A stretch of 64,000 nucleotides of DNA from Lineolata rhizophorae (lineage: Eukaryota; Ascomycota; Dothideomycetes; Lineolatales; Lineolataceae): the NCBI GenBank assembly GCA_010093515.1, contig MU001675.1:1255031-1319030 (forward strand), read 5' to 3'. Of the stretch, positions 1 to 64,000 are shown piece by piece; position 1 is the stretch's first letter; every line of letters starts with the position of its first letter. Made by a program: the position numbers and the translations under genes. Below the pieces are notes generated by a model. It was not told the origin of the DNA. It did no database searches and was given only the letters and a program-made list of their open reading frames with translations.

Positions 1-231
1 AGGTGGCGGAGGAGATCGCAGAGATTTGGAAGAGCAAGCTATGGAGAAGACTGGCGCAATCACCTGATCTCATAAAGCTGGTAATCGGAGTATCCATTTG
101 TTGGAGATGATTTTGGGCGGCTAGGAAGGAAAAGGGAAGTGCAGCGAGAATAATACATTGTCTTTATTATCTAAATCTAGCAGTAGCCTCATACTTGAGA
201 CAGAACAGCAAAGACCGCATGCACCAGCCCA
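1..231. other. Flank downstream of the FunK1 gene
   Basis: Nothing supportable is seen in this short stretch. It is the 3' flank of the minus-strand kinase gene that ends at 232. Confidence 0.4.
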
Positions 232-2631
232 TCATTGCGTAGCTTTGATATCATCAATAGCCTTGTCAAAGGCTTTGATAATCGGCCCGTAGAGAATCTC
301 CGGGTCCTTGGGTGTCCCAACGAATAGACCCTCCCTGTATGGAAACAAAATCCCCCGCATTTCTCTGCAGAGCGCTTTGACCCAGTCGAAACGAGGTGGG
401 AACTCTTCCAAGATATATTCAAACCCATCAACGCTCATGCCTCCTCGTTTAGCGAATGCAATTTCTCGGTAGCTGCCAGTGTACCATTGTGTTATCAGAG
501 TGTCTTCTGGCCACTCCTGACCCCAGCCACGACGGGCGCACTGCCAGATAAGCACATAGAAGAACGATTCGAGGTCATGGCGATAGGTGTGAGAGATCCC
601 AAGCAGCACCTCGATAGCCATGAACTCCATCGTGCCGGTGCGACAACGTGCGCCACTGAGCCCGTTGCTGAGCTCCTTGGCAAGGTCGAGGTCGATTAGC
701 ATTCCCGTTACGCCAGTCCTTTTTGGGTCAGTAATGATGATATTATTCTCGGAGATGTCCCGGTGTAGAATATTGCCTTTCATGTACAGGGACCTATGCG
801 CCTTGATAGCGTCGCGAAGTGCTGCTAACAACTCCAATGGTGATTCAAAAGTGTAGATCGCCCGGCCAGCCGGGGAGATCACTAGACACCGAAAAACGCG
901 ATTGTCATATGGGCCGTTGTTTGGAGCGAGCAGACTGGTCCCCTGGGGTTCCTCCACATCATACGTAACCTCACGCTGTGGTTGGCTCAGCTTCTGACTG
1001 CTAGTCCTCGAGCGCTTAGAAGGTTTCCGGCTGAGATCGCTGGACTTGCGCTTTCTTGATAGCCTGTCGGCGATGCTTAGGCCATGAAGCTTGCTTGTTG
1101 GTCGGGTAACGGCGCTAGATTGAGACTGGGAGAAAGACTGCGAAAAAGATGACGCAGCGCTTGGAGTGCCTCGGAAGGAGTAAGGCTTCTTAAACGTTAG
1201 GTCTGAGCGTATCTCATTGATGCTGGCTATGCGACGATGGCCGATCAACCTGGCAATGCCCTCGACTCCTCTCTGACGGGCTAACCTAAGAAGGTCTGCC
1301 TCTGGCTTTCGCCTGTCGGATGTCCACGAAAACTTAGCGACATAACTCCATTCGTCGGACTCCGGAGGCTTTGTGAGATAGCAAGAGGTCCCACGGCAGA
1401 CGATTGCCCGTTGTCGGGTGAAAGGCTGCGACTCCAGCCGTAGCCTCTTCCTACCTAAGGCCCCGTCCTGCTCAATAAATATCAAGCGACCGTCGCCATC
1501 CCGCTCTGTAAATGTGTCCAAGCCCAGTTCCTCCTCGTTCATCATTGTATAGCCCGCGATCACCTGTATGAACCGTTCGGGCTCCTTATGGATATCGAAC
1601 GCACCAGGACCGTAACATCCGGAACGGTCAAATACCCAAACCTCCATCTCGCGCCCGCAGATTGTAAAGGCGTGAACGTACCGACGCGTCGGCTGACAGG
1701 AGAAAATATCCCGCACGTATCGGCCGATCTGGAGAAGCGTGCCCTTTTTATTATTATTGGACGCCTTAAGCTCGCCAATTACTTCGACGTCCCTCCAGTC
1801 GTGCGCTATATCCGGCGGCTGCCTATTGTATCGCTTTACAAAGAGATCGATTTGTCGCTGAGATTCGGCACCGATAAGCTCCTTCGGTTTCGTTGTCGAA
1901 TAGTAGCGACGTCGTTCCCCCGAGAGGAAGTCGTCCTGGAATTGGAACCACCAGTTAAGAACGTCGGCCTGCACGGGCGGATTAGGAAGATCGGTCCACA
2001 CGCCATCGACGTGTCGGTCCTTGATCGCCTTATAGACGTCCAAGGCACGGCGTGCCCAGTCTTTCGCCTCGAAATATTTCTCAAAGAATCCTCCTACTTC
2101 GCGATGTGTGCAGAATCTGATCTCCTCAAAGACCTTTCTTTCCACCACCTCACGTGCCTGTTCAGCACCTTGCTGGGAAGCTGAAGAATGGGTAATGGGC
2201 GTGCTGTCGAATGAGACCGGGACACTCGCAGGAGGCGTTGCTCGGGTGAGCGTAGTAATGAGATCAAACACGGCGCTCCAGATCTGGGAGTCGGGCGCCT
2301 TTTGAATGACAAGTCTCACAAGCGGGCGATAGTAGCCGTAGTTGAAGTCTCCGTTCCGAATGCGCCTGATCAAAAGGAGTAGGCCAGAAGCTACTTCCCG
2401 ACCGCTAGCTTTCAAGTGAAAAGCTACGTTCATCACCATAAGAGCAGAAAGAAGTCGCAATATCGCCTTTTCGCCACCTTCTTTGGAATCGTCAGTGGCG
2501 TCACCATGAGGCCTGGAGATAGAGGCATAGGATTGCTCCGCATCCTCAAGAGACTTCCTAAGATTGTCCAGAGAGTCGCCCAAGGGATCGCGCGCGATTA
2601 TACCACGATCATGCTCCGATAGAGTAGCCAT
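232..2631 (-). CDS. Fungal-type protein kinase (FunK1 family)
   Basis: Single open exon of about 799 codons. The frame is open further upstream to 2670, but only with a TTG; the first ATG in frame is at 2631, so I start there (an upstream exon spliced at a TTGCAG acceptor near 2667 is possible). The C-terminal third carries the kinase core: catalytic loop LHRDISENN at about residues 620-630, followed by LIDLDLA, where the usual DFG is DLD as in other FunK1 members, then RTGTMEFMA and HDLESFFYVL in the C-lobe. The middle has a Ser/Arg/Lys-rich stretch (RKRKSSDLSRKPSKRSR) resembling a nuclear localisation signal. FunK1 kinases are a lineage-expanded fungal family whose substrates are largely unknown. 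Family assignment is from the motifs; its role here is not inferable from neighbours. Confidence 0.88.
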   Translation of the reverse strand: MATLSEHDRGIIARDPLGDSLDNLRKSLEDAEQSYASISRPHGDATDDSKEGGEKAILRLLSALMVMNVAFHLKASGREVASGLLLLIRRIRNGDFNYGYYRPLVRLVIQKAPDSQIWSAVFDLITTLTRATPPASVPVSFDSTPITHSSASQQGAEQAREVVERKVFEEIRFCTHREVGGFFEKYFEAKDWARRALDVYKAIKDRHVDGVWTDLPNPPVQADVLNWWFQFQDDFLSGERRRYYSTTKPKELIGAESQRQIDLFVKRYNRQPPDIAHDWRDVEVIGELKASNNNKKGTLLQIGRYVRDIFSCQPTRRYVHAFTICGREMEVWVFDRSGCYGPGAFDIHKEPERFIQVIAGYTMMNEEELGLDTFTERDGDGRLIFIEQDGALGRKRLRLESQPFTRQRAIVCRGTSCYLTKPPESDEWSYVAKFSWTSDRRKPEADLLRLARQRGVEGIARLIGHRRIASINEIRSDLTFKKPYSFRGTPSAASSFSQSFSQSQSSAVTRPTSKLHGLSIADRLSRKRKSSDLSRKPSKRSRTSSQKLSQPQREVTYDVEEPQGTSLLAPNNGPYDNRVFRCLVISPAGRAIYTFESPLELLAALRDAIKAHRSLYMKGNILHRDISENNIIITDPKRTGVTGMLIDLDLAKELSNGLSGARCRTGTMEFMAIEVLLGISHTYRHDLESFFYVLIWQCARRGWGQEWPEDTLITQWYTGSYREIAFAKRGGMSVDGFEYILEEFPPRFDWVKALCREMRGILFPYREGLFVGTPKDPEILYGPIIKAFDKAIDDIKATQ

Positions 2632-3959
2632 CAATCCAGCAACACGTAATAAGCGCGACAGCTGCTGCAATGAGGTGGCATTCCATAAGCGAGGTAAGTA
2701 GGAGGGTGCAAGAATGCGGATTCGGGGGGCTGAAGGAAGTGCGTGTGAAAGCGCGTGTGAAAGCGTGTGAAAAGGTGCGAAGGTGCTGGGACGGAATGTA
2801 CGGCGTGGTGCAGCCGGAAGCCGGGCCGGGGTTTATCCGAGGAAGTAAACAGGCGCGTCGCGCTAGGCCAGATTGGAGAATTTCATGCCGGTTTGGTTCA
2901 CTCTTGGGTGCGCTGCGGGCCACGATTGGCTTTGTGCATACTACGTAAGCAAGTCCAGTCGAGATCCGTCGAAGGCACCGAACGAAAGAAATACTTTCCA
3001 CGTCCTTATGTTGATAGCGTGCGGGCAACATGACATCACGACCGGGGAGATTAGCCAGGAAACATTTCCGAGGAAAGACTGGACGCACACATGGAATAAA
3101 CTCCCCCGCTGCTCCAATTGTCGTCCCGTTGCTCCGTACAGGCACCGCGATGTTCGAATAGCACACCCACTCGATCCAGGCACGTGAGCTCGACTTCAGG
3201 GCCTCTGTTTCGTCACGCCCAAGGTAGAATCCTTCCCGACCCGGGCGAGTGCTGCGCCCCCCGGCGTGCAGCCGGCGCCCATTCTCCGCACCAGCCCCCG
3301 GGGCAGGCCGCAGCCAGCGCGAGGCAATGCACCTGTGCGCGCACGCGGCTGCTCGACGCATCGCTAACAACCACTACATGAACCTGCGCGCCGTCCGCAG
3401 CCGCTTACGTCTCCAACCTCTGGTCTTCAGCTCTCCTTCACCCTACTCCTTCGCCTTCGCAACGATTACCTGCGCAGACCTTTCTACGTCGCGGCGCATA
3501 GCGCGGTTTTTTCGCTTCTCGAGCCCTATTGCCGTCATCGCTGCAGCCCACCGCTCTTCTCAGCCGCAACAGGCCGGTCCTCCACGCCGTCACAATAACC
3601 ACCGCAAGATAAACACCCGCTCCCACCTCATCCGCTCCGGACAAGAACGTCCTGCGGGGCCAATTCGCACTCCGTTCTCGCATCCTCTTCCCCCCCGCTT
3701 TCCCGCACACCTAGCAGCCCCGCGCGCCCCCCCTAACCCGGCCGACCACCTCCGCGACGGCACCCTCGGCGCATCCACCGACCTCGTCCTCGCGCTCCTG
3801 CTCAGCGCAATCGCAAGCGCCGCCTACATCCTCCTCTACGCCTCGCGGCCCTCGTCCCTTCCGTCTCCCGACCCAAGAAGTTCTCCCTCCCCGCTCCCGC
3901 CGAGCTCCGACGACCTCCACGCGCGAACCACGGACGGCCCGCACCTCCTCCCCGCGACG
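2632..3959. other. Divergent intergenic region, FunK1 / CSR1-like
   Basis: About 1.3 kb between the divergent starts of the kinase and the CRAL-TRIO gene. The frame of the downstream gene stays open from about 3249, but the sequence there is Pro/Arg/Ser-rich with no recognised domain, apart from a hydrophobic run encoded near 3780-3840. I treat it as promoter and 5' leader; an upstream in-frame ATG (3327 or 3378) would add an N-terminal extension. Confidence 0.4.
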
Positions 3960-5679
<1,720 letters not shown>

Positions 5680-7034
5680 GTGGGCATGGGGTGGGGGCTG
5701 GAGGGACTATATGAGGCCTGGTTTTGGAGAGATGGGAATGGGGAGGGGCGCTTAGTGCGGGTTCTTGGGCTGGGCGGTTTTTATAGAGAGAGCGTGGTGA
5801 TTGTGGCCGTGCTCTCGGTTTTCTGACTTCTTTCTGTCCCTGTTACGCTACGCTCTCGTCTTGGGTTCTATAGAGCGTTGTTGGGCCGGGGGTTTATTCT
5901 TAGTCCCCTTTTTGAACCATTGCTATAGAGAGAGAGAGAGAGACGTTTTGGGATAAACGTCAAAAGAAAATTTTGTACTTGCGTTTGTGCATTTTCTCCG
6001 AAGTGCGGGTCATTAAGTTTGCTGGCTTTATTGTTGCGGAGTCAGATGTATTCGGATGGATTTAGAACCTGTCAAGACAAGACATACTAACCATATTGGT
6101 GGCAATGGGGTTGTGCATGTACGGAGTCCAAGTGCAGCCATGATTTAGGCCTTTTTGATTTCGCGATTTGATGTAAGTCTTCTTGCTAAGGGCAAACTTC
6201 ATCCAAAGACCTGAGACTTGTCTTCACACTTATCCTCCTCATTCTAGCAGTAAGCATTACACTGAGCGAGTACTTGTGTCCGGCCGACTTCATGGTCGGC
6301 CAAGTATGGTGTTGCGACTTGTTTTCGTGCAGGGGCTGTTAGAGCAGAGCATTTGTAAGCAGGCGGACAGCGTATTCGACTGCGGGCAAGAAACCGATTG
6401 ATGAGCCTGCTTATTATTGGGGAGTCGCTAGTTTGTAGAAAGTTCCGGGCTCTCTTGAGCTGATTTCGTGAAACGTCCAAATGTGCGGAAAAATAGATGT
6501 TGTATTCCTGAGGATACATCACACTAGTTAAGATCTTTTGAGACTCTTATTTGTCCGGAAAGAATAAATAGCGACGAGATTGACAATAGCTTCCGTCGAG
6601 TTGATAGTTGGACCAGGTTGGGGGAAACTAAAATGCTTGTACTTAGTGTATGTTGCATAATGGAAGGTTCAAGTCTTCAAACGTGACTTCCGTAATGCAA
6701 AGTGGGCCAATGCCGCTCGACGCATGGACAAGCGTACTGCAACTACATGTTTATCATGTGGATCGTCGTTTGGGAAGAAATGCTCCGGACAATATAGAAT
6801 GCTTTGACAGGCACGGCATATCAAAGAATACAAACCTAATATTACATCGAGAGTAGGTCTCGCATTAAAGGGACCAACAAGTGAACACAACAGGAACGCG
6901 GGAAAAAGGGAAAGAATAATAGAAAACCGCTCAGTAGCCTTCTAAGCTCCAGTTGAACTCAGAGTAGCCATCTACTCAGCGTAGGCGTTTCTCTGCTCGC
7001 AACACTAAATTCCTCTAACGCGTCCACACATCCT
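5680..7034. other. Convergent intergenic region
   Basis: 3' flanks of the convergent CRAL-TRIO and Spt10-like genes, with a short GA microsatellite near 5929-5942. Small open frames here lack coding character, and no gene is supported. Confidence 0.4.
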
Positions 7035-8809
7035 CTACCGACGTCGTTTCGAAGGCGACTCTCCATGACCCTCCGACCGCGCCGTATCCTCGTTGTCATG
7101 TTGGCGACAACGCTTCCTCAAAAGAGTATTTGGACTTTCGGTCACGGTCAGAGGGTCATGGGGAGCACATCCTTCACCTGGTAGCTCGGGAAAATCGTCG
7201 GCTGCAAACAGGCCCTCGATATCCACGGGTTCATGTTGGAGTTCCCGGAAGAATTCGTCGACCCAGGATATGCCTGCAGCCGACCAAGGTGATTCATCGG
7301 GAGCAGTTAGGCTTGCGGCCATATGGCCAGGTTGACTTGCGACCGTACCTGTGTGATCCAAGGTGCATAAGCTTGTTCTCAAATAGATTTAGTGACTTGA
7401 AAGAAAATTATGCTTCTTTACGAACCGTCTGTTCCGTTCTTGCGGCCCGCGCTCTGGCCCAAGTTTTCAGCTTTGGGGGAAGCTTTCAGAGACTGAGCAC
7501 CGCGTGATGGCTGAACTAAATCTTGTGCATCTGACGCGGCCAATTGCTGCTGGTGCTGAGATGTCGGTGCGAAATCGGTCTGGGTGGCCCGAGATACTGG
7601 CTGCAGTTTGATGTTGGTCTCGTCGGCACACGGGTTTGGTGACGATTTGTTCCCGGCATAGGAAGACGAATTCTCATTGTTGGCTGTACTCCCCTTCGAA
7701 TAACCACCTCTCAGTCCTTCCTTCATGGCGACCTGGCAGGATTCGCAGTTGTGGATGACATTCAGACATGTGTACTTGATTCCCGGCCAGAAATACTCTG
7801 CAGCGAGCTGCTTGGTGATTTTGTTGACTCCCAAATGGCCATCGCCATGCGCTTCCTTGGCAATCTTCCTCTGCTCCTGCAGGCTCATGATGACTTGCTT
7901 GCCCTTATGAACAAGGCGACCGGACTCATCGATACCATAGCCTGAGCTCCCGCAGGTCCGCAGATAGGCTTTTGTTTTGCGGTCAATGCCATCCGGATAC
8001 TCGTTGGTGGAGAGATAATGTTTGATCATCATGAACCTCTCGATGTTGCCATCGTCATTAATTGGGAGATCTTGGGTCAAGTCTCTTCCGTAAATGATGG
8101 CATCAACAAGTTTGCCTTCTTGCGACTTCAAAGATCCGGCTCCTGGCACCCTCCCAATCTTCTTGAATCCTAGGGAATCCCAAATGCGGCACGAGACAAC
8201 ATTGGTCTCATACACAAGGTTGAATACCGAATAGGTGTAGCCCTTGCATGTCTATTAGTTGGGATCTCGACTGCGCCAAGTTCTATATGAAGCCACGGAA
8301 CTTACCAGAGAATGTGCCCATTCGATGTAAATCTTTCCCATTGCTTTGCCAACACCTTGGTTACGCGAGGCATCAGTAACGAGGAAGCCACCATTGCAGA
8401 CATGGCTCGACCGTCCCGGGTAATTGGGCTTGATGTAAAAACTGCCGAGGCAGTTCTTGGTCCAGTCATAACCACCAACGTCGTCCTCTTTGATCTTTTC
8501 AGCGTTTCCGGCTTCGCCGCGGAACATTATGGCGCCGAAGTTGGAAAACCAGTACGGACCGAACGCTTCTAGCGTGAACGGTTCCGTCATCGGGTACGTG
8601 TCGCCTCGTTCGATCTCGACGTTTAGCTGATCGCAAAGATACGACAGAAGAGAGAGTGGTACTTGTTCCAACGAGTAGAAAGGCACGACCGTCGCTATGC
8701 TGAATTTGTCGCGCAGGGTCATCACGCGCGGCATCAAGTCGCGTCCTGGCTCGAGACCGGGAGGGCTAGAAATGCGAGCTGCCTTCGGGTCTTCCAACAT
8801 CGCAGGCAT
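7035..8809 (-). CDS. Spt10-like GNAT acetyltransferase with integrase-type HHCC zinc finger
   Basis: Three exons on the minus strand: 8809-8306, 8251-7426, 7348-7035 (about 547 aa). The first ATG of the conserved part is at 8809 (MPAMLEDPKA); the frame is open to 8917 only through a TTG. A GNAT fold covers roughly residues 35-230: the acetyl-CoA loop RNQGVGKAMG is at about 149-158, followed by YSVFNLVYETN and WDSLGFKKIGRV. Downstream is a His-His-Cys-Cys unit of the integrase N-terminal type (EAHGDGHLGVNKI...CESCQ; His about 303 and 307, Cys about 337 and 340). This pairing is known from yeast Spt10, which regulates histone genes through its zinc-finger DNA-binding domain. The third exon, joined by a GTTCGT donor and CACAG acceptor, adds an acidic segment and a basic tail (SPSKRRR). 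It is a host gene; the integrase-like finger is not evidence of a retroelement here. Confidence 0.82.
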
Positions 8810-9443
8810 AATAGAAAGAAGTGGGAACGCAAGCGAGCAGATAGTAGGTGGTTTCCTATGAGTCGCGACAACGGTGATGAAGGTGGACGTGGAAAATGGA
8901 AAACGCGGCGGCCTCAAGCCATTAAGGTGCGTTTGTTGTAGTCACGTGGTGTTTGTCTAACCGGCATTAGCATGCCCCCGGGCCAATCAGGGGTCCTCAT
9001 AACCTATCATTTGCACCGTGATTTTTGTCTCCTAATCCATTCAGACATCTTCCAACTGCCATGCAATCCTGCAATGCTGTACTCTTTGTTGGGTCACAAT
9101 CAAGATGGTCATGTCATTCAATCTCTCATTCTACGTGGAGTTTTACGCGGCGCTTCCCGTATCGCCATTCCATTATTCATACCAAATTACGAACAGAAAG
9201 GGTAAAAGACAAGCTTGAGAGCAAAAAATAGAAAGGTTCAATGAAGTAGTGCGAAACGAGGTGTTAGCATGTATATAGTTCCTAGCCAGCATCATCGCAC
9301 CAAGGTGCGATACTGTACCAGTCTTTTGGCCAAGATGGCTAGTTGCAGACTAGATCATGCTAATGTTAACGAGTTTACAATACCACGCCATCTAAACATT
9401 CAATTTCCCAAAGCGACTAATCTTGCGCTGTACGGTCAGGTCC
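8810..9443. other. Intergenic region upstream of the Spt10-like gene
   Basis: Promoter side of the Spt10-like gene and 3' flank of the first amidoligase gene (both minus strand). No other feature is seen. Confidence 0.4.
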
Positions 9444-10820
9444 TTACTCTGGATCTCCGTATATCTCCGCATCGTACCTTTCCACTAAGGCATTACGGAG
9501 AGGATCGGATAAATGACCGTACATATTCCTGCGCAGTTTGTCTACGATCCGCTCGTAGACGTGGACGGGATTCTTCTGATCAAATCTCTTTTTCTCGACC
9601 AATTTGATCAAATCCCTCTTGTCGAAATCCGTTTCAGCACTGAGCGCGTTATCGCGCTCTCGGACTACGGTTTTCGGACGACATTTCTCCCGGTAGTAGG
9701 CGATTAACCGATCCTCAGCTCCCAGCATGCTCAGCAGATCAGAGAAACAAAAAGTGGGCTGGAGTGAGTGGTCATGGATTAGGCGGTTAACCTCTTCGGG
9801 TGTCGTATTCTCGGCAAACTTGACAAGGAGAATACAGAAGTCTATCCAGGAAAAGATTTCGTCCGGATCCATTGTCCCGCGGTGCTGACGGAATTCGACT
9901 GTGGGCTTGTATTCAAGCCCTGAACCATTGCACTGTTCCTCGTCGGCGACGACGTGGAACATGTACGCGAGCTTGTCCGAGAAAGCGCTACAGCTGTGCG
10001 CCCACTCTACAAGCCCTTGCCTATCCAAGCCATCGATTAAGGCGACCCATTCCAAAGGGTGCTTCTTTCCAGTGTCGCTGCAAAGATTTAGGGCGCGATG
10101 ACTCGGAGGCTCCAGAAAATTGTTTTGGAGAGTCCTATTCGTGGCATGTACCTCGTCAATAGTCCTCTCGAAAGCCGTAACTAGTTTAAGTATATTTTTT
10201 AGCGTCGTCGTACGGCTAAACCTTGACTTGTCAAATGTCGGCTCATGCTTGCCCGTTCCGATATGAACGTGGACTCCGCACGTCTCATTGACAATGATTC
10301 TGAAGGGATGACCGGGGGTTTTCTGATCGAAGTTTTGGCGGAGAGCGTCCAGCACGGCGGTAATTTCTTCCTTTACGCCCTTCTCATTATAGCCAAAGCA
10401 ACGACTCGAAATCTCACAGTTCTTGGCAATCAAGCCAAGTTCTGCAGCCATCTCTTCCTCCGTCAAGGTTAATTCGACGCTATTGTCGTGGCCAATTTTC
10501 CAGAAAGTGGAGTCTGCTTCCTGGACTTCAATATTGGCGCACTTGTTTGCCCATCCTTCGCCGATCTCGCACAATACGGATGTGACCAAGGATTGGCTCA
10601 AGGTATCGAAATTCCGATACCGGATATCAGCCTGGTTATTTATGTAGTGTTTGTCATCCACTACAAGCAGGAATTCGATTTCGAAACCGAATGTTAGTTC
10701 CCTATCATCGGGGTCGGTCGTTTGAGCATGCTCCGACCTCGCCGATTGTACTGATAGCTGGAACCATTCAGTCGGTTCGACCGGCCTATTAATTGCGTCA
10801 ATTGAATTAGTTCCAGACAT
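9444..10820 (-). CDS. Amidoligase-family protein (paralogue 1)
   Basis: Intronless, 458 aa, with the start at the ATG at 10820. Motifs of the Amidoligase_2 family (glutamine-synthetase/GCS-like COOH-NH2 ligase fold) are in order: FGFEIEFLL (about residues 44-52), ETCGVHVHIGTGK (about 178-192) and PTVEFRQHRGTMDPDEIFSW (about 308-327). The glutamates and histidines of these motifs are the family's expected ATP/metal and active-site residues. Such enzymes form amide bonds with ATP; substrates of the fungal members are not established. A paralogue with matching motif order is at 45756-47093 on the other strand. The gene sits as a GC-richer island next to a 2-kb AT-rich desert, and no partner enzyme is adjacent. 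Confidence 0.82.
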   Translation of the reverse strand: MSGTNSIDAINRPVEPTEWFQLSVQSARSEHAQTTDPDDRELTFGFEIEFLLVVDDKHYINNQADIRYRNFDTLSQSLVTSVLCEIGEGWANKCANIEVQEADSTFWKIGHDNSVELTLTEEEMAAELGLIAKNCEISSRCFGYNEKGVKEEITAVLDALRQNFDQKTPGHPFRIIVNETCGVHVHIGTGKHEPTFDKSRFSRTTTLKNILKLVTAFERTIDEVHATNRTLQNNFLEPPSHRALNLCSDTGKKHPLEWVALIDGLDRQGLVEWAHSCSAFSDKLAYMFHVVADEEQCNGSGLEYKPTVEFRQHRGTMDPDEIFSWIDFCILLVKFAENTTPEEVNRLIHDHSLQPTFCFSDLLSMLGAEDRLIAYYREKCRPKTVVRERDNALSAETDFDKRDLIKLVEKKRFDQKNPVHVYERIVDKLRRNMYGHLSDPLRNALVERYDAEIYGDPE

Positions 10821-12898
10821 TTTTTTAGGTATAGCAAGGAACTCTTACAAGACTTCAAGTGCTCGCTGAGGGTGTTTGGATCCTGTAAGAAGCTTCTGAT
10901 GCGAAGCCATCGCGAATATATAGACTCTAATACATATATATATGAAATAGTATACAGGAAATGCAAAGCCAATATTTGGGAACATTTCTTGTGTGGTGAG
11001 GGTTCCAGGGTTTAAATGAATAGAACAACATAAAATGGTGCGAGTAGTTTGCAAAGACAATGGACTGTTTGTGACTCACCATTACAAAGAGATGGTCGCA
11101 GCCAAACGTGCAAATTGTTTGTTCCATGGTTTAACAACGACGGATAAATGTAAGGAGCCGGGTTGCGTGGTACTATCCCCAACGCAACAGTCTGAAGTAG
11201 GTTTGCCTGCCTTGTTGCTAGCAGCTGGCCCTTCAGACCAAGCATTTTGTTGATTTACTGTTTTAGCCTCACAGACGGGGAAATGGTAGAAAGGTCACAC
11301 ACGCCGTGACTAAGGGAAAGTGAAGGAGACCGTTTAGTTGATAGCAACGTCTTGTTTTGGGCACGTGTTTGCGAGCAATGTTTGTCTAAGTAAACTTAGA
11401 TTTAGTCAGTCTAAAATATGTGTAAGATGCAGAGAATTTTAGACACTAGGTTGATATTGGACGAAATATTTGGTGTGTGAGTGTGTATCTCATATCCTAG
11501 GTGAAATTTTAATGGAGATGAACCATGGTGTCATAGCGCTAAGCGATGAGTTAGGTTTTAGGCATCCTGCGGCCCTGAAATTCAGCTAGCCGTAACATCT
11601 TTTTATGACATATGAACTCACCCAAGGCTTGATATGGGAGCTCTTTTGAGCGGTTTTCAAAAAAGACCAACAATATAAAGCATTCATAATTGCACTTTTT
11701 TAGCTTCTCTTGTATCAACACTGCAAGTTGGATTCACTGGGTTTTCTTGCCTAGCCTACACTGCTATTGTTAAGCCCACCAAATGTTGTAAAGTGTAACC
11801 TCCTAATGCTCACAGAAGTTGTGAAGTTCAGATCACTAACTAGAATGATCCTAATTATTTTTAGGTTGAATATTCAAAGCATGCCCTGTTGACTTGCGTA
11901 GTAGTCGGAGGGTATCACATTTTTCACTTAGAATAGGATTTCTCTATAAAATCGTGACGGACAAAACACCATGGTTTCCTACAAAGGCAGGGCAAAAGAG
12001 AAAAAGTAGAAGACATTTTGGACGAAGTGACATTTTTGGCGAGTTCTCTTTGAAAAAAGCTTCTTCATCTACCAGTCCGAAGGAGAATAGTACGGAACTG
12101 CATGCTGCAGAGCATGCTGCAGTGCGAAGACCAAGCACACGCTAAGCATGCGCACAGCCACATTAGCTGAACTGCGCTAGCCGTAGATCGCTGTCATATC
12201 CATGCCTTTTCATTACTATGGGAAACAGTTTAAGGCATTGCTGGGAAGTGTATTCTTTTTTCTTTTTTGTGTCTATTTCTCCCTTTTTTTGGTCGCGCAA
12301 GTTCTGTAAGGCTAAATTCGCCTCAAAAAGGCTGACGTAGAAGGCTAACCGCAAAAGGAAAGTTGTAGAAGGCTCGCATCGGGTGTACATAGCTGCCTCC
12401 CCTGGTTGCTTTCAGGAAAACTCTGCTGTGGTGGCAACTGCACGCATTTGACTTGTGGCTGCCTGTGCATAATTGTGGCTGTGAATATTATATTTGATGA
12501 ATGAGTGATTGGTCGGCTTGGTGAACAAGGTGTTGAAATCGGTAAGATCATCAACCGAAATGGCCACTTCATCCTATTGCCCTTCTATTCTGCTCTAGTG
12601 TTCAGCTGCAGCAAATCTCTTTTCTTCAGCAAGAGACATCAACATCGAACAGTATATGTGAGTATCCAGCCGCACAAGGCTTCCTCTAACCAGGCTGAAG
12701 CAAACTGAATCAGCCTCTGCGCACGGCGCTAAGCCAGTCTTATCGTATTTCTAGGGCCGCTTAGCCTCTGTGGCTCACCGGCGTTGTCAGCTCAGGCAGC
12801 AAGGAACCGCCCATCAAAGATAAATACTGAAGATGGGCTTGAATTCACCACCATGCTTTTCGCAGCTTATGCATGCTGATCTTCCTATATTTCCAGCT
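10821..12898. other. AT-rich gene-poor region
   Basis: About 2.1 kb with stop-dense frames and no recognisable protein. The part next to 10820 holds TA-rich promoter-like sequence (a TATATATATATG run near 10934). The remainder could be old sequence degraded by repeat-induced point mutation, but no terminal repeats or transposase remnants were recognised. Confidence 0.4.
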
Positions 12899-13879
12899 AT
12901 GCAACCTTTGAAGGAACCAAAGATGGATGCTATACAAGATGCTCCAGGCCTATATATATCGGAGTGAGTTTATCGATTCAGAATGTCTTGCATGAATTAG
13001 TGCATTCGGCTAACAGGCAAACACCATAGCCGCGTTGCTGCGCGATCCGTCAAGTTTTTGAAGCAGTATAACATTCGTTACATCCTCTCCGCGGTAGGCG
13101 CAGATGATGCACCAAAAGTCCAAGAGGTCAAATTTTCGGACGCGGACGGCGAGTGGGAAATATCGCGCAAAATTGTCGAAATCGATGACGATCCAACCCA
13201 GGACATGATGCGCCACTTGAAAGATGCATGCGACTGGATCGACGCTGGATTGGGGGAAAAGCGGAATGATGCTGAGAACGAGCAGAGGCAGCGTGGCGTG
13301 CTTGTTCATTGCGTGCAAGGGATTTCTCGTTCGGGATCCATAGTTGTCGCTTACTGTGAGTCCTTCTGGCACACTTTTTAGCCTTCGTTCCGTTAACGAC
13401 GAACTTATACAGTGATGCGCAAGCTCAAAATTGAGTATTCCGCGGCTCTGGCGCTCGCCCGCGAAGCTCGACCCATCATCTTCCCCAACCAAGGGTTTGA
13501 GCGCCAGCTTCGGATATGGCATTTCTGCAAATTTGACATCTACCAGGAGTCGACCCCAGGGTCCCCGAATTCGCCGCCAAAAGCAAAACAGCCGTACAGA
13601 GTGTGGAAATCTGAGCGTGATAATCTCCTTAGCCGTGGCCAGGAAGCCGCCAATCGCTTGCGTCATTCATCCATGGCAGAAGTGGCTGCGGCGATGGGCA
13701 AGCGGAGGTTGAAGAAGAAAGAGGAGGCGGAGGCGAGCAAACGAGATGGGAGGGCCGAGACGTCTCAAGCCATGGAGAGCCAGAAGGAGTGGGAGAGGGT
13801 GGACGCTATGGAGAAGGAATGGAACAAGAAGCTTATTTTCGGAGAAGTTGCTGACGAGCAAAATGAAGATTCGAAGTGA
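12899..13879 (+). CDS. Dual-specificity protein phosphatase
   Basis: Three exons: 12899-12963, 13030-13355, 13413-13879 (285 aa). The splice joins restore the canonical opening GLYIS-DRVAARSVKFLKQYNI and VVAY-LMRKLKIEYS. The active-site loop VHCVQGISRSGS places the catalytic Cys at about residue 116 and the phosphate-binding Arg at about 122 (HCx5RS), and acidic EIDDDPTQD upstream is where the general-acid loop lies. FPNQGFERQLRIW is the usual helix at the end of the catalytic domain. The C-terminal tail (about residues 190-285) is highly charged (Lys/Glu-rich, likely helical) and ends NEDSK. DSPs remove phosphate from Ser/Thr and Tyr; the substrate cannot be told. The initiator could also be the Met nine codons in. 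Confidence 0.87.
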
Positions 13880-15503
13880 ATATTTCGACCTTCCTCTGAT
13901 CTAAGCTTCTCGTTACAACTTGACGCAAGGATTAAATTCCGTAGGTTTTACAGCGGATTTCTTAAGATGGCCCTAGGATTAGCTAAGGTCTCGTGGTTCA
14001 GTGTACATTAGCTACCAGTATTTTATTCCCCGATAACCTTCTAGCTACTGGGACACCATGGCCAATTAAACAGACCAGTAGGTCGCATCAAGTGGCATCA
14101 AGCCACATCATGAAGTAGAAGGCATAAATCAGAATGAGACATTTTCAATCTGATCGATACAGCATAGACTGGATAAGGTTGTAACGGCTTGGGTACATTA
14201 AACCTTGTAGAATTTGTAGTTCTAGCAAGATGTCACCCAGAGACCTAGACTTAGACAAGACAATTTCTACTGAGATACATTACTCTCCTGGAATAGACAA
14301 AGAATGTACGTCTTTGTGCTGCAGCGACATAGCATTTTATTTCTCTGTCAGAACCGTTTCGTTTTCTACACCTTAGGCATTGTTTTAGATGCTGAAACGT
14401 CCTAGGATTAGTGTTGTGCTGCGTCTTTTATGTGGTAGTTTTCTCAACTGATCCATGTCTCTTCTGTGTTGGAGATGCACTCGTAAAAGGTAGCATCCAT
14501 AAGTTGCGAGCATATTTTATGTCATATAAACTTGTGACAAGCTTTACCTTACGTTTTTCGAGATTTATATAATTGAATAGAGCCTTTGGACCATTTCATC
14601 GATGTACCAGAGTAAGCGCACTTGTGCTTGACATATGAAGCGCCGAGTGTAGCGTACATTAGCACTCTCTTAGTTGGATGATCACATACCCTACAAGTAT
14701 AATTCCATTATTCTATTAGAGGGCTTCATCAAAGCTTTTAGTCTGATTGCGTGTGTAGTTTTCGCGAGACGAAGGATTATTCCGTACGTGGAGTTCCCGA
14801 AATGCTTTAGATGGTGAGACATGGGCCTTGGCGTAGCACACATTATCCCAGCAGTGCAGAACGTGGCTAAGCAACTGTTTTGTTTAGCAGCGACTGGCCC
14901 TACTTCTTAGCAAACTGCCGTGCGTTTAAACTCCAGACCATCTCTCCCAACATACGAGCGCGAGCGTCTCTTCGTAACGTCGGTTTTCAGAATCTTCGCT
15001 TCACAGGCTATATCAAGCGGCGCTTACAACCATGTCACGCGAAGGGACTCCTCCGGCGGGCGTTCGCACCACGGTCTTTACCTGGCCATCTTTATGCAAT
15101 TCTCTACTGCCACCGACTCCGTATCTTCGAGGCGACTGTCAACCGGCTAAAGTAGAGACGCTTTCGCCCGTAGTCTATCCCTAAGTCCAGATGTTCGACA
15201 AGTACAAGGAACAGCTCCGAGTGAAAACAAGCTAGGCTTTTAGAGTTCTAGAAACTAGATGATGAGGAGGAAAGGCTCAAAGCTCGGGGAAAAAACTCGG
15301 CCAAGAGAGTTGGAGAACAATAAACAACAATAATATCGTTGAGTTGCGGAATCAATGCGTAACTGAATGAGGCAGACAAGGCACGCTGCATAAAAGATAT
15401 CATTGATTGGAGAGGAAAATCCCCGCAGAACCGAGACATTAATAACAACAATGCGCTTTGCGCATCAAAAGATATCCACGTCTCATGTCTTGTCAGTCTG
15501 TTC
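13880..15503. other. AT-rich convergent intergenic region
   Basis: About 1.6 kb between the convergent phosphatase and prenylcysteine oxidase genes. It is AT-rich and stop-dense. The GC-richer patch at 14880-15160 has overlapping open frames without recognisable domains. No gene is called. Confidence 0.4.
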
Positions 15504-17476
15504 TCACAACTCCGTCTTTTCGGTCTCTGGAGACTTTACCCATTCGTTGACCACAAGCTTCGCAATATTCTTTCCCGCCAGGGCGCTCGTCTCCATTGTA
15601 CTAATGAAACTTTCGATCCCACTAGTATACCACAACGACTCACCCAGCCGCAGCTCTTCAAACGTCACACGGGGCAACTCAAACGGATACGAATGCCATA
15701 CTTTGCGATGTATCCAGCTGACGTCATTCTCATCAAGTCCGCAAAACCTATGCGGATCTTCGTTCTCGTCCCGCTCGCACGACTCAGACGAGGGCTCCTC
15801 GACGCCGAGAATCCGGGCTAAGAAAGCGTCATCAACGCGCTTGTCGGAGAAGATCTTGTAGATGCGCTCAGGCCGGCCAGGCGGAAGCGAGTGCGGATTG
15901 CGGCCTTTCTTCACGACGCTAATACTGAAGAAGCCCGCCTTTCCCGCGCCGTATTCGAGGTCGTCGCCAGGATCCTCATCGGGCTGTAGAGTCGTGAGGA
16001 CGAAAGTCGGCACGCTTTCGGATCCCGAGAGATTAAAGGCGCTAGGGGACAGGGCCCTAGGCGTGGAGAAAAGTGTCACGTGGAGTTGAACGTAAGGGAT
16101 GGTGTCGGGGAGCCTGGCGGAAGGGGAGTTTATGTCGATTCCGGAAAACTGAAGCGGAGTTGCTATGATGACGTCGTCGAAATGTTCAATGTCACTGCTG
16201 TGAGGGGATGTGGATGCGACTGAATAAAGCCCATCGGAGTTATACTCAACCGCCGTGACGCTGGTGTTGAGCCTGACATCACGCGTAGCTTCGTGGATCA
16301 TTGCGTCAAACATTTGCCAGTTACCGCCTCGCACCGCCATGGCGCCTTCAGTCGCCAAACAGACGAGACTTTCGAGGCTGTGGATGGCCGAAAGATGTTG
16401 CGCATAGTTCACTCGAGTGCTGCGGTTGTTTGAGTCACTACACTGTTCGCCACGTGCGGTGTCAATGCCAGAAAACGCACCTTGCCTGGACAATCTCCCG
16501 CGCAAATTCTCCCCACATGCCCCGCTGCTTGAAAAGAGATTCCGCCGTTTTAGTTGTCACGGTGTCAAGGCCAACGACTCTCACTGCGTCCGTCAGCGAC
16601 ACCCACGGGAACAGCGGGTCCTCGTACAGTCGTAGGAAACGGTTTATGACTTCCTTGGTGAGACGGTTTGCTCGCAGAGGAGCTGTACCATACCGCCACA
16701 GCAGCTTTGCAAAGTCCCAAATGCCTAAGCTAGCACTTTTCTGCGTGTATACGAAGGCCTCGCCGTTCCAGATGCCCAGGAAGGGTGAAACAGTGTAGGC
16801 CTCGTCAGACTGGCACTTCTTGAGCTGGTTTTCTGGATCATCCTCCCATTTCCAAACCCGTTCGTAAATATCGTCTTCCGCAGAGGACGTGGAGAGGTTG
16901 AACCTTTCCGCCGCTTCGAAAAGGATCCGGTTCATCTCGACAAATATAGATGCGCCTAATTCTACGGGCTGCGATTCATCTTCATAGGCATTGACGGTGG
17001 TTGAACGGCCACCTATGAACCCGTTTCGCTCGAACACAGTGATATTGGTAGGAACGCCTGCATCTGCAGCATACTGGGCCAAATAATATGCAGCAGAGGC
17101 GCCCCCAGAACCAGCGCCTAGAGCCCACGTCAGATGACGCCAGATGCACGACATAAATAAAATTGAGGAAACAGTAATATTAACGCTACAGACCTCGGCT
17201 ACGCTGACTATATGGCAATGGCCGCCGCTACTAGATGAGCAGCATTGATGGTAGTCATATGAAGCAGGCCAAGATGTGGAAGACTCGTAACGTACCGATG
17301 ATAGCGACACGTTTGAGGCTCACCTCGCTAGAGGAAGGCTCGAATATTGGCTCTTCTGCGACCGATGCATCGTGATTGAAGCCTGCCGATATGCTGTTTG
17401 CTTGTGCGAGAGGCGCTCGTACACCGTTTCGCAACGCAGCAGCTTGAAGCAACCATAGGAGGGAGTTTGACCGCAT
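15504..17476 (-). CDS. Prenylcysteine oxidase (prenylcysteine lyase)
   Basis: Three exons: 17476-17296, 17117-16481, 16419-15504 (577 aa). Residues 1-25 (MRSNSLLWLLQAAALRNGVR) form a signal peptide or anchor, as expected for a lysosomal/vacuolar enzyme. The first intron interrupts the FAD-binding Rossmann motif, which closes as VAIIG-AGSGGASAAYYLA (about residues 57-73), followed by VFERNGFIGGRSTTV. The conserved VELGASIFVEMN and YAQHLSAIHSLESLVCLATEGAMAV-type block of the prenylcysteine lyase domain follow, the latter rebuilt across the second intron (EIVQA-STRVNY). The enzyme oxidatively cleaves the thioether of prenylcysteines from degraded prenylated proteins, giving cysteine and an isoprenoid aldehyde. 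The first intron (178 bp) is long for this genome. Confidence 0.9.
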
Positions 17477-18669
17477 GATTAGGAGGTGAGGCTCAACAGT
17501 GCTCACTACAGTGGAGAGCACCGAGACAAGTTGAAGTTTAGTGATGACAGGAGTCCGTGATTGTGGTCTGAGGAAAGACGTCCAAGCGCTGGGGTAAGAT
17601 ACGCCAGCCACACTTTATTAGCGAATAATTAACAAAAGAGCTAACCATTATGGGAATGATTAAATATACGCTAACCCATTTAAAGGCTTGTGGCGCCAGC
17701 CCGTTTTGTATTAGTTGGAAACTGAGGAAGCTTTTTATAGTGTCTTTCCTCGATCGATTCAAGTTTTTGATGGGGCTTTGGGCCAACAGAGGTAAGGCCG
17801 ACTCAAACTCGTTGAGGGCCAACCCTGCCCGGTGGCGTGATGCACGGCTCATGAAGTGTTGGTCAGATTTCGGTTGCTGTATAAACATGGACAAGCCTGA
17901 CGAGCGCCAAGGCGCTGACTGTCCTCAGTATCCAACCTGCGAGCTTCTCAAAACCTCGCTTCATGTCAGTCCTCGCTAGCTAGCGCTCAGACGTTTTAGA
18001 TCTGCGATCTTGCAGCTTTCCAGTCGACGATTGAGAGCGTCGTATCCTGCGTGTTTCCCTTGTTCGAGGGCCTTTAGTCGATGCGGCTGAGGTCTTGCGC
18101 TTGGCCTATTTCACTTTCCTCGTGAGTTTCGGGAATTGATCGATGTATGTGCCGCACACGTATGTTTATCTCTATCCTAAACAATAGCCTCTTCGTCTTG
18201 CCATATCTTCGTGAATTTTGAACTCTGTTCTTTCTCTTTTGGTGCTTATGGCTTCGCTACTCCTATGATTAGTCCCGCCAAAATATGCGGCCCATATCCT
18301 TGGCGCACACTGCATTATGACGCGCACGTGGACGACAGATTTGGTCATGATTTTGAATATTTTTCATTGTCACGCACATCACTACTATTGAATTTACAAC
18401 ACAGTTCTTTCCATAAGATGCGAACAATTTTTTTTTTGATTCCATCGCCAAACTCGGATATCTGTTCTTAATTGGTAAATATAAATATCATAGTTCTATC
18501 GGCTACACGTGAGTGGAATAGTTTTCAATTTGCCGTCTTAAGCACATTTGTTTCCATTGAACTCCCGGCATGCTCTCTTTTTATCCGCTCTTTTTGATTG
18601 TCTTTTCATACTTCCTTGCTATTACTTTAGCAGCACTACCATACAGCCTCCCTAGTCAAAGTCGACCTA
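17477..18669. other. AT-rich intergenic region
   Basis: About 1.2 kb upstream of the prenylcysteine oxidase gene. It contains T-rich runs and no supportable gene. Confidence 0.4.
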
Positions 18670-19650
18670 GCTTGTGTCATTGGGCATTGACAGTGTGTTA
18701 ACCTTGGGAGCAGAGAATTCCGATGATTGGCTGTATCTTGAACCGCTCTCGAACTACGCTGCTATCCTCAAGAGAGCTGGAGTGAGCTCAGGCTCATCTT
18801 TAATTCCTTCAGAGACCGGCACGCCTGGCCCCAGTTCGGCGACAAACTCAACCAGTACACCTGTCCCGACAATTCCGCTCTTTACGAACACGACATCGAC
18901 CGTCACCGGCGGCGTTGGCAGCTCCTGGAAAGCTGCGGGCGGTTCTGTATCTTGTCGATGGTTCCTTTGGTAGTGGAGTCACCATTTGCATTATTGACAC
19001 TGGTTTCAACACGCATCTCGAGGTATATCTTCATTACATTCTAACATTTTCATTTGCATTGTCACAGGCGCTAAAATGAATCAGGCGTTGCGAAAAGCGA
19101 ACAATCTCTAGTGATATTCTTTCTAATGACATCGCTTTGGAAAATTTCCCGCGGTCACTTCCCGGGTCCTCGAAGCACCAGTTGCAGTAGGTCACGGCAC
19201 CGAGTTGCGTGTCTTGCAGCTGGGACAAAATTCGGCGTTGCTTCAAATGCTAATCTCCACCTCTTGAAGTATCGGGAGAGCTATCATTTGGCAGGGAATC
19301 CGAACATATTCCCCATAGAGCCTTCCAGGCCACCAGCCATAATAGCAGCCATGAAATTGGTGATGCAACGCATTAGAGAACACAATACACAGGACAAAGC
19401 GGTTGTAAATCTATCGTTCGGTGAGATTAATTTAGTGTTGTCTTGACATAAGCCATGATACCAACCTGGACAGGGCAACCCTTGACTACCGATGCCAGGG
19501 ACACTCAAAAATCCCTAAAAGATGCGGAAGAGAATATGAAAAGCTCTTGGCTTTTGCTAGGGATGAAAAGGCGGTAATCCTGACGGCGGCCGGCAACGAG
19601 AATACTCGCGGGCTCTATCGGGCCGTTTCGCAGCAGTAAAAGATGGGTTG
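18670..19650 (+). pseudogene. Subtilisin-like serine protease (S8) pseudogene
   Basis: Pieces of a subtilase appear in the right order but in different frames. The Asp block is GSGVTICIIDTGFNTHLE (about 18965-19020). The His block is GHGT continuing as RVACLAAGTKFGVASNANLH (about 19188-19260, with a one-base frame slip inside the motif). A helix block is VVNLSFG near 19410. The oxyanion Asn block is AVILTAAGNEN (about 19570-19605). The catalytic Ser block (GTSxAxP) is missing, and the sequence runs into unrelated DNA after about 19640. A Ser/Thr/Pro-rich stretch (about 18780-18940) precedes the Asp block. At least two frame breaks plus the missing 3' part make it non-functional as a protease. 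It is a host-type gene relic in an AT-rich neighbourhood. Confidence 0.75.
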
Positions 19651-20029
19651 AATGTAGCTTTATTTGCCCGGTTTTGGGTTCTAGGCCTGCGCCTTTTCGT
19701 TGTGAAATCCTTGGAATGAGCAACGAAGTACCTCATAGACGGCATTCTATATGTCAACCAACAATCCTATACTCTATCAACTTACCTACGTGATGCCCTC
19801 TATCGCCAACAAAACACCATTGAATTTCTTCCTCTTGTCTGGAAAACCAAAGCAGCTCACCCAACACTCGCTCTTCACAGACCCAAAGTCCCACATCTCC
19901 CATTATCTTCTCTGGATAAGCAGCTAAAAAAAGAAGTACACCCACCTTATTATCACCAACTCGACTCCACAAGCCACACTCCCGAGCCCACAGCAAAGCA
20001 CCGCGCCCGCAGCCCCTTTCTCAAACCCC

Positions 20030-20075
20030 CACCACCACCACCACCACCACCACCACCACCACCACCACCACCACC
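20030..20075. repeat. (CCA)n microsatellite
   Basis: About fifteen uninterrupted CCA/ACC triplets downstream of acrB. Confidence 0.9.
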
Positions 20076-20675
20076 GTTCCAAGACCTTTGGAGTCCAACC
20101 CAACCGGACATCCTCCGCCAATTCCGCCAACATCGCACGGACCCTAGAAGCCTCTCACCCTCGCGAATCTCACCGCCCCCTCCGCCCATAGCCCACATCC
20201 GGAAGCCCAAGCGACCCGCGTTCAACCGCCAAATGCGCCCATCGTCCAGCCATCGGCGCCGGCTCCGCAGACGCATCCCGCGCCGCCACCTCCCTCCTCG
20301 CAGCGCCAAGAACCTCTCCCTCCCAACCTCCGCCTCACCGCGGCAGACGTTGCCCCGCGACCGCTCCGTCGGCCTCAAGCTTTCGGACTTACCTGGCTGG
20401 ACTCCGCAGAGCCGACGCATGGACCCAGACAAACGGCGCAGAATCCAACCCATCCGGACACTCGATCCACACACACACACACACGCACCTCACAGTTCAA
20501 GCCACGGCCATCAAAAAGAACCAAACACAGCGATTCCGCATTCTCAGCGCTACCTAGCGAAGAGCGAAGCAAGGACGGCGGCGGCGGCGGTAGCGCCACG
20601 ACCGGGCTACAGAGTGAGAACGCGACAGTCACGACCCGTCATGGCACGCGACGGCAGCGACGCGAGGCGGCTACC

Positions 20676-20756
20676 TACGGACGGACGGACGGACGGACGG
20701 ACGGACGGACGGACGTACAGGCACAGGCACAGACAGACAGACAGAGAGACAGACAG
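20676..20756. repeat. (ACGG)n and (CAGA)n microsatellites
   Basis: Ten ACGG tetranucleotides (about 20676-20715) are followed by a GGCACA-type bridge and a CAGA array (about 20729-20756), just downstream of the acrB stop and probably in its 3' UTR. Confidence 0.88.
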
Positions 20757-20818
20757 GCGCGCTTCCTCCCTTCCCCCCCATAACCACAACCACAACCCCC
20801 CCTCCCCTCTCTCCCTTC

Positions 20819-21447
20819 TCACTTCCTCGCACTCCCAACACTCGCACTGCCCGCACTCCCGCTACTCTCGCTCCCACTACTCCCCTTCCTCCCCGCGCCC
20901 TGCCCCTCGCACCCCACCGCGTCCGAGCCCAGCTCCACCGGCCCCCGCACCTCCGCCTCCACCTCCACCTCCGCCTCCGCCTGCTCCCCCACCTCCAGCG
21001 GCACGTTATCCTCCGTGAACGCGCTCGCCGACGACAACATGGAGCTCGACCTGCCCCTGTGTCCCTGTCCCTGTCCCTGTTGTCCCTGCTGCCCCTGCCC
21101 ATGCCCATGCCCATGCGTCTGCATCTGCGCCTGCGCCCCCATGCCCGCGAACCCGCCCCCGCCAGCCAGCCCCGGCACGGGCGCCCCGCCGCCAACGCCC
21201 ACCAACCCGGCCGCCGCCTGCGCCGGCGACCCGAACGCTGCCGAGCCCGGGAACTGGAAGGCGGGCAGCGACGCGCCGGCGGCGGCGGCGGCGGCGGCGG
21301 TGCCGGTGCCCGGCAGCGGGCCCTCGGGCGTCATGGGCGGCTCGTCCCTCTGCCCGCTTTGCTGGGCCTGCGCGAGCCCGTGGCCGCCGTGAGCGTGCTG
21401 GTGGGCGTGGGCGTGGCCAGGATGATGGTGGTGATGGTGGTGATGCC

Positions 21448-21490
<43 letters not shown>

Positions 21491-24400
21491 ATGCATCTGG
21501 GCGTACAGGGCCTCGAGGCCGGCGCACTGCGTGCGCACCTGCTGCGCGGCCGCGGCCGCGGACTCGGTCTGCGCGCGCACGTTGGCGAGCTCGTGCGCGA
21601 GCGCCTGCTCGAGGCGGGCATAGTAGGCGCGGTGCTGGGCTACGAGGGAGGCGTGCGCCGGCGACGAGGGTGGCGGCGGCGGCGGCGGCGGTTGCGGTTG
21701 CGATTGCGGTTGCGGTTGGGGTTGTGGTTGCGGCGGGACGATGCGGTCCGAAAGGCGGCGTGGCGGCTGGCTCGAAGGACCCGGTGGCGGCTGCGGCGCT
21801 GGTGCCGGCGGTGATGCTGCTTGCTGGGGCGCGCCGCCTACCGAGGCGGACGACTGCGAGCCGGGGCCGCGCGAGAGGGCGGCGGACGAGAGGACCGAGG
21901 CCGAGCCGGCAGGCGACGACGACGCGACCGACATGGGACCGCGTCGTTGCTGCAGCTCGAGCAACTTGGCGCACGCCTCCTCGGCCTTAGTCTTGCGCTG
22001 GCTCAGCTTCTGCTGCTTCTGCGCCGTGGCCGCGAGCTCCGCCCTCGCCTCCTCGACCTTCCGCTCCCACTTGCGGCGCTCCCGATGCGCGGCCTCGACG
22101 ACGGCATCGCACTTCGCCTTCACGTCTGCCCAGCGGGCGCGCACCTCCTTGGCCTCGCCTACCTCGTCGTCGGCCGGCACCTCGCCGAGGGCCGCGATCT
22201 CGTCGCTCAGCTTCGCCGCCGCCTCCTCGGCCTGCCGCGCGCTCTGCCGGTACTGCAGCAGCCGCTGCCGCTGGCGGTCGTCGGACCCGCCCGACGTCGC
22301 CAGCCGGTTCGACAGCGCCTCGTTGTCCTTGCGCAACGCCGTCACGGCGCGCTGGTGCTCGCGCCGACGGCGCTTGAGGATGTTGCGCAGCTCTGCGTTC
22401 TTGGTCTCGGTGGCGGCGATGGACGTCTTGAGCGTGGTCGTCGGCGACGAAGGCCGGAGGGACTGGTGGGCATGGTGGTGGTGATGATGATGATGGGCGT
22501 GGTGATGGTGGGCGTGATTGGTAGCCGATCCGGATGGCTGGTCCTGCGTGATGAGGTGGGCTCCGTACATGACTGCGCCTGTTGAACAGCGGACGAACTC
22601 GCAGTAGTAGGTCGACAGTGGCATGAGGCCGTAGACCTCCCCGGCAAAGACGTCGATAGGCTCGCCTTCCTGGCTAAACCGGGTCCCGTTCTTGCGCACC
22701 GTCATCGAGCTCCAGTCTGCGCCGTTGACGCGCACGTGAAACGGGCGTCCGCAGTCGTCCCGCTTTGCCGAGCCTAGGTACGCACCACCGCTGTGGCTGC
22801 TGCTGCCGCTGCCGCGTCTGCTCTCTCCGGATTCGCTTCCTTCGCCGCCATCGCCGAAGTCGTCGCCGCTAACGGACCGGGCCCAACGGATTAGACTGAC
22901 GCCGAATGCCACGTCTGTAGTCGTGATGCCCGTGATCCACACGCGGTCCTCGTCCGTGACGAAGTTGGCGCTGCCGATGTAGTCGAGCTCGTCCTCCGTG
23001 TCTTCCTCTTCTTCCGACGAGCTCCCTCTCCTCGCCGGCACCTCGGCCGCATCGCTCGAAGCCTGGGTCTGTTCCATCTCCTTGAACACCGTCACTTTTG
23101 TGCTCGCGAGCGCCGCCCAGAACGGCTGGTGGCTGCGCACGTACATCCCCTGCTTGCGCTTCGACTTCTGGTTGCTGCCGCTCGAAACCTTTTCCTTGCC
23201 GTCGCCCGCCGCGCCACTTGCCCCCTTGCTGACCCCGCCGCTCCCGCTGCCACCACCGCCTGCCGGTGACGGTCCCGGAGGCCGTCCATCGGTACTCGAA
23301 TTGCTCGCGATATCCGAACTTGAGTCTACCAAGGAGGAACCGGCTAATCGGGCGGCTAGCTGAGGCGGGACGCCGGCTTCCGGATCGGACCGCTTCGTCG
23401 GCGAGAGCGGGCCACCGGAGGCGGTGGCGGCCGACGGCGGCTCTCTGTGCCGCGAAAGGTGGCGTCGCACGAGCCGAACCAAGCCCTGGCTGACGATGTG
23501 AACGCCTAGAATGCTTCTTTTTAGCGTTGGTGGCGAATAGATTGTAGAATTGGGACTTCGTAAATATGCGGTTGAAAAATCAAGCAAACGGTTCGCGAAG
23601 GCGGACACGGCGCCGCCGCCGCTACTGCTCCTGGCCGCCCCGGCTCCTCCGGCCGCCCCGGATCCGCCGGCTGTGAGGAACACGCTTAGTGGTTGCAAAA
23701 TGAGCGCTCGGGCGTCGCTCGCCTGCCACGCGCGCGCAGCGAGCACGATGGCGCTGCACAGCAACATGCTGTGCGTGGCGCCGGAACTCGCGCTCGCGGC
23801 CCCGCCCAGCGACACGGCCATGACGACTTCGGCGAAATCGAGGAAGACGTTCTGCACCGGCAACCATGGTATTGAAAACCACAGTATGTAGATGAAAACG
23901 TCAACGACGAGGACGACGGGCAGAGTCGGCATGCCGCCGGAGCCCTGTATCATTTCGGTGAGGGACGGGAGCGCCGAGAGCGAGGCCCCCGTGCTAGGCG
24001 GAACGAAGGTAAGGAGCGTGAAAAGCATGTGCACGAGCATGAGGATCATGGGGGGAAGCTGCAGTAGGATGATGAGGATGGCAATCACGTCGCGCAGTGG
24101 GCACGAGGTAAGGATCGTCTTGGCTATCGCCAACGTGTTGCCGTTGTACGCAGCGCCGCCACGGTTCTTGGAGCCGAAGTCCGGGCGGTGGACACCGCCC
24201 GACACGGATCCATTGCCGGCTCGCGAACTCGTCGCCGACATGTCCGTGACTCCGCCGTTGGCATTGTCGAAGTGGTGGGGGTATCCGTCGACCGCATCGA
24301 GGGAGACGTCGGATGCGGTCCGCTGGCGGTACTTGTCGTCCGCGGCAACGAAACCCTTGGCGTTTGGCGGGCTAGCAGCCATGTTTGTACGCGCGAGGCT

Positions 24401-24856
24401 TCCATTTGTCGCAAAGGTGTCGGGCTGCTTCCTTTGTTGCTCCTGCTGCGATTGTTGCTGCCGCACGTGGTGCGGGTGCGCAGGCGACGGATTCGAGACG
24501 GACGAGGCGGACAACGACAGAGACGACGAGGAGGCGTTTTCCAGGTCTACGGCCGAGGGGATGGGCGGCGGCGGAGAAGAGGTGTTTGCCGCGGGTCTCC
24601 CGTTCTGGGCGTGGCCATTGAGATTGCCGTTGGATTTGGCCCTGGCGAGATTACGCTTTCCAGCAGCAGCGGCGGCGGCGGCGGAGGGGAGGGAGGAAGA
24701 GGAGGAAGAGGAGGCGGCGGCGGTGGCGGCGGGCGGCGCGAGCCCGTTCTCGCGCTGATGGTGGTTGTTGTTGTTGTGGCGTCTGGTGCTGGCGCTGCCG
24801 TCGTGGTTGTGATGGTGGCTGCTGGCGTTCGTCTTCCGGGTGCCCTTGGGCGGCAT
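20819..24856 (-). CDS. acrB: Ubiquitination network protein AcrB-like, membrane/coiled-coil
   Basis: One uninterrupted exon of 1345 codons; the start is the ATG at 24856 (MPPKGTRKTN), because upstream frame has no better ATG. The N-terminal 250 residues are Ser/Asn/His/Gln low complexity. Three hydrophobic segments follow: about 255-285 (AILIILLQLPPMILMLVHML), about 307-330 (VVLVVDVFIYILWFSIPWL) and about 355-372 (MLLCSAIVLAARAW). A long coiled coil rich in Arg/Glu/Ala spans about 812-950 (KNAELRNILKRRRREHQRAV onward). The C-terminus is Pro/Gln/His/Gly low complexity with a 14-Gln run at about 1122-1136. This layout (three membrane segments plus coiled coil, no enzyme domain) matches Aspergillus AcrB, genetically linked to the CreB/CreD ubiquitin network in carbon catabolite control. 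The repeat expansions make it longer than I would expect for the family. Confidence 0.82.
21450..21490. repeat. (CTG)n triplet repeat coding polyglutamine in acrB
   Basis: Fourteen consecutive CAG codons on the minus strand, followed by a run of eight His codons. The tract is almost pure CAG, so replication slippage is likely and length may vary between strains. Confidence 0.9.
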
Positions 24857-25200
24857 ATGCAGCAGGCCTTTCAACGAGACAGGCCCTCGCCGGGTTGCGG
24901 TGTCCGCGGCCGGCTCAAGCTCGTCGTGCCTCGAATTTATCCTTTTTGCGACCTGGGCAGCCGGACACCCGGGACGGCGGGGCGCGGCGGGCGAGAGAAG
25001 CAAGAAAAAAGACAAGCGCGGCGCGGCGCGCTGGCACGAGCGGAAACCGGGCACGCAGACACGCAGACACGTCGGCTGGCTAGGTGGTTTCGGCAAGGGG
25101 CGGCCCAGGCCCCGTCGGCGAGGCGGGCGCGGCGCAGCGACGAGAGACGAGACGGTGCGCGGGCGCGAGGCGCGTGGTGGTTCGGTCGGCCGCTAGAAGG

Positions 25201-25231
<31 letters not shown>

Positions 25232-27916
25232 TGTGTGTGTGTGTGTGTGTTGAGCAACCCGGCAAAGTCGAGAAATGCAGGCTGCGGCAAGGTGTTGGGT
25301 TGGTCAGGCGGCGGGCCAAGCCCGCCCGCGCCCCGAGGAGAGCTGCCAGCGCTGACCCGGCGGGCGCAAATCGGGGCTGGACAACAACGCCCGCCGCTAT
25401 ACGGAGTAGGGCCTTGTACATATGTATCTATGCAATGCCCCTAGCGCATTGTAGGCGATCCATCGTCGCCGCCCGCGGCTTTCTCCACTCCACGCCGCGC
25501 ACGCCGTAAGCAACATCACGGAAAGCTGCCACCGGCCCGGCGCCGTCCAACGCCTGCACCGCTCAAGCCCGTCAGCCCAAGTCCTCAGCTCACGCCCGGC
25601 ACGTTCGACGGCGGCCCAATCACTCTCTCCCAGACGCAAGCACACGACAGGCTGGACGGCGCCCGCCCGGCGCTGGTGGCCCGGCCCAATTCAACAGTAG
25701 CACCACGGCCGGCCCGGCAACAAGCTCAGCAAAGTCAGGATGACGGCATCACGGCATGCCCGGGCTCGCAGTTCCCGCTCGGACGGGCAAGTCTGGCGCT
25801 CTCGGCGGACGCAAATCTCTCGCTCTCGAAGCGCGGGGAGGGGGGAGGGGGAGGGAATGAGTTGTGCTGCCCGCCTGCCCGCCTGCCCGCCCGCCCGGCC
25901 AGAGCGCGTGCCCCTGGACGGAATCTCCATGCTTATGTACATATCGTGCGTACGGAGTGCTGCATGTGCAATTGTCGATCGCGCCACAGCGGGACAAGGC
26001 TTGACTTTTAGCTCGGTGGTGGTCCGCCCACGCCTCCGCCGGACTCGCCCGCCCGGCTTGCAAGTCACCGTCACCTCCTCCGTCCGTACTCGCGTCCCGC
26101 CTCCGTCCGCGCGCCTTCTCACACGGCCATGTATCTGCCGCGGCGGCCCGTTGGGGATCTCGCCCGGCCCAATCGAGCAGCGCGCTCCAGCTGCAGCTCT
26201 CGCGGGGCTATCCCTGGACCAGCGTGCTTCACGCGTTTCTTCCTCGGGCCGGGGTGCTGCCGCTCGAGCTGCGAAACAAACGGGATCGGACTGGCCCATG
26301 GCCGCGAATTGACCGACGCAAGCCGATCGTGTGTAATCCGCAACCCCGTCCTCCGCGTACACACGCAATCGAGCGAGAGGGAGGGAGAAGTCGAAGGGAA
26401 AAAAAAAAGGACCCGACATGGATGGATGAAGCTGTCGCTTTTAACCCCCGCCGACAACTCCCACGCCCCCCCCCTCCCCATGCTCCCTAATCAAACGCTG
26501 TTCCGCCGCCAGCCGGCCAACCACAGCCGGCCGGCCGCGCTCGCCGGAAACAAAAACCCAGCGCGTTCATTATTTTGTCGTCGCGTGAGGCCTGCTGCCC
26601 GGCCGCACGCCATCCGCACGCCTTCTGGCCTCGTTCAGACCCGCGTCCAGGGTGAGTTCGGGTCGTCAAGTCGGCAATAAATTTCCCGAGCCCAGGCCCC
26701 GTGGAGCCTACATACATACTGCGTAGATATTACTTCTCCACACGCTGCGCATGTGCGTTCCCCTGACTCTGTTGTACGCACCGGACGGCGATGCTAGAGG
26801 CGCTCCCGCATCGAGCATGTGCGCACGATGGCCATCTCGTCCGGCGGGAAAAGGGAAATGTATGTACAGCGCATGTAGGTAGTATGTAGGACGAGCGTTG
26901 CGCCGGCGATCGCGACGATCACTTTGCTTCGCTTCCGCTTCCGACTTCCAGTCGAGGCTGTCCCTCCTAACCACGACCGAACGCCCCATTTCCCAATCCG
27001 ATCGCTTTCCCAACTTCGTCGCGAGCCAGACAGCTCCCAACCCCCTCCAGCAGCGGCATCGGCGTCCACGCAGACCCGTCAAATCCCTGCCTCGAGCCTC
27101 TCTCCCTCGAGGTCACGCGCCCCCGCCCCTCTTGGGCTTAGTCCTACTACATACCTACCTACCCGGCCCTATCTTACCTGTACGTAGTACGCGCCCTTCC
27201 AAATGCGGCTGCGTCGCCCCACACCCACCCCGAAGAAAAGAAAAGAAAAGAAAAAAAAAAGGCGCCACGATGAGCTGTACGATCGCCGTTGCAGGGGCCG
27301 CGCTAGGACGGGAGTTCGGGGTGGTGTGGGTGCGGTCCCGGGGTGGGGGATCGCTGAGGAGGGCTAGCGTGAAGGGAGGGCATTGAAACGGTTTTCTTTT
27401 CTTTTTTTTTTTTTTTTTTCTCTCTCCCTCTCTTCTTTCGTATGCGAAGAGGTAACGCGGCCTGGACAGAGGCGAGAGCAGGCGCGATAAGCAATCACCC
27501 GCATGGCAGATGCGCTGAACTGCCTGCCCCGGTTCACCCTGCATTATGGCCGGGGGAAAGTGAAGCACTGTCGCGCATGGCGGGGTCGACCTCCCGGCGG
27601 CGCCCAGCGGCGCTGCTTATCGCGGGGCTCTGGCTCCTGGTGCGAGCCCAAGGGACCCCCGGTGTCGGGGGTTTGATGACTCAGGAGTTGCGATTCGGTT
27701 GCTCAATTGAAATTCCGGTGAGAGGTGAAAGAACAGGGCCCCTTTTTCTGTTCATTTCGATTGGTTGCACGCGTTGGCGTCCACGCATATGGGCGTCTAC
27801 TCTGATGGCTCTAGGATGGTTCCCGTCACGGTGCATACCCACGTACCTCTAGGTACCTATACATCTCCGACCAAAACGACTCCGGTACCACCTCTTGCTC
27901 CCTTTTCCACCCCCCC
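24857..27916. other. Long GC-rich region upstream of acrB
   Basis: About 3.1 kb without a supportable gene: acrB promoter and 5' leader on one side, 3' flank of the thioesterase-like gene on the other. It holds a GA/GT microsatellite, two TACGGAGT-type boxes (25400, 25951), CTACC/GTAGG clusters around 26700-27190, and purine or pyrimidine tracts (27400-27425). Open frames here have Arg/Pro/Ala-biased composition and no domains. Confidence 0.45.
25199..25250. repeat. (GA)n-(GT)n compound microsatellite
   Basis: A GA array passes directly into a GT array about 350 bp upstream of the acrB start, probably in its promoter or 5' UTR. Confidence 0.92.
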
Positions 27917-29329
27917 TCACCCCTTCCCACCTGTCCCAAAATCCTCCACCGCCCCCTCCCGATCCCAACTCCCCCTCTCCAACTCCCTCACCCTCTCCTC
28001 CAGGTCCCTCGCCCTCCCTCCCCACAACACCTTCGCCTCCTCCTGCTCCGCCCACGTGCGCGACAGTACCTCGACCATCCAGTCCGGCATGCGCGCTTTC
28101 CGCCCGGCGCGGTAGTCGTACAGCACGAGCTCCTCGACGCAGCGGGCGGCGGGGCGGCGGTGCAGCTCCGACAGGATGAGGACGTCGAGGGTGAGGTCGG
28201 ATTGCGGGGAGGAGGAGGAGGAGGAGGAAGAGGAGGGCGGGGAGCGTAGTTTGTGGAGGACGGTGATACGGTCGGGGTAGGTCATTGGCTGCGGGGTTGG
28301 GTGTGCGTGCTCGACGGGGGAGCGCGCGTCGTGGTTAGCTATACATTGTGTCCCACTGGGCGCCAAGGGAAGAGGAAAGGGGACACGACGTATCCAGAGC
28401 GCATGATGGCATGTCTCGACGCCAGCTCGAAATCAGACATAGGAGAAGCTTGCCGAGTCGCGCGAGACGCGGTAAGACGTACGAATTTAAAGTCGGTCCG
28501 GATGCTTTTCATGATGAGACCTTGGTTGCGCGGCGTGACGAGCTCGCGCCATTCGCGCGCGTGCGCCGGGTCGATGCGGCGGGCGTAGTTGAGGGCCCAG
28601 TTCACGCGCGCGGACTCGGCGTAGCGGTTGTACATTACGTTGTTGACGTGGCCTGGAAGGCGGCACGGTGGTTAGGCTGATAGTTTGGAGTTTTCTCTTC
28701 GGGGGTTATGAAATGAAGCCGTGATGTACCCTTATGCGGAGGGGATTGCATTAGTCTGGCTTGGGATGTCCTACGCAATTGATGATACGTTGAGCTGGGC
28801 GTACGACTTACCATGCTGTCCTACAACCACCGCCGAGAGTCCAACAATCAACAGATTAGCTTCTCAAGCTGTGCATCGGAGCCTCATCCTCTTCCTTCAG
28901 GCTCTCCCCCCCCATGACACCACCAAAAAAAAAGACATCCATCAAACCTACCATCTCCCCCCACTGCACCTCGTGCCTCCACAACCCCCTCCTCCCCTCC
29001 CCCGTCAAATACCCCTCGCTCCCAGCCACCAAGCCCCGCCAGTCCTGGCCGACATCGCGCGCGACGCCCGCCGCGACGCGCGCCTGCGCCGGGCCCAGCC
29101 CGAAGTGCACGCACTTGCCCAGGCGGGCCGCGACGTCGGCGAGCCAGCGGGAGGGGAGGCCGGCGGCGGCGGCAGCGCCGGACCCGGACCCGGACCCGGA
29201 CCCGGAGGTCGACGAGCAGGAGCGTCGGCTGCGGTGGTGGGCGTGTTGTTGCGCGCGCGGTGCGGGTGGGCGGGAGCGCGGCACGAGAGGGCGCACGCCG
29301 GGCGCGGCGCGGGGCGTCCGCGCGTGCAT
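27917..29329 (-). CDS. Thioesterase-like (hotdog-fold) protein, probably mitochondrial
   Basis: Exons on the minus strand: 29329-28952, a candidate 9-nt microexon 28820-28812 (Asp-Ser-Met), 28652-28483, 28288-27917. The first exon starts with an Arg-rich, acid-free leader (MHARTPRAAPGVRPLVPRSR) typical of mitochondrial import. It continues with LPSRWLADVAARLGKCVHFG and ends LWRHEVQWGEM. The following exons give (G)HVNNVMYNRYAESARVNWAL, SIRTDFKF-PMTYPDRITVLHKL, HRRPAARCVEELVLYDYRAG and a charged C-terminal helix. This block order is that of the fungal thioesterase-like superfamily (4HBT type), with WGEMDSMGHVNN as the active-site strand/helix. The last join is in phase 0, but with canonical sites the microexon leaves the frame one base short, so either a splice site differs or a base has been lost. 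Function is probably acyl-thioester hydrolysis; the substrate is unknown. Confidence 0.75.
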
Positions 29330-29924
29330 GGTGGCGCGAGCGGCGGCGAAACGTTACGGGATGGAGAAGGCGTGCGGATGTGTGTGTTGTGTGCGGCGCT
29401 CCGCCTCTGTGCGGCTTTGGGGTGCGGCGCGGTGGAGGTGTGGGGTAGGCTCGGGGGCCGGCTCCGCGGCTCCTCCGAGCGGGAATCCCGAGGCTTGGGC
29501 CGCCCTCGTCTGATCTTGTGCAGAGGCGCAATGAATGGGACGAGCGTGCTGTTTAGATGTCGCAGTGCGCGCCTGGCATCGCCGTCATTGCTGTCTCCTC
29601 GGTATTTCCTCGATATTAGCTACATCTGTGCATTGCTGTTTATAGCGTCTCTATGCGAGATACCGCCGCGGAGATGGTTGCGTTGGCGCTCGGCTGCCCG
29701 CATGACGCAGACGCAACCGCGAGCCGACGTCTGCGGCTCTGCCGGCCGCACACCAACCCCGCCGCCCACCACCACCTCCCGCCTTGGCCTACGCGTATCC
29801 CGTCTTCATGTCTCAAGTAACGTGCTGAACCAATTGCTCGTTCAGTAACCTAATTCGCTTGCCCCCTTTTCTTCTCCGCCCACTTTAGTCTACACAGCCC
29901 CTCTCCTCCTCGTCTCTCGCCGCA
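29330..29924. promoter_or_regulatory. Divergent promoter, thioesterase-like / ETFRF1-like
   Basis: About 595 bp separate the two divergent start codons. A pyrimidine-rich stretch (about 29866-29915) lies just before the LYR gene start, as in many fungal promoters. Confidence 0.45.
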
Positions 29925-30709
29925 ATGCCGCCCGATCCGAGTCTGCGACACCAGGTCATTCGTATATACAAGGGTGCGTGTACTTTCGCGACAGCGCCTC
30001 CTCCCCCACTGCAGCAGCGCACGCACACTCAACGCCAACTTTCACCTGCTCTAGAGCTCCTCTTCCTTGGCCGCGACTACCCGCTCGGCTACGACTACTA
30101 CCGCGCGCGGCTGCACAAGGCCTTCGCCAGCCAGGCGGGCCTGCGGGACGAGGACAAGATTCGGCGCGGGATCGAGCGGGCCGAGTTCGTCAAGAAAGGT
30201 ACGTTCCCATGCATGCATGCGACATGCTCGTCACCGGCACACACCACAAATTTTCCAGTTTGTGGACTCCGCGTGGCATTGCAAATGTGACTTTTCCTTA
30301 ATTGCTGAAGTCTGTTCTGCGCCTTTTCCGCCGTCCTTAAGCGCTTGACACCTTCGGACATTATTGGCTTACAAAACTGGTCAGAAATCGAAGCACTGTG
30401 CGTTCGGTCCCCCATAATGTTATCCATCACCACGCACGTCCCGCGGTCCATACACATCACCTCATTCCTTCGTAACTTTCCAAGCACAGTGAGACCAAAT
30501 GAGAAACTTCCTTCCTTCCAATCCCTGTCAAATACACCTGGCACCAGGTTTCCCTTCCAAAGCTCGCCACCTCTCTATATACTGAAAACCGAAAACGAAC
30601 CGCCGGGAATTTTTTTTCACACCGTGACAATAACAATAAAGTTGTGAGCCGTTGCAGATACTATCTCAGACGATATCGAACGCTGCGCCAACGCTATGAC
30701 AAGACGTGA
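29925..30709 (+). CDS. LYR-motif protein, ETFRF1/LYRM5-like
   Basis: Four exons: 29925-29973, 30055-30198, a 13-nt microexon 30385-30397, and 30658-30709; all joins close in frame to give 85 aa. The protein reads [36 protein letters not shown], ..[35 protein letters not shown]. The LYR signature is present as IYK near residue 14, followed by the LLFLGRDYP block, which, with the C-terminal EIEALYYLRRYR helix, is diagnostic of LYRM5/ETFRF1 rather than other LYR proteins. Human ETFRF1 binds electron-transferring flavoprotein in the mitochondrial matrix and displaces its FAD. The final helix depends on the microexon (GAA-ATC-GAA-GCA-CT), which strongly supports it. The gene shares a promoter region with the thioesterase-like gene. 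Confidence 0.9.
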
Positions 30710-31121
30710 GAAAGCAACCGACAAGAAAACGGCGTTCGTCGAGGGTTGCATAGGGCGGAGACAGCTGAAATCAAACCGGAAAGAGGAATGAGACACATGC
30801 CAAGGAAGACGATCGGATCATGCTGAGCGACAGAAGGGTATCCGAAGACGGACGTAGATGTAGAGCTTTCGATAAAAGGGCAGATGAGAACAGGTTTTGG
30901 GGGTTCGACATGGAAGTTCGTAGACAGCAACGGGAGGTCGCAAGCGGGAGGGGTGCGGAAGTAAGAAGCAAGATCTGGTTCGGATTCTCGGAAACGCGGC
31001 GTCGGTACAAGCAGACGGGCGCGGAGGCACTGGGGGTGAGCGCGCCAGAGCTCTTCCCAGCGCGGACCCCTACAGAGCAAACCGGCAACTCATCTCGCAC
31101 TCCACGTTCCCGTTTCTCCGT
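30710..31121. other. Convergent intergenic region
   Basis: 3' flanks of the LYR-protein and methyltransferase genes. Overlapping small frames are not supported as genes. Confidence 0.4.
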
Positions 31122-32849
31122 TCATTCCTTCTTCCTCGCCCACCAGGCTCCCAGCTCGAGACACTCGCCGGAACTCGCCCCTTTGTTCTCGAGCAGGTCC
31201 GCCATCATCCACGACCACCAGCGCTGCCACTCCTCCTGGTTCTTGCCGCTCACCTCTTTGAGCAGCGGCTCCAGGCTCTCGATCTTCTGCACCACGTTCA
31301 GCAGCGCCAGGTGGCGCAACGCCTGCTGTTCCTCCGTCAAGAGCGACTTGGCCGCCCGCGTGCCCGCGCCCACACCTCCCCCGCCTACGGCGCCGGCGCC
31401 GGCGCCGGCCCCAGCCTCGCTGTTCTTCCGGCTCCGCGTCCCCGTCGCCACGCCCTCGGCCTGCTCCCACCGCGGCTCCCCCAGCGGCACCGCCACCCGC
31501 CTGCAGTCGATGTCGGTGAGCGACTCGGGCTCCTGGAGCAGCATCTGCGAGACGCGGGTGCAGGGCGTGGGCGGCAGCTTGCGGCGGTCGAGCGCGTCCT
31601 GGATCCAGGCGTTGGCGTCCTGGAGGAAGCCGTTGTGGGCCGTGGTGAAGGGGGTGGCGGGGCTGATGGGGAAAGTGGCCGTCTGAGCGGCGCAGCGGTC
31701 GTCCTCGGCGCGGCGGCCGGCCTGCCCGGACGGGGTCGGCGGCGGGTGCGGCGCCAGCGAGCGGACGACGTGGTCCGTCTCCCAGACCTCGAGCGTGCCG
31801 CCCGGGCGGAGGACGCGGATGCACTCGTCGAGCAGGCGCTGCGACGGCAGCCCGATGGGCATCACCCACGACAGGTCCTTCATCATGACGAGGTCGAAGT
31901 CGCCGTCGTCGAAGGGCAGCGGCACCTTGCGCAGGTCGTGCCGCACGAAGCGCCACCGGATCCCTTGCCGCGACAGGTCCGGCGCCAGCTGCACCACGTC
32001 GACGCCCACGAAGGTCACGTCGCGCTCGCCGCGCCCGCGCGCGAGGTACTCGGCGCACAGCGAGGTCCAGTACGCGGAGCCGCAGGCCAGCTCGAGGACG
32101 CGCTTCGGGCGGGCGCCGCCGTCGGCCGCTGCCGAGAAGGCGGGCCCGCACAGCGGCCGCCCGAAGACGCTCGTCGCCAGCAGCGTCTGCATGTTCTGGC
32201 GCTGCAGCTCCGGCAGGTCCGTCGGGAGCGGGTACAGGGGCATCTCGCGCAGGTAGCGGCGGCCGTAGCGGAGCACGTACGGATTGGGCGGGATCTGGGG
32301 CTTGAGCGGGGGCTGGACGGACGGGGCGGCCGTGAGGGCGCCTCCGCCGGCGCCGCCGGACCCGTCCGTCGAGCTGCCTTGCGAGTTGGAGCTCGAGACC
32401 GAGGGCGCCTTGGCCAGCGCGAGCTGGTGGTCCATGCCGCGCGAGTGGAAGTGGGGATGGTGGTGGTGGTGGTGATGGGCGCCAGCGTACTGCGAGTGGT
32501 AGGCGTGCTGGCTGTGCGACTGCTGGTGGTGTTGGTGCGAGGTCGTCGACGGCGTCATGGTGCTGTAGGACGAGGCGGACCCGCCCGACAGCGTGCGCCG
32601 CAGCGGCTTGAAGTTGTCGAACGCCCGCGGGTCCCATTCGGCGAGCAGCGCGTCCGGGTCCGCCGTGGTGGGGCGCTGCTGGCCCGGGTGGTGGTGGTGG
32701 TACGTCGCGCCGGGGGTGGAGGGCCCGCCGCCGCCAGGCACGGCCGGCGGCGTCGTCGGAACGTGGGCCGCGGCCGCGGCCGCGGGTGACCCCCCGCCGG
32801 CGCCGGGGCGTCCGCCCGCCGGGAACCGGTACAGGAGCCAGTCGCCCAT
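31122..32849 (-). CDS. SAM-dependent methyltransferase domain protein
   Basis: Intronless, 575 aa, from the ATG at 32849 (MGDWLLYRFPAGG). The N-terminal 170 residues are Gly/Ala/His/Ser low complexity. NPYVLRYGRRYLREMPLYPL leads into a class I methyltransferase fold: motif I VLELACGSAYWTSLCAEYL at about 248-266, the acidic strand VGVDVVQLAPDL, a post-II segment RHDLRKVPLPFDDGDFDLVM, and LRPGGTLEVWETD as motif III. A Gly/Ala insertion separates this from a C-terminal helical region ending WWSWMMADLLENKG. The fold and the SAM-binding glycines are visible; the methyl acceptor cannot be inferred. The open frames on the opposite strand and in other frames are shadows of its high GC content. Confidence 0.82.
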   Translation of the reverse strand: MGDWLLYRFPAGGRPGAGGGSPAAAAAAHVPTTPPAVPGGGGPSTPGATYHHHHPGQQRPTTADPDALLAEWDPRAFDNFKPLRRTLSGGSASSYSTMTPSTTSHQHHQQSHSQHAYHSQYAGAHHHHHHHPHFHSRGMDHQLALAKAPSVSSSNSQGSSTDGSGGAGGGALTAAPSVQPPLKPQIPPNPYVLRYGRRYLREMPLYPLPTDLPELQRQNMQTLLATSVFGRPLCGPAFSAAADGGARPKRVLELACGSAYWTSLCAEYLARGRGERDVTFVGVDVVQLAPDLSRQGIRWRFVRHDLRKVPLPFDDGDFDLVMMKDLSWVMPIGLPSQRLLDECIRVLRPGGTLEVWETDHVVRSLAPHPPPTPSGQAGRRAEDDRCAAQTATFPISPATPFTTAHNGFLQDANAWIQDALDRRKLPPTPCTRVSQMLLQEPESLTDIDCRRVAVPLGEPRWEQAEGVATGTRSRKNSEAGAGAGAGAVGGGGVGAGTRAAKSLLTEEQQALRHLALLNVVQKIESLEPLLKEVSGKNQEEWQRWWSWMMADLLENKGASSGECLELGAWWARKKE

Positions 32850-33790
32850 GGTTCCTTCAGGAACTTCGTATCTTCTCTGTCTCTCCCCTCTGTGCGCCAG
32901 CGCGCGCCCAATTAGATCGGCACCTTGCGCTCCTCCTTCGCTCCAGAAATCCCTTTTCTGCTCCGCTTTTTCCAGATTCCGCTTTTAGAATTTGTCACTC
33001 CTATTACTCCTGTTATGCGCGCCGAGGGAGACGAGGGGCCGGGTTGATAGGCGAGCCGTGGTTTCAGCTTGATTTTTGTGGGCCGTGCCGTGGGGAGCGG
33101 GTTACGGGGGGGGTTTGGTTCTGGACACGGACGGGAGGAGACGGGATGGGATGGCTCGATATGTACCGTAGTTCGTCGGCGCCGGATACCTAGCCAGGTA
33201 TGTAGAAACAGCCAAGAGAGACCACCGAGCTCTCCACCCGCTGGGTAGATGCTCTCGGCTCGTCACGATCAGTGAACGGGTTTCCGGATGGGGCCTGTCC
33301 CTCGCTCGCTCGCTCGCTCGTTCGCTCGGTCTGATAACCCGATTCGCACCCACCGCCCCGAGCTCTGTATCCGTCTTCCCCCTTCTCTAGCTCACCGTCT
33401 TCTCTCCTCCCCTGGCGCGCCCGCCTGCGACGACGCGACGTGCCGCGCCGGGCCCGGCCAACCGAATCGACTGAGCGCCGCGAACCCTGCGTCAATGCTC
33501 CCGCGGCCCAGCCCAGTCCAGCCAACTTATGTACGCCTACGCCCGCAGCGCTCTCCGTCCCAAGAGGCTCCCCGGTGTTTTCGCCTCGCCGCCACGAAAC
33601 GCGTTCGGTCTGCCGCTTTCGCCGCTCCTCGCTCCGACCGACCGACCGATCGATCGATCGACCGACGGGCCCGAAGCCGCTGCAAACAGATCAAGCCCCC
33701 GCGCTCGCCCAAACAGACCCGGCTGGGGCTATACGTTAGGCCTGGCGCCCCGGCCTGGGCGCTGACTCTCCAGGGGCGCCGCACCGCCGC

Positions 33791-33860
33791 GTCGCAATCG
33801 TAGTCGCAGTCGCAGTCGCAGTCGCAGTCGCAGTCGCAGTCGCGTCGCGTCGCGTCGCGT
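33791..33860. repeat. (GTCGCA)n / (GTCGC)n tandem repeat
   Basis: About eight copies of a CGCAGT hexamer pass into a GTCGC pentamer array (GTCGCGTCGCGTCGC). Confidence 0.88.
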
Positions 33861-35599
33861 CCCGGGTGCCGGAGGCGGCGGCGGCGCCCGATCCGAGGAC
33901 CCGCGGCGGGGCGGGAAACGGTGGTGCTTCCTTCGACGGTGCGGAGAGACAGGCGGTGCTCGCGCGGCGCCGGGGTGGGGGGAGGCGCGGGCTTTGCCTT
34001 TTACGGAGTAAGTTTTTTTCTTTTGGCGTCTCTGAAGGCGGAGACCGGAGCGCGCTTTGGGACAGGGCCTCGGAAGCGCCTTGGAAAAAGGGGGAAAGGG
34101 GCAAGCGCGTAGGTGGAGAGGGGGAGAGGGGCGAGATTCGCGGATGATGGGGTGAGTATTGTACCCTGTAGAGGTTGAGGGAACGCGAGGGAGGTGATCG
34201 CCGCGCGATATTGCCGTAAGGAACTGGGGTGGGTTCCCGCCGCGATGGAAGTGTGGGGAAGAATAGCTGGGCTCGCGCTAGATCTAGACCGGCGGCGATA
34301 GAGAACCGAACCAGGCTATGCACCCAAGTCAGGCCGGCGACCGGCCCGATGGGTTCAGGGTTCTCGGCGCTGGCTTCGGCGGTCGGCGCGGCGGGCAGGC
34401 GGGCGTGGTGGTGCGGCAGGGTCGACGGGTCTCGGGGCGTGGTTCGACGCCGGCTGTTCGCAGCAGGCGGGCGCGCAACGCCAGGCGGGCTGCAGTTTGC
34501 GGGGTTCACGCGATGGCGGGGGGCCGTTCGGCACGCCGTTGGCAGAGCGGACGACGAGAAGGTGAGGACGTAAGAGTTCGGGGAGGAAGTGAGGTGATAA
34601 GGAAAAAAGAAGAAGAGGAAGAGAGAAAAGCAGAAGCAAGCAAAAAAAAAGAAGAATAAGATTCTGGGATAGCAATAATAATAAGAGGCAGCGGCCGGTC
34701 CAGCCCATGTGCCATGGCAGCTAGCCAGCCGGCAAGGCGACGGGCCCGGGGAAGAGTTTAAAAACCTCATCGTGCCGCGGTGCCATCTGCCCGTCCCGCC
34801 TAATAATAAAACGCACCCCGCGCCCAAAAGCTTGCTTCGGTAGGGTAAGCACGTAGGGTCTGCCACCTAACATTCCTGCTCCGCAGCGCTTCTCGTCGCC
34901 CGCCGATGCCACCTTTTCTCTTCTCTCCCCGTCAGCCTCAGCGCCACAGCATCTAGCACACCCACGTACACCACGACCTACCTTTCGTGCACGGCAGCAG
35001 GCAAGCCTACGCGAACGCCGCCAGCCTCATCCGCCCCGGACGACCCCGCTGCCCGTATCCCGCTCCAATCGACGAGCATGAGCATGCCTACTCCAAGCAG
35101 CCCGAGCCCCTCCTCCCGCTGCGACCTGCCTAGCCGGTGCACGGTCGAGCGCCAGATACGGAACCTAACGCCCGTCATGCCTGGGCACATGCGAGCGCCA
35201 CCTCCGCCTCCCCGCCTCGCGGCTCGGCGGCGCCGCATTCCAGCAAGCGAGATGAGCCCAAAACACTGCCCTGCGCAGCTCGTACGTAGTACTGTACATA
35301 TGTAGGTATGCAGTCGCCAGGCTCGGGGCCAGGGCTATCAAGACGGCATGGCTAGGTGGATGCTAAGGTACCCCTCACTTTTCCCACGAGGCGGCCTCGT
35401 GGCCAGCCAGGCCGGGATCGCGACTACCTACCCATTGTTCACGTGCTCAGTAGGCAGGCAGGTAGGTACGGAGCACTTCCCATGTTCCTGTTTTACTGGG
35501 TGGCTGGAGGCGGACTAGAGGGTGGCGGCCATCGCCCGATTTCGTCTTGCGCACGGATATGGGTATCGCGAGGATAAGTTGGGGACTTGGCGGTGGGGC

Positions 35600-35601
<2 letters not shown>

Positions 35602-35649
<48 letters not shown>

Positions 35650-35652
35650 CGG

Positions 35653-35724
<72 letters not shown>

Positions 35725-35734
35725 NNNNNNNNNN
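35602..35734. other. Poly-G tract ending in a 10-N assembly gap
   Basis: A run of about 120 G, interrupted once by CGGC near 35650, leads into ten N at 35725-35734. Such a run abutting a gap is most simply a sequencing or assembly artefact (for example two-colour no-signal G calls). The length of the real sequence here is unknown. Confidence 0.93.
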
Positions 35735-37712
35735 GGGATGGGTCCTGGAGGTTAGATGGGCTCTGCTATAGTTGAGGACGTTCTGGGAAGAGGAGGGGCA
35801 GGCTGTTGTGAGGAGTGATCATAGGCTTGCATGCAGCTGAAAGGACACGGTGGCTTGCGGACTTGACCGTTTGAAACTTCCTACTCGCGCATCTGAGCTG
35901 TGGATGGGCGGAATGGTTTCGGGGGAAGGGAGGCGAGATTTTCTTCCGCTGGCTCGATGGCTGGCTGAGAGTCTGAGGCTGGACTGGGAGGTGGAAGGGA
36001 TAGTGGTAGTAGCACCGGATAATTTTGGAAAAGTGATTCTGGGGGTTTCGATTGGATGGTTGGCCACATGTCCCATGTTGATCCTGTCTGCTAGACAACG
36101 GACTACGGCGCATGTTTTCCGGCAGCTAGTAAGCTGCGGAGTATGTGAAGACGTACAGCTCCTAGCGGGCCGAAACCAGCAGCTAAGGACCCCGGTAAGC
36201 TGGCGAAAAGGCGAGCTCGGCGAGCTCTCACCGTCGGCCCGCTGCACGGTGCGAGAGGAATCCTAGGACAAGCTAGCGAGATGGAGGAAACGTCCGCGTG
36301 GACGATGCAAGGTGTCAGCAACACAGGCGCAGCGGGCGATCGCTACGGACATGGCACACTAGGCCGCGTAGTGTCGTAGAGCTGGTATAGGCATCGCGCT
36401 CTGGGAAGCTGGTAATAACCGTGGTAGGCATGTGACTGAGAGCCAGCTGGCAGTTGTGCACTTTGCCGGCGCTGATAATGCGGCGAACAGAAATGCGTGA
36501 AACTATATATATAGATCAGTGTGGCGAGCACCATAAAACACTGCGGCGATCTCGCTGACAACAGGGTGGTCGGCTGGTGCTCGGGATGTTGTCGCTTGCT
36601 AACGGCGATCGAGCATTTTGTTGGAGGCGTTATTTGGCATAGGCGACCTTTGTACGGAGTAGTGTGGCTCAATTGAAGAAACGTACCCTGGTGCCAAGGT
36701 CCGGCTTTTATACCTCCTTGCCATGGGTGTGATAACGCTCGTAGATTGCTGGGACACACGCGCGCCGTCGATAGAATCCTGTGACTTAGTTCGAGGTTCG
36801 AGGTAGCCTCAACCAGACCGCTCAGAGGTAAACAATTGAGGTAAGCAAGATCGCATTTGGTCGCGCAACTGGCCGTGGCGACAAGTGGCAGGCCGAGAGG
36901 GTCACGTGCACCGCTAGCCGGATCAAGCGAGCCCGGCTGCGGACATCGCCAACCTTCGACATGCAACAAGCGCCGTTCCCACGCTCTATTAGTTCTATTC
37001 TTCCAGCTCCCCGCACCGCCGCGCCCACGCCTGTACACCGACGCGATTCACCACAGCAAACCAACCGGCAGGTCCTAAAGCACGCGCAACTGTATGATCT
37101 CTCATTCTCTTCGCCATCCAAGGCAGTGCTATTGGCCGCCTCTTGTTTAGACCCTGTCTGCGATCTCCCAGCTTCGCCGCCTCCGAGCCGACGCTGAGCT
37201 GCTGCTCGCTCCTCCAGACACATAGATCCTTTACTAAGAACCGTTCTTACTAGTACTTTTACGTCTACCGCACGGCTCCTTCGCCAACGTCGCCGCGCTC
37301 GCCGTCTCCACACACCCTAAAAGCTCGGCTCCGACCGCGCAATACCGGCAACGCCCGCTATACCTGCGAAGGCCGAGACGGTCTCGAAGGGCTGACAACG
37401 TCGCGCGCGCCCCGCCACCTTTATCGTGGCCCGGTAAACGCTGCATTTACATGAACAGACTGCCTGTGCTGCCGTCCCATGTTGAGAAGGCGCAGACACG
37501 CTCGCGACCCACCTCTTCTTCCGCTCACTTAAGCCTTCTCGCATCCTCGGTGAAGAACAATCTTTACGCGTCTTCCCGGCCGCCTCTCTCCGAAGTCTCC
37601 CGCTGCGCCGACATACCACCTCTCGCCAAAACGGCCGTCTTCGCCACTCGTTCGTGTGTGTCGGGTTCGCGCGTGTCTCGTAGCGACACACCCCGGCTGT
37701 CGGCTGCCTTTG

Positions 37713-40386
37713 ATGGCAGATGGTCAGTACCGGTTCCAGCACGGAGCCAGTCCTTTCTTTTACAGTCACCAGCAACAAACGCAAGGACAGCAGCACCAGC
37801 TACACCAGCAGCAACACCCGCCCCACGGCCGGGCTGCCGCCGTTGCATCCCTTCAGCAGCGCACTGGCTCGCCTGTTAGTAGCCGCTCGTCGTACAAGTT
37901 CACCGACACACCTTCTCCCACCCGTTCACCAGGCGCGCGTTCCCCGGCGGCCGCCGCGGCCCAGGGCGGTCCTTTCGCCGCCATGTTTAATGCCGCAAAT
38001 CACCAGCAAGGCCAGCATGTCATGATGAACGGGGCAGGCTCCACAGGGCACCGCTTCATGCACATGAACCTAGCCAAGCAATTCCAGCAACAGCAGCATC
38101 AAGGCCAGCACGGGGGCCAGACACACCACCCGGGGGCCGCTGCTGCGGCTGCTGCTCAGCAACATCAAGACCACCATACGGGCCATGCGGCAGCTGCAGG
38201 CCATGGAGGACATCTGGGCGGCGCAGGCCATGGCCACCAGCACAATCTGTCTGGAGGTGCGACCGGTCATGCCTTTGGAGGTGCGGGCCATGGCTATGGC
38301 GCGCCCGCAAACGCCCACGCCCACCCACATATGCCTAATGGCACACCTGGCAGCATTCACAGCGTGTTGAGCAAACCGCCAAACGAGCACTGGGCACACC
38401 AATTGCATTACGCTGAAAACGCGCGCACCACTCTGACCCTCACACACGCACACGCTCGGAGCCACCCCTCGACGTCGCGCAGCATGGCCGCGGGTGCAAA
38501 CAATGGGATGAGCAAGGAAGCCGGTGAGAAAGAGGAACGGAACCGCGCGGGACGAGACGTGGCAGCAGATGTGGATGGCACGTCAGCCGACGAGCAGGTG
38601 TGGAAGTCGCTTGATTTCGGCACCCAAAACATCAAAGTCATTGCGCCACCGCTTTTCAACTACACCTTTCTCACCAAGCTATATTTCAACAACAACAAGC
38701 TAACGGTGATCCCGCCGGCGATCGGCCGACTGAGGAACCTGCGCGAGTTGGACTTTAGTCTCAACCAGATCCACGAGCTACCGCCGGAGATTGGAATGCT
38801 GACGAACTTGCGCGAGTTGCTGATGTTCGATAACAACTTGGAAACGCTTCCGTACGAGCTGGGTTCCTTATATCAGTTGGAGATGCTTGGTATTGAGGGA
38901 AACCCGCTAAACGAGGACTTGAAATCGATAATTATCGAAAACGGCACGAGCGAGCTTATCAAATTTCTGAGGGACAATGCACAAGGTAAGTCTGGAATCC
39001 CCTTCCTGTCCATAACCAGCAAAGGGAAGTTACGTTCTGGAAATTCCGCAGGGACACACGTTCAGTTGAGAAAGTTCGCCGTGGTAATAGTGTGACTGCA
39101 GGTCCTGAACCCCCTAGCGAACGTGACTGGATCGTGACGGACGAGACACAGCACCTGGACGAGGACAAGTTCTCCGTTTTCAGCTACAACACGCTCTGTG
39201 ACAAATACTGCACACAGTCGCAGTATGGGTACACGCCCGCCGCGGCGCTGGAGTGGGAACACCGGAGACAGGTAATCTTGGACGAGGTTCGCGCGAGAGG
39301 TGGCGAGATCATTTGCTTGCAAGAAGTCGATCAAGACAGCTTCAACGAGTTCTTCCGGCCGGCATTGGCACACAATGATTACAAGGGCGTGTTCTGGCCG
39401 AAATCTAGGGCGCGGACCATGACGGAACGAGAGGCTAAGCAGGTTGATGGGTGTGCGACATTTTATAAGGACAGCAAGTACGTTTCAAGAGACGGTTTAA
39501 CTTATATGCATAGGTCATCTAACAGTTTGTTTCCAGGTACATCTTGCTTGACAAGCAACTCATCGACATTGCGCGAACGGCTATCAATCGGCCGGACATG
39601 AAAGGGGAGCAAGACATCTTCAATCGTGTGATGCCGCGAGATGATATCGCCATTGTGACTTTCTTCGAGAACCGCGTTACTGGTTCACGTATGATAGTGG
39701 TCAACACTCACATCTTCTGGGACCCACTGTACAAAGACGTGAAGGTTGTCCAGACAGCCATCCTCATGGAGCAGGTCAACAAACTCGCCGAAAAGTACGC
39801 CAAGTGGCCAGCCTGTACGGACAAGAAACCCTGGCGCTTTACCAATGGCGATGCAAAGAACGAGGACGGTACCGACACTGAGGGTAACGGGAAGGAAGAA
39901 GTGGTCATGCGCCCCTCAATGGAGTACTCATCTGGTTCTTCGATCCCCCTCGTTCTCTGTATCGACTCCAACTCACTACCCGGCTCGGGCGTGTACGACC
40001 TCATCTCGTCGGGCACGCTGTCACACGCACACCCGGACCTTGGCGAACGCAAGTACGGTGCATTCACCCGCGAAGGCATGACACACCCGTTCGCGCTCAA
40101 GTCAGCTTATGGCGCCGTGGGCGAGCTGTCCTTCACCAACTACACGCCGGCCTTCACTGGCGTCATCGACTACATTTGGTACTCAACGAATTCGCTGCAG
40201 GTCACAGGCCTGCTCGGCGAGGTCGACCCGGAATACCTCAAGCGCGTACCAGGCTTCCCGAACTGGCACTTTCCGTCGGATCACTTGGCGCTCATGGCGG
40301 AGTTTGTGGTTAAGGGTAGGGCGAAGAAAGTGGAGGCGGACTTTGGGGATGGTGGGAGGGATAGGGATAGAGGAGGGCGATCGTGA
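37713..40386 (+). CDS. CCR4: CCR4 deadenylase (CCR4-NOT catalytic subunit)
   Basis: Three exons: 37713-38985, 39102-39477, 39537-40386 (832 aa). The start MADGQYRFQHG is the first ATG of the Gln/His-rich N-terminal region (about residues 1-290). Leucine-rich repeats follow (about 296-420; LTKLYFNNNKLTVIPPAIGR, LRELDFSLNQIHELPPEIG, LRELLMFDNNLETLPYELG), which in yeast contact Caf1. The rest is an exonuclease-endonuclease-phosphatase domain with FSVFSYNTLCDKY, ICLQEVDQ (catalytic Glu about 501), VVNTHIFWDP, CIDSNSLPGSGVY, YIWYSTNSLQV and FPSDHLALMAEF, so all catalytic blocks are intact. CCR4 shortens mRNA poly(A) tails and is the main cytoplasmic deadenylase with Caf1. A short acidic/Arg tail (GDGGRDRDRGGRS) ends the protein. 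The frame closes across both introns. Confidence 0.97.
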
Positions 40387-42545
40387 CGGCGCGGGACGGG
40401 GACCGGGAAGGGTGGGAAGCTACCAAGGAGTGGGCGGGGTATTTTCTTATCATCTCCGGTGTGCTCTCTGGGTGCGGGATTGGGGTGCGTTGGACTCAGC
40501 GCGCGGCGTGAGTACGACCTGGGTTTCATCTCTTGGTTGGGTTTTTCCGGAAAAGGCGAGGGAGTTGTTCAGCGCAGGGGACACAATACGGGGAGCGGAG
40601 CGAGCAACGAAGAGAAAGCACAAAGCAACGACGAAACACGAGTCCATCAGAAGCAAGACAAAGAAAAAAAAATCAACAAGGCATTTGACTCCCTTCATCA
40701 TTTCTTTCCCAGCAAAGGCACGACACCATTTCCCTCTTCCTTCTCCCCACCTTTCCTATTTGGAAAACTTTGACCCAGCAGGCTATGGATGCAACACGTT
40801 TCGGGCCAGGGAACTTTATCCTTTTTTAAAGGGAGGGAAGTTATGGTGGTGTATCGGAGTTCTTTTTGTGTTTTTTTTTTTTTTTTTCACTTTCTGCGTG
40901 ATTTCCCCTTGTGTTTGTATTCGTGTTCTTGTCTTTCTCCCTTTATCTTCTTCTCTTTCTCTCTTTCCAATGTTTTGGTTCTTTGCTCATGCGTCGAGGC
41001 GGTTGTCGATGCCTCTTTTTGGTCTGCGCTTGTGAGGTGCGTTTTCTGTCTTGCGATGTGTTTCCCGCTTAGGTAGCTATCTCTGTTCAAGTCTTGTCTC
41101 TCTTTTTCACTTAGGTGCTTACCATCCGCTCACTCTCCGTCTGTCCTTGCTATTCCTCTGGCCCTCGCTCCTTACTTGGGGTTGGCGAGCCTATTCGCTT
41201 GGATTCGTTTCGCGAGTGGGCTTGCTCTGTCGCCGAGAACGAGGGTTCTGAAGGAGAGAATGCCGGACAAGACGAACCTCTATTTGCTGTGGACGGGAAA
41301 GGCGCGCGTTTGTTGTACTTTTTTTGGTATTATTGTCTCCTTTTGTTTTCGTGTTTTGCTTTTGTTTTCCGGTTCGGCGAGGCGGGGCTTGGCTTTTGGC
41401 CGGGGCTTGACTGGCTAGCGGCTGAACGTTAAGTAGGCATAGGGAAATCAAAGATGGGCAGCCCGTGTTTGTCTTGAGGCGGTGCCCTGCTTGTTTCTGC
41501 ATCGGATTCGAGCGGTCTGATTGTGTGGGCACGTGAAGTGTGATTAGATGTCGTCTGGCGCCATATGGATTTTGCGGAGAGGCGCGCTGGTCAAACTTGA
41601 AGCGCCGGCCTTGGAATCCTTGAGTATGCATCGCTTGATTATGCGAGCGTACAATATTTGGCTGAAGTTTTGGCGCGGTCAGAGAGATCTTGGATTCCCC
41701 CATTCGGAGACGGGGGCGTTCTCGCATGCACGGACCCGGGCTGCTGACTGGCCGGGCCCACCCTGCGGGGCAGCGTCCTCCCCTTGCGCCCCTGCCATGC
41801 GTCATAGCCCACGAACAACAAGTCGGCCCCCGCATCATCCCAAAACATTTGCTCGTCACCGCGAACAACCCTGTGCGTCGCAGTAACACAGCTGCTGCGC
41901 CTCGCCGGCTCGTCGCGCCTGCCTTGCCCGTCGGGGCTCGCAAGCACTGCCTCCGTTCATACAGCGACTCCAGTTGAGGGTGCGTTTGTCGTGGATATCG
42001 TCCGCTTCCAAGACGGGCTGAGGCTTGCTCGGACCCTTGGGACTGCCCCAAGCCGGCAAGACTGGCCTGCGGCTTTCGTCCACCGTCATTGGCCGTCGAG
42101 TGGCTGGCTAGCTGACTGCCGCTTAGTGCGAAGAAGCCCCAAGAGGCCCACCGCCTCCCCTCTCCGCTAGCCTTGCCCAGCAGATTTGCGTAGCCGGCCC
42201 TCCACCGCCTCTGCGTGCGCCACTCTACTCGTTCCTACGCCTACACAGACCCGTGCGAGCCCTGCTACGTGCGAGCGCTCTCTCCTGGCCCCTTCTCACT
42301 CGGCTCGCACGAGTTTCCCTCCTCCGTAGGCTCCCTCTGGCTCGGCACGCGTATCGAGTGCGTGTGCACGGACTGGCCTCGCATCTGCCTGCGTGCCTGC
42401 GTACCTTTCCACCCAGCTACCAGCTCCCTTCTTTCCCTCGTCCTCTCCCGCTCCTTCACACCTCACCACCTCCCCGAACACCCACATCTAACCTCTCCCT
42501 CTCCCGACCTCGCCGAAAAGCACACCCACCGTCATCGTGTTCGCC
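40387..42545. other. Intergenic region CCR4 / sec14
   Basis: About 2.2 kb: 3' UTR-like T-rich sequence after CCR4 (including a T run near 40873-40887), then a C-rich sec14 promoter and leader. No supportable gene. Confidence 0.4.
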
Positions 42546-43969
42546 ATGGCCGCCGAGCCGAGCACCGCTACGCCCACCGCCACCGACACGGCGGCTGCCG
42601 ACGCGGGCCCCAACGGCCCGCAGATCGCCCAGCTCGACCCCAAGTACGACGACTACGACTTCCCGACCGTGTCGGCGACGGACATGAGCGGCCATCCGGG
42701 CCACACGACGCCGGAGCAGGATGCGCAGGTGTTCCAGCTGCGGACCATGCTGGAGCAGGAGGGGTACAAGGAGAGATTGGATACGCTGACTTTGGTATGT
42801 GACAACCTTTTCGTTCGATTTTTTTGGAGCCTAGGCTGGCTTGAGGGAAGGATGGTGCAGGACGCCGGTGTAATAGTTTGCTGTTTGGACGTGCGACTAA
42901 TGCGTGTTATTCCCAGCTCCGGTTCTTGCGCGCGCGAAAGTTCAACGTCCTGCAGTCCAAGCAGATGTACGGCCCCACAGTCCCCACATAAAACATATTC
43001 ACTGTGCCGGTCAAAGACAGACCCTATCCTTACAGAAGAGCAATTCCCTAGGTTCGTTGACTGCGAGAAGTGGCGGTCCGAGTTCGGTGGCGGCGTCGAC
43101 GACCTCGTCCGCGACTTCGACTACAAGGAAAAGCCTCAGGTCTTCGAGTACTACCCGCAATACTACCACAAGACGGACAAGGTGGGCCGTCCTTCGCTCC
43201 CGGTCTCTCGCAAGAGCGGCATTCCTGACAAAAAGAAAACCCTCTACAGGACGGCCGACCTGTCTACATCGAGAAGCTCGGCAAGATCGACCTCACCGCC
43301 ATGTACAAGATCACGACGGGCGAGCGCATGCTCCAGAATCTGGTGTGCGAGTATGAGAAGGTGGCGGATCCGCGCCTGCCGGCCTGCAGCCGCAAGATGG
43401 GCCACCTACTTGAGACGTGCTGCACCATCATGGACCTCAAGGGGGTCGGCATCTCGCGCGCGGGATCCGTCTACGGCTACATCCAGCAGGCGTCGGCCAT
43501 CAGCCAGAACTACTACCCGGAGCGGCTCGGCAAGCTGTACGTCATCAATGCGCCCTGGGGCTTCGCGGGGGTGTTTTCGGTGGTGAAGCGCTTCCTCGAC
43601 CCCGTCACCGTCAACAAAATCCACGTCCTCGGCGCCACGTACCAGCAAGAGCTCCTGGCGCAGGTCCCCGCCGAGAACCTGCCCAAGGAGTTCGGCGGCG
43701 AGTGCGAGTGCGAGGGCGGCTGCGAGCTCTCCGACGACGGGCCCTGGCACGATCCCAAGTGGGCACGCGAGCCGAAGTGGGCGCGCAAGGCCAAGCCGGA
43801 AGAGGAGGTGGTGGCTGAGGGGATCAAGGCGTTGGATGTTAAGGAGGGCGCGACGGGGACGGAGGGCGTGCCGGATGAGGGCGAGGCACCGCCGGCTGCG
43901 GAGGCCGAGCCCAAGGAGGAGCCGATCAAGGCGGGCGAGGGGGAGGGGCAGAAGGTCGCGGCGAAGTAG
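42546..43969 (+). CDS. sec14: Sec14 phosphatidylinositol/phosphatidylcholine transfer protein
   Basis: Four exons: 42546-42794, 42917-42966, 43052-43181, 43250-43969 (382 aa); all phases close. The first ATG (GCCATGG context, [10 protein letters not shown]) begins a short Ala/Thr-rich leader. The CRAL-TRIO N domain reads [20 protein letters not shown] and [17 protein letters not shown]. The lipid-binding core follows with [72 protein letters not shown] and [15 protein letters not shown]; this is the Sec14 signature itself rather than a distant paralogue. It exchanges PI and PC and keeps Golgi diacylglycerol levels permissive for secretion. The C-terminal 80 residues form a Glu/Lys/Ala/Pro-rich tail ([17 protein letters not shown] onward), longer than in yeast. 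Confidence 0.96.
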
Positions 43970-44559
43970 AGGTTGGGGATGGGCTGCGAGGTGCTGAGTT
44001 AGCTGGGTGGCTGGGCGTGCGTGTGGGTGAGTTGAGAGTTGAAAGGGCTGTGTCTGTGTGGGCGCGCCTAGAGGGGGATGGATGAGTTGACTGAGGAGCG
44101 ATGCTGCGTTTCGGATTCTTTGGTATAGACTCCGCATCGTCGCTAGCTTGGCGCGGTGGAATAGTGCTTTCCTTCAACAGTCGTCGAAGGCAGAGGACGT
44201 GGTTGCAGATAGAAAATTACCTGAATGAGCAGGAGGGTTTCGATCGGTGGTGGCTGCTACTGCTGGTCACACGCACGTGCTTGCACCACTTTCTAGTGCC
44301 AGGAGAGACCTTTTGTTCCCTTTTTTTTTTTTTTTGCCCCTTTTTGCTATTATTGCTCCTGTGTTCGGCTTGGAAGTTGGAATGAAGATTTTGTTATCAA
44401 AGTCCCTTTTTTTTGAAGTATGTGTGTTCTTTGGTTTTTTTTTTGTTTTGAAGACTAGAAACGCACGCATGACGTCTACGTAAGCCCTGGCTTGACGACG
44501 TGAGCTGCAAAATGCCGGGCAAATGCAACATTGAGTTTGTTGAATATAGAGATGAAAAA

Positions 44560-44875
44560 TAGGGCTGAAGGAGTGGGCACACTATTGTTGTTCCTACCAC
44601 TACTGCCGACTGATTTTTGGTTGATCACAAAATCTGTTTGCTTTGCTTCTCCCCGTTTCTCAGCCGTGATTGTGCGTGTGGTACGGGGAGTCGTAAGAGT
44701 TCTTGGTGCGGAGATTCGTGCTGACAGGACTGAAGGAGTAACCATACCATTGTTGCTTCTACCACCATAACCGAGTAGTTGATCGCCGGGTCTATTTGGT
44801 GTGTTGTTTTTTTCTTCCTCCATTTTTCAGCCGCAGCTGTGCGTGGGGTGCTAACTTCATTGGAGACGTGAAGAT
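44560..44875. repeat. Diverged tandem duplication, period about 167 bp
   Basis: GGCTGAAGGAGT..CTATTGTTGTTCCTACCAC at 44562 recurs as GACTGAAGGAGT..CATTGTTGCTTCTACCAC at 44727. CAGCCGTGATTGTGCGTG at 44661 recurs as CAGCCGCAGCTGTGCGTG at 44828, with the same offset. Confidence 0.75.
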
Positions 44876-45308
44876 ATCCGTTCTTTTTGCTTTTTGGAGA
44901 GTGATTACCCACTTTGAGGGCTTGCTAGAAGTACATTGGCTTCGTCAGTGTTGGGCGACAAGTTCTCAGGCCTAGGCCTAGAAGCATGCCTGTAATGCAG
45001 AGAATGATCAGGGCTGACGAGAAAAAGGTTGATCAACTACAGTAAGTCTGCTACATGGCTTTCCGTGGCTAGTTTAGACATTGAGTCCCGCCAACATACA
45101 TAATGGAGGAACAGACACAATGGAGACAATGTTACTTTCACGCATTGTTTGAACGCGCTTTCTTAAGTTCGTGACTGGGCGATAGGTGTGTGTTGCGTTC
45201 CCCTCACTGCGGACTGAGCCTTGGTGTTCCCGAGTTATATTGCCTTGTACCACGGCTATATTCTACAATTCGTGGTACGAGTGAAATGTCAGCATTGATC
45301 GGTGGGCG

Positions 45309-45482
45309 CCAGGTATTTGTGCTTGTTTCGTTCGCTTCTTAACTTGGCCTCGGTATTTACAACTTCACTGTGCTTCCGAATTGCATCCCCTTGTGCCAGG
45401 GTTTTGTGCTTTGTTTCCTTCACGCCTGACTTCGCGTTGGTATTTATGACTCCTCGATGCTTCTGAGCACATTCCCCCGTTA
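45309..45482. repeat. Diverged tandem duplication, period 87 bp
   Basis: CCAGGTATTTGTGCTTGTTT at 45309 recurs as CCAGGGTTTTGTGCTTTGTT at 45396, and later blocks (GGTATTTA..GCTTC..) match at the same 87-bp offset. The array is bracketed by a second repeated block: GTGGTACGAGTGAAATGTCA near 45272 and ATGGTACGGGTGAAGTGTCA near 45500. Confidence 0.75.
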
Positions 45483-45755
45483 CGTGCACATATCTACAGT
45501 CATGGTACGGGTGAAGTGTCAATATTTCAGCAACACTGCAATGCTTCAACCTTATAAAACCTCTAAGCAGGTACTGTTCTTAAGCTATACTGACATCACA
45601 GTCGACTATAAATTGCCAGCAAACTGTTTGGGGAAACTGTTAAGTTTGTCACTATTCCTTCAGTAACTCACTCCCGAGCAGGCTCCTTTCTAGGATTCCA
45701 TCTTGGCCTTTTTGTTTGTCCTCATCAACTGTTTGTTCCAGCTCGACACGTAAAG

Positions 45756-47093
45756 ATGAGCGGCGATCTACAGGGAAAGAAGCCGATTAGCATCGGCATT
45801 GAGTTGGAGTTCGTAGTTCTCTTTAGGAACGACATTTACCAGCAATTCCTGGAGGATGGCCAGAGCCGGTACGCAGAGATGCAAAAGGTCTTAACTTGGA
45901 TCCGGAACAGGATCGCTGATGGACTTCCAGGCGAGAGCATCCGCGCCATTGCTCGACCGAGCGAGGAGTCACACGGCACCTGGACCTTTACGACTGATCA
46001 CACAATCGAAATCTCTCCTGCTATGATGGATTCATACAACCCGGAGCAGCACTTCAGAGCCGTTGGCATCGAGCTACGCAGCCCAGTCATGGACCTTGCT
46101 CGAGACGAGTGGACCACCAGAATTAGAACCATAGTCAACAAGCTGAAGGAAGCCATCGATGGCGACTGCAGCCCCAACCAGCCGACTCGCCTTGTCCTCT
46201 CACAGAAGTGCGCGATGCATGTCCATCTCTCCGATGGCCCCGAGGTGCGCGCCTCCTTCGAGGCGTGCAAGAAAGTGCTGATGCTCCAGCTTGGCTTCGA
46301 GCGGCAACTCGACGAAGCACTGACCGTTTCGCGCATGTGGGGCAATAAGTGGTGCCGGCCATTGTCAAACTGCTGGTATGACTACGAGATAGTGGCAGGG
46401 TTTCCACCGGAGTTCCAAGCACTTTCCTTGACCGCGGAAGACAAGATGCCCGACTGGGACCCCCTGGACGCCGTCCGCTTTCTCTGGGGGTTCGGACCCG
46501 ACGAAATTGACAACCTCTGGATATCCCAGAGCAACATCGTGAGCATTTGGTACGCCTGTGCTAACTCGCAGGTGCCGACGCTGGCCGAGTACGAGGCTTG
46601 CGGCGACCTTCCGCCCACCACGTCAACGCAGAAGGCGACCGTCGAGTTCCGAGGCCACCGCGGCACCCTCGAGCCGGACGAAATCGTCTCCTGGATCTGG
46701 GTCTGCGCCGCGATGTACGACTTTGCCCGGACCACCTCAATGGGCCAGGTCGACCAGCTCGTTCGCGAGCACGCCAAGACGGCCATGTTTCCAGACTTCC
46801 TGCGCCTGATCGGATGCAACGTGTTCGCGCGTCAGTGGTACGTGGACGCTCTCGAGAACGATAGCAACGCCCAGGCCGAGCTCAAGGCGTGGCAGGAGGG
46901 AGACAACCGCAGCATGTTCTTCCAGCTCGTGAGCGCGCTGGCTCGTGAGCGCTTCAGGGAGTGCAGGAGGATGTCCGTCCTCAGCGAGATCTGCCGCAAG
47001 TTGTTGGCGAACCGCTATGGTTGGTTTGATGACCAGACGAGGGCAACATTGCGAGCTAAGTATGCGGGCGAAATTAAAGATCTTGAACTCTAA
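45756..47093 (+). CDS. Amidoligase-family protein (paralogue 2)
   Basis: Intronless, 445 aa from the ATG at 45756. It has the motif order of the Amidoligase_2 family: ISIGIELEFVVLF (about residues 11-23), SQKCAMHVHLSDGPE (about 149-163) and ATVEFRGHRGTLEPDEIVSW (about 293-312), with WTFTTDHTIEISPAMM between them as the conserved 'EI' strand. Aromatic-rich WISQSNIVSIWYA is a likely core segment. The family joins a carboxylate and an amine using ATP; the fungal substrate is unknown. It shares the same architecture as the gene at 9444-10820, but sequence between the motifs is quite different, so the two are old paralogues rather than a recent duplicate. The gene is GC-rich in an AT-rich setting, with 4.5 kb of gene-poor DNA downstream. 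Confidence 0.82.
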   Translation: MSGDLQGKKPISIGIELEFVVLFRNDIYQQFLEDGQSRYAEMQKVLTWIRNRIADGLPGESIRAIARPSEESHGTWTFTTDHTIEISPAMMDSYNPEQHFRAVGIELRSPVMDLARDEWTTRIRTIVNKLKEAIDGDCSPNQPTRLVLSQKCAMHVHLSDGPEVRASFEACKKVLMLQLGFERQLDEALTVSRMWGNKWCRPLSNCWYDYEIVAGFPPEFQALSLTAEDKMPDWDPLDAVRFLWGFGPDEIDNLWISQSNIVSIWYACANSQVPTLAEYEACGDLPPTTSTQKATVEFRGHRGTLEPDEIVSWIWVCAAMYDFARTTSMGQVDQLVREHAKTAMFPDFLRLIGCNVFARQWYVDALENDSNAQAELKAWQEGDNRSMFFQLVSALARERFRECRRMSVLSEICRKLLANRYGWFDDQTRATLRAKYAGEIKDLEL

Positions 47094-50000
47094 ACCTTTG
47101 GGGCTTGCTTCAATATTCTTCGGCGAGCCAAACGGTGGAAAACGGGATCTAGAATGTTTCGGTGCGTAGGTTATCAGCTAACATGCCACCAGGGGCGGTT
47201 TATTAATTTTTAAAGGATTATTTTAATTTAGTTAATATAAATCTTGAAAGTTCAATGTAGCATAGTACTTCTACTGACGTGATCAGTAAAATGGACGGTG
47301 GTATAATTTCACGAGAACCTTATGAATATCAGCACAAAACTCAGACAAAGCGCAAGGTGAGCGTCCAATAGTGGAGGAACTAGAAGGATTGCAACATAAT
47401 TTGAGCGCAAAAACCATTTCCCTCTAAGCTAGGCCTTGGCGAACAGTCGTGAGTGAGATTCTCAGCCAAGTCAATAATTTGGGTCAGAGATGTTCATCAT
47501 TTCAAAATTGAATTCGTTATGGCGCAGGTTAACATTCTTCACTTCACACATCATTTGCCTTTCATTATGCCGTACACATAGGCAAATTACTATGTAGGTA
47601 AAATGTCCACAACGCGACGTAATAAAATTGGAACTGAGCAACTGAGCAGCACGCAGACAAGTTCGCCGGCTTGAACATTGGACGTCAAACACATTACCCC
47701 TTAAGAACGATGAAAAAGTTCTGACCCCCATGAAATAGTCTTAATTTCTGGACGAAGACTGTACTTTTAATAACGATCTGAATCGTGAGAAGGAAATTCG
47801 ACAGACTTGAGAGTGACGTGAGGTATGGAGTTTCTAGTTCGGAATACAGGGCACGAATACTAGGCAAGGCCATTGCCTTCTTCTACATTTCTTCTCCGCT
47901 ATAAACTTCTTAAGAACTACAAGCATGTCAATCTGTTTAAGGAAAGATTCTCTAACTAAGCTGCTCCTAAAATGATATTTAAGGGGCCAATTATCACCAC
48001 TGTCAAGGATAACTGTTCGGAATAATGTTTGTAGTCGAGAGGGATCTCTAGGAAATTATCGGCTCCCTAGCTTGGAAGCCAATAAACGAATATACAGGGT
48101 AACTTTGCCTATAACGATTATAGAGACGTACCCTACCTCCGATTGCTATAGCCACGAAATGGTTATGATGCGGATATGTCATAAAAGCACCAAGGCCTTT
48201 AGTAATACAATTTGATGTTGATGTCGGTAGAGTGAAGCTATTCACCTCTCAGTACCTAATAAGATATGGCCACACATTTTTACATATACATAATAAGAGT
48301 TGATTTTTTGGTGATCAACTGCCTTATCCTCATGCTAAACTGAGTAATCTGCATCTGCTTCGAGCTTTCGATAGCCGTTTACAGTTGTCAACGCTTTAAA
48401 AGCGATTTATGGCGTGTCAAAGTAGCTGAAAATGAAGCGCTAGGTGTATGGGAGACTCCTCGTATAGTTAAAGCTTCTAAAGGTAGGCAGTTGCTTCACT
48501 AAGTAAAGGTGGTTCAAGGGGTTCTTCACCTGCTTCATCAATACCATATTCCTATATAAATATCTTATGCAATTCAAAAGCTATCTGGCAATTTACGACA
48601 TTTTCCGCAAATTTGGTGCTATTTAAAATCGAAGATACCATTACGCCTCGATTTTATGGCGGAAGGCATGATTTTTTAAACAGAATTGATGTTGCCCTTC
48701 ATAACGATTTGTATGAGGAATCACTAAGAATTACAGTGTAAATGAGTGATCCTTATTTATTATAATAATTTTAGGTGTTTCGTGGCCTTGATCGTTAAGA
48801 TGCGGATTATCGCTATACCGGGGTGATTCTTATAGGCAGGGTTGCCCTGAATTCAATTTCAGAGTTTTTTTTTTTTTTTTAGAGCTTATCACTAGGCATG
48901 TTTTCTACATCTAGCAACAAACTATGCCACGGACGTACGGGCTTTTCTAGTCTATGCACGTAGAGTAGAATATTTAGAGAGACCACCGGAGGAGTCGGGT
49001 CTCGTATGTCGCATCCCAGAGGGCCCTTACTTCCTAAAGTCGGGGCCGTACGGAGGCAGATTCGGGATGTGATCGTTCATAGCCCATTCAAGCCGCGGGC
49101 GGTGAATGCTCCGAATGCTGTCTAATTGGTCAATCTCAGATACTTGCAACGACGAATTCTGTGTAGACTTGTGTAAGAGACCAGCTGTATTCGATTTGGC
49201 TTGTCAACCGCTTCGGTTTGCAAGGCATAGGATGGTCTAAATTTTGTTGCGTGGGTTCGGCTTTTGCAAGAACAGACTTCTTGACTAAGTCTAGGATATT
49301 GATGTTAGATCGGATTTTCAAAGGTCTTGGTCAATATCTTCTCGATATCAATGATGCAATAGAAAGCTGTCAGTATGTCCATCTGGTGGTCAAAGATGCC
49401 AATTGTCGTCAAACGCAGCTGGAATTCGAGTTCAAGCCATGCATGCTATGCCCCCAACATAGTCTTAGAACTTGATCTAATCCGCTGCTAGAAGCCATTG
49501 GAGCCTTCTGGCTAGAGAAATTTCGTGGATAATCCCAACCTCCCGCCAATGCGGTCATCTAAAAAGCATGCTAAGGGGCGTCGAGGATCATCTAGTTCTG
49601 GCGGCTGAAAATCTGGCTCTTGCGCTGCTTTTCGCCGAGCCACCTTAGAACCTCTCTGGCCATTGACAAGATCCTGCCTATCAAAGACATCTGATCGCCT
49701 TCTTATCATCGATCTGATGGATACAATTCCAATGTAGTCGATGTCAGAGACAGCTTCGAAATCTCTTGTCCGAAACCAAGTTTATCTGCTGGTGGATAAC
49801 GATGTCGTTTAAGTTTAGGCTAGGTTAAACTCTTCCCACGCATAGGAGAGAAATTTGTGGGGCGGAACATTTGCATGCGAGAACATGTGGACGACGCCGT
49901 CACGATACGGACAAGCCTATCTAGCTTCTCTAGCGAGTGTTGGCCTATCCTAGGCTTCAAAGGATATGGACAAATAACATTTCATTAGTCAAATGGGTCA

Positions 50001-51599
50001 CAAGTGCGGTAACATCCAATGAAAATTAGAGGTGGAACGTGACTAAATGTGCGATCTAGTTGGAAAGTATGACTGCAACCCCTTAGATGGGCTGGGACCT
50101 ATTGGCTCTGAGGGTCCTCGTTGAAAATAGTAAAAGGCTTGCTATGCCACATGTGACTTAGGCCTAATGTGGTGCATACTAAAATTACCTCCAAGCTACG
50201 AGACCGTCTGCTATGAGCATGTGGGTTGGGGCATTTGTTACCATTTGCTACTTTCATCGAGAGAGAGCCTATGAAACAGGATTGAAATATGGCGTAGTAA
50301 AAAAAAAGTTATTCCGTACGGAATACTCTGTGCTATTCTGTAGACCATAGCTGGCGGTTCAACCCGCTGGCTTCGTACATTCTTTTCAGCAAACAAGAAT
50401 GAGAAGATTTTCGGCACACGCTGTGCGAATTTTTGACCATAGTGATGCTGCTGGCGGGGCAGGGCAAATGTGAAGTTCGTGGGCGATAGGTGCAGACAGC
50501 ATTACTCGATGCAAATTCAAATGCCCAATTTCATAGCCGGGGCCCACATGTTGGCCGATCTACTCGGTGGAGGTACTGACACGCCGCGAGGGAACTGGCT
50601 GATCACGAAATGGTACCTCGTGTTAGATAAGGTCAAGACGTGCTAAATAATTATTCGACGGCGCATGATATTCTGCGGTAGATCTCTCATGAGCTGTATT
50701 GATCTGATACTGACCAGCAACAGAGATTTGTTTGTACACGCGTACTGCTCTCCTGATATAAAAATAGGAGGCTGACCGCAAATCCCACGTAGAGCCTCAC
50801 GATGGACCAAGGGTCGGACGACGGGAGGACCGATAGGCGAGATCAGGCACAGGCACCGGCCTCGAATGAGATGACAGATGTAACGGCGGTGGCAAAAAAA
50901 GGCGGGCGTGAGTGGTCGGGGAGCTTCTAGAAGGCGAAAATGTTCGCTTCGCTCGTGGCCTGGTGGTGTGGTTGCAGCGGTCAAGGATGGCAAAGCGGGA
51001 TCTGCAGGCTCACACCACCGGGCCTCGCCGGTAAAGTCCAGCCGACGTGGCTGAGCGCCCTCGCATTTCCTCCCTGCGAAACCATGCTTTTCAAAGCCGA
51101 CGATTGTTTGCTTAGCACGAAAGTCAGCAAAGCCAACTCATTTTCGACTCGAAAAACTAAGATCACGGTCGGGTCTGGCCAGTGGGAGCGCATTGTTGAG
51201 GAATTGACGATTTTGATGGTCGAACGCGGACGAAATCGCGACGTGCGGTCGTCTCCGTCGGCTCTCAGGTACCTACGCGTGTCCTCGACACTCGGCCGAC
51301 AGGGGTCGGTGGCGTGTAGCGTGACTCTCACTACCAACAACACCACGTCCACGATAAGGCGTGCCTAACCGGTCGAGAACACGATGTGTTGGGGCTCAGA
51401 CTGTACATGGACACCGCCGGTGAAACGGTATAAATAATGGCAACGGAATGTGGCTGCTCTAGCTTTTGCTTCCACCATCATCAAGACATCAAAAGATATC
51501 ATCACTACTAGTCCATTCAAGCGAAAGCTTCAAAGCCTCGTCAAGTGCTTAGTCACTCAAGACTTGCGAACAACAACAACAACAACAACATCGTCAACA
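47094..51599. other. AT-rich gene desert with coding debris
   Basis: About 4.5 kb, the largest desert in the window. Most of 47.1-48.9 kb is AT-rich and stop-dense, and a 16-T run lies near 48866. Between about 48990 and 49710 the minus strand has fragments that read like decayed protein (see findings). A 14-bp palindrome is at 50311. The promoter and 5' leader of the Trp-repeat gene occupy the last few hundred bases (CAA repeats just before its ATG). No intact gene is supported. Confidence 0.45.
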
Positions 51600-52103
51600 A
51601 TGAGCTCCATCGGAAGCCAAACCCCATCATCATCCTCCAGCCGGGCTCATTCCCCAGGCCATCTTCGCGCTCAACATGCCGCGATGAACTACTCCTCCGA
51701 CCTCGCCTACGAGGTAGAGAAAGCCTCCATCCGGTCCTACGAAGAAAACTGGGACGACTGGGACGGGCCAATCTACCCATGGCGGGAGACCAACCACCCC
51801 GAAACCACCACTAGCGAGGAAGAACATTACGACACTTGCTGCAGCACCTCGGCTTACGAGCTCGAGAAGGCTGGCATCACCAGCTACGAGCAAGGCTGGG
51901 ATGAGTGGGACGGGCCTCTCTACCCGTGGCGGGAAACCAATCACCCTGAAGGTACGCGACTGAGTTCAAATTCCCGATACAAGGTTGTGTTCACAGATGA
52001 CTGACTGGTCTTTCAATGTCTAGAAGTCGCGAAGAAAGTGACCCCAAAGAAGCAGGTGGCGCACGAGCTCTGGAAAGCCCGATGCCCGAATTGTGGCCAC
52101 TAG
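51600..52103 (+). CDS. Small protein with internal duplication of a Trp-rich motif
   Basis: Two exons: 51600-51951 and 52024-52103 (143 aa). I start at the ATG at 51600 (MSSIGSQTPSSS), which follows a CAA-rich leader typical of a 5' UTR; an upstream in-frame start would add about 50 residues. The protein carries two near-identical units, AYEVEKASIRSYEENWDDWD-GPIYPWRETNHPE and AYELEKAGITSYEQGWDEWD-GPLYPWRETNHPE, separated by an acidic/Thr linker. The intron (TCTAG acceptor) leads to VAKKVTPKKQVAHELWKARC and PNCGH, where a CPxC-like pair (CPNC) could bind metal. No signal peptide or membrane segment is seen. I do not recognise the family. The conserved aromatic and acidic spacing implies a folded or ligand-binding repeat. 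Confidence 0.7.
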
Positions 52104-52532
52104 TCTGAGGGCTAGAGCTGCATTTCCTATGGTGTTCTATTTTTTTTTTTTCTCACTTTTGGCGTTGGGGCTATTGGAAGTCATTTTTGGCAGTCATTCC
52201 TTTGGATCATTGCATCCAATGCACGAGTGGGACGGAGTTTCTGCATTTTCGACAGGCATCAAGACCAAAGTGTGAGACATAGACATAGATGTCTGCAGAC
52301 TGGAACTACCGCTTGAATAGCGGTGTTGGTTAGATATATCTAATCCTAATGGCCATTACAACTTCAAAAGGGCTCGAGGATGCGGTATGGCCACGTGAGA
52401 ATTATCTTGTCCTTGTGTTCCCATAAATACGTCATGACTCCCAAATGTCTCTTAGTCTCACAATCCTCATCATGCAACCAAACGCCGTATCCCAATGCAA
52501 TTTGCCCCTCCTTCCCCTCAAGCGACCCGCTG
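52104..52532. other. Convergent intergenic region
   Basis: 3' flanks of the Trp-repeat gene (T-run near 52140-52152) and the BTB gene. Nothing else is seen. Confidence 0.4.
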
Positions 52533-53516
52533 CTACTTATCTACGCCTACCCCCTCCGCACACCTCTCCGTCTCCAAATGCTCATGATAAACGCATAGAT
52601 CCCTCTTCCACGGCTTGCAGCTCTCCGCATTCTTGCCCTCCTCGCCCCCCGGCCGATTCCCCGGCAAATCGACGCACGACGCCCGCCCGGCGACCAGACA
52701 CGGCGAGCACCAGGCGCGGCCGCAGCCCTCGCACAGGTTCGCGACGCTGCCGGGCCCGACGACGCGGCTGCAGCCGCCGCAGGCGCGCGCCGCGTTCCAA
52801 CTGGGCGGGCACCACTCGGCGAAGCGGTGGCGGCGCAGGGCAGCGGCGTCGGCTCGCTTCAGCTTGACAGCGAGCTCGCGCAAGAACTGCGGGTGCCAGT
52901 GGTCCGGGTGGGTGGCGAGCAGGGCGTCGGTCTTCTTGAAGGCGAAGAGGTCGAGCACGAGGGCGCGCAGCGGCGCCGAGGGCCGGATCGCGACGTACAG
53001 GAGGTGTGTGTCCGAGGGCGTGGGCACGGCGTTGGCGCGCTCGGCGAGCGTGGCGACGGCGTCGACGATGTCGTTGCGCAGGTCTTCGATGCAGAGGCGG
53101 TCGGCGAGTGAGTAGAGGTGCAGGAGAGAGAAGAATGCGGGCTTGCCGTCCTTGAGGAAGGGGCCTGTGGCCTGCGGCGGCGCGCTGGGTGGAACGATGG
53201 GTGTGGTGTGCGAGCGAGAAGACGGCGCGGGTGATAGTCCGGGGGGATACGTCGTGTCGAGGCGCTGTGAGTAGAGCCATTCGACGAAGATCTCGAATGT
53301 GTCGACTCGCTCGTCGGGTAGATTGACCTTCTGAGTCTCCGCCTCGGCGAAGTTGCCTTTCAGAGCGGCAGCGAAGAAGGGCGAGTAGTGCGTGAGGAGG
53401 TCGCGGTGGATGACAAAAGGATTCTGTGCAGCACGGCCGACGTAGACTTCCGCCATGGTTTGGAAGGTCAGAAACTTATTCCTATAGGCGTTACTCATCA
53501 GCAGGTGTATATACAT
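52533..53516 (-). CDS. BTB/POZ domain protein with Cys-rich C-terminus
   Basis: Single exon, 327 aa at most; alternative starts are Met7 (53498) and Met21 (53456, MAEVYVG, at the domain edge). The BTB fold begins AEVYVGRAAQNPFVIHRDLL, THYSPFFAAALKGNFAEAET and VNLPDERVDTFEIFVEWLYS, as in fungal BTB proteins. A Pro/Ser linker is followed by the helical LLHLYSLADRLCIEDLRNDI segment (BACK-like). The C-terminal part has CGGC, CEGCGRAWCSPC and two further Cys (about residues 235-310), suggesting a zinc-binding module not common to the family. BTB domains mediate dimerisation and often adapt Cullin-3 ligases; whether this one does is unknown. Confidence 0.8.
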   Translation of the reverse strand: MYIHLLMSNAYRNKFLTFQTMAEVYVGRAAQNPFVIHRDLLTHYSPFFAAALKGNFAEAETQKVNLPDERVDTFEIFVEWLYSQRLDTTYPPGLSPAPSSRSHTTPIVPPSAPPQATGPFLKDGKPAFFSLLHLYSLADRLCIEDLRNDIVDAVATLAERANAVPTPSDTHLLYVAIRPSAPLRALVLDLFAFKKTDALLATHPDHWHPQFLRELAVKLKRADAAALRRHRFAEWCPPSWNAARACGGCSRVVGPGSVANLCEGCGRAWCSPCLVAGRASCVDLPGNRPGGEEGKNAESCKPWKRDLCVYHEHLETERCAEGVGVDK

Positions 53517-54833
53517 CGTGAGTCACGAAGTTTCTTTGTTGGCGTCCAGGCGTGCTCACCACGGCGAAGTTGCCATGCGCATTTGCCAAGACCTGACGTA
53601 CTTCTGTCTCTCACTTCGGCTTGTACGTACCGTAAGGTCCACTTCTCCTTGACCCTTGAACTTGCCATAATGGGCACGCGAGTGCTATTTCGCAGCTGAC
53701 TTGTGCGAGTTGTTTCTAGAGACATAGCTCCAACCAGGTCAACAAAGCCGGACTCCGAAACGTACATATGGAAGGGCTTCTGGGATGTCGCGCATAGGGA
53801 AGAAGGGAATCCCATTGAAAGGGAAGGTTCCTGTGTTCTTCAGAGCCGTTGCAGCTCCAACGCCGTGCCTCGCAAATAGCACTCACATGAATGGCGGGCG
53901 AAGTGTTTGCAACACTTCACCTGTACGCGACACGTCCCACCGGAAGCGACCCAACAAGCAGCTCTAAGCCAACCACGTACCCGCGTGACGCAGGAACCAA
54001 CGAGCGAAGATTGGCTGGCCCGACCTTGGGCCGTGAAGCGCTGATTTCCCCTCAAACTAGTGATCCGAAGCGCAATGATGATGCGTGGACAGTCCACTTG
54101 CGCAAGTATGTATGATTTAGGTACATGATCCTCATCGCGATAAGCGCTATAAGACACGCATTAATGGACAAAGCAGTGATCGAGCGAATTCCCCCCCATC
54201 GTGGCGTTTGCGATGCTTTGTTGTGGTTTCGCTGCATGCACGCAAACGTAATGTAGGTGGTGGCTTTATTTAAACGTGTGACCAGAGTAGATCGAGCGGC
54301 GTTCGAGCCACACGCAGCTGACTAGTAATTCTGGACTTCTGAAAACGGTGGCGAGCCAATCATTGAAGAATGTGCTATCCCTAATTGACCCGCATCGTCC
54401 CTCATGGTATTGTCCACTGGAACCAAAATCCACATACCGCATCCAAAGAGCGACCTGGTCACGTGCCTTACCTTGGAATGTGGAAGCTGTTCATATCAGC
54501 GTGAGAGTCGCACAGCCCAGCACCACACATCCCAATAGCATAATGCAGACATTTTGTGAAAGTATTACAGTATTTTGGGCTAGTAGCATGAACAACACCA
54601 CTGTTTGCCTTGACGAACGCCTGAGGCAAACCCGGAAAGAGTACACCAAAGGAAACATTTTGGGTCACACAGAGAATAGAATACACGGCATTAAAAACAG
54701 CAGATTAGCCGCCTAAGGTATGCAGCTTTTCACCAAGTACTTGCCGTTGCTGCATAATAGCCCGCCTTGTGTGAATAAACCATCTGTAATTCGCCAATTT
54801 CCCCAGAAGGAAGTCGGCGAAATGCACCCGTGT
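53517..54833. other. Intergenic region BTB / KH protein
   Basis: About 1.3 kb between two minus-strand genes: the BTB promoter and the 3' flank of the KH protein gene. Open frames of 60-120 codons are present, but none has a domain or homology I recognise. Confidence 0.4.
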
Positions 54834-56438
54834 TTAGATGCGGTGCTTCTCGCTCTCTATTGGTTGTTGGCTGTTAGTTCCTGGATTTCTTTGGTCCCTT
54901 CTGCTCTAGGCGGGATAACTCACCGAGCCTCGAGTAGAGCATGTACAGAGCAATCTGGTTGCATTCCTGAGTCCCAGTAATGGTAACCAGTCGCTCATTG
55001 CTATTGTCCTGCGGCTCGTTGATCTTGATAACACTACCGCTGAACTGGCGGATTTCATTGATCTTGGCACCGCCCTTTCCAATAATAGCGCCAACCATGT
55101 CGTTCGGAATGAAGATCTGTTGGGTCATAGGCTGTCCAGGCATCACACCCTGCATAGGCTGTGCTCCAGCTTGACCAGCCGCATGAGGAACCGCACCACC
55201 GTGCTGCGCCGCTGCCGCAGTGGCTTGAGGATGTGCACCATATTGCTGCGGCTGGTGAGGACCGGCGCCAGTGTAGCGGTTCGGAGATCCTGCGCCATAA
55301 TGGATAGGCGCCTGTGCCTGCTGTTGGGGAGGCTGACCATGCAAGTAGGGAACACCATACGGATTGGCTGGAGTGCGCTGAGTCGTGTTCGTATGCTTGC
55401 GGAAGTTGTCCGGGTGGCCCCACTGACCACCAGCAGGTTGCGGAACGTACGGGACAACTTGCATGCCACCCGGAACAACACCAGCAGGGCCACCGCTACG
55501 GGTGGCGTAGGCAGAAGCGGCGGGGCCACCAAAGCGCTCGGTGAGCTGATCAACGAGAGTACGGCCAACATAGTACGTAGCAATATGGACAGCATCGGCG
55601 ACGCCGAGGATAACTAGCGACCGTTCGCTGGAAAGAGGAAGACAAGATTCCGAGGCATTGAGACGAGCACCAGAAGCCTCCTGGATCTCACGGATGCGGA
55701 CACCGGATTTGCCAATGATGGAACCGATCAAAATGTGAGGAATCAGGAGACGAAGAGGGTACGTCTTTGACTGGGGGGTGGAGCTGGCCTCGAGAGGCTC
55801 ATTATTAAGGGTGCGGATAATCAAGCCAAAAGCCTGCCGGAGGATTAGTTCCTGTCCAAACCATTTCACATGTAGCTCAGAGATTCCAAACTCACCTTCG
55901 CAACCGCATCAACTTGACCACTCACGGTCAAGATACGCTCCACAGCTCCCCTCGAATAATCGCTGACGGTGCACCTAGCGCCTGAAAGGCGGCGAATCTG
56001 GGTAACATTCTCACCGCCCTTTCCAATAACAGTCGCAGCCTCGGCGCTCGAGATGATTGCGCGAACATGAAGCCAATTGGTCTCATCCTGGGGTGGTCCC
56101 GCAGCACCCTGCGAGGCGCCGCGGGGATTCGAGCTCGACGCCGTGGACTGAATCGGCTGGGTCTCAAGAATAGCTATTCCAGCAGCGGCAGGCGCATCCG
56201 GCACGACAGTATCGCCGTGGACATCCTTGTTGCCATTTTCGGTCGACGGGATTCCCGCACCGGCATTGTCCGCAGGCTGAGTGGCGGCTTGAGCATTGTT
56301 CGCCTCATCTTCCTTCGCAACCTTATCCAAAGCCGGGCGCTTGGCGTCAGGTTGATCACCGGGTCCAGACGGCGAAGAAGGCTCTTCCAGAGGGCGCTTC
56401 TGAGAAGGAGCCGAGGTAGGCGTCGGTGAGGCAGACAT
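54834..56438 (-). CDS. Triple-KH RNA-binding protein (Rnc1/PBP2 type)
   Basis: Three exons on the minus strand: 56438-55896, 55833-54924, 54856-54834 (491 aa). The last 23-nt exon gives the expected ending YSRLESEKHRI; reading through the intron instead gives a less typical tail. Three KH domains are visible by their GxxG loops: GKGG at about 139-142 (VIGKGGENVTQIRRLSGARC), GKSG at about 222-225 (IIGKSGVRIREIQEASGARL), and GKGG at about 430 (IIGKGGAKINEIRQFSGSVI). Residues 285-395 form a Gly/Pro/Gln/His/Ala-rich linker (PHQPQQYGAHPQATAAAAQH). The N-terminus is a Ser/Pro/Ala-rich disordered region with SQKRPLEEP. Homologues bind and stabilise specific mRNAs (Rnc1 in fission yeast, PBP2/HEK2 in budding yeast); the exact ortholog name is an inference. 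Confidence 0.93.
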
Positions 56439-57820
56439 CGTTGCTGATTCAACTCTTGTTGATCGGTTCCTGTACTCCCAACGTAAAACTTCTTGCTCGT
56501 TCGCTTATTTAGAATTATGTCTTTCACAGCACGGAAAGAGACGCCACACAATGGCTTGTGGTACTGCGGTCGGGAATCCGCTCGTATTGACTTCGATTTA
56601 CGTACAGCTTGGGGCTGTCGAAAGAAAGGGAGCTTGTGTAGCGGCTGGGTCGGAAGGTGAACGGAAGCGGAGGGCGGTTGTGAGGTTGGAAGTGCTGTGG
56701 ACAGTTGCAGGTTGTGGAAAGATCGCCGGGCGAGAGGACGTTTGAGAGGCTCTTGTGCGGGATGAAACAGTGGAGAGGTTGGACGTGATGAACGCGCGGA
56801 TAGCTGGAGCTGGCGAGAGAGGTGATAAGGACTGTGCTAATGGCAGAAGTCTTGGATGGGCGGGAGCTGGGTAGTGGGGTGGGCGGATGGCGGAGGAAAG
56901 AGAACCTGATGCGCCGTGCAAACCTTTGCCCGTTCAGCAACAGCGTCCGCGATGCAGAGCAGCTGAGGCCGATCGCTGATAGCCGCGTCTAGGAAGCGAC
57001 GCAAACCACACGGAGAAGGAAGAAGTAAGGAGTTAATAGACAGAAGAAGTCGTGGTAGAGGAAGAAGGTCGCCCGCAGTGATGGAGCAGGCGAGGTGCGC
57101 GTATGAAAGAAGGCGGAGCTCTGAAATGATGGGGCGAATGCGCAATAAAGTACGGAGTAGCCTTACCGATCATGTGACCCGATGGCTGCTGCCTACGTAA
57201 GCAGACGGGTGAAGTCACGTGACTACATCATGCTCCTTCCGCCCCCTTTACACAGCAAGCAAACTTGAGCTCCTAGTCTTGGACGGACATTCACCTCTAG
57301 CAATCGAGCAAAGGAAAGGCGAACCTAACTAAAGTATAGCGGAGCAACGGGCAGTAGGAGTGGATACCGAAGGCTTCTCAAAATGCGTGCATTCCCGAGC
57401 TCTTTGCAAGCCCGACCAATGGCAGGCTTACCGTCTTACCTCAGAGTTCGCCGTCAACGATTCGATGGAAACCGTCAAGATAGGTGGATGCATACCGACC
57501 GAGAAGACCCTATATGTATGCGTCCGCATTCAAATCCCGGCTATGCGCCTTCTCCCCTCCTTACATCAATAAGTACTTTAAGGACCTCGCAAATAAGCAG
57601 CCGCTCCTCGATGTAATCTGCCATGCATTAGTTTCTGTCCACCATGGTATGACGTGAGCCTGCAACCCCGCCGTGGGGCAGGAATCCCTCGGGTTGCACC
57701 TGCAACACCGGAAGAAGCGCCTTCCCACGAATGTGCTCTCCAGACGTAGAGTAGGGCCGAGTTTCGGTCGTGCAGCTAACCTCCTCATCGTTCTCACGTC
57801 ACTGGGGCTTTTGAACAACG
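56439..57820. other. Divergent intergenic region, KH protein / ABM-like protein
   Basis: About 1.4 kb between divergent starts. It contains a perfect 12-bp palindrome AGTCACGTGACT at 57213 and a TACGGAGTA box at 57151. No gene is supported, although overlapping open frames exist. Confidence 0.45.
57213..57224. promoter_or_regulatory. Palindromic E-box AGTCACGTGACT
   Basis: A perfect 12-bp palindrome around CACGTG lies between the divergent KH and ABM-like genes. bHLH proteins of the Cbf1 type bind such cores; the assignment is inferred. Confidence 0.45.
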
Positions 57821-58549
57821 ATGCTCGAAACAGTCGAGATCGCGTACGTGACGCCCGCGCCCGGCGCCAACTTCGCTGATGCGGAGAGCGATGCCGGCAA
57901 GGCGCTCGCGCTCGTCAACGAGACGTCGTCCAAGCAACCGGGCTGCAAAGCCAATTATTACGGCCAACAAGTGGAACATCCCGAGCTCCTGCAGCTAGGC
58001 ATTGGTGCGGTAGAATCATCGCCTCCACCCATCTCAGTCTAACATGACGTTCGATCACCAGTTTGGACCTCCGTCGACGCACACAAAGCCTTTACGGAGT
58101 CACCCGATTATGGGGCGTTTCTAGCAAGTGTTCAACCCGTCGTTGCCGGTCCGGACGCTATCCGTTTGTTTCACGTCGAGCTCGCGACACCGTTTTCGAC
58201 AGCGGCATCCGCACCAGTCGTCGAGTTCCTGACCTGCTACTTCCCGCCGTCATACTCTAACGCTCAATTCGACGCCGTGTGGGACAGTTTTGCTTCCGAA
58301 CTGATGACCACGGCGGACGGCGCGAAAGGAACAGTTGGGGGATGGGTTGTGGAGGAACTGGAGCACAAGAGCTTGGAGGCCCATGGCGGGAAGGGGAAGG
58401 CGTTTGTGGCGGCGATTGGCTGGGAAAGCGTGGAGAAGCACATGGCTTATAGGGATACTGACAAGTTCAAGGAGATCATCCAGCCGTTCAGAAAGGAGGT
58501 CAGCGGAATTGAGATGCACCACGTGGAATTGAAGCTATGGCAAGGTTGA
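57821..58549 (+). CDS. ABM-like dimeric alpha/beta barrel protein
   Basis: Two exons: 57821-58004 and 58062-58549 (223 aa). The join GI-VWTSVDAHKAFTESPDY is in phase. The protein reads as two ferredoxin-like halves: residues 1-110 (MLETVEIAYVTPAPGANFAD; VWTSVDAHKAFTESPDYGAF) and 115-223 (VEFLTCYFPPSYSNAQFDAV; GWESVEKHMAYRDTDKFKEI; a closing MHHVELKLWQG strand). The 'W-x-S-x-x-x-H-x-A(F/Y)' pattern in both halves is typical of antibiotic-biosynthesis-monooxygenase and stress-responsive A/B barrel families. These include cofactor-free oxygenases and uncharacterised binding proteins, so the activity is open. No signal peptide is seen. Confidence 0.78.
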
Positions 58550-59117
58550 GGGTGGTTTAGTGTAGGGTACTGGTGGGTGACGTACCTGGCGTGGACCTTC
58601 AGGAGGCGACAGCTTATTTGCGGTTAGACGTTTTCGGCAGGCGCGACAGTGTATTGTGGAGCATTGCCGCCGCTAGACTAAAGAACAGTGTTGGTATGAT
58701 GTTTTTCATTTCAATTTTATTCGTTCTATGACCTGGTATGCCCATAAATTGACCAATGTTTTCCGGCTAACACGCACTACCGACGGTCAAGCCATCTTGA
58801 CAGACAACCACCGGTGACAATGCCAGCTTTTGTATATGCTACACGTGACTGCTTTAAAAAAATTTCGACCACTCAAGAATAGTTGAAAGGGATCGACCCC
58901 TTTCAGTTGTACCTTGTCAAGAAACTTCGCGAATTAATGCAATACAAAGCCATGAAGACTCCATCCCCAGTGCTCTAGAAGATTGACAGGAGAATCTGGC
59001 AGCGCCACGCCGCCGAGTTTCGGAATCCTTTATCCTCGTCCCTGGAAGTCAGATCCCCTCGCCGCCGATCACCATACCTTCCCCCCTCCAACAAGCACCT
59101 CACACCAACTTCTTCAA
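58550..59117. other. Convergent intergenic region
   Basis: 3' flanks of the ABM-like gene and the repeat-peptide precursor. No gene is supported. Confidence 0.4.
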
Positions 59118-59549
59118 TTAGGCAGACTCCTCGTTGACGTAGGGCTTGACGCCCCCACCGGGCGTGCTCTCCACGGGGTCGGTATCACCACGCTTCCTCT
59201 TGCCCGCCGCCTCGTTAACATACGGCTTGACGCCGCCGCCAGCAGTGCTCTCGACGGGATCCGTATCGCCGCGCTTGGCCTTCCTCTTACCCGCCGCTTC
59301 GTTGACGTACGGCTTGACACCGCCGCCGACCGTGCTCTCGACGGGGTCGGTGTCGCCACGCTTGGCCTTCTTCTTGCCGGCCGCTTCGTTGACGTACGGC
59401 TTGACGCCGCCACCGACGGTGGACTCAACGGGGTCGGTGTCGCCGCGCTTGCCCGGCATGTGCACGGCCGGGAAGCCGCGGTCGGCGAGCTCGTTGACAT
59501 AGGGCGCGACGCCGCCGTTGGCGGTGGACTCGACGGGGTCGGTATCACC
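59118..59549. repeat. In-frame coding tandem repeat of the peptide precursor
   Basis: Five units starting (minus strand) at 59549, 59444, 59357, 59270 and 59189, spaced 105, 87, 87 and 81 bp. Units 2-4 are nearly identical at DNA level, with changes mostly synonymous or in the spacer. Confidence 0.92.
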
Positions 59550-59682
59550 GCGGGCGTGGAGGGCTGAGATGTGATGTTAGTGGAAGCGCGCTCGGATGGA
59601 CACGGTGAGGGAGAGACGCACCGGGCGCCGCAGAAGCGAACGCGAGGATGGAAAGAATGGCGGCAATGGAGACAGGCTTCAT
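59118..59682 (-). CDS. Secreted tandem-repeat peptide precursor with Kex2 sites (KEP-like)
   Basis: Two exons on the minus strand: 59682-59622 and 59563-59118 (168 aa), joined APG^gtgcgt..ctcag^. Residues 1-18 (MKPVSIAAILSILAFASA) form a clear signal peptide. After a short APALHAR spacer come five copies of GDTDPVEST-x-GGGVxPYVNE. Copy 1 is divergent and longer (continuing ELADRGFPAVHMPGKR). Copies 2-4 end EAAG followed by KKKAKR, KRKAKR and KRKR; copy 5 ends NEESA at the stop. The KR before each of copies 2-5 is a classic Kex2 site, so processing would release several near-identical peptides of about 20-23 residues. There is no Cys or Trp, so it is not an alpha-pheromone; the Tyr in PYVNE leaves a dikaritin-type RiPP possible, but no DUF3328 oxidase is in the window. 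I do not recognise the peptide. Confidence 0.85.
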
Positions 59683-61680
59683 CTTGGCTTTATTGTCGGG
59701 TTGAGGTTCGGCGTCTTGACTTTTTGCTGATGTTTCTAGGGAGTGAAAAAACGGTCGGCCGGCGACAAACGGGCAACTGGAATTCGAAATAAAAGAAGGG
59801 AGTGTGATGGTAGTGTGAAGTCAAGAAGAAGTAAAGCACACAGCACCCGGCTTGTCGAAAGCAAAGCAGCAGCAGAGAACGAAGTGAATGGTAAGAAAGG
59901 GTAGAAAAGAAGGGTAAAGTCCAGGCGCGAGCGAGGGAGGTCATGCTAAGGCATTTGTAGTGCGCCAAGGCTGGTTGTTGTCCTGCATGGAGATCCACAC
60001 GCATCGTGAGACGAGGATGAAACTACTGAAGCGGGTCCGGAGATCCCCCCGGTTTGAGCCGCATTTCCAAGAAGCAGAACTCTACGACCTTGAGTCAGCA
60101 AACAGAAGCCAAGAAGAAACTCAGTCGGGTTACGATGAGATGGTCAATTGCATGTATGTCGAATCTACGTCTTGAATTCCAAAGCAAATGGGTTGTGGTA
60201 GTATATCAACATCAGATGTTGAAGTCAAAGTAGAGGTGCGTCGAAGACTAGACTCGAGACGATACGAAAGAGGCTTAAAATAAGGACGGTCGGGGTATAG
60301 CGCCAACTCCTTGTAGCAGAATGTTGTGGGCCGCGCGTCCAGGCCCTCCGGCGTAGGGCTCTCAAAGCACGGGAACCGGGGAGGACGCCAAGAAGGGGGT
60401 GGAAGTGATGCGAAACCGGGCTCAAACTTTGCCGAGACGTCTGGAACGCTTCCTCACACTGCCAGGCTCCCAGGCCAAGAAAGCTGGCCGCGCCTCGTGA
60501 AGGGGCCAATCGGAGCACGTCTCGTTACGTGATGGGAACAGAGTCGAATGCGGAAGTCTCACTCTGGGAGCGGATTTCGAGTTCCACCTTGGAGCTCCGC
60601 CGCGACCGATGACACGGGGCTGGAGATGGGTCCCAGCACGTGAGGCTTGCGGCCAAGGCTATATCACGTGCCGAATTGCACGTGACCCAAAGCGTTCTTC
60701 CCGTCACGTGCGCCAAATGTTAATCTTATCGCCTTTGCGCCGTGCAACCGCGGCGCCGCCCAGAAGACGGTCAGGCGCATCCGTCACCGGCCAGGGTCCG
60801 GTTCGCTGGCCGGACAGCTCGCCGTGCGTCCCCCGGCCAGCCCCCAACGCCCGCGTCCGACAACCTCCGCGAAAGCCGCCGACAAACCGCCCGGGAACGA
60901 GGACGTCAACGACGCCTTGGGCCCAAGGTCTCGCCCCCGCCCCGAGCCTTCTCGAGCGCCCGACTCCGCCCAAGATTCAACCGTGGGCACCTCGCGCCCG
61001 TTCCCCTCTGGAACGCGGAGCGCCGGTGGCAGGCACCTAGATCCCATTTTAACAGCCGAACTTGACTAGCCTACACGTTGCACGCACAGCCTCCACGCTC
61101 CGGCCCCGGTGTTGGCTTGGAGTTGCATTTCAAATCCGTGCAACGCCGGCCCCGGCTCCAGTTTTGCGCGCTCGCTCTCAAGCTCTTCACTTCTGCTTTC
61201 CTTGCCGCGTTGTTCTGCAGCTACACGGCGGAATTTCTGGGCCAGCAAGCTGGCACGTCTCTCGTGTGAAAGTCCCGTCTGTCGTTTGTCTGGGCCACGT
61301 AGCTGTTGGCCGGTTTCTTGTCTCGCCTGTGGCCGCTTGTTGGGCGTCGAACCTTAAAAAAGAGACGTACAACACGTGGACCCAGCCTTTCCGCGTAGCT
61401 GCCTACCTACCTACCTCGGCACCCAGCCTCTACTTATCTCTGGGTCCCGCGGGGTTTAAACTACATAAACGCCGCGCGGCCGCTCTTCTTCGGGAACCTT
61501 TAGTAGATAGCTGTTTTGCTCTTTTGGTTGCCAAATCCCTAGGTTGCGCCCAAACAAACAAACTGGCCAGGCCAACATCTGCCCAAACCGCGCTGCTCTA
61601 CCAACACGACCAGCGGGTCTCTTAACCCCTTCCCGCCAAACCTCGGAGCGCGAATTCGCCAGGCCGCACCCGCAGCTACC
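59683..61680. promoter_or_regulatory. Divergent intergenic region, repeat-peptide precursor / AMMECR1
   Basis: About 2 kb between divergent start codons; GC-rich from 60.3 kb on. It contains the cluster of four CACGTG boxes at 60637-60710 and another CACGTG near 61374, with CTACCTACCTAC at 61404. No additional gene is supported. Confidence 0.45.
60637..60710. promoter_or_regulatory. Cluster of four CACGTG E-boxes
   Basis: CACGTG occurs at 60637, 60665, 60679 and 60705. The cluster lies about 955 bp upstream of the peptide precursor and about 970 bp upstream of AMMECR1. CACGTG is bound by bHLH regulators (Cbf1/CPF1 and SREBP-like families); which one acts here is unknown. Confidence 0.55.
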
Positions 61681-63105
61681 ATGGCCACGCAGGCGCATTG
61701 CGCGTATTGCTTCGAGACGCTGGCCTCCAGCCTCGAGAAGCGCCCCGCGCTCTCCCTGCGCGAGATCGAGGACCTCTGGGAACAATACAACGGCCCGAGC
61801 ACGGACTCGGATTCCGCGCCGGAGCTCGGGCTCGGCGGCGTCACCGCCGACGAAGACGACGACGAGGACGACGAGGACCCCATCCTCGAGGACGATGCCG
61901 TCGCCGACGCAGATGCCGACGACGATGACGACGACGACATGCCCGACGCCGATGCGGACGCGGACACCGCCGCCGCCGCCGCCGCAACCACGACTGACCA
62001 CCGCAGCCGCCCCGCGGCCATAAGCCGGCTGCTGGCCCCGCCAGGCGCCGCCTCGTCGTCGCGGGCGTCCAGCTCCTCGGCGGGCGGCGGCCGCGGCTCC
62101 GCGACGCCGCCGTCGTCCTCGGCCGCCGGCTCCAAGTCGTCCAGCCGCTCGTCGCTCTTCTCGTTCTCGCGGCCGTCGTCGTCGTCAACCACGCCGGCGT
62201 CGTCGGCCGTCGCCACCGAGACCGGGAGCAGCGGCAGCGGCGACGGTGGAAGCGGCGGTGCCGCCGCCGGCTCCAAGAAGCGGAAGCATGCGCTGGCGTC
62301 GGTGATGGCGGCGGCGCGGGCGGGTGCGGGCGTGGGTGGGGGGTCGGCGGCCAAGGCGCTCAGGATGGCGGGCAGGCGAGGTGTTGCGGGGACTAGGGCT
62401 GGTGCTGGTGCGGAGGGCGCGGCCGGCGAGCATCCGTTGTTTGTCACGTGGAATACGGTCAGTGCGAGGACGGGGAATAAGAGTTTGCGGGGTTGCATCG
62501 GGACGTTTGAGCCGCACGAGCTAGAGCATGGGTTGAGGAGTTATGCGTTGACTTCGTAAGTTCTTTGGTTTTACTGATTGTGGGTCGTTGCTGCACGTGA
62601 CTTCGTGGCTTGAGGGGCGCGGGGTGCGAAGTTGTTGCAATTGTTGTCTTGCTATTCGAGAATTCGGAGGTTTCTGTGCGATGGCGCGAGCCCGAACTGA
62701 CCTCGAGCCCGCAGTGCCTTCGACGACACCCGCTTCAGTCCCATCGGCATCCGCGAGCTGCCCAGTCTCGAGTGCGGCGTCACGCTGCTGACGGACTTCA
62801 GGCCCATCGCGGACCCGCTGGGCTGGACGCTCGGCGAGCACGGCCTGCGCATCAACTTCACGTACCACGGCCGTCGGTACGGGTCCACGTACTTGCCGGA
62901 CGTGGCCAAGGAGCAGGGCTGGACTAAGGAGGAGACTATGGTCAGCTTGATGCGCAAGGCGGGCTGGTCGGGTCGTAGGGACGAGTGGAGGAGGGTCGGC
63001 GACCTCAGCGTCATTACGTACAAGGGGAAGAGAGCCGATCTGGATTATCTAGAGTGGAGGGAGTGGAGGGATTGGGTGGACAAGGGGGCTAAGGTGGGTG
63101 AGTAG
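61681..63105 (+). CDS. AMMECR1 domain protein
   Basis: Two exons: 61681-62555 and 62715-63105 (421 aa). The first ATG (MATQAHCAYCFETLASSLE) starts the conserved N-terminal end of the fold. A long acidic Asp/Glu and Ser/Ala/Gly insertion (about residues 45-245, including DDDDDDDMPDADADADT) splits it. The domain then resumes with HPLFVTWNTV, LRGCIGTFEPHELEHGL (the family's invariant LRGCIG at about 267), FDDTRFSPIGIRELPSLEC, VTLLTDFRPIADPLGW, GLRINFTYHGRRYGSTYLPD and VAKEQGWTKEETMVSLMRKA. The ending is EWRDWVDKGAKVGE. The intron falls inside the fold and closes exactly (ALTS-AFDDTRF). AMMECR1 proteins are near-universal, but their activity is not settled. The large insertion is the unusual part. 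Confidence 0.93.
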
Positions 63106-64000
63106 GAGATAACTAGGGCCCAGTCCTTGGCTAGTTTTCTTTTGAATGCGCGGGCGACCGGCTTTAGACGGTGGTGGCTTCTGTATGTGCGAACACATCA
63201 TTCAGGTAAGATGGGGCCTTTGTAGACGAGGTTTGCTCTCTAGATTTAGGTTTGGGTTGGTTGAATAACATCGGGGTCGGAGGCCTGCGACATTCTCGGG
63301 GATTTGGATTCGATTCGGACGGCTCACTAGAGAGGATTCTTTCATTTTAGTACGGGTGGCAGGGCATTAGGACACGGGATGGATTAGTCTCCGTGATGTT
63401 CGAACGGCCGGGTAAACGGGAGCGTTAGTTTTGGGATGAAGATATGGAGCAGGAGCCTGGTTCTGTGAGCTCGGAGTTTGAACCTGGGAAAACGCTTGAA
63501 GCCGGAGTTAGGGATCTCGTAATTGCCGCGCGTGTAGGATCAAGGGCTTGGAATGAGGCAAGGTAGTTGGACCTACCATTTCCTTTGCTACGTCATCTAG
63601 TCTGCGCTACGTATGCTGCTCGGTTGGGACTTTGCGGTCCCTCATTCAATAGACTATCTTTCCAGTATGACTGTTGACTGCTAGTTCACAGGTTGAATTT
63701 TGATCGCCGGTGTTTTTGCCATTTATGTTGGTATTATATCTGATCACATAAGGGTGCAAGTTGAGTTTGGCCTTGGTAACATGCAGTCCGCATCGGTGTA
63801 GGTTTTTGGGCAAGGCTGGCGGTGATAGTAGTGGCCGATAGATGCGCCTAGAAAGAACTGCAAAAGTGAGGCTGCTACGTCTAGTTACACCATATAAACT
63901 TCTGAACTCAACTGATTATCTAATTATCCTGCTGTAGCTGCTGCAAGTTAACATACGCTGAAGAGTCATGGAGGCTAGGTTCACATTGATATTTCTTTGT
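63106..64000. other. Flank downstream of AMMECR1
   Basis: No gene is seen. The first bases after the stop are UTR-like, and the remainder is mixed AT-rich sequence up to the window edge. Confidence 0.4.

Follow-up and report, generated by a model that had tools for sequence, protein, structure and literature searches.

The window, by which we mean the whole 64-kb stretch of DNA that was analysed, belongs to contig C6 of the mangrove fungus Lineolata rhizophorae (Dothideomycetes, Lineolatales) and carries on its minus strand, at 59682–59118, a two-exon gene whose spliced product, according to the splice model, is a protein of 168 amino acids (Table 1). The locus itself, its five repeat units, the KR dipeptide ahead of four of them, and the phase 1 intron were all found where the original prediction had placed them. 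The start codon at 59682 has an A at position -3, and the intron splits codon 21. Without splicing, the frame opened by this ATG stops after 45 amino acids, and therefore the intron is required for the signal-like sequence and the repeats to be read as one protein; its CAG is the only CAG/TAG acceptor within the first 160 nt counted from the ATG. The adjacent KH gene of the same contig, in which the intron was located by mapping back the deposited protein, with 484 of its 491 residues placed, has a single intron of about 62 nt with a similar set of signals, GTGAGT...CTAAT...CAG. Third-position GC is 0.84 in the repeat gene versus 0.56 in the KH gene. The signal-like N-terminus has a K at position 2, a hydrophobic core with an 11-residue hydropathy maximum of 2.75 on average (IAAILSILAFA), and small residues ahead of the likely cut.

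Table 1. Features of the repeat precursor gene and its recognisable neighbours, in window coordinates.
Feature	Positions	Strand	Details
Exon 1: start codon and signal-like sequence MKPVSIAAILSILAFASAAP	59622..59682 (61 nt)	-	Splice model
Intron, spliceosomal, phase 1	59564..59621 (58 nt)	-	GTGCGT donor, CTAAC branch-like site from 59580, CAG acceptor
Exon 2: the five units with their basic spacers, and the stop codon	59118..59563 (stop included)	-	Splice model
Unit 1 GDTDPVESTANGGVAPYVNE	59490..59549	-	LHAR (monobasic) before, LADRGFPAVHMPGKR after
Unit 2 GDTDPVESTVGGGVKPYVNE	59385..59444	-	KR before, AAGKKKAKR after
Unit 3 GDTDPVESTVGGGVKPYVNE	59298..59357	-	KR before, AAGKRKAKR after
Unit 4 GDTDPVESTAGGGVKPYVNE	59211..59270	-	KR before, AAGKRKR after
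Unit 5 GDTDPVESTPGGGVKPYVNE	59130..59189	-	KR before, ESA-stop after
BTB protein	52536..53522	-	Pfam match
KH protein	54877..55908	-	Pfam match
ABM-like ORF	58043..58549	+	Below Pfam cut-off
AMMECR1	61543..62556	+	Pfam match

The five units are 20 residues long and of the type GDTDPVEST-x-GGGVKPYVNE, with unit 1 divergent. Tandem Repeats Finder independently delimited units 2–5 (59131–59451, period 87, 3.8 copies, score 404). The spacers between successive units measure 15, 9, 9, and 7 residues; units 2–5 each follow immediately upon KR, and ahead of unit 1 there is a single Arg and no dibasic site. If the precursor were cut after KR and the full basic tail removed, units 2, 3, and 4 would each give a core of 23 residues, and unit 5, which forms the natural C-terminus, is likewise 23 residues long, an agreement in length that fits with units extending up to the start of their basic tails. 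Unit 1 would yield a 33-residue form. Trimming of terminal K and R alone, with Kex1 acting on its own, would leave KKKA and KRKA tails on units 2 and 3, respectively (27 residues), unless the convertase also cuts within the basic spacer. The original prediction had assumed the release of three or four identical peptides; in fact only the predicted cores of units 2 and 3 are identical, as position 10 is A in that of unit 4 and P in that of unit 5, the latter also ending in ESA, and unit 1 differs as well. The 23-residue cores are acidic, with a computed pI of 4.05, and their computed monoisotopic masses are 2218.04 (V form, AAG), 2190.01 (A form), and 2304.04 (P form, ESA).

The way in which the units differ from one another points to the protein as the level at which they are conserved. 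Among units 2–5, 14 of the 18 variable DNA columns fall on third codon positions (binomial P = 1.4e-4), and the same holds for 14 of 22 when all five units are compared (P = 0.0035). Pairwise dN/dS was 0.01–0.15 among units 2–5 and 0.19–0.43 for pairs that include unit 1, single values being rough, because the five units are short, with no more than about 16 synonymous sites apiece, and are not independent. With dS of 0.31–2.35, units 2–5 show at most one residue change per pair. When an equal number of base changes was placed at random in each unit (20,000 runs), the simulated departures from the consensus averaged 23.9 residues with a minimum of 14, versus 5 observed. Even serine 8, which is common to all units, is encoded by TCC in units 1 and 2 and by AGC in units 3–5. 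The units thus appear to be maintained as protein more than as DNA, with selection acting on the mature peptide, and the copies would be either old or fast-diverging at silent sites, with the peptide held nearly constant. The original prediction had taken the DNA identity of units 2–4 as a sign of recent array homogenisation. This does not fit the alignment, because the differences between the units are mostly silent: identity is 90.0% for units 2 and 3, 83.3% for units 3 and 4, and 78.3% for units 2 and 4, within a range of 77–90% for all units, and just one pair of cores is identical.

The low rate of residue change is specific to the proposed frame, in which 16 of 200 pairwise comparisons of residues differ. 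The two other minus-strand frames gave 91/190 and 83/190, and the three plus-strand frames 91/200, 28/190, and 85/190; the alternative frames were rejected as coding on these higher counts. Plus frame 1 is also low in residue change (28/190), but it contains stops in units 1 and 5. An open frame of 203 amino acids traverses the array in the antisense direction, at 58956–59567 on the plus strand. Its residues vary freely among the units (91/200), and for this reason we regard it as probably a side effect of the GC-rich repeat.

The architecture, with a spliced frame, a signal-like N-terminus, and KR before four of the five units, agrees with the Kex2-processed secreted repeat precursor that had been proposed for this locus. 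Kex2-processed repeat proteins (KEPs) have been defined by at least three tandem repeats, each of at least 8 and none of more than 100 amino acids, between KR, KK, RK, or RR sites, with detection that also uses SignalP and a 40-residue seed score (Umemura 2020, PMC7329392). The Lineolata protein fits this definition as regards repeats and dibasic sites: its units 2–4 lie between such sites, and unit 5, with one ahead of it, forms the C-terminal end. The survey reported 7,878 KEPs in 1,345 of 1,461 strains, and 2,560 of them, or about one third, had no homologue; 22% had a DUF3328 neighbour and 6,120 of the 7,878 did not (Umemura 2020, PMC7329392), and the Lineolata gene resembles the latter. 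Its unit length falls within the class of 9–24 amino acids that was described as the commonest in most Dikarya groups (Le Marquer 2019, PMC6339444). What the Lineolata precursor has in common with the class is the layout of a signal-like N-terminus followed by repeated units parted by dibasic sites; its unit sequence is different, and matched none of the database proteins searched (about 92–294 amino acids). The claim that the precursor is of an unrecognised type therefore stands for its sequence, for which no Pfam family exceeded its cut-off and no homologue was found at E ≤ 10, but not for its kind, since the KEP class has been published (PMC7329392). The genome also encodes a Kex2-type convertase, a protein with Peptidase_S8 and P_proprotein domains on contig C5, which holds the one P_proprotein match found in the genome. 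The roles of Kex2, Kex1, and STE13 have been established for alpha pheromone (PMC6339444).

A search for homologues, which had been recommended together with the original prediction, found none for the full precursor at E ≤ 10 among the 4,021 word-sharing database proteins, within a scope (proteins of about 92–294 amino acids that share exact 5-residue words) that distant or differently modelled relatives could escape. At this sensitivity, the predicted gene is an orphan. Lineolata is represented in the searched database at least by a deposited KH protein from contig C6, which the KH protein of the window matches at 96% identity over 93% of the query. The repeat precursor itself is missing from the database proteins of 92–294 amino acids, and therefore the deposited annotation seems to lack it. 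This suggests that no gene of that length was annotated at the locus and that the gene is probably unannotated; its absence could also reflect a lack of transcript support. In Pfam, no family exceeded its cut-off (best PF14975, E = 1.3, 10.1 bits versus a cut-off of 27), NCBIfam, a library built for bacteria and archaea, gave no match at E ≤ 1, and a scan of the window with Rfam gave none at the gathering threshold. Among PDB sequences, eight distinct entries appeared at E ≤ 1, namely two tau constructs (best E = 0.00043) and six of ribosomal protein L4 (from E = 0.22); the tau match we tentatively attribute to a common composition of Gly/Lys/Pro repeats, and none of these matches is credible.

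The gene is present in a single copy in the 30,968,845 bases and 48 contigs of the genome. A search for paralogues gave three matches: the two exons of the locus and a Lys-rich stretch in an 847-amino-acid open frame on contig C17 (E = 0.42), which was dismissed as compositional. A 14-base pattern had two matches in the genome, on contigs C8 and C28; the units of the window itself were not among them. No second array of this kind was found among the tandem repeats of the window. In the open-access texts as far as they were accessible to the search, fragments of the unit sequence led to no related work, save for the paper on KEP motif 3, which was retrieved through its own motif, and no open-access paper combined Lineolata with the term 'Kex2-processed'.

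Motif 3 is DADAATxYV[A/V]D (Le Marquer 2019, PMC6339444). A synthetic repeat of it, used as a query and scored against the 8,000 candidates with the most words in common, retrieved three proteins at E ≤ 0.1, from Blastomyces and Histoplasma, with units SDADAATMYVVD or SDADAATRYVVD. Compared by eye, they bear a loose likeness to the Lineolata units, as each Kex2 unit contains D-x-D, then T, then Y-V-x-[D/E]; they differ in having 12 residues and no GGG stretch, and the motif itself does not occur in the precursor sequence. When the precursor was compared by BLASTP with P0121, one of the three motif-3 members (and the one that was compared), the sole alignment (E = 0.16) placed unit 5 against the P0121 tail. 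As this alignment involves the tail and not the repeat units, it gives no evidence of common descent, and the likeness is a lead only.

Multi-copy precursors with Kex2 sites also serve ascomycetes as sources of alpha pheromone, so that the layout of the Lineolata protein would also suit the alpha-type sexual pheromone of this lineage, if its peptide were an unusual one. An alpha pheromone should exist somewhere in the genome, as a match to the STE2 receptor was found in two pieces on contig C32. The hallmarks of the ascomycete alpha pheromones are, however, missing: as had been noted in the original prediction, there is no Cys/Trp core, with 0 Cys and 0 Trp in all 168 amino acids, the PYG[L/M]P[I/V]G core described in PMC6339444 is absent, and the starts of units 2–5 have GD after KR instead of the XA or XP dipeptide of STE13 (signature from PMC6339444). 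KA does occur after KK or KR within the spacers that follow units 2 and 3, in both cases with a further KR before the next unit. A genome search with the alpha-pheromone family PF04648 gave no match, which says little, because with 13 positions this family is a poor detector of the pheromones of filamentous fungi. The STE2-type match leads us to expect a separate pheromone system, and we consider the pheromone reading improbable. Still somewhat less probable is a dikaritin-like RiPP precursor, in which a Tyr-containing core would be cyclised by UstYa-type enzymes. The precursors of ustiloxin and phomopsin have the same signal-like N-terminus, Kex2 repeats, and Tyr within the unit, and here each unit contains one Tyr, in a PYVNE sequence found in 5/5 units. 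UstYa matches are also present in the genome, where an exon-by-exon search, the counts of which are lower bounds, found at least four for PF11807 (UstYa/DUF3328), two on contig C10 and one each on C22 and C42. None lies on C6, which is where the Lineolata gene differs from dikaritin precursors, and the absence of a DUF3328 partner that had been claimed for the window thus extends to the whole contig. Where KEP genes do have DUF3328 neighbours, the mean distance has been given as 3.09 genes (PMC7329392). The closest recognisable neighbours of the repeat gene are instead AMMECR1, the BTB and KH proteins, and the ABM-like ORF, as seen in a scan of 20 of the longer ORFs of the window against Pfam, which may have overlooked smaller genes. 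About 7.7 kb separate the repeat gene from the end of C6, and the last 3 kb of the contig contain no TTAGGG or CCCTAA, so no telomere is seen there. As the UstYa match nearest to any contig end is still about 23 kb away from it, on C42, no joining of contigs would put these four matches directly beside the gene. Additionally, at 23 residues, the cores are on the long side for dikaritins.

Two other readings question the processing or the gene itself. The precursor might be a secreted repeat protein that works uncut, or at the cell surface as a structural component, in a role comparable to that of the Rep1 type. Cleavage is something we only infer, and the Lys-rich spacers might also bind cell-wall material. 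Against this, KR stands exactly at the start of each of units 2–5 despite the unequal length of the spacers, and this alternative, too, appears improbable. That the locus is not a functional gene at all, but a GC-rich tandem repeat in which a reading frame happens to stay open, would fit with the lack of relatives, with the lack of an entry among the database proteins of 92–294 amino acids, and with the further GC-rich simple repeats elsewhere in the window. The frame-specific conservation of the units, the splice sites with a branch-like site, and the signal-like N-terminus all argue against an accidental frame, making this the least probable of the alternatives.

Taken together, the features of the locus make it very probable that L. 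rhizophorae encodes a KEP precursor that is secreted, cut by Kex2, and releases several copies of a linear peptide. Once transcribed and translated, the precursor would be routed into the secretory pathway by its signal peptide, a Kex2-type convertase would cleave it after the KR sites, and the C-terminal basic residues would be trimmed off, so that several linear acidic peptides of about 23 residues, GDTDPVEST-x-GGGVKPYVNE-AAG/ESA, would leave the cell. As to their use, extracellular signalling among conspecific hyphae seems the likeliest candidate, although we propose it tentatively; an effect on other organisms comes next, and a structural or uncut use is less likely. It is more doubtful, but conceivable, that the peptide is restricted to this lineage and has long been kept by selection on the 23-mer, and that it serves Lineolata as a dedicated extracellular signal or as an effector, which, if true, would make it a new type of bioactive peptide. 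Such peptides would be missed by both KEP catalogues, because these, as described, start from annotated proteins (PMC7329392, PMC6339444), and the present case suggests that genes of this sort can escape annotation-based surveys. As a class, KEPs are well known, and the general importance of one more member is modest; what the locus adds to this large and mostly unexplained class of fungal peptides is a well-delimited orphan precursor with mature masses that can be tested.

Elsewhere in the window, a poly-G run of about 123 bases (35602–35724) passes directly into 10 N (to 35734), and this junction is most likely an artefact at the edge of an assembly gap. Two separate Amidoligase_2 (PF12224) ORFs lie within the 64 kb, at 9447–10844 on the minus strand and at 45612–47090 on the plus strand. 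The minus strand additionally carries a strong Pkinase_fungal ORF (235–2832, E = 1e-141), an Integrase_H2C2/zf-H2C2 ORF that represents a piece of a retroelement in a stretch of lower GC content (7421–8251), and a prenylcysteine lyase that extends over two ORFs (15507–17319), presumably split by an intron or a change of frame.
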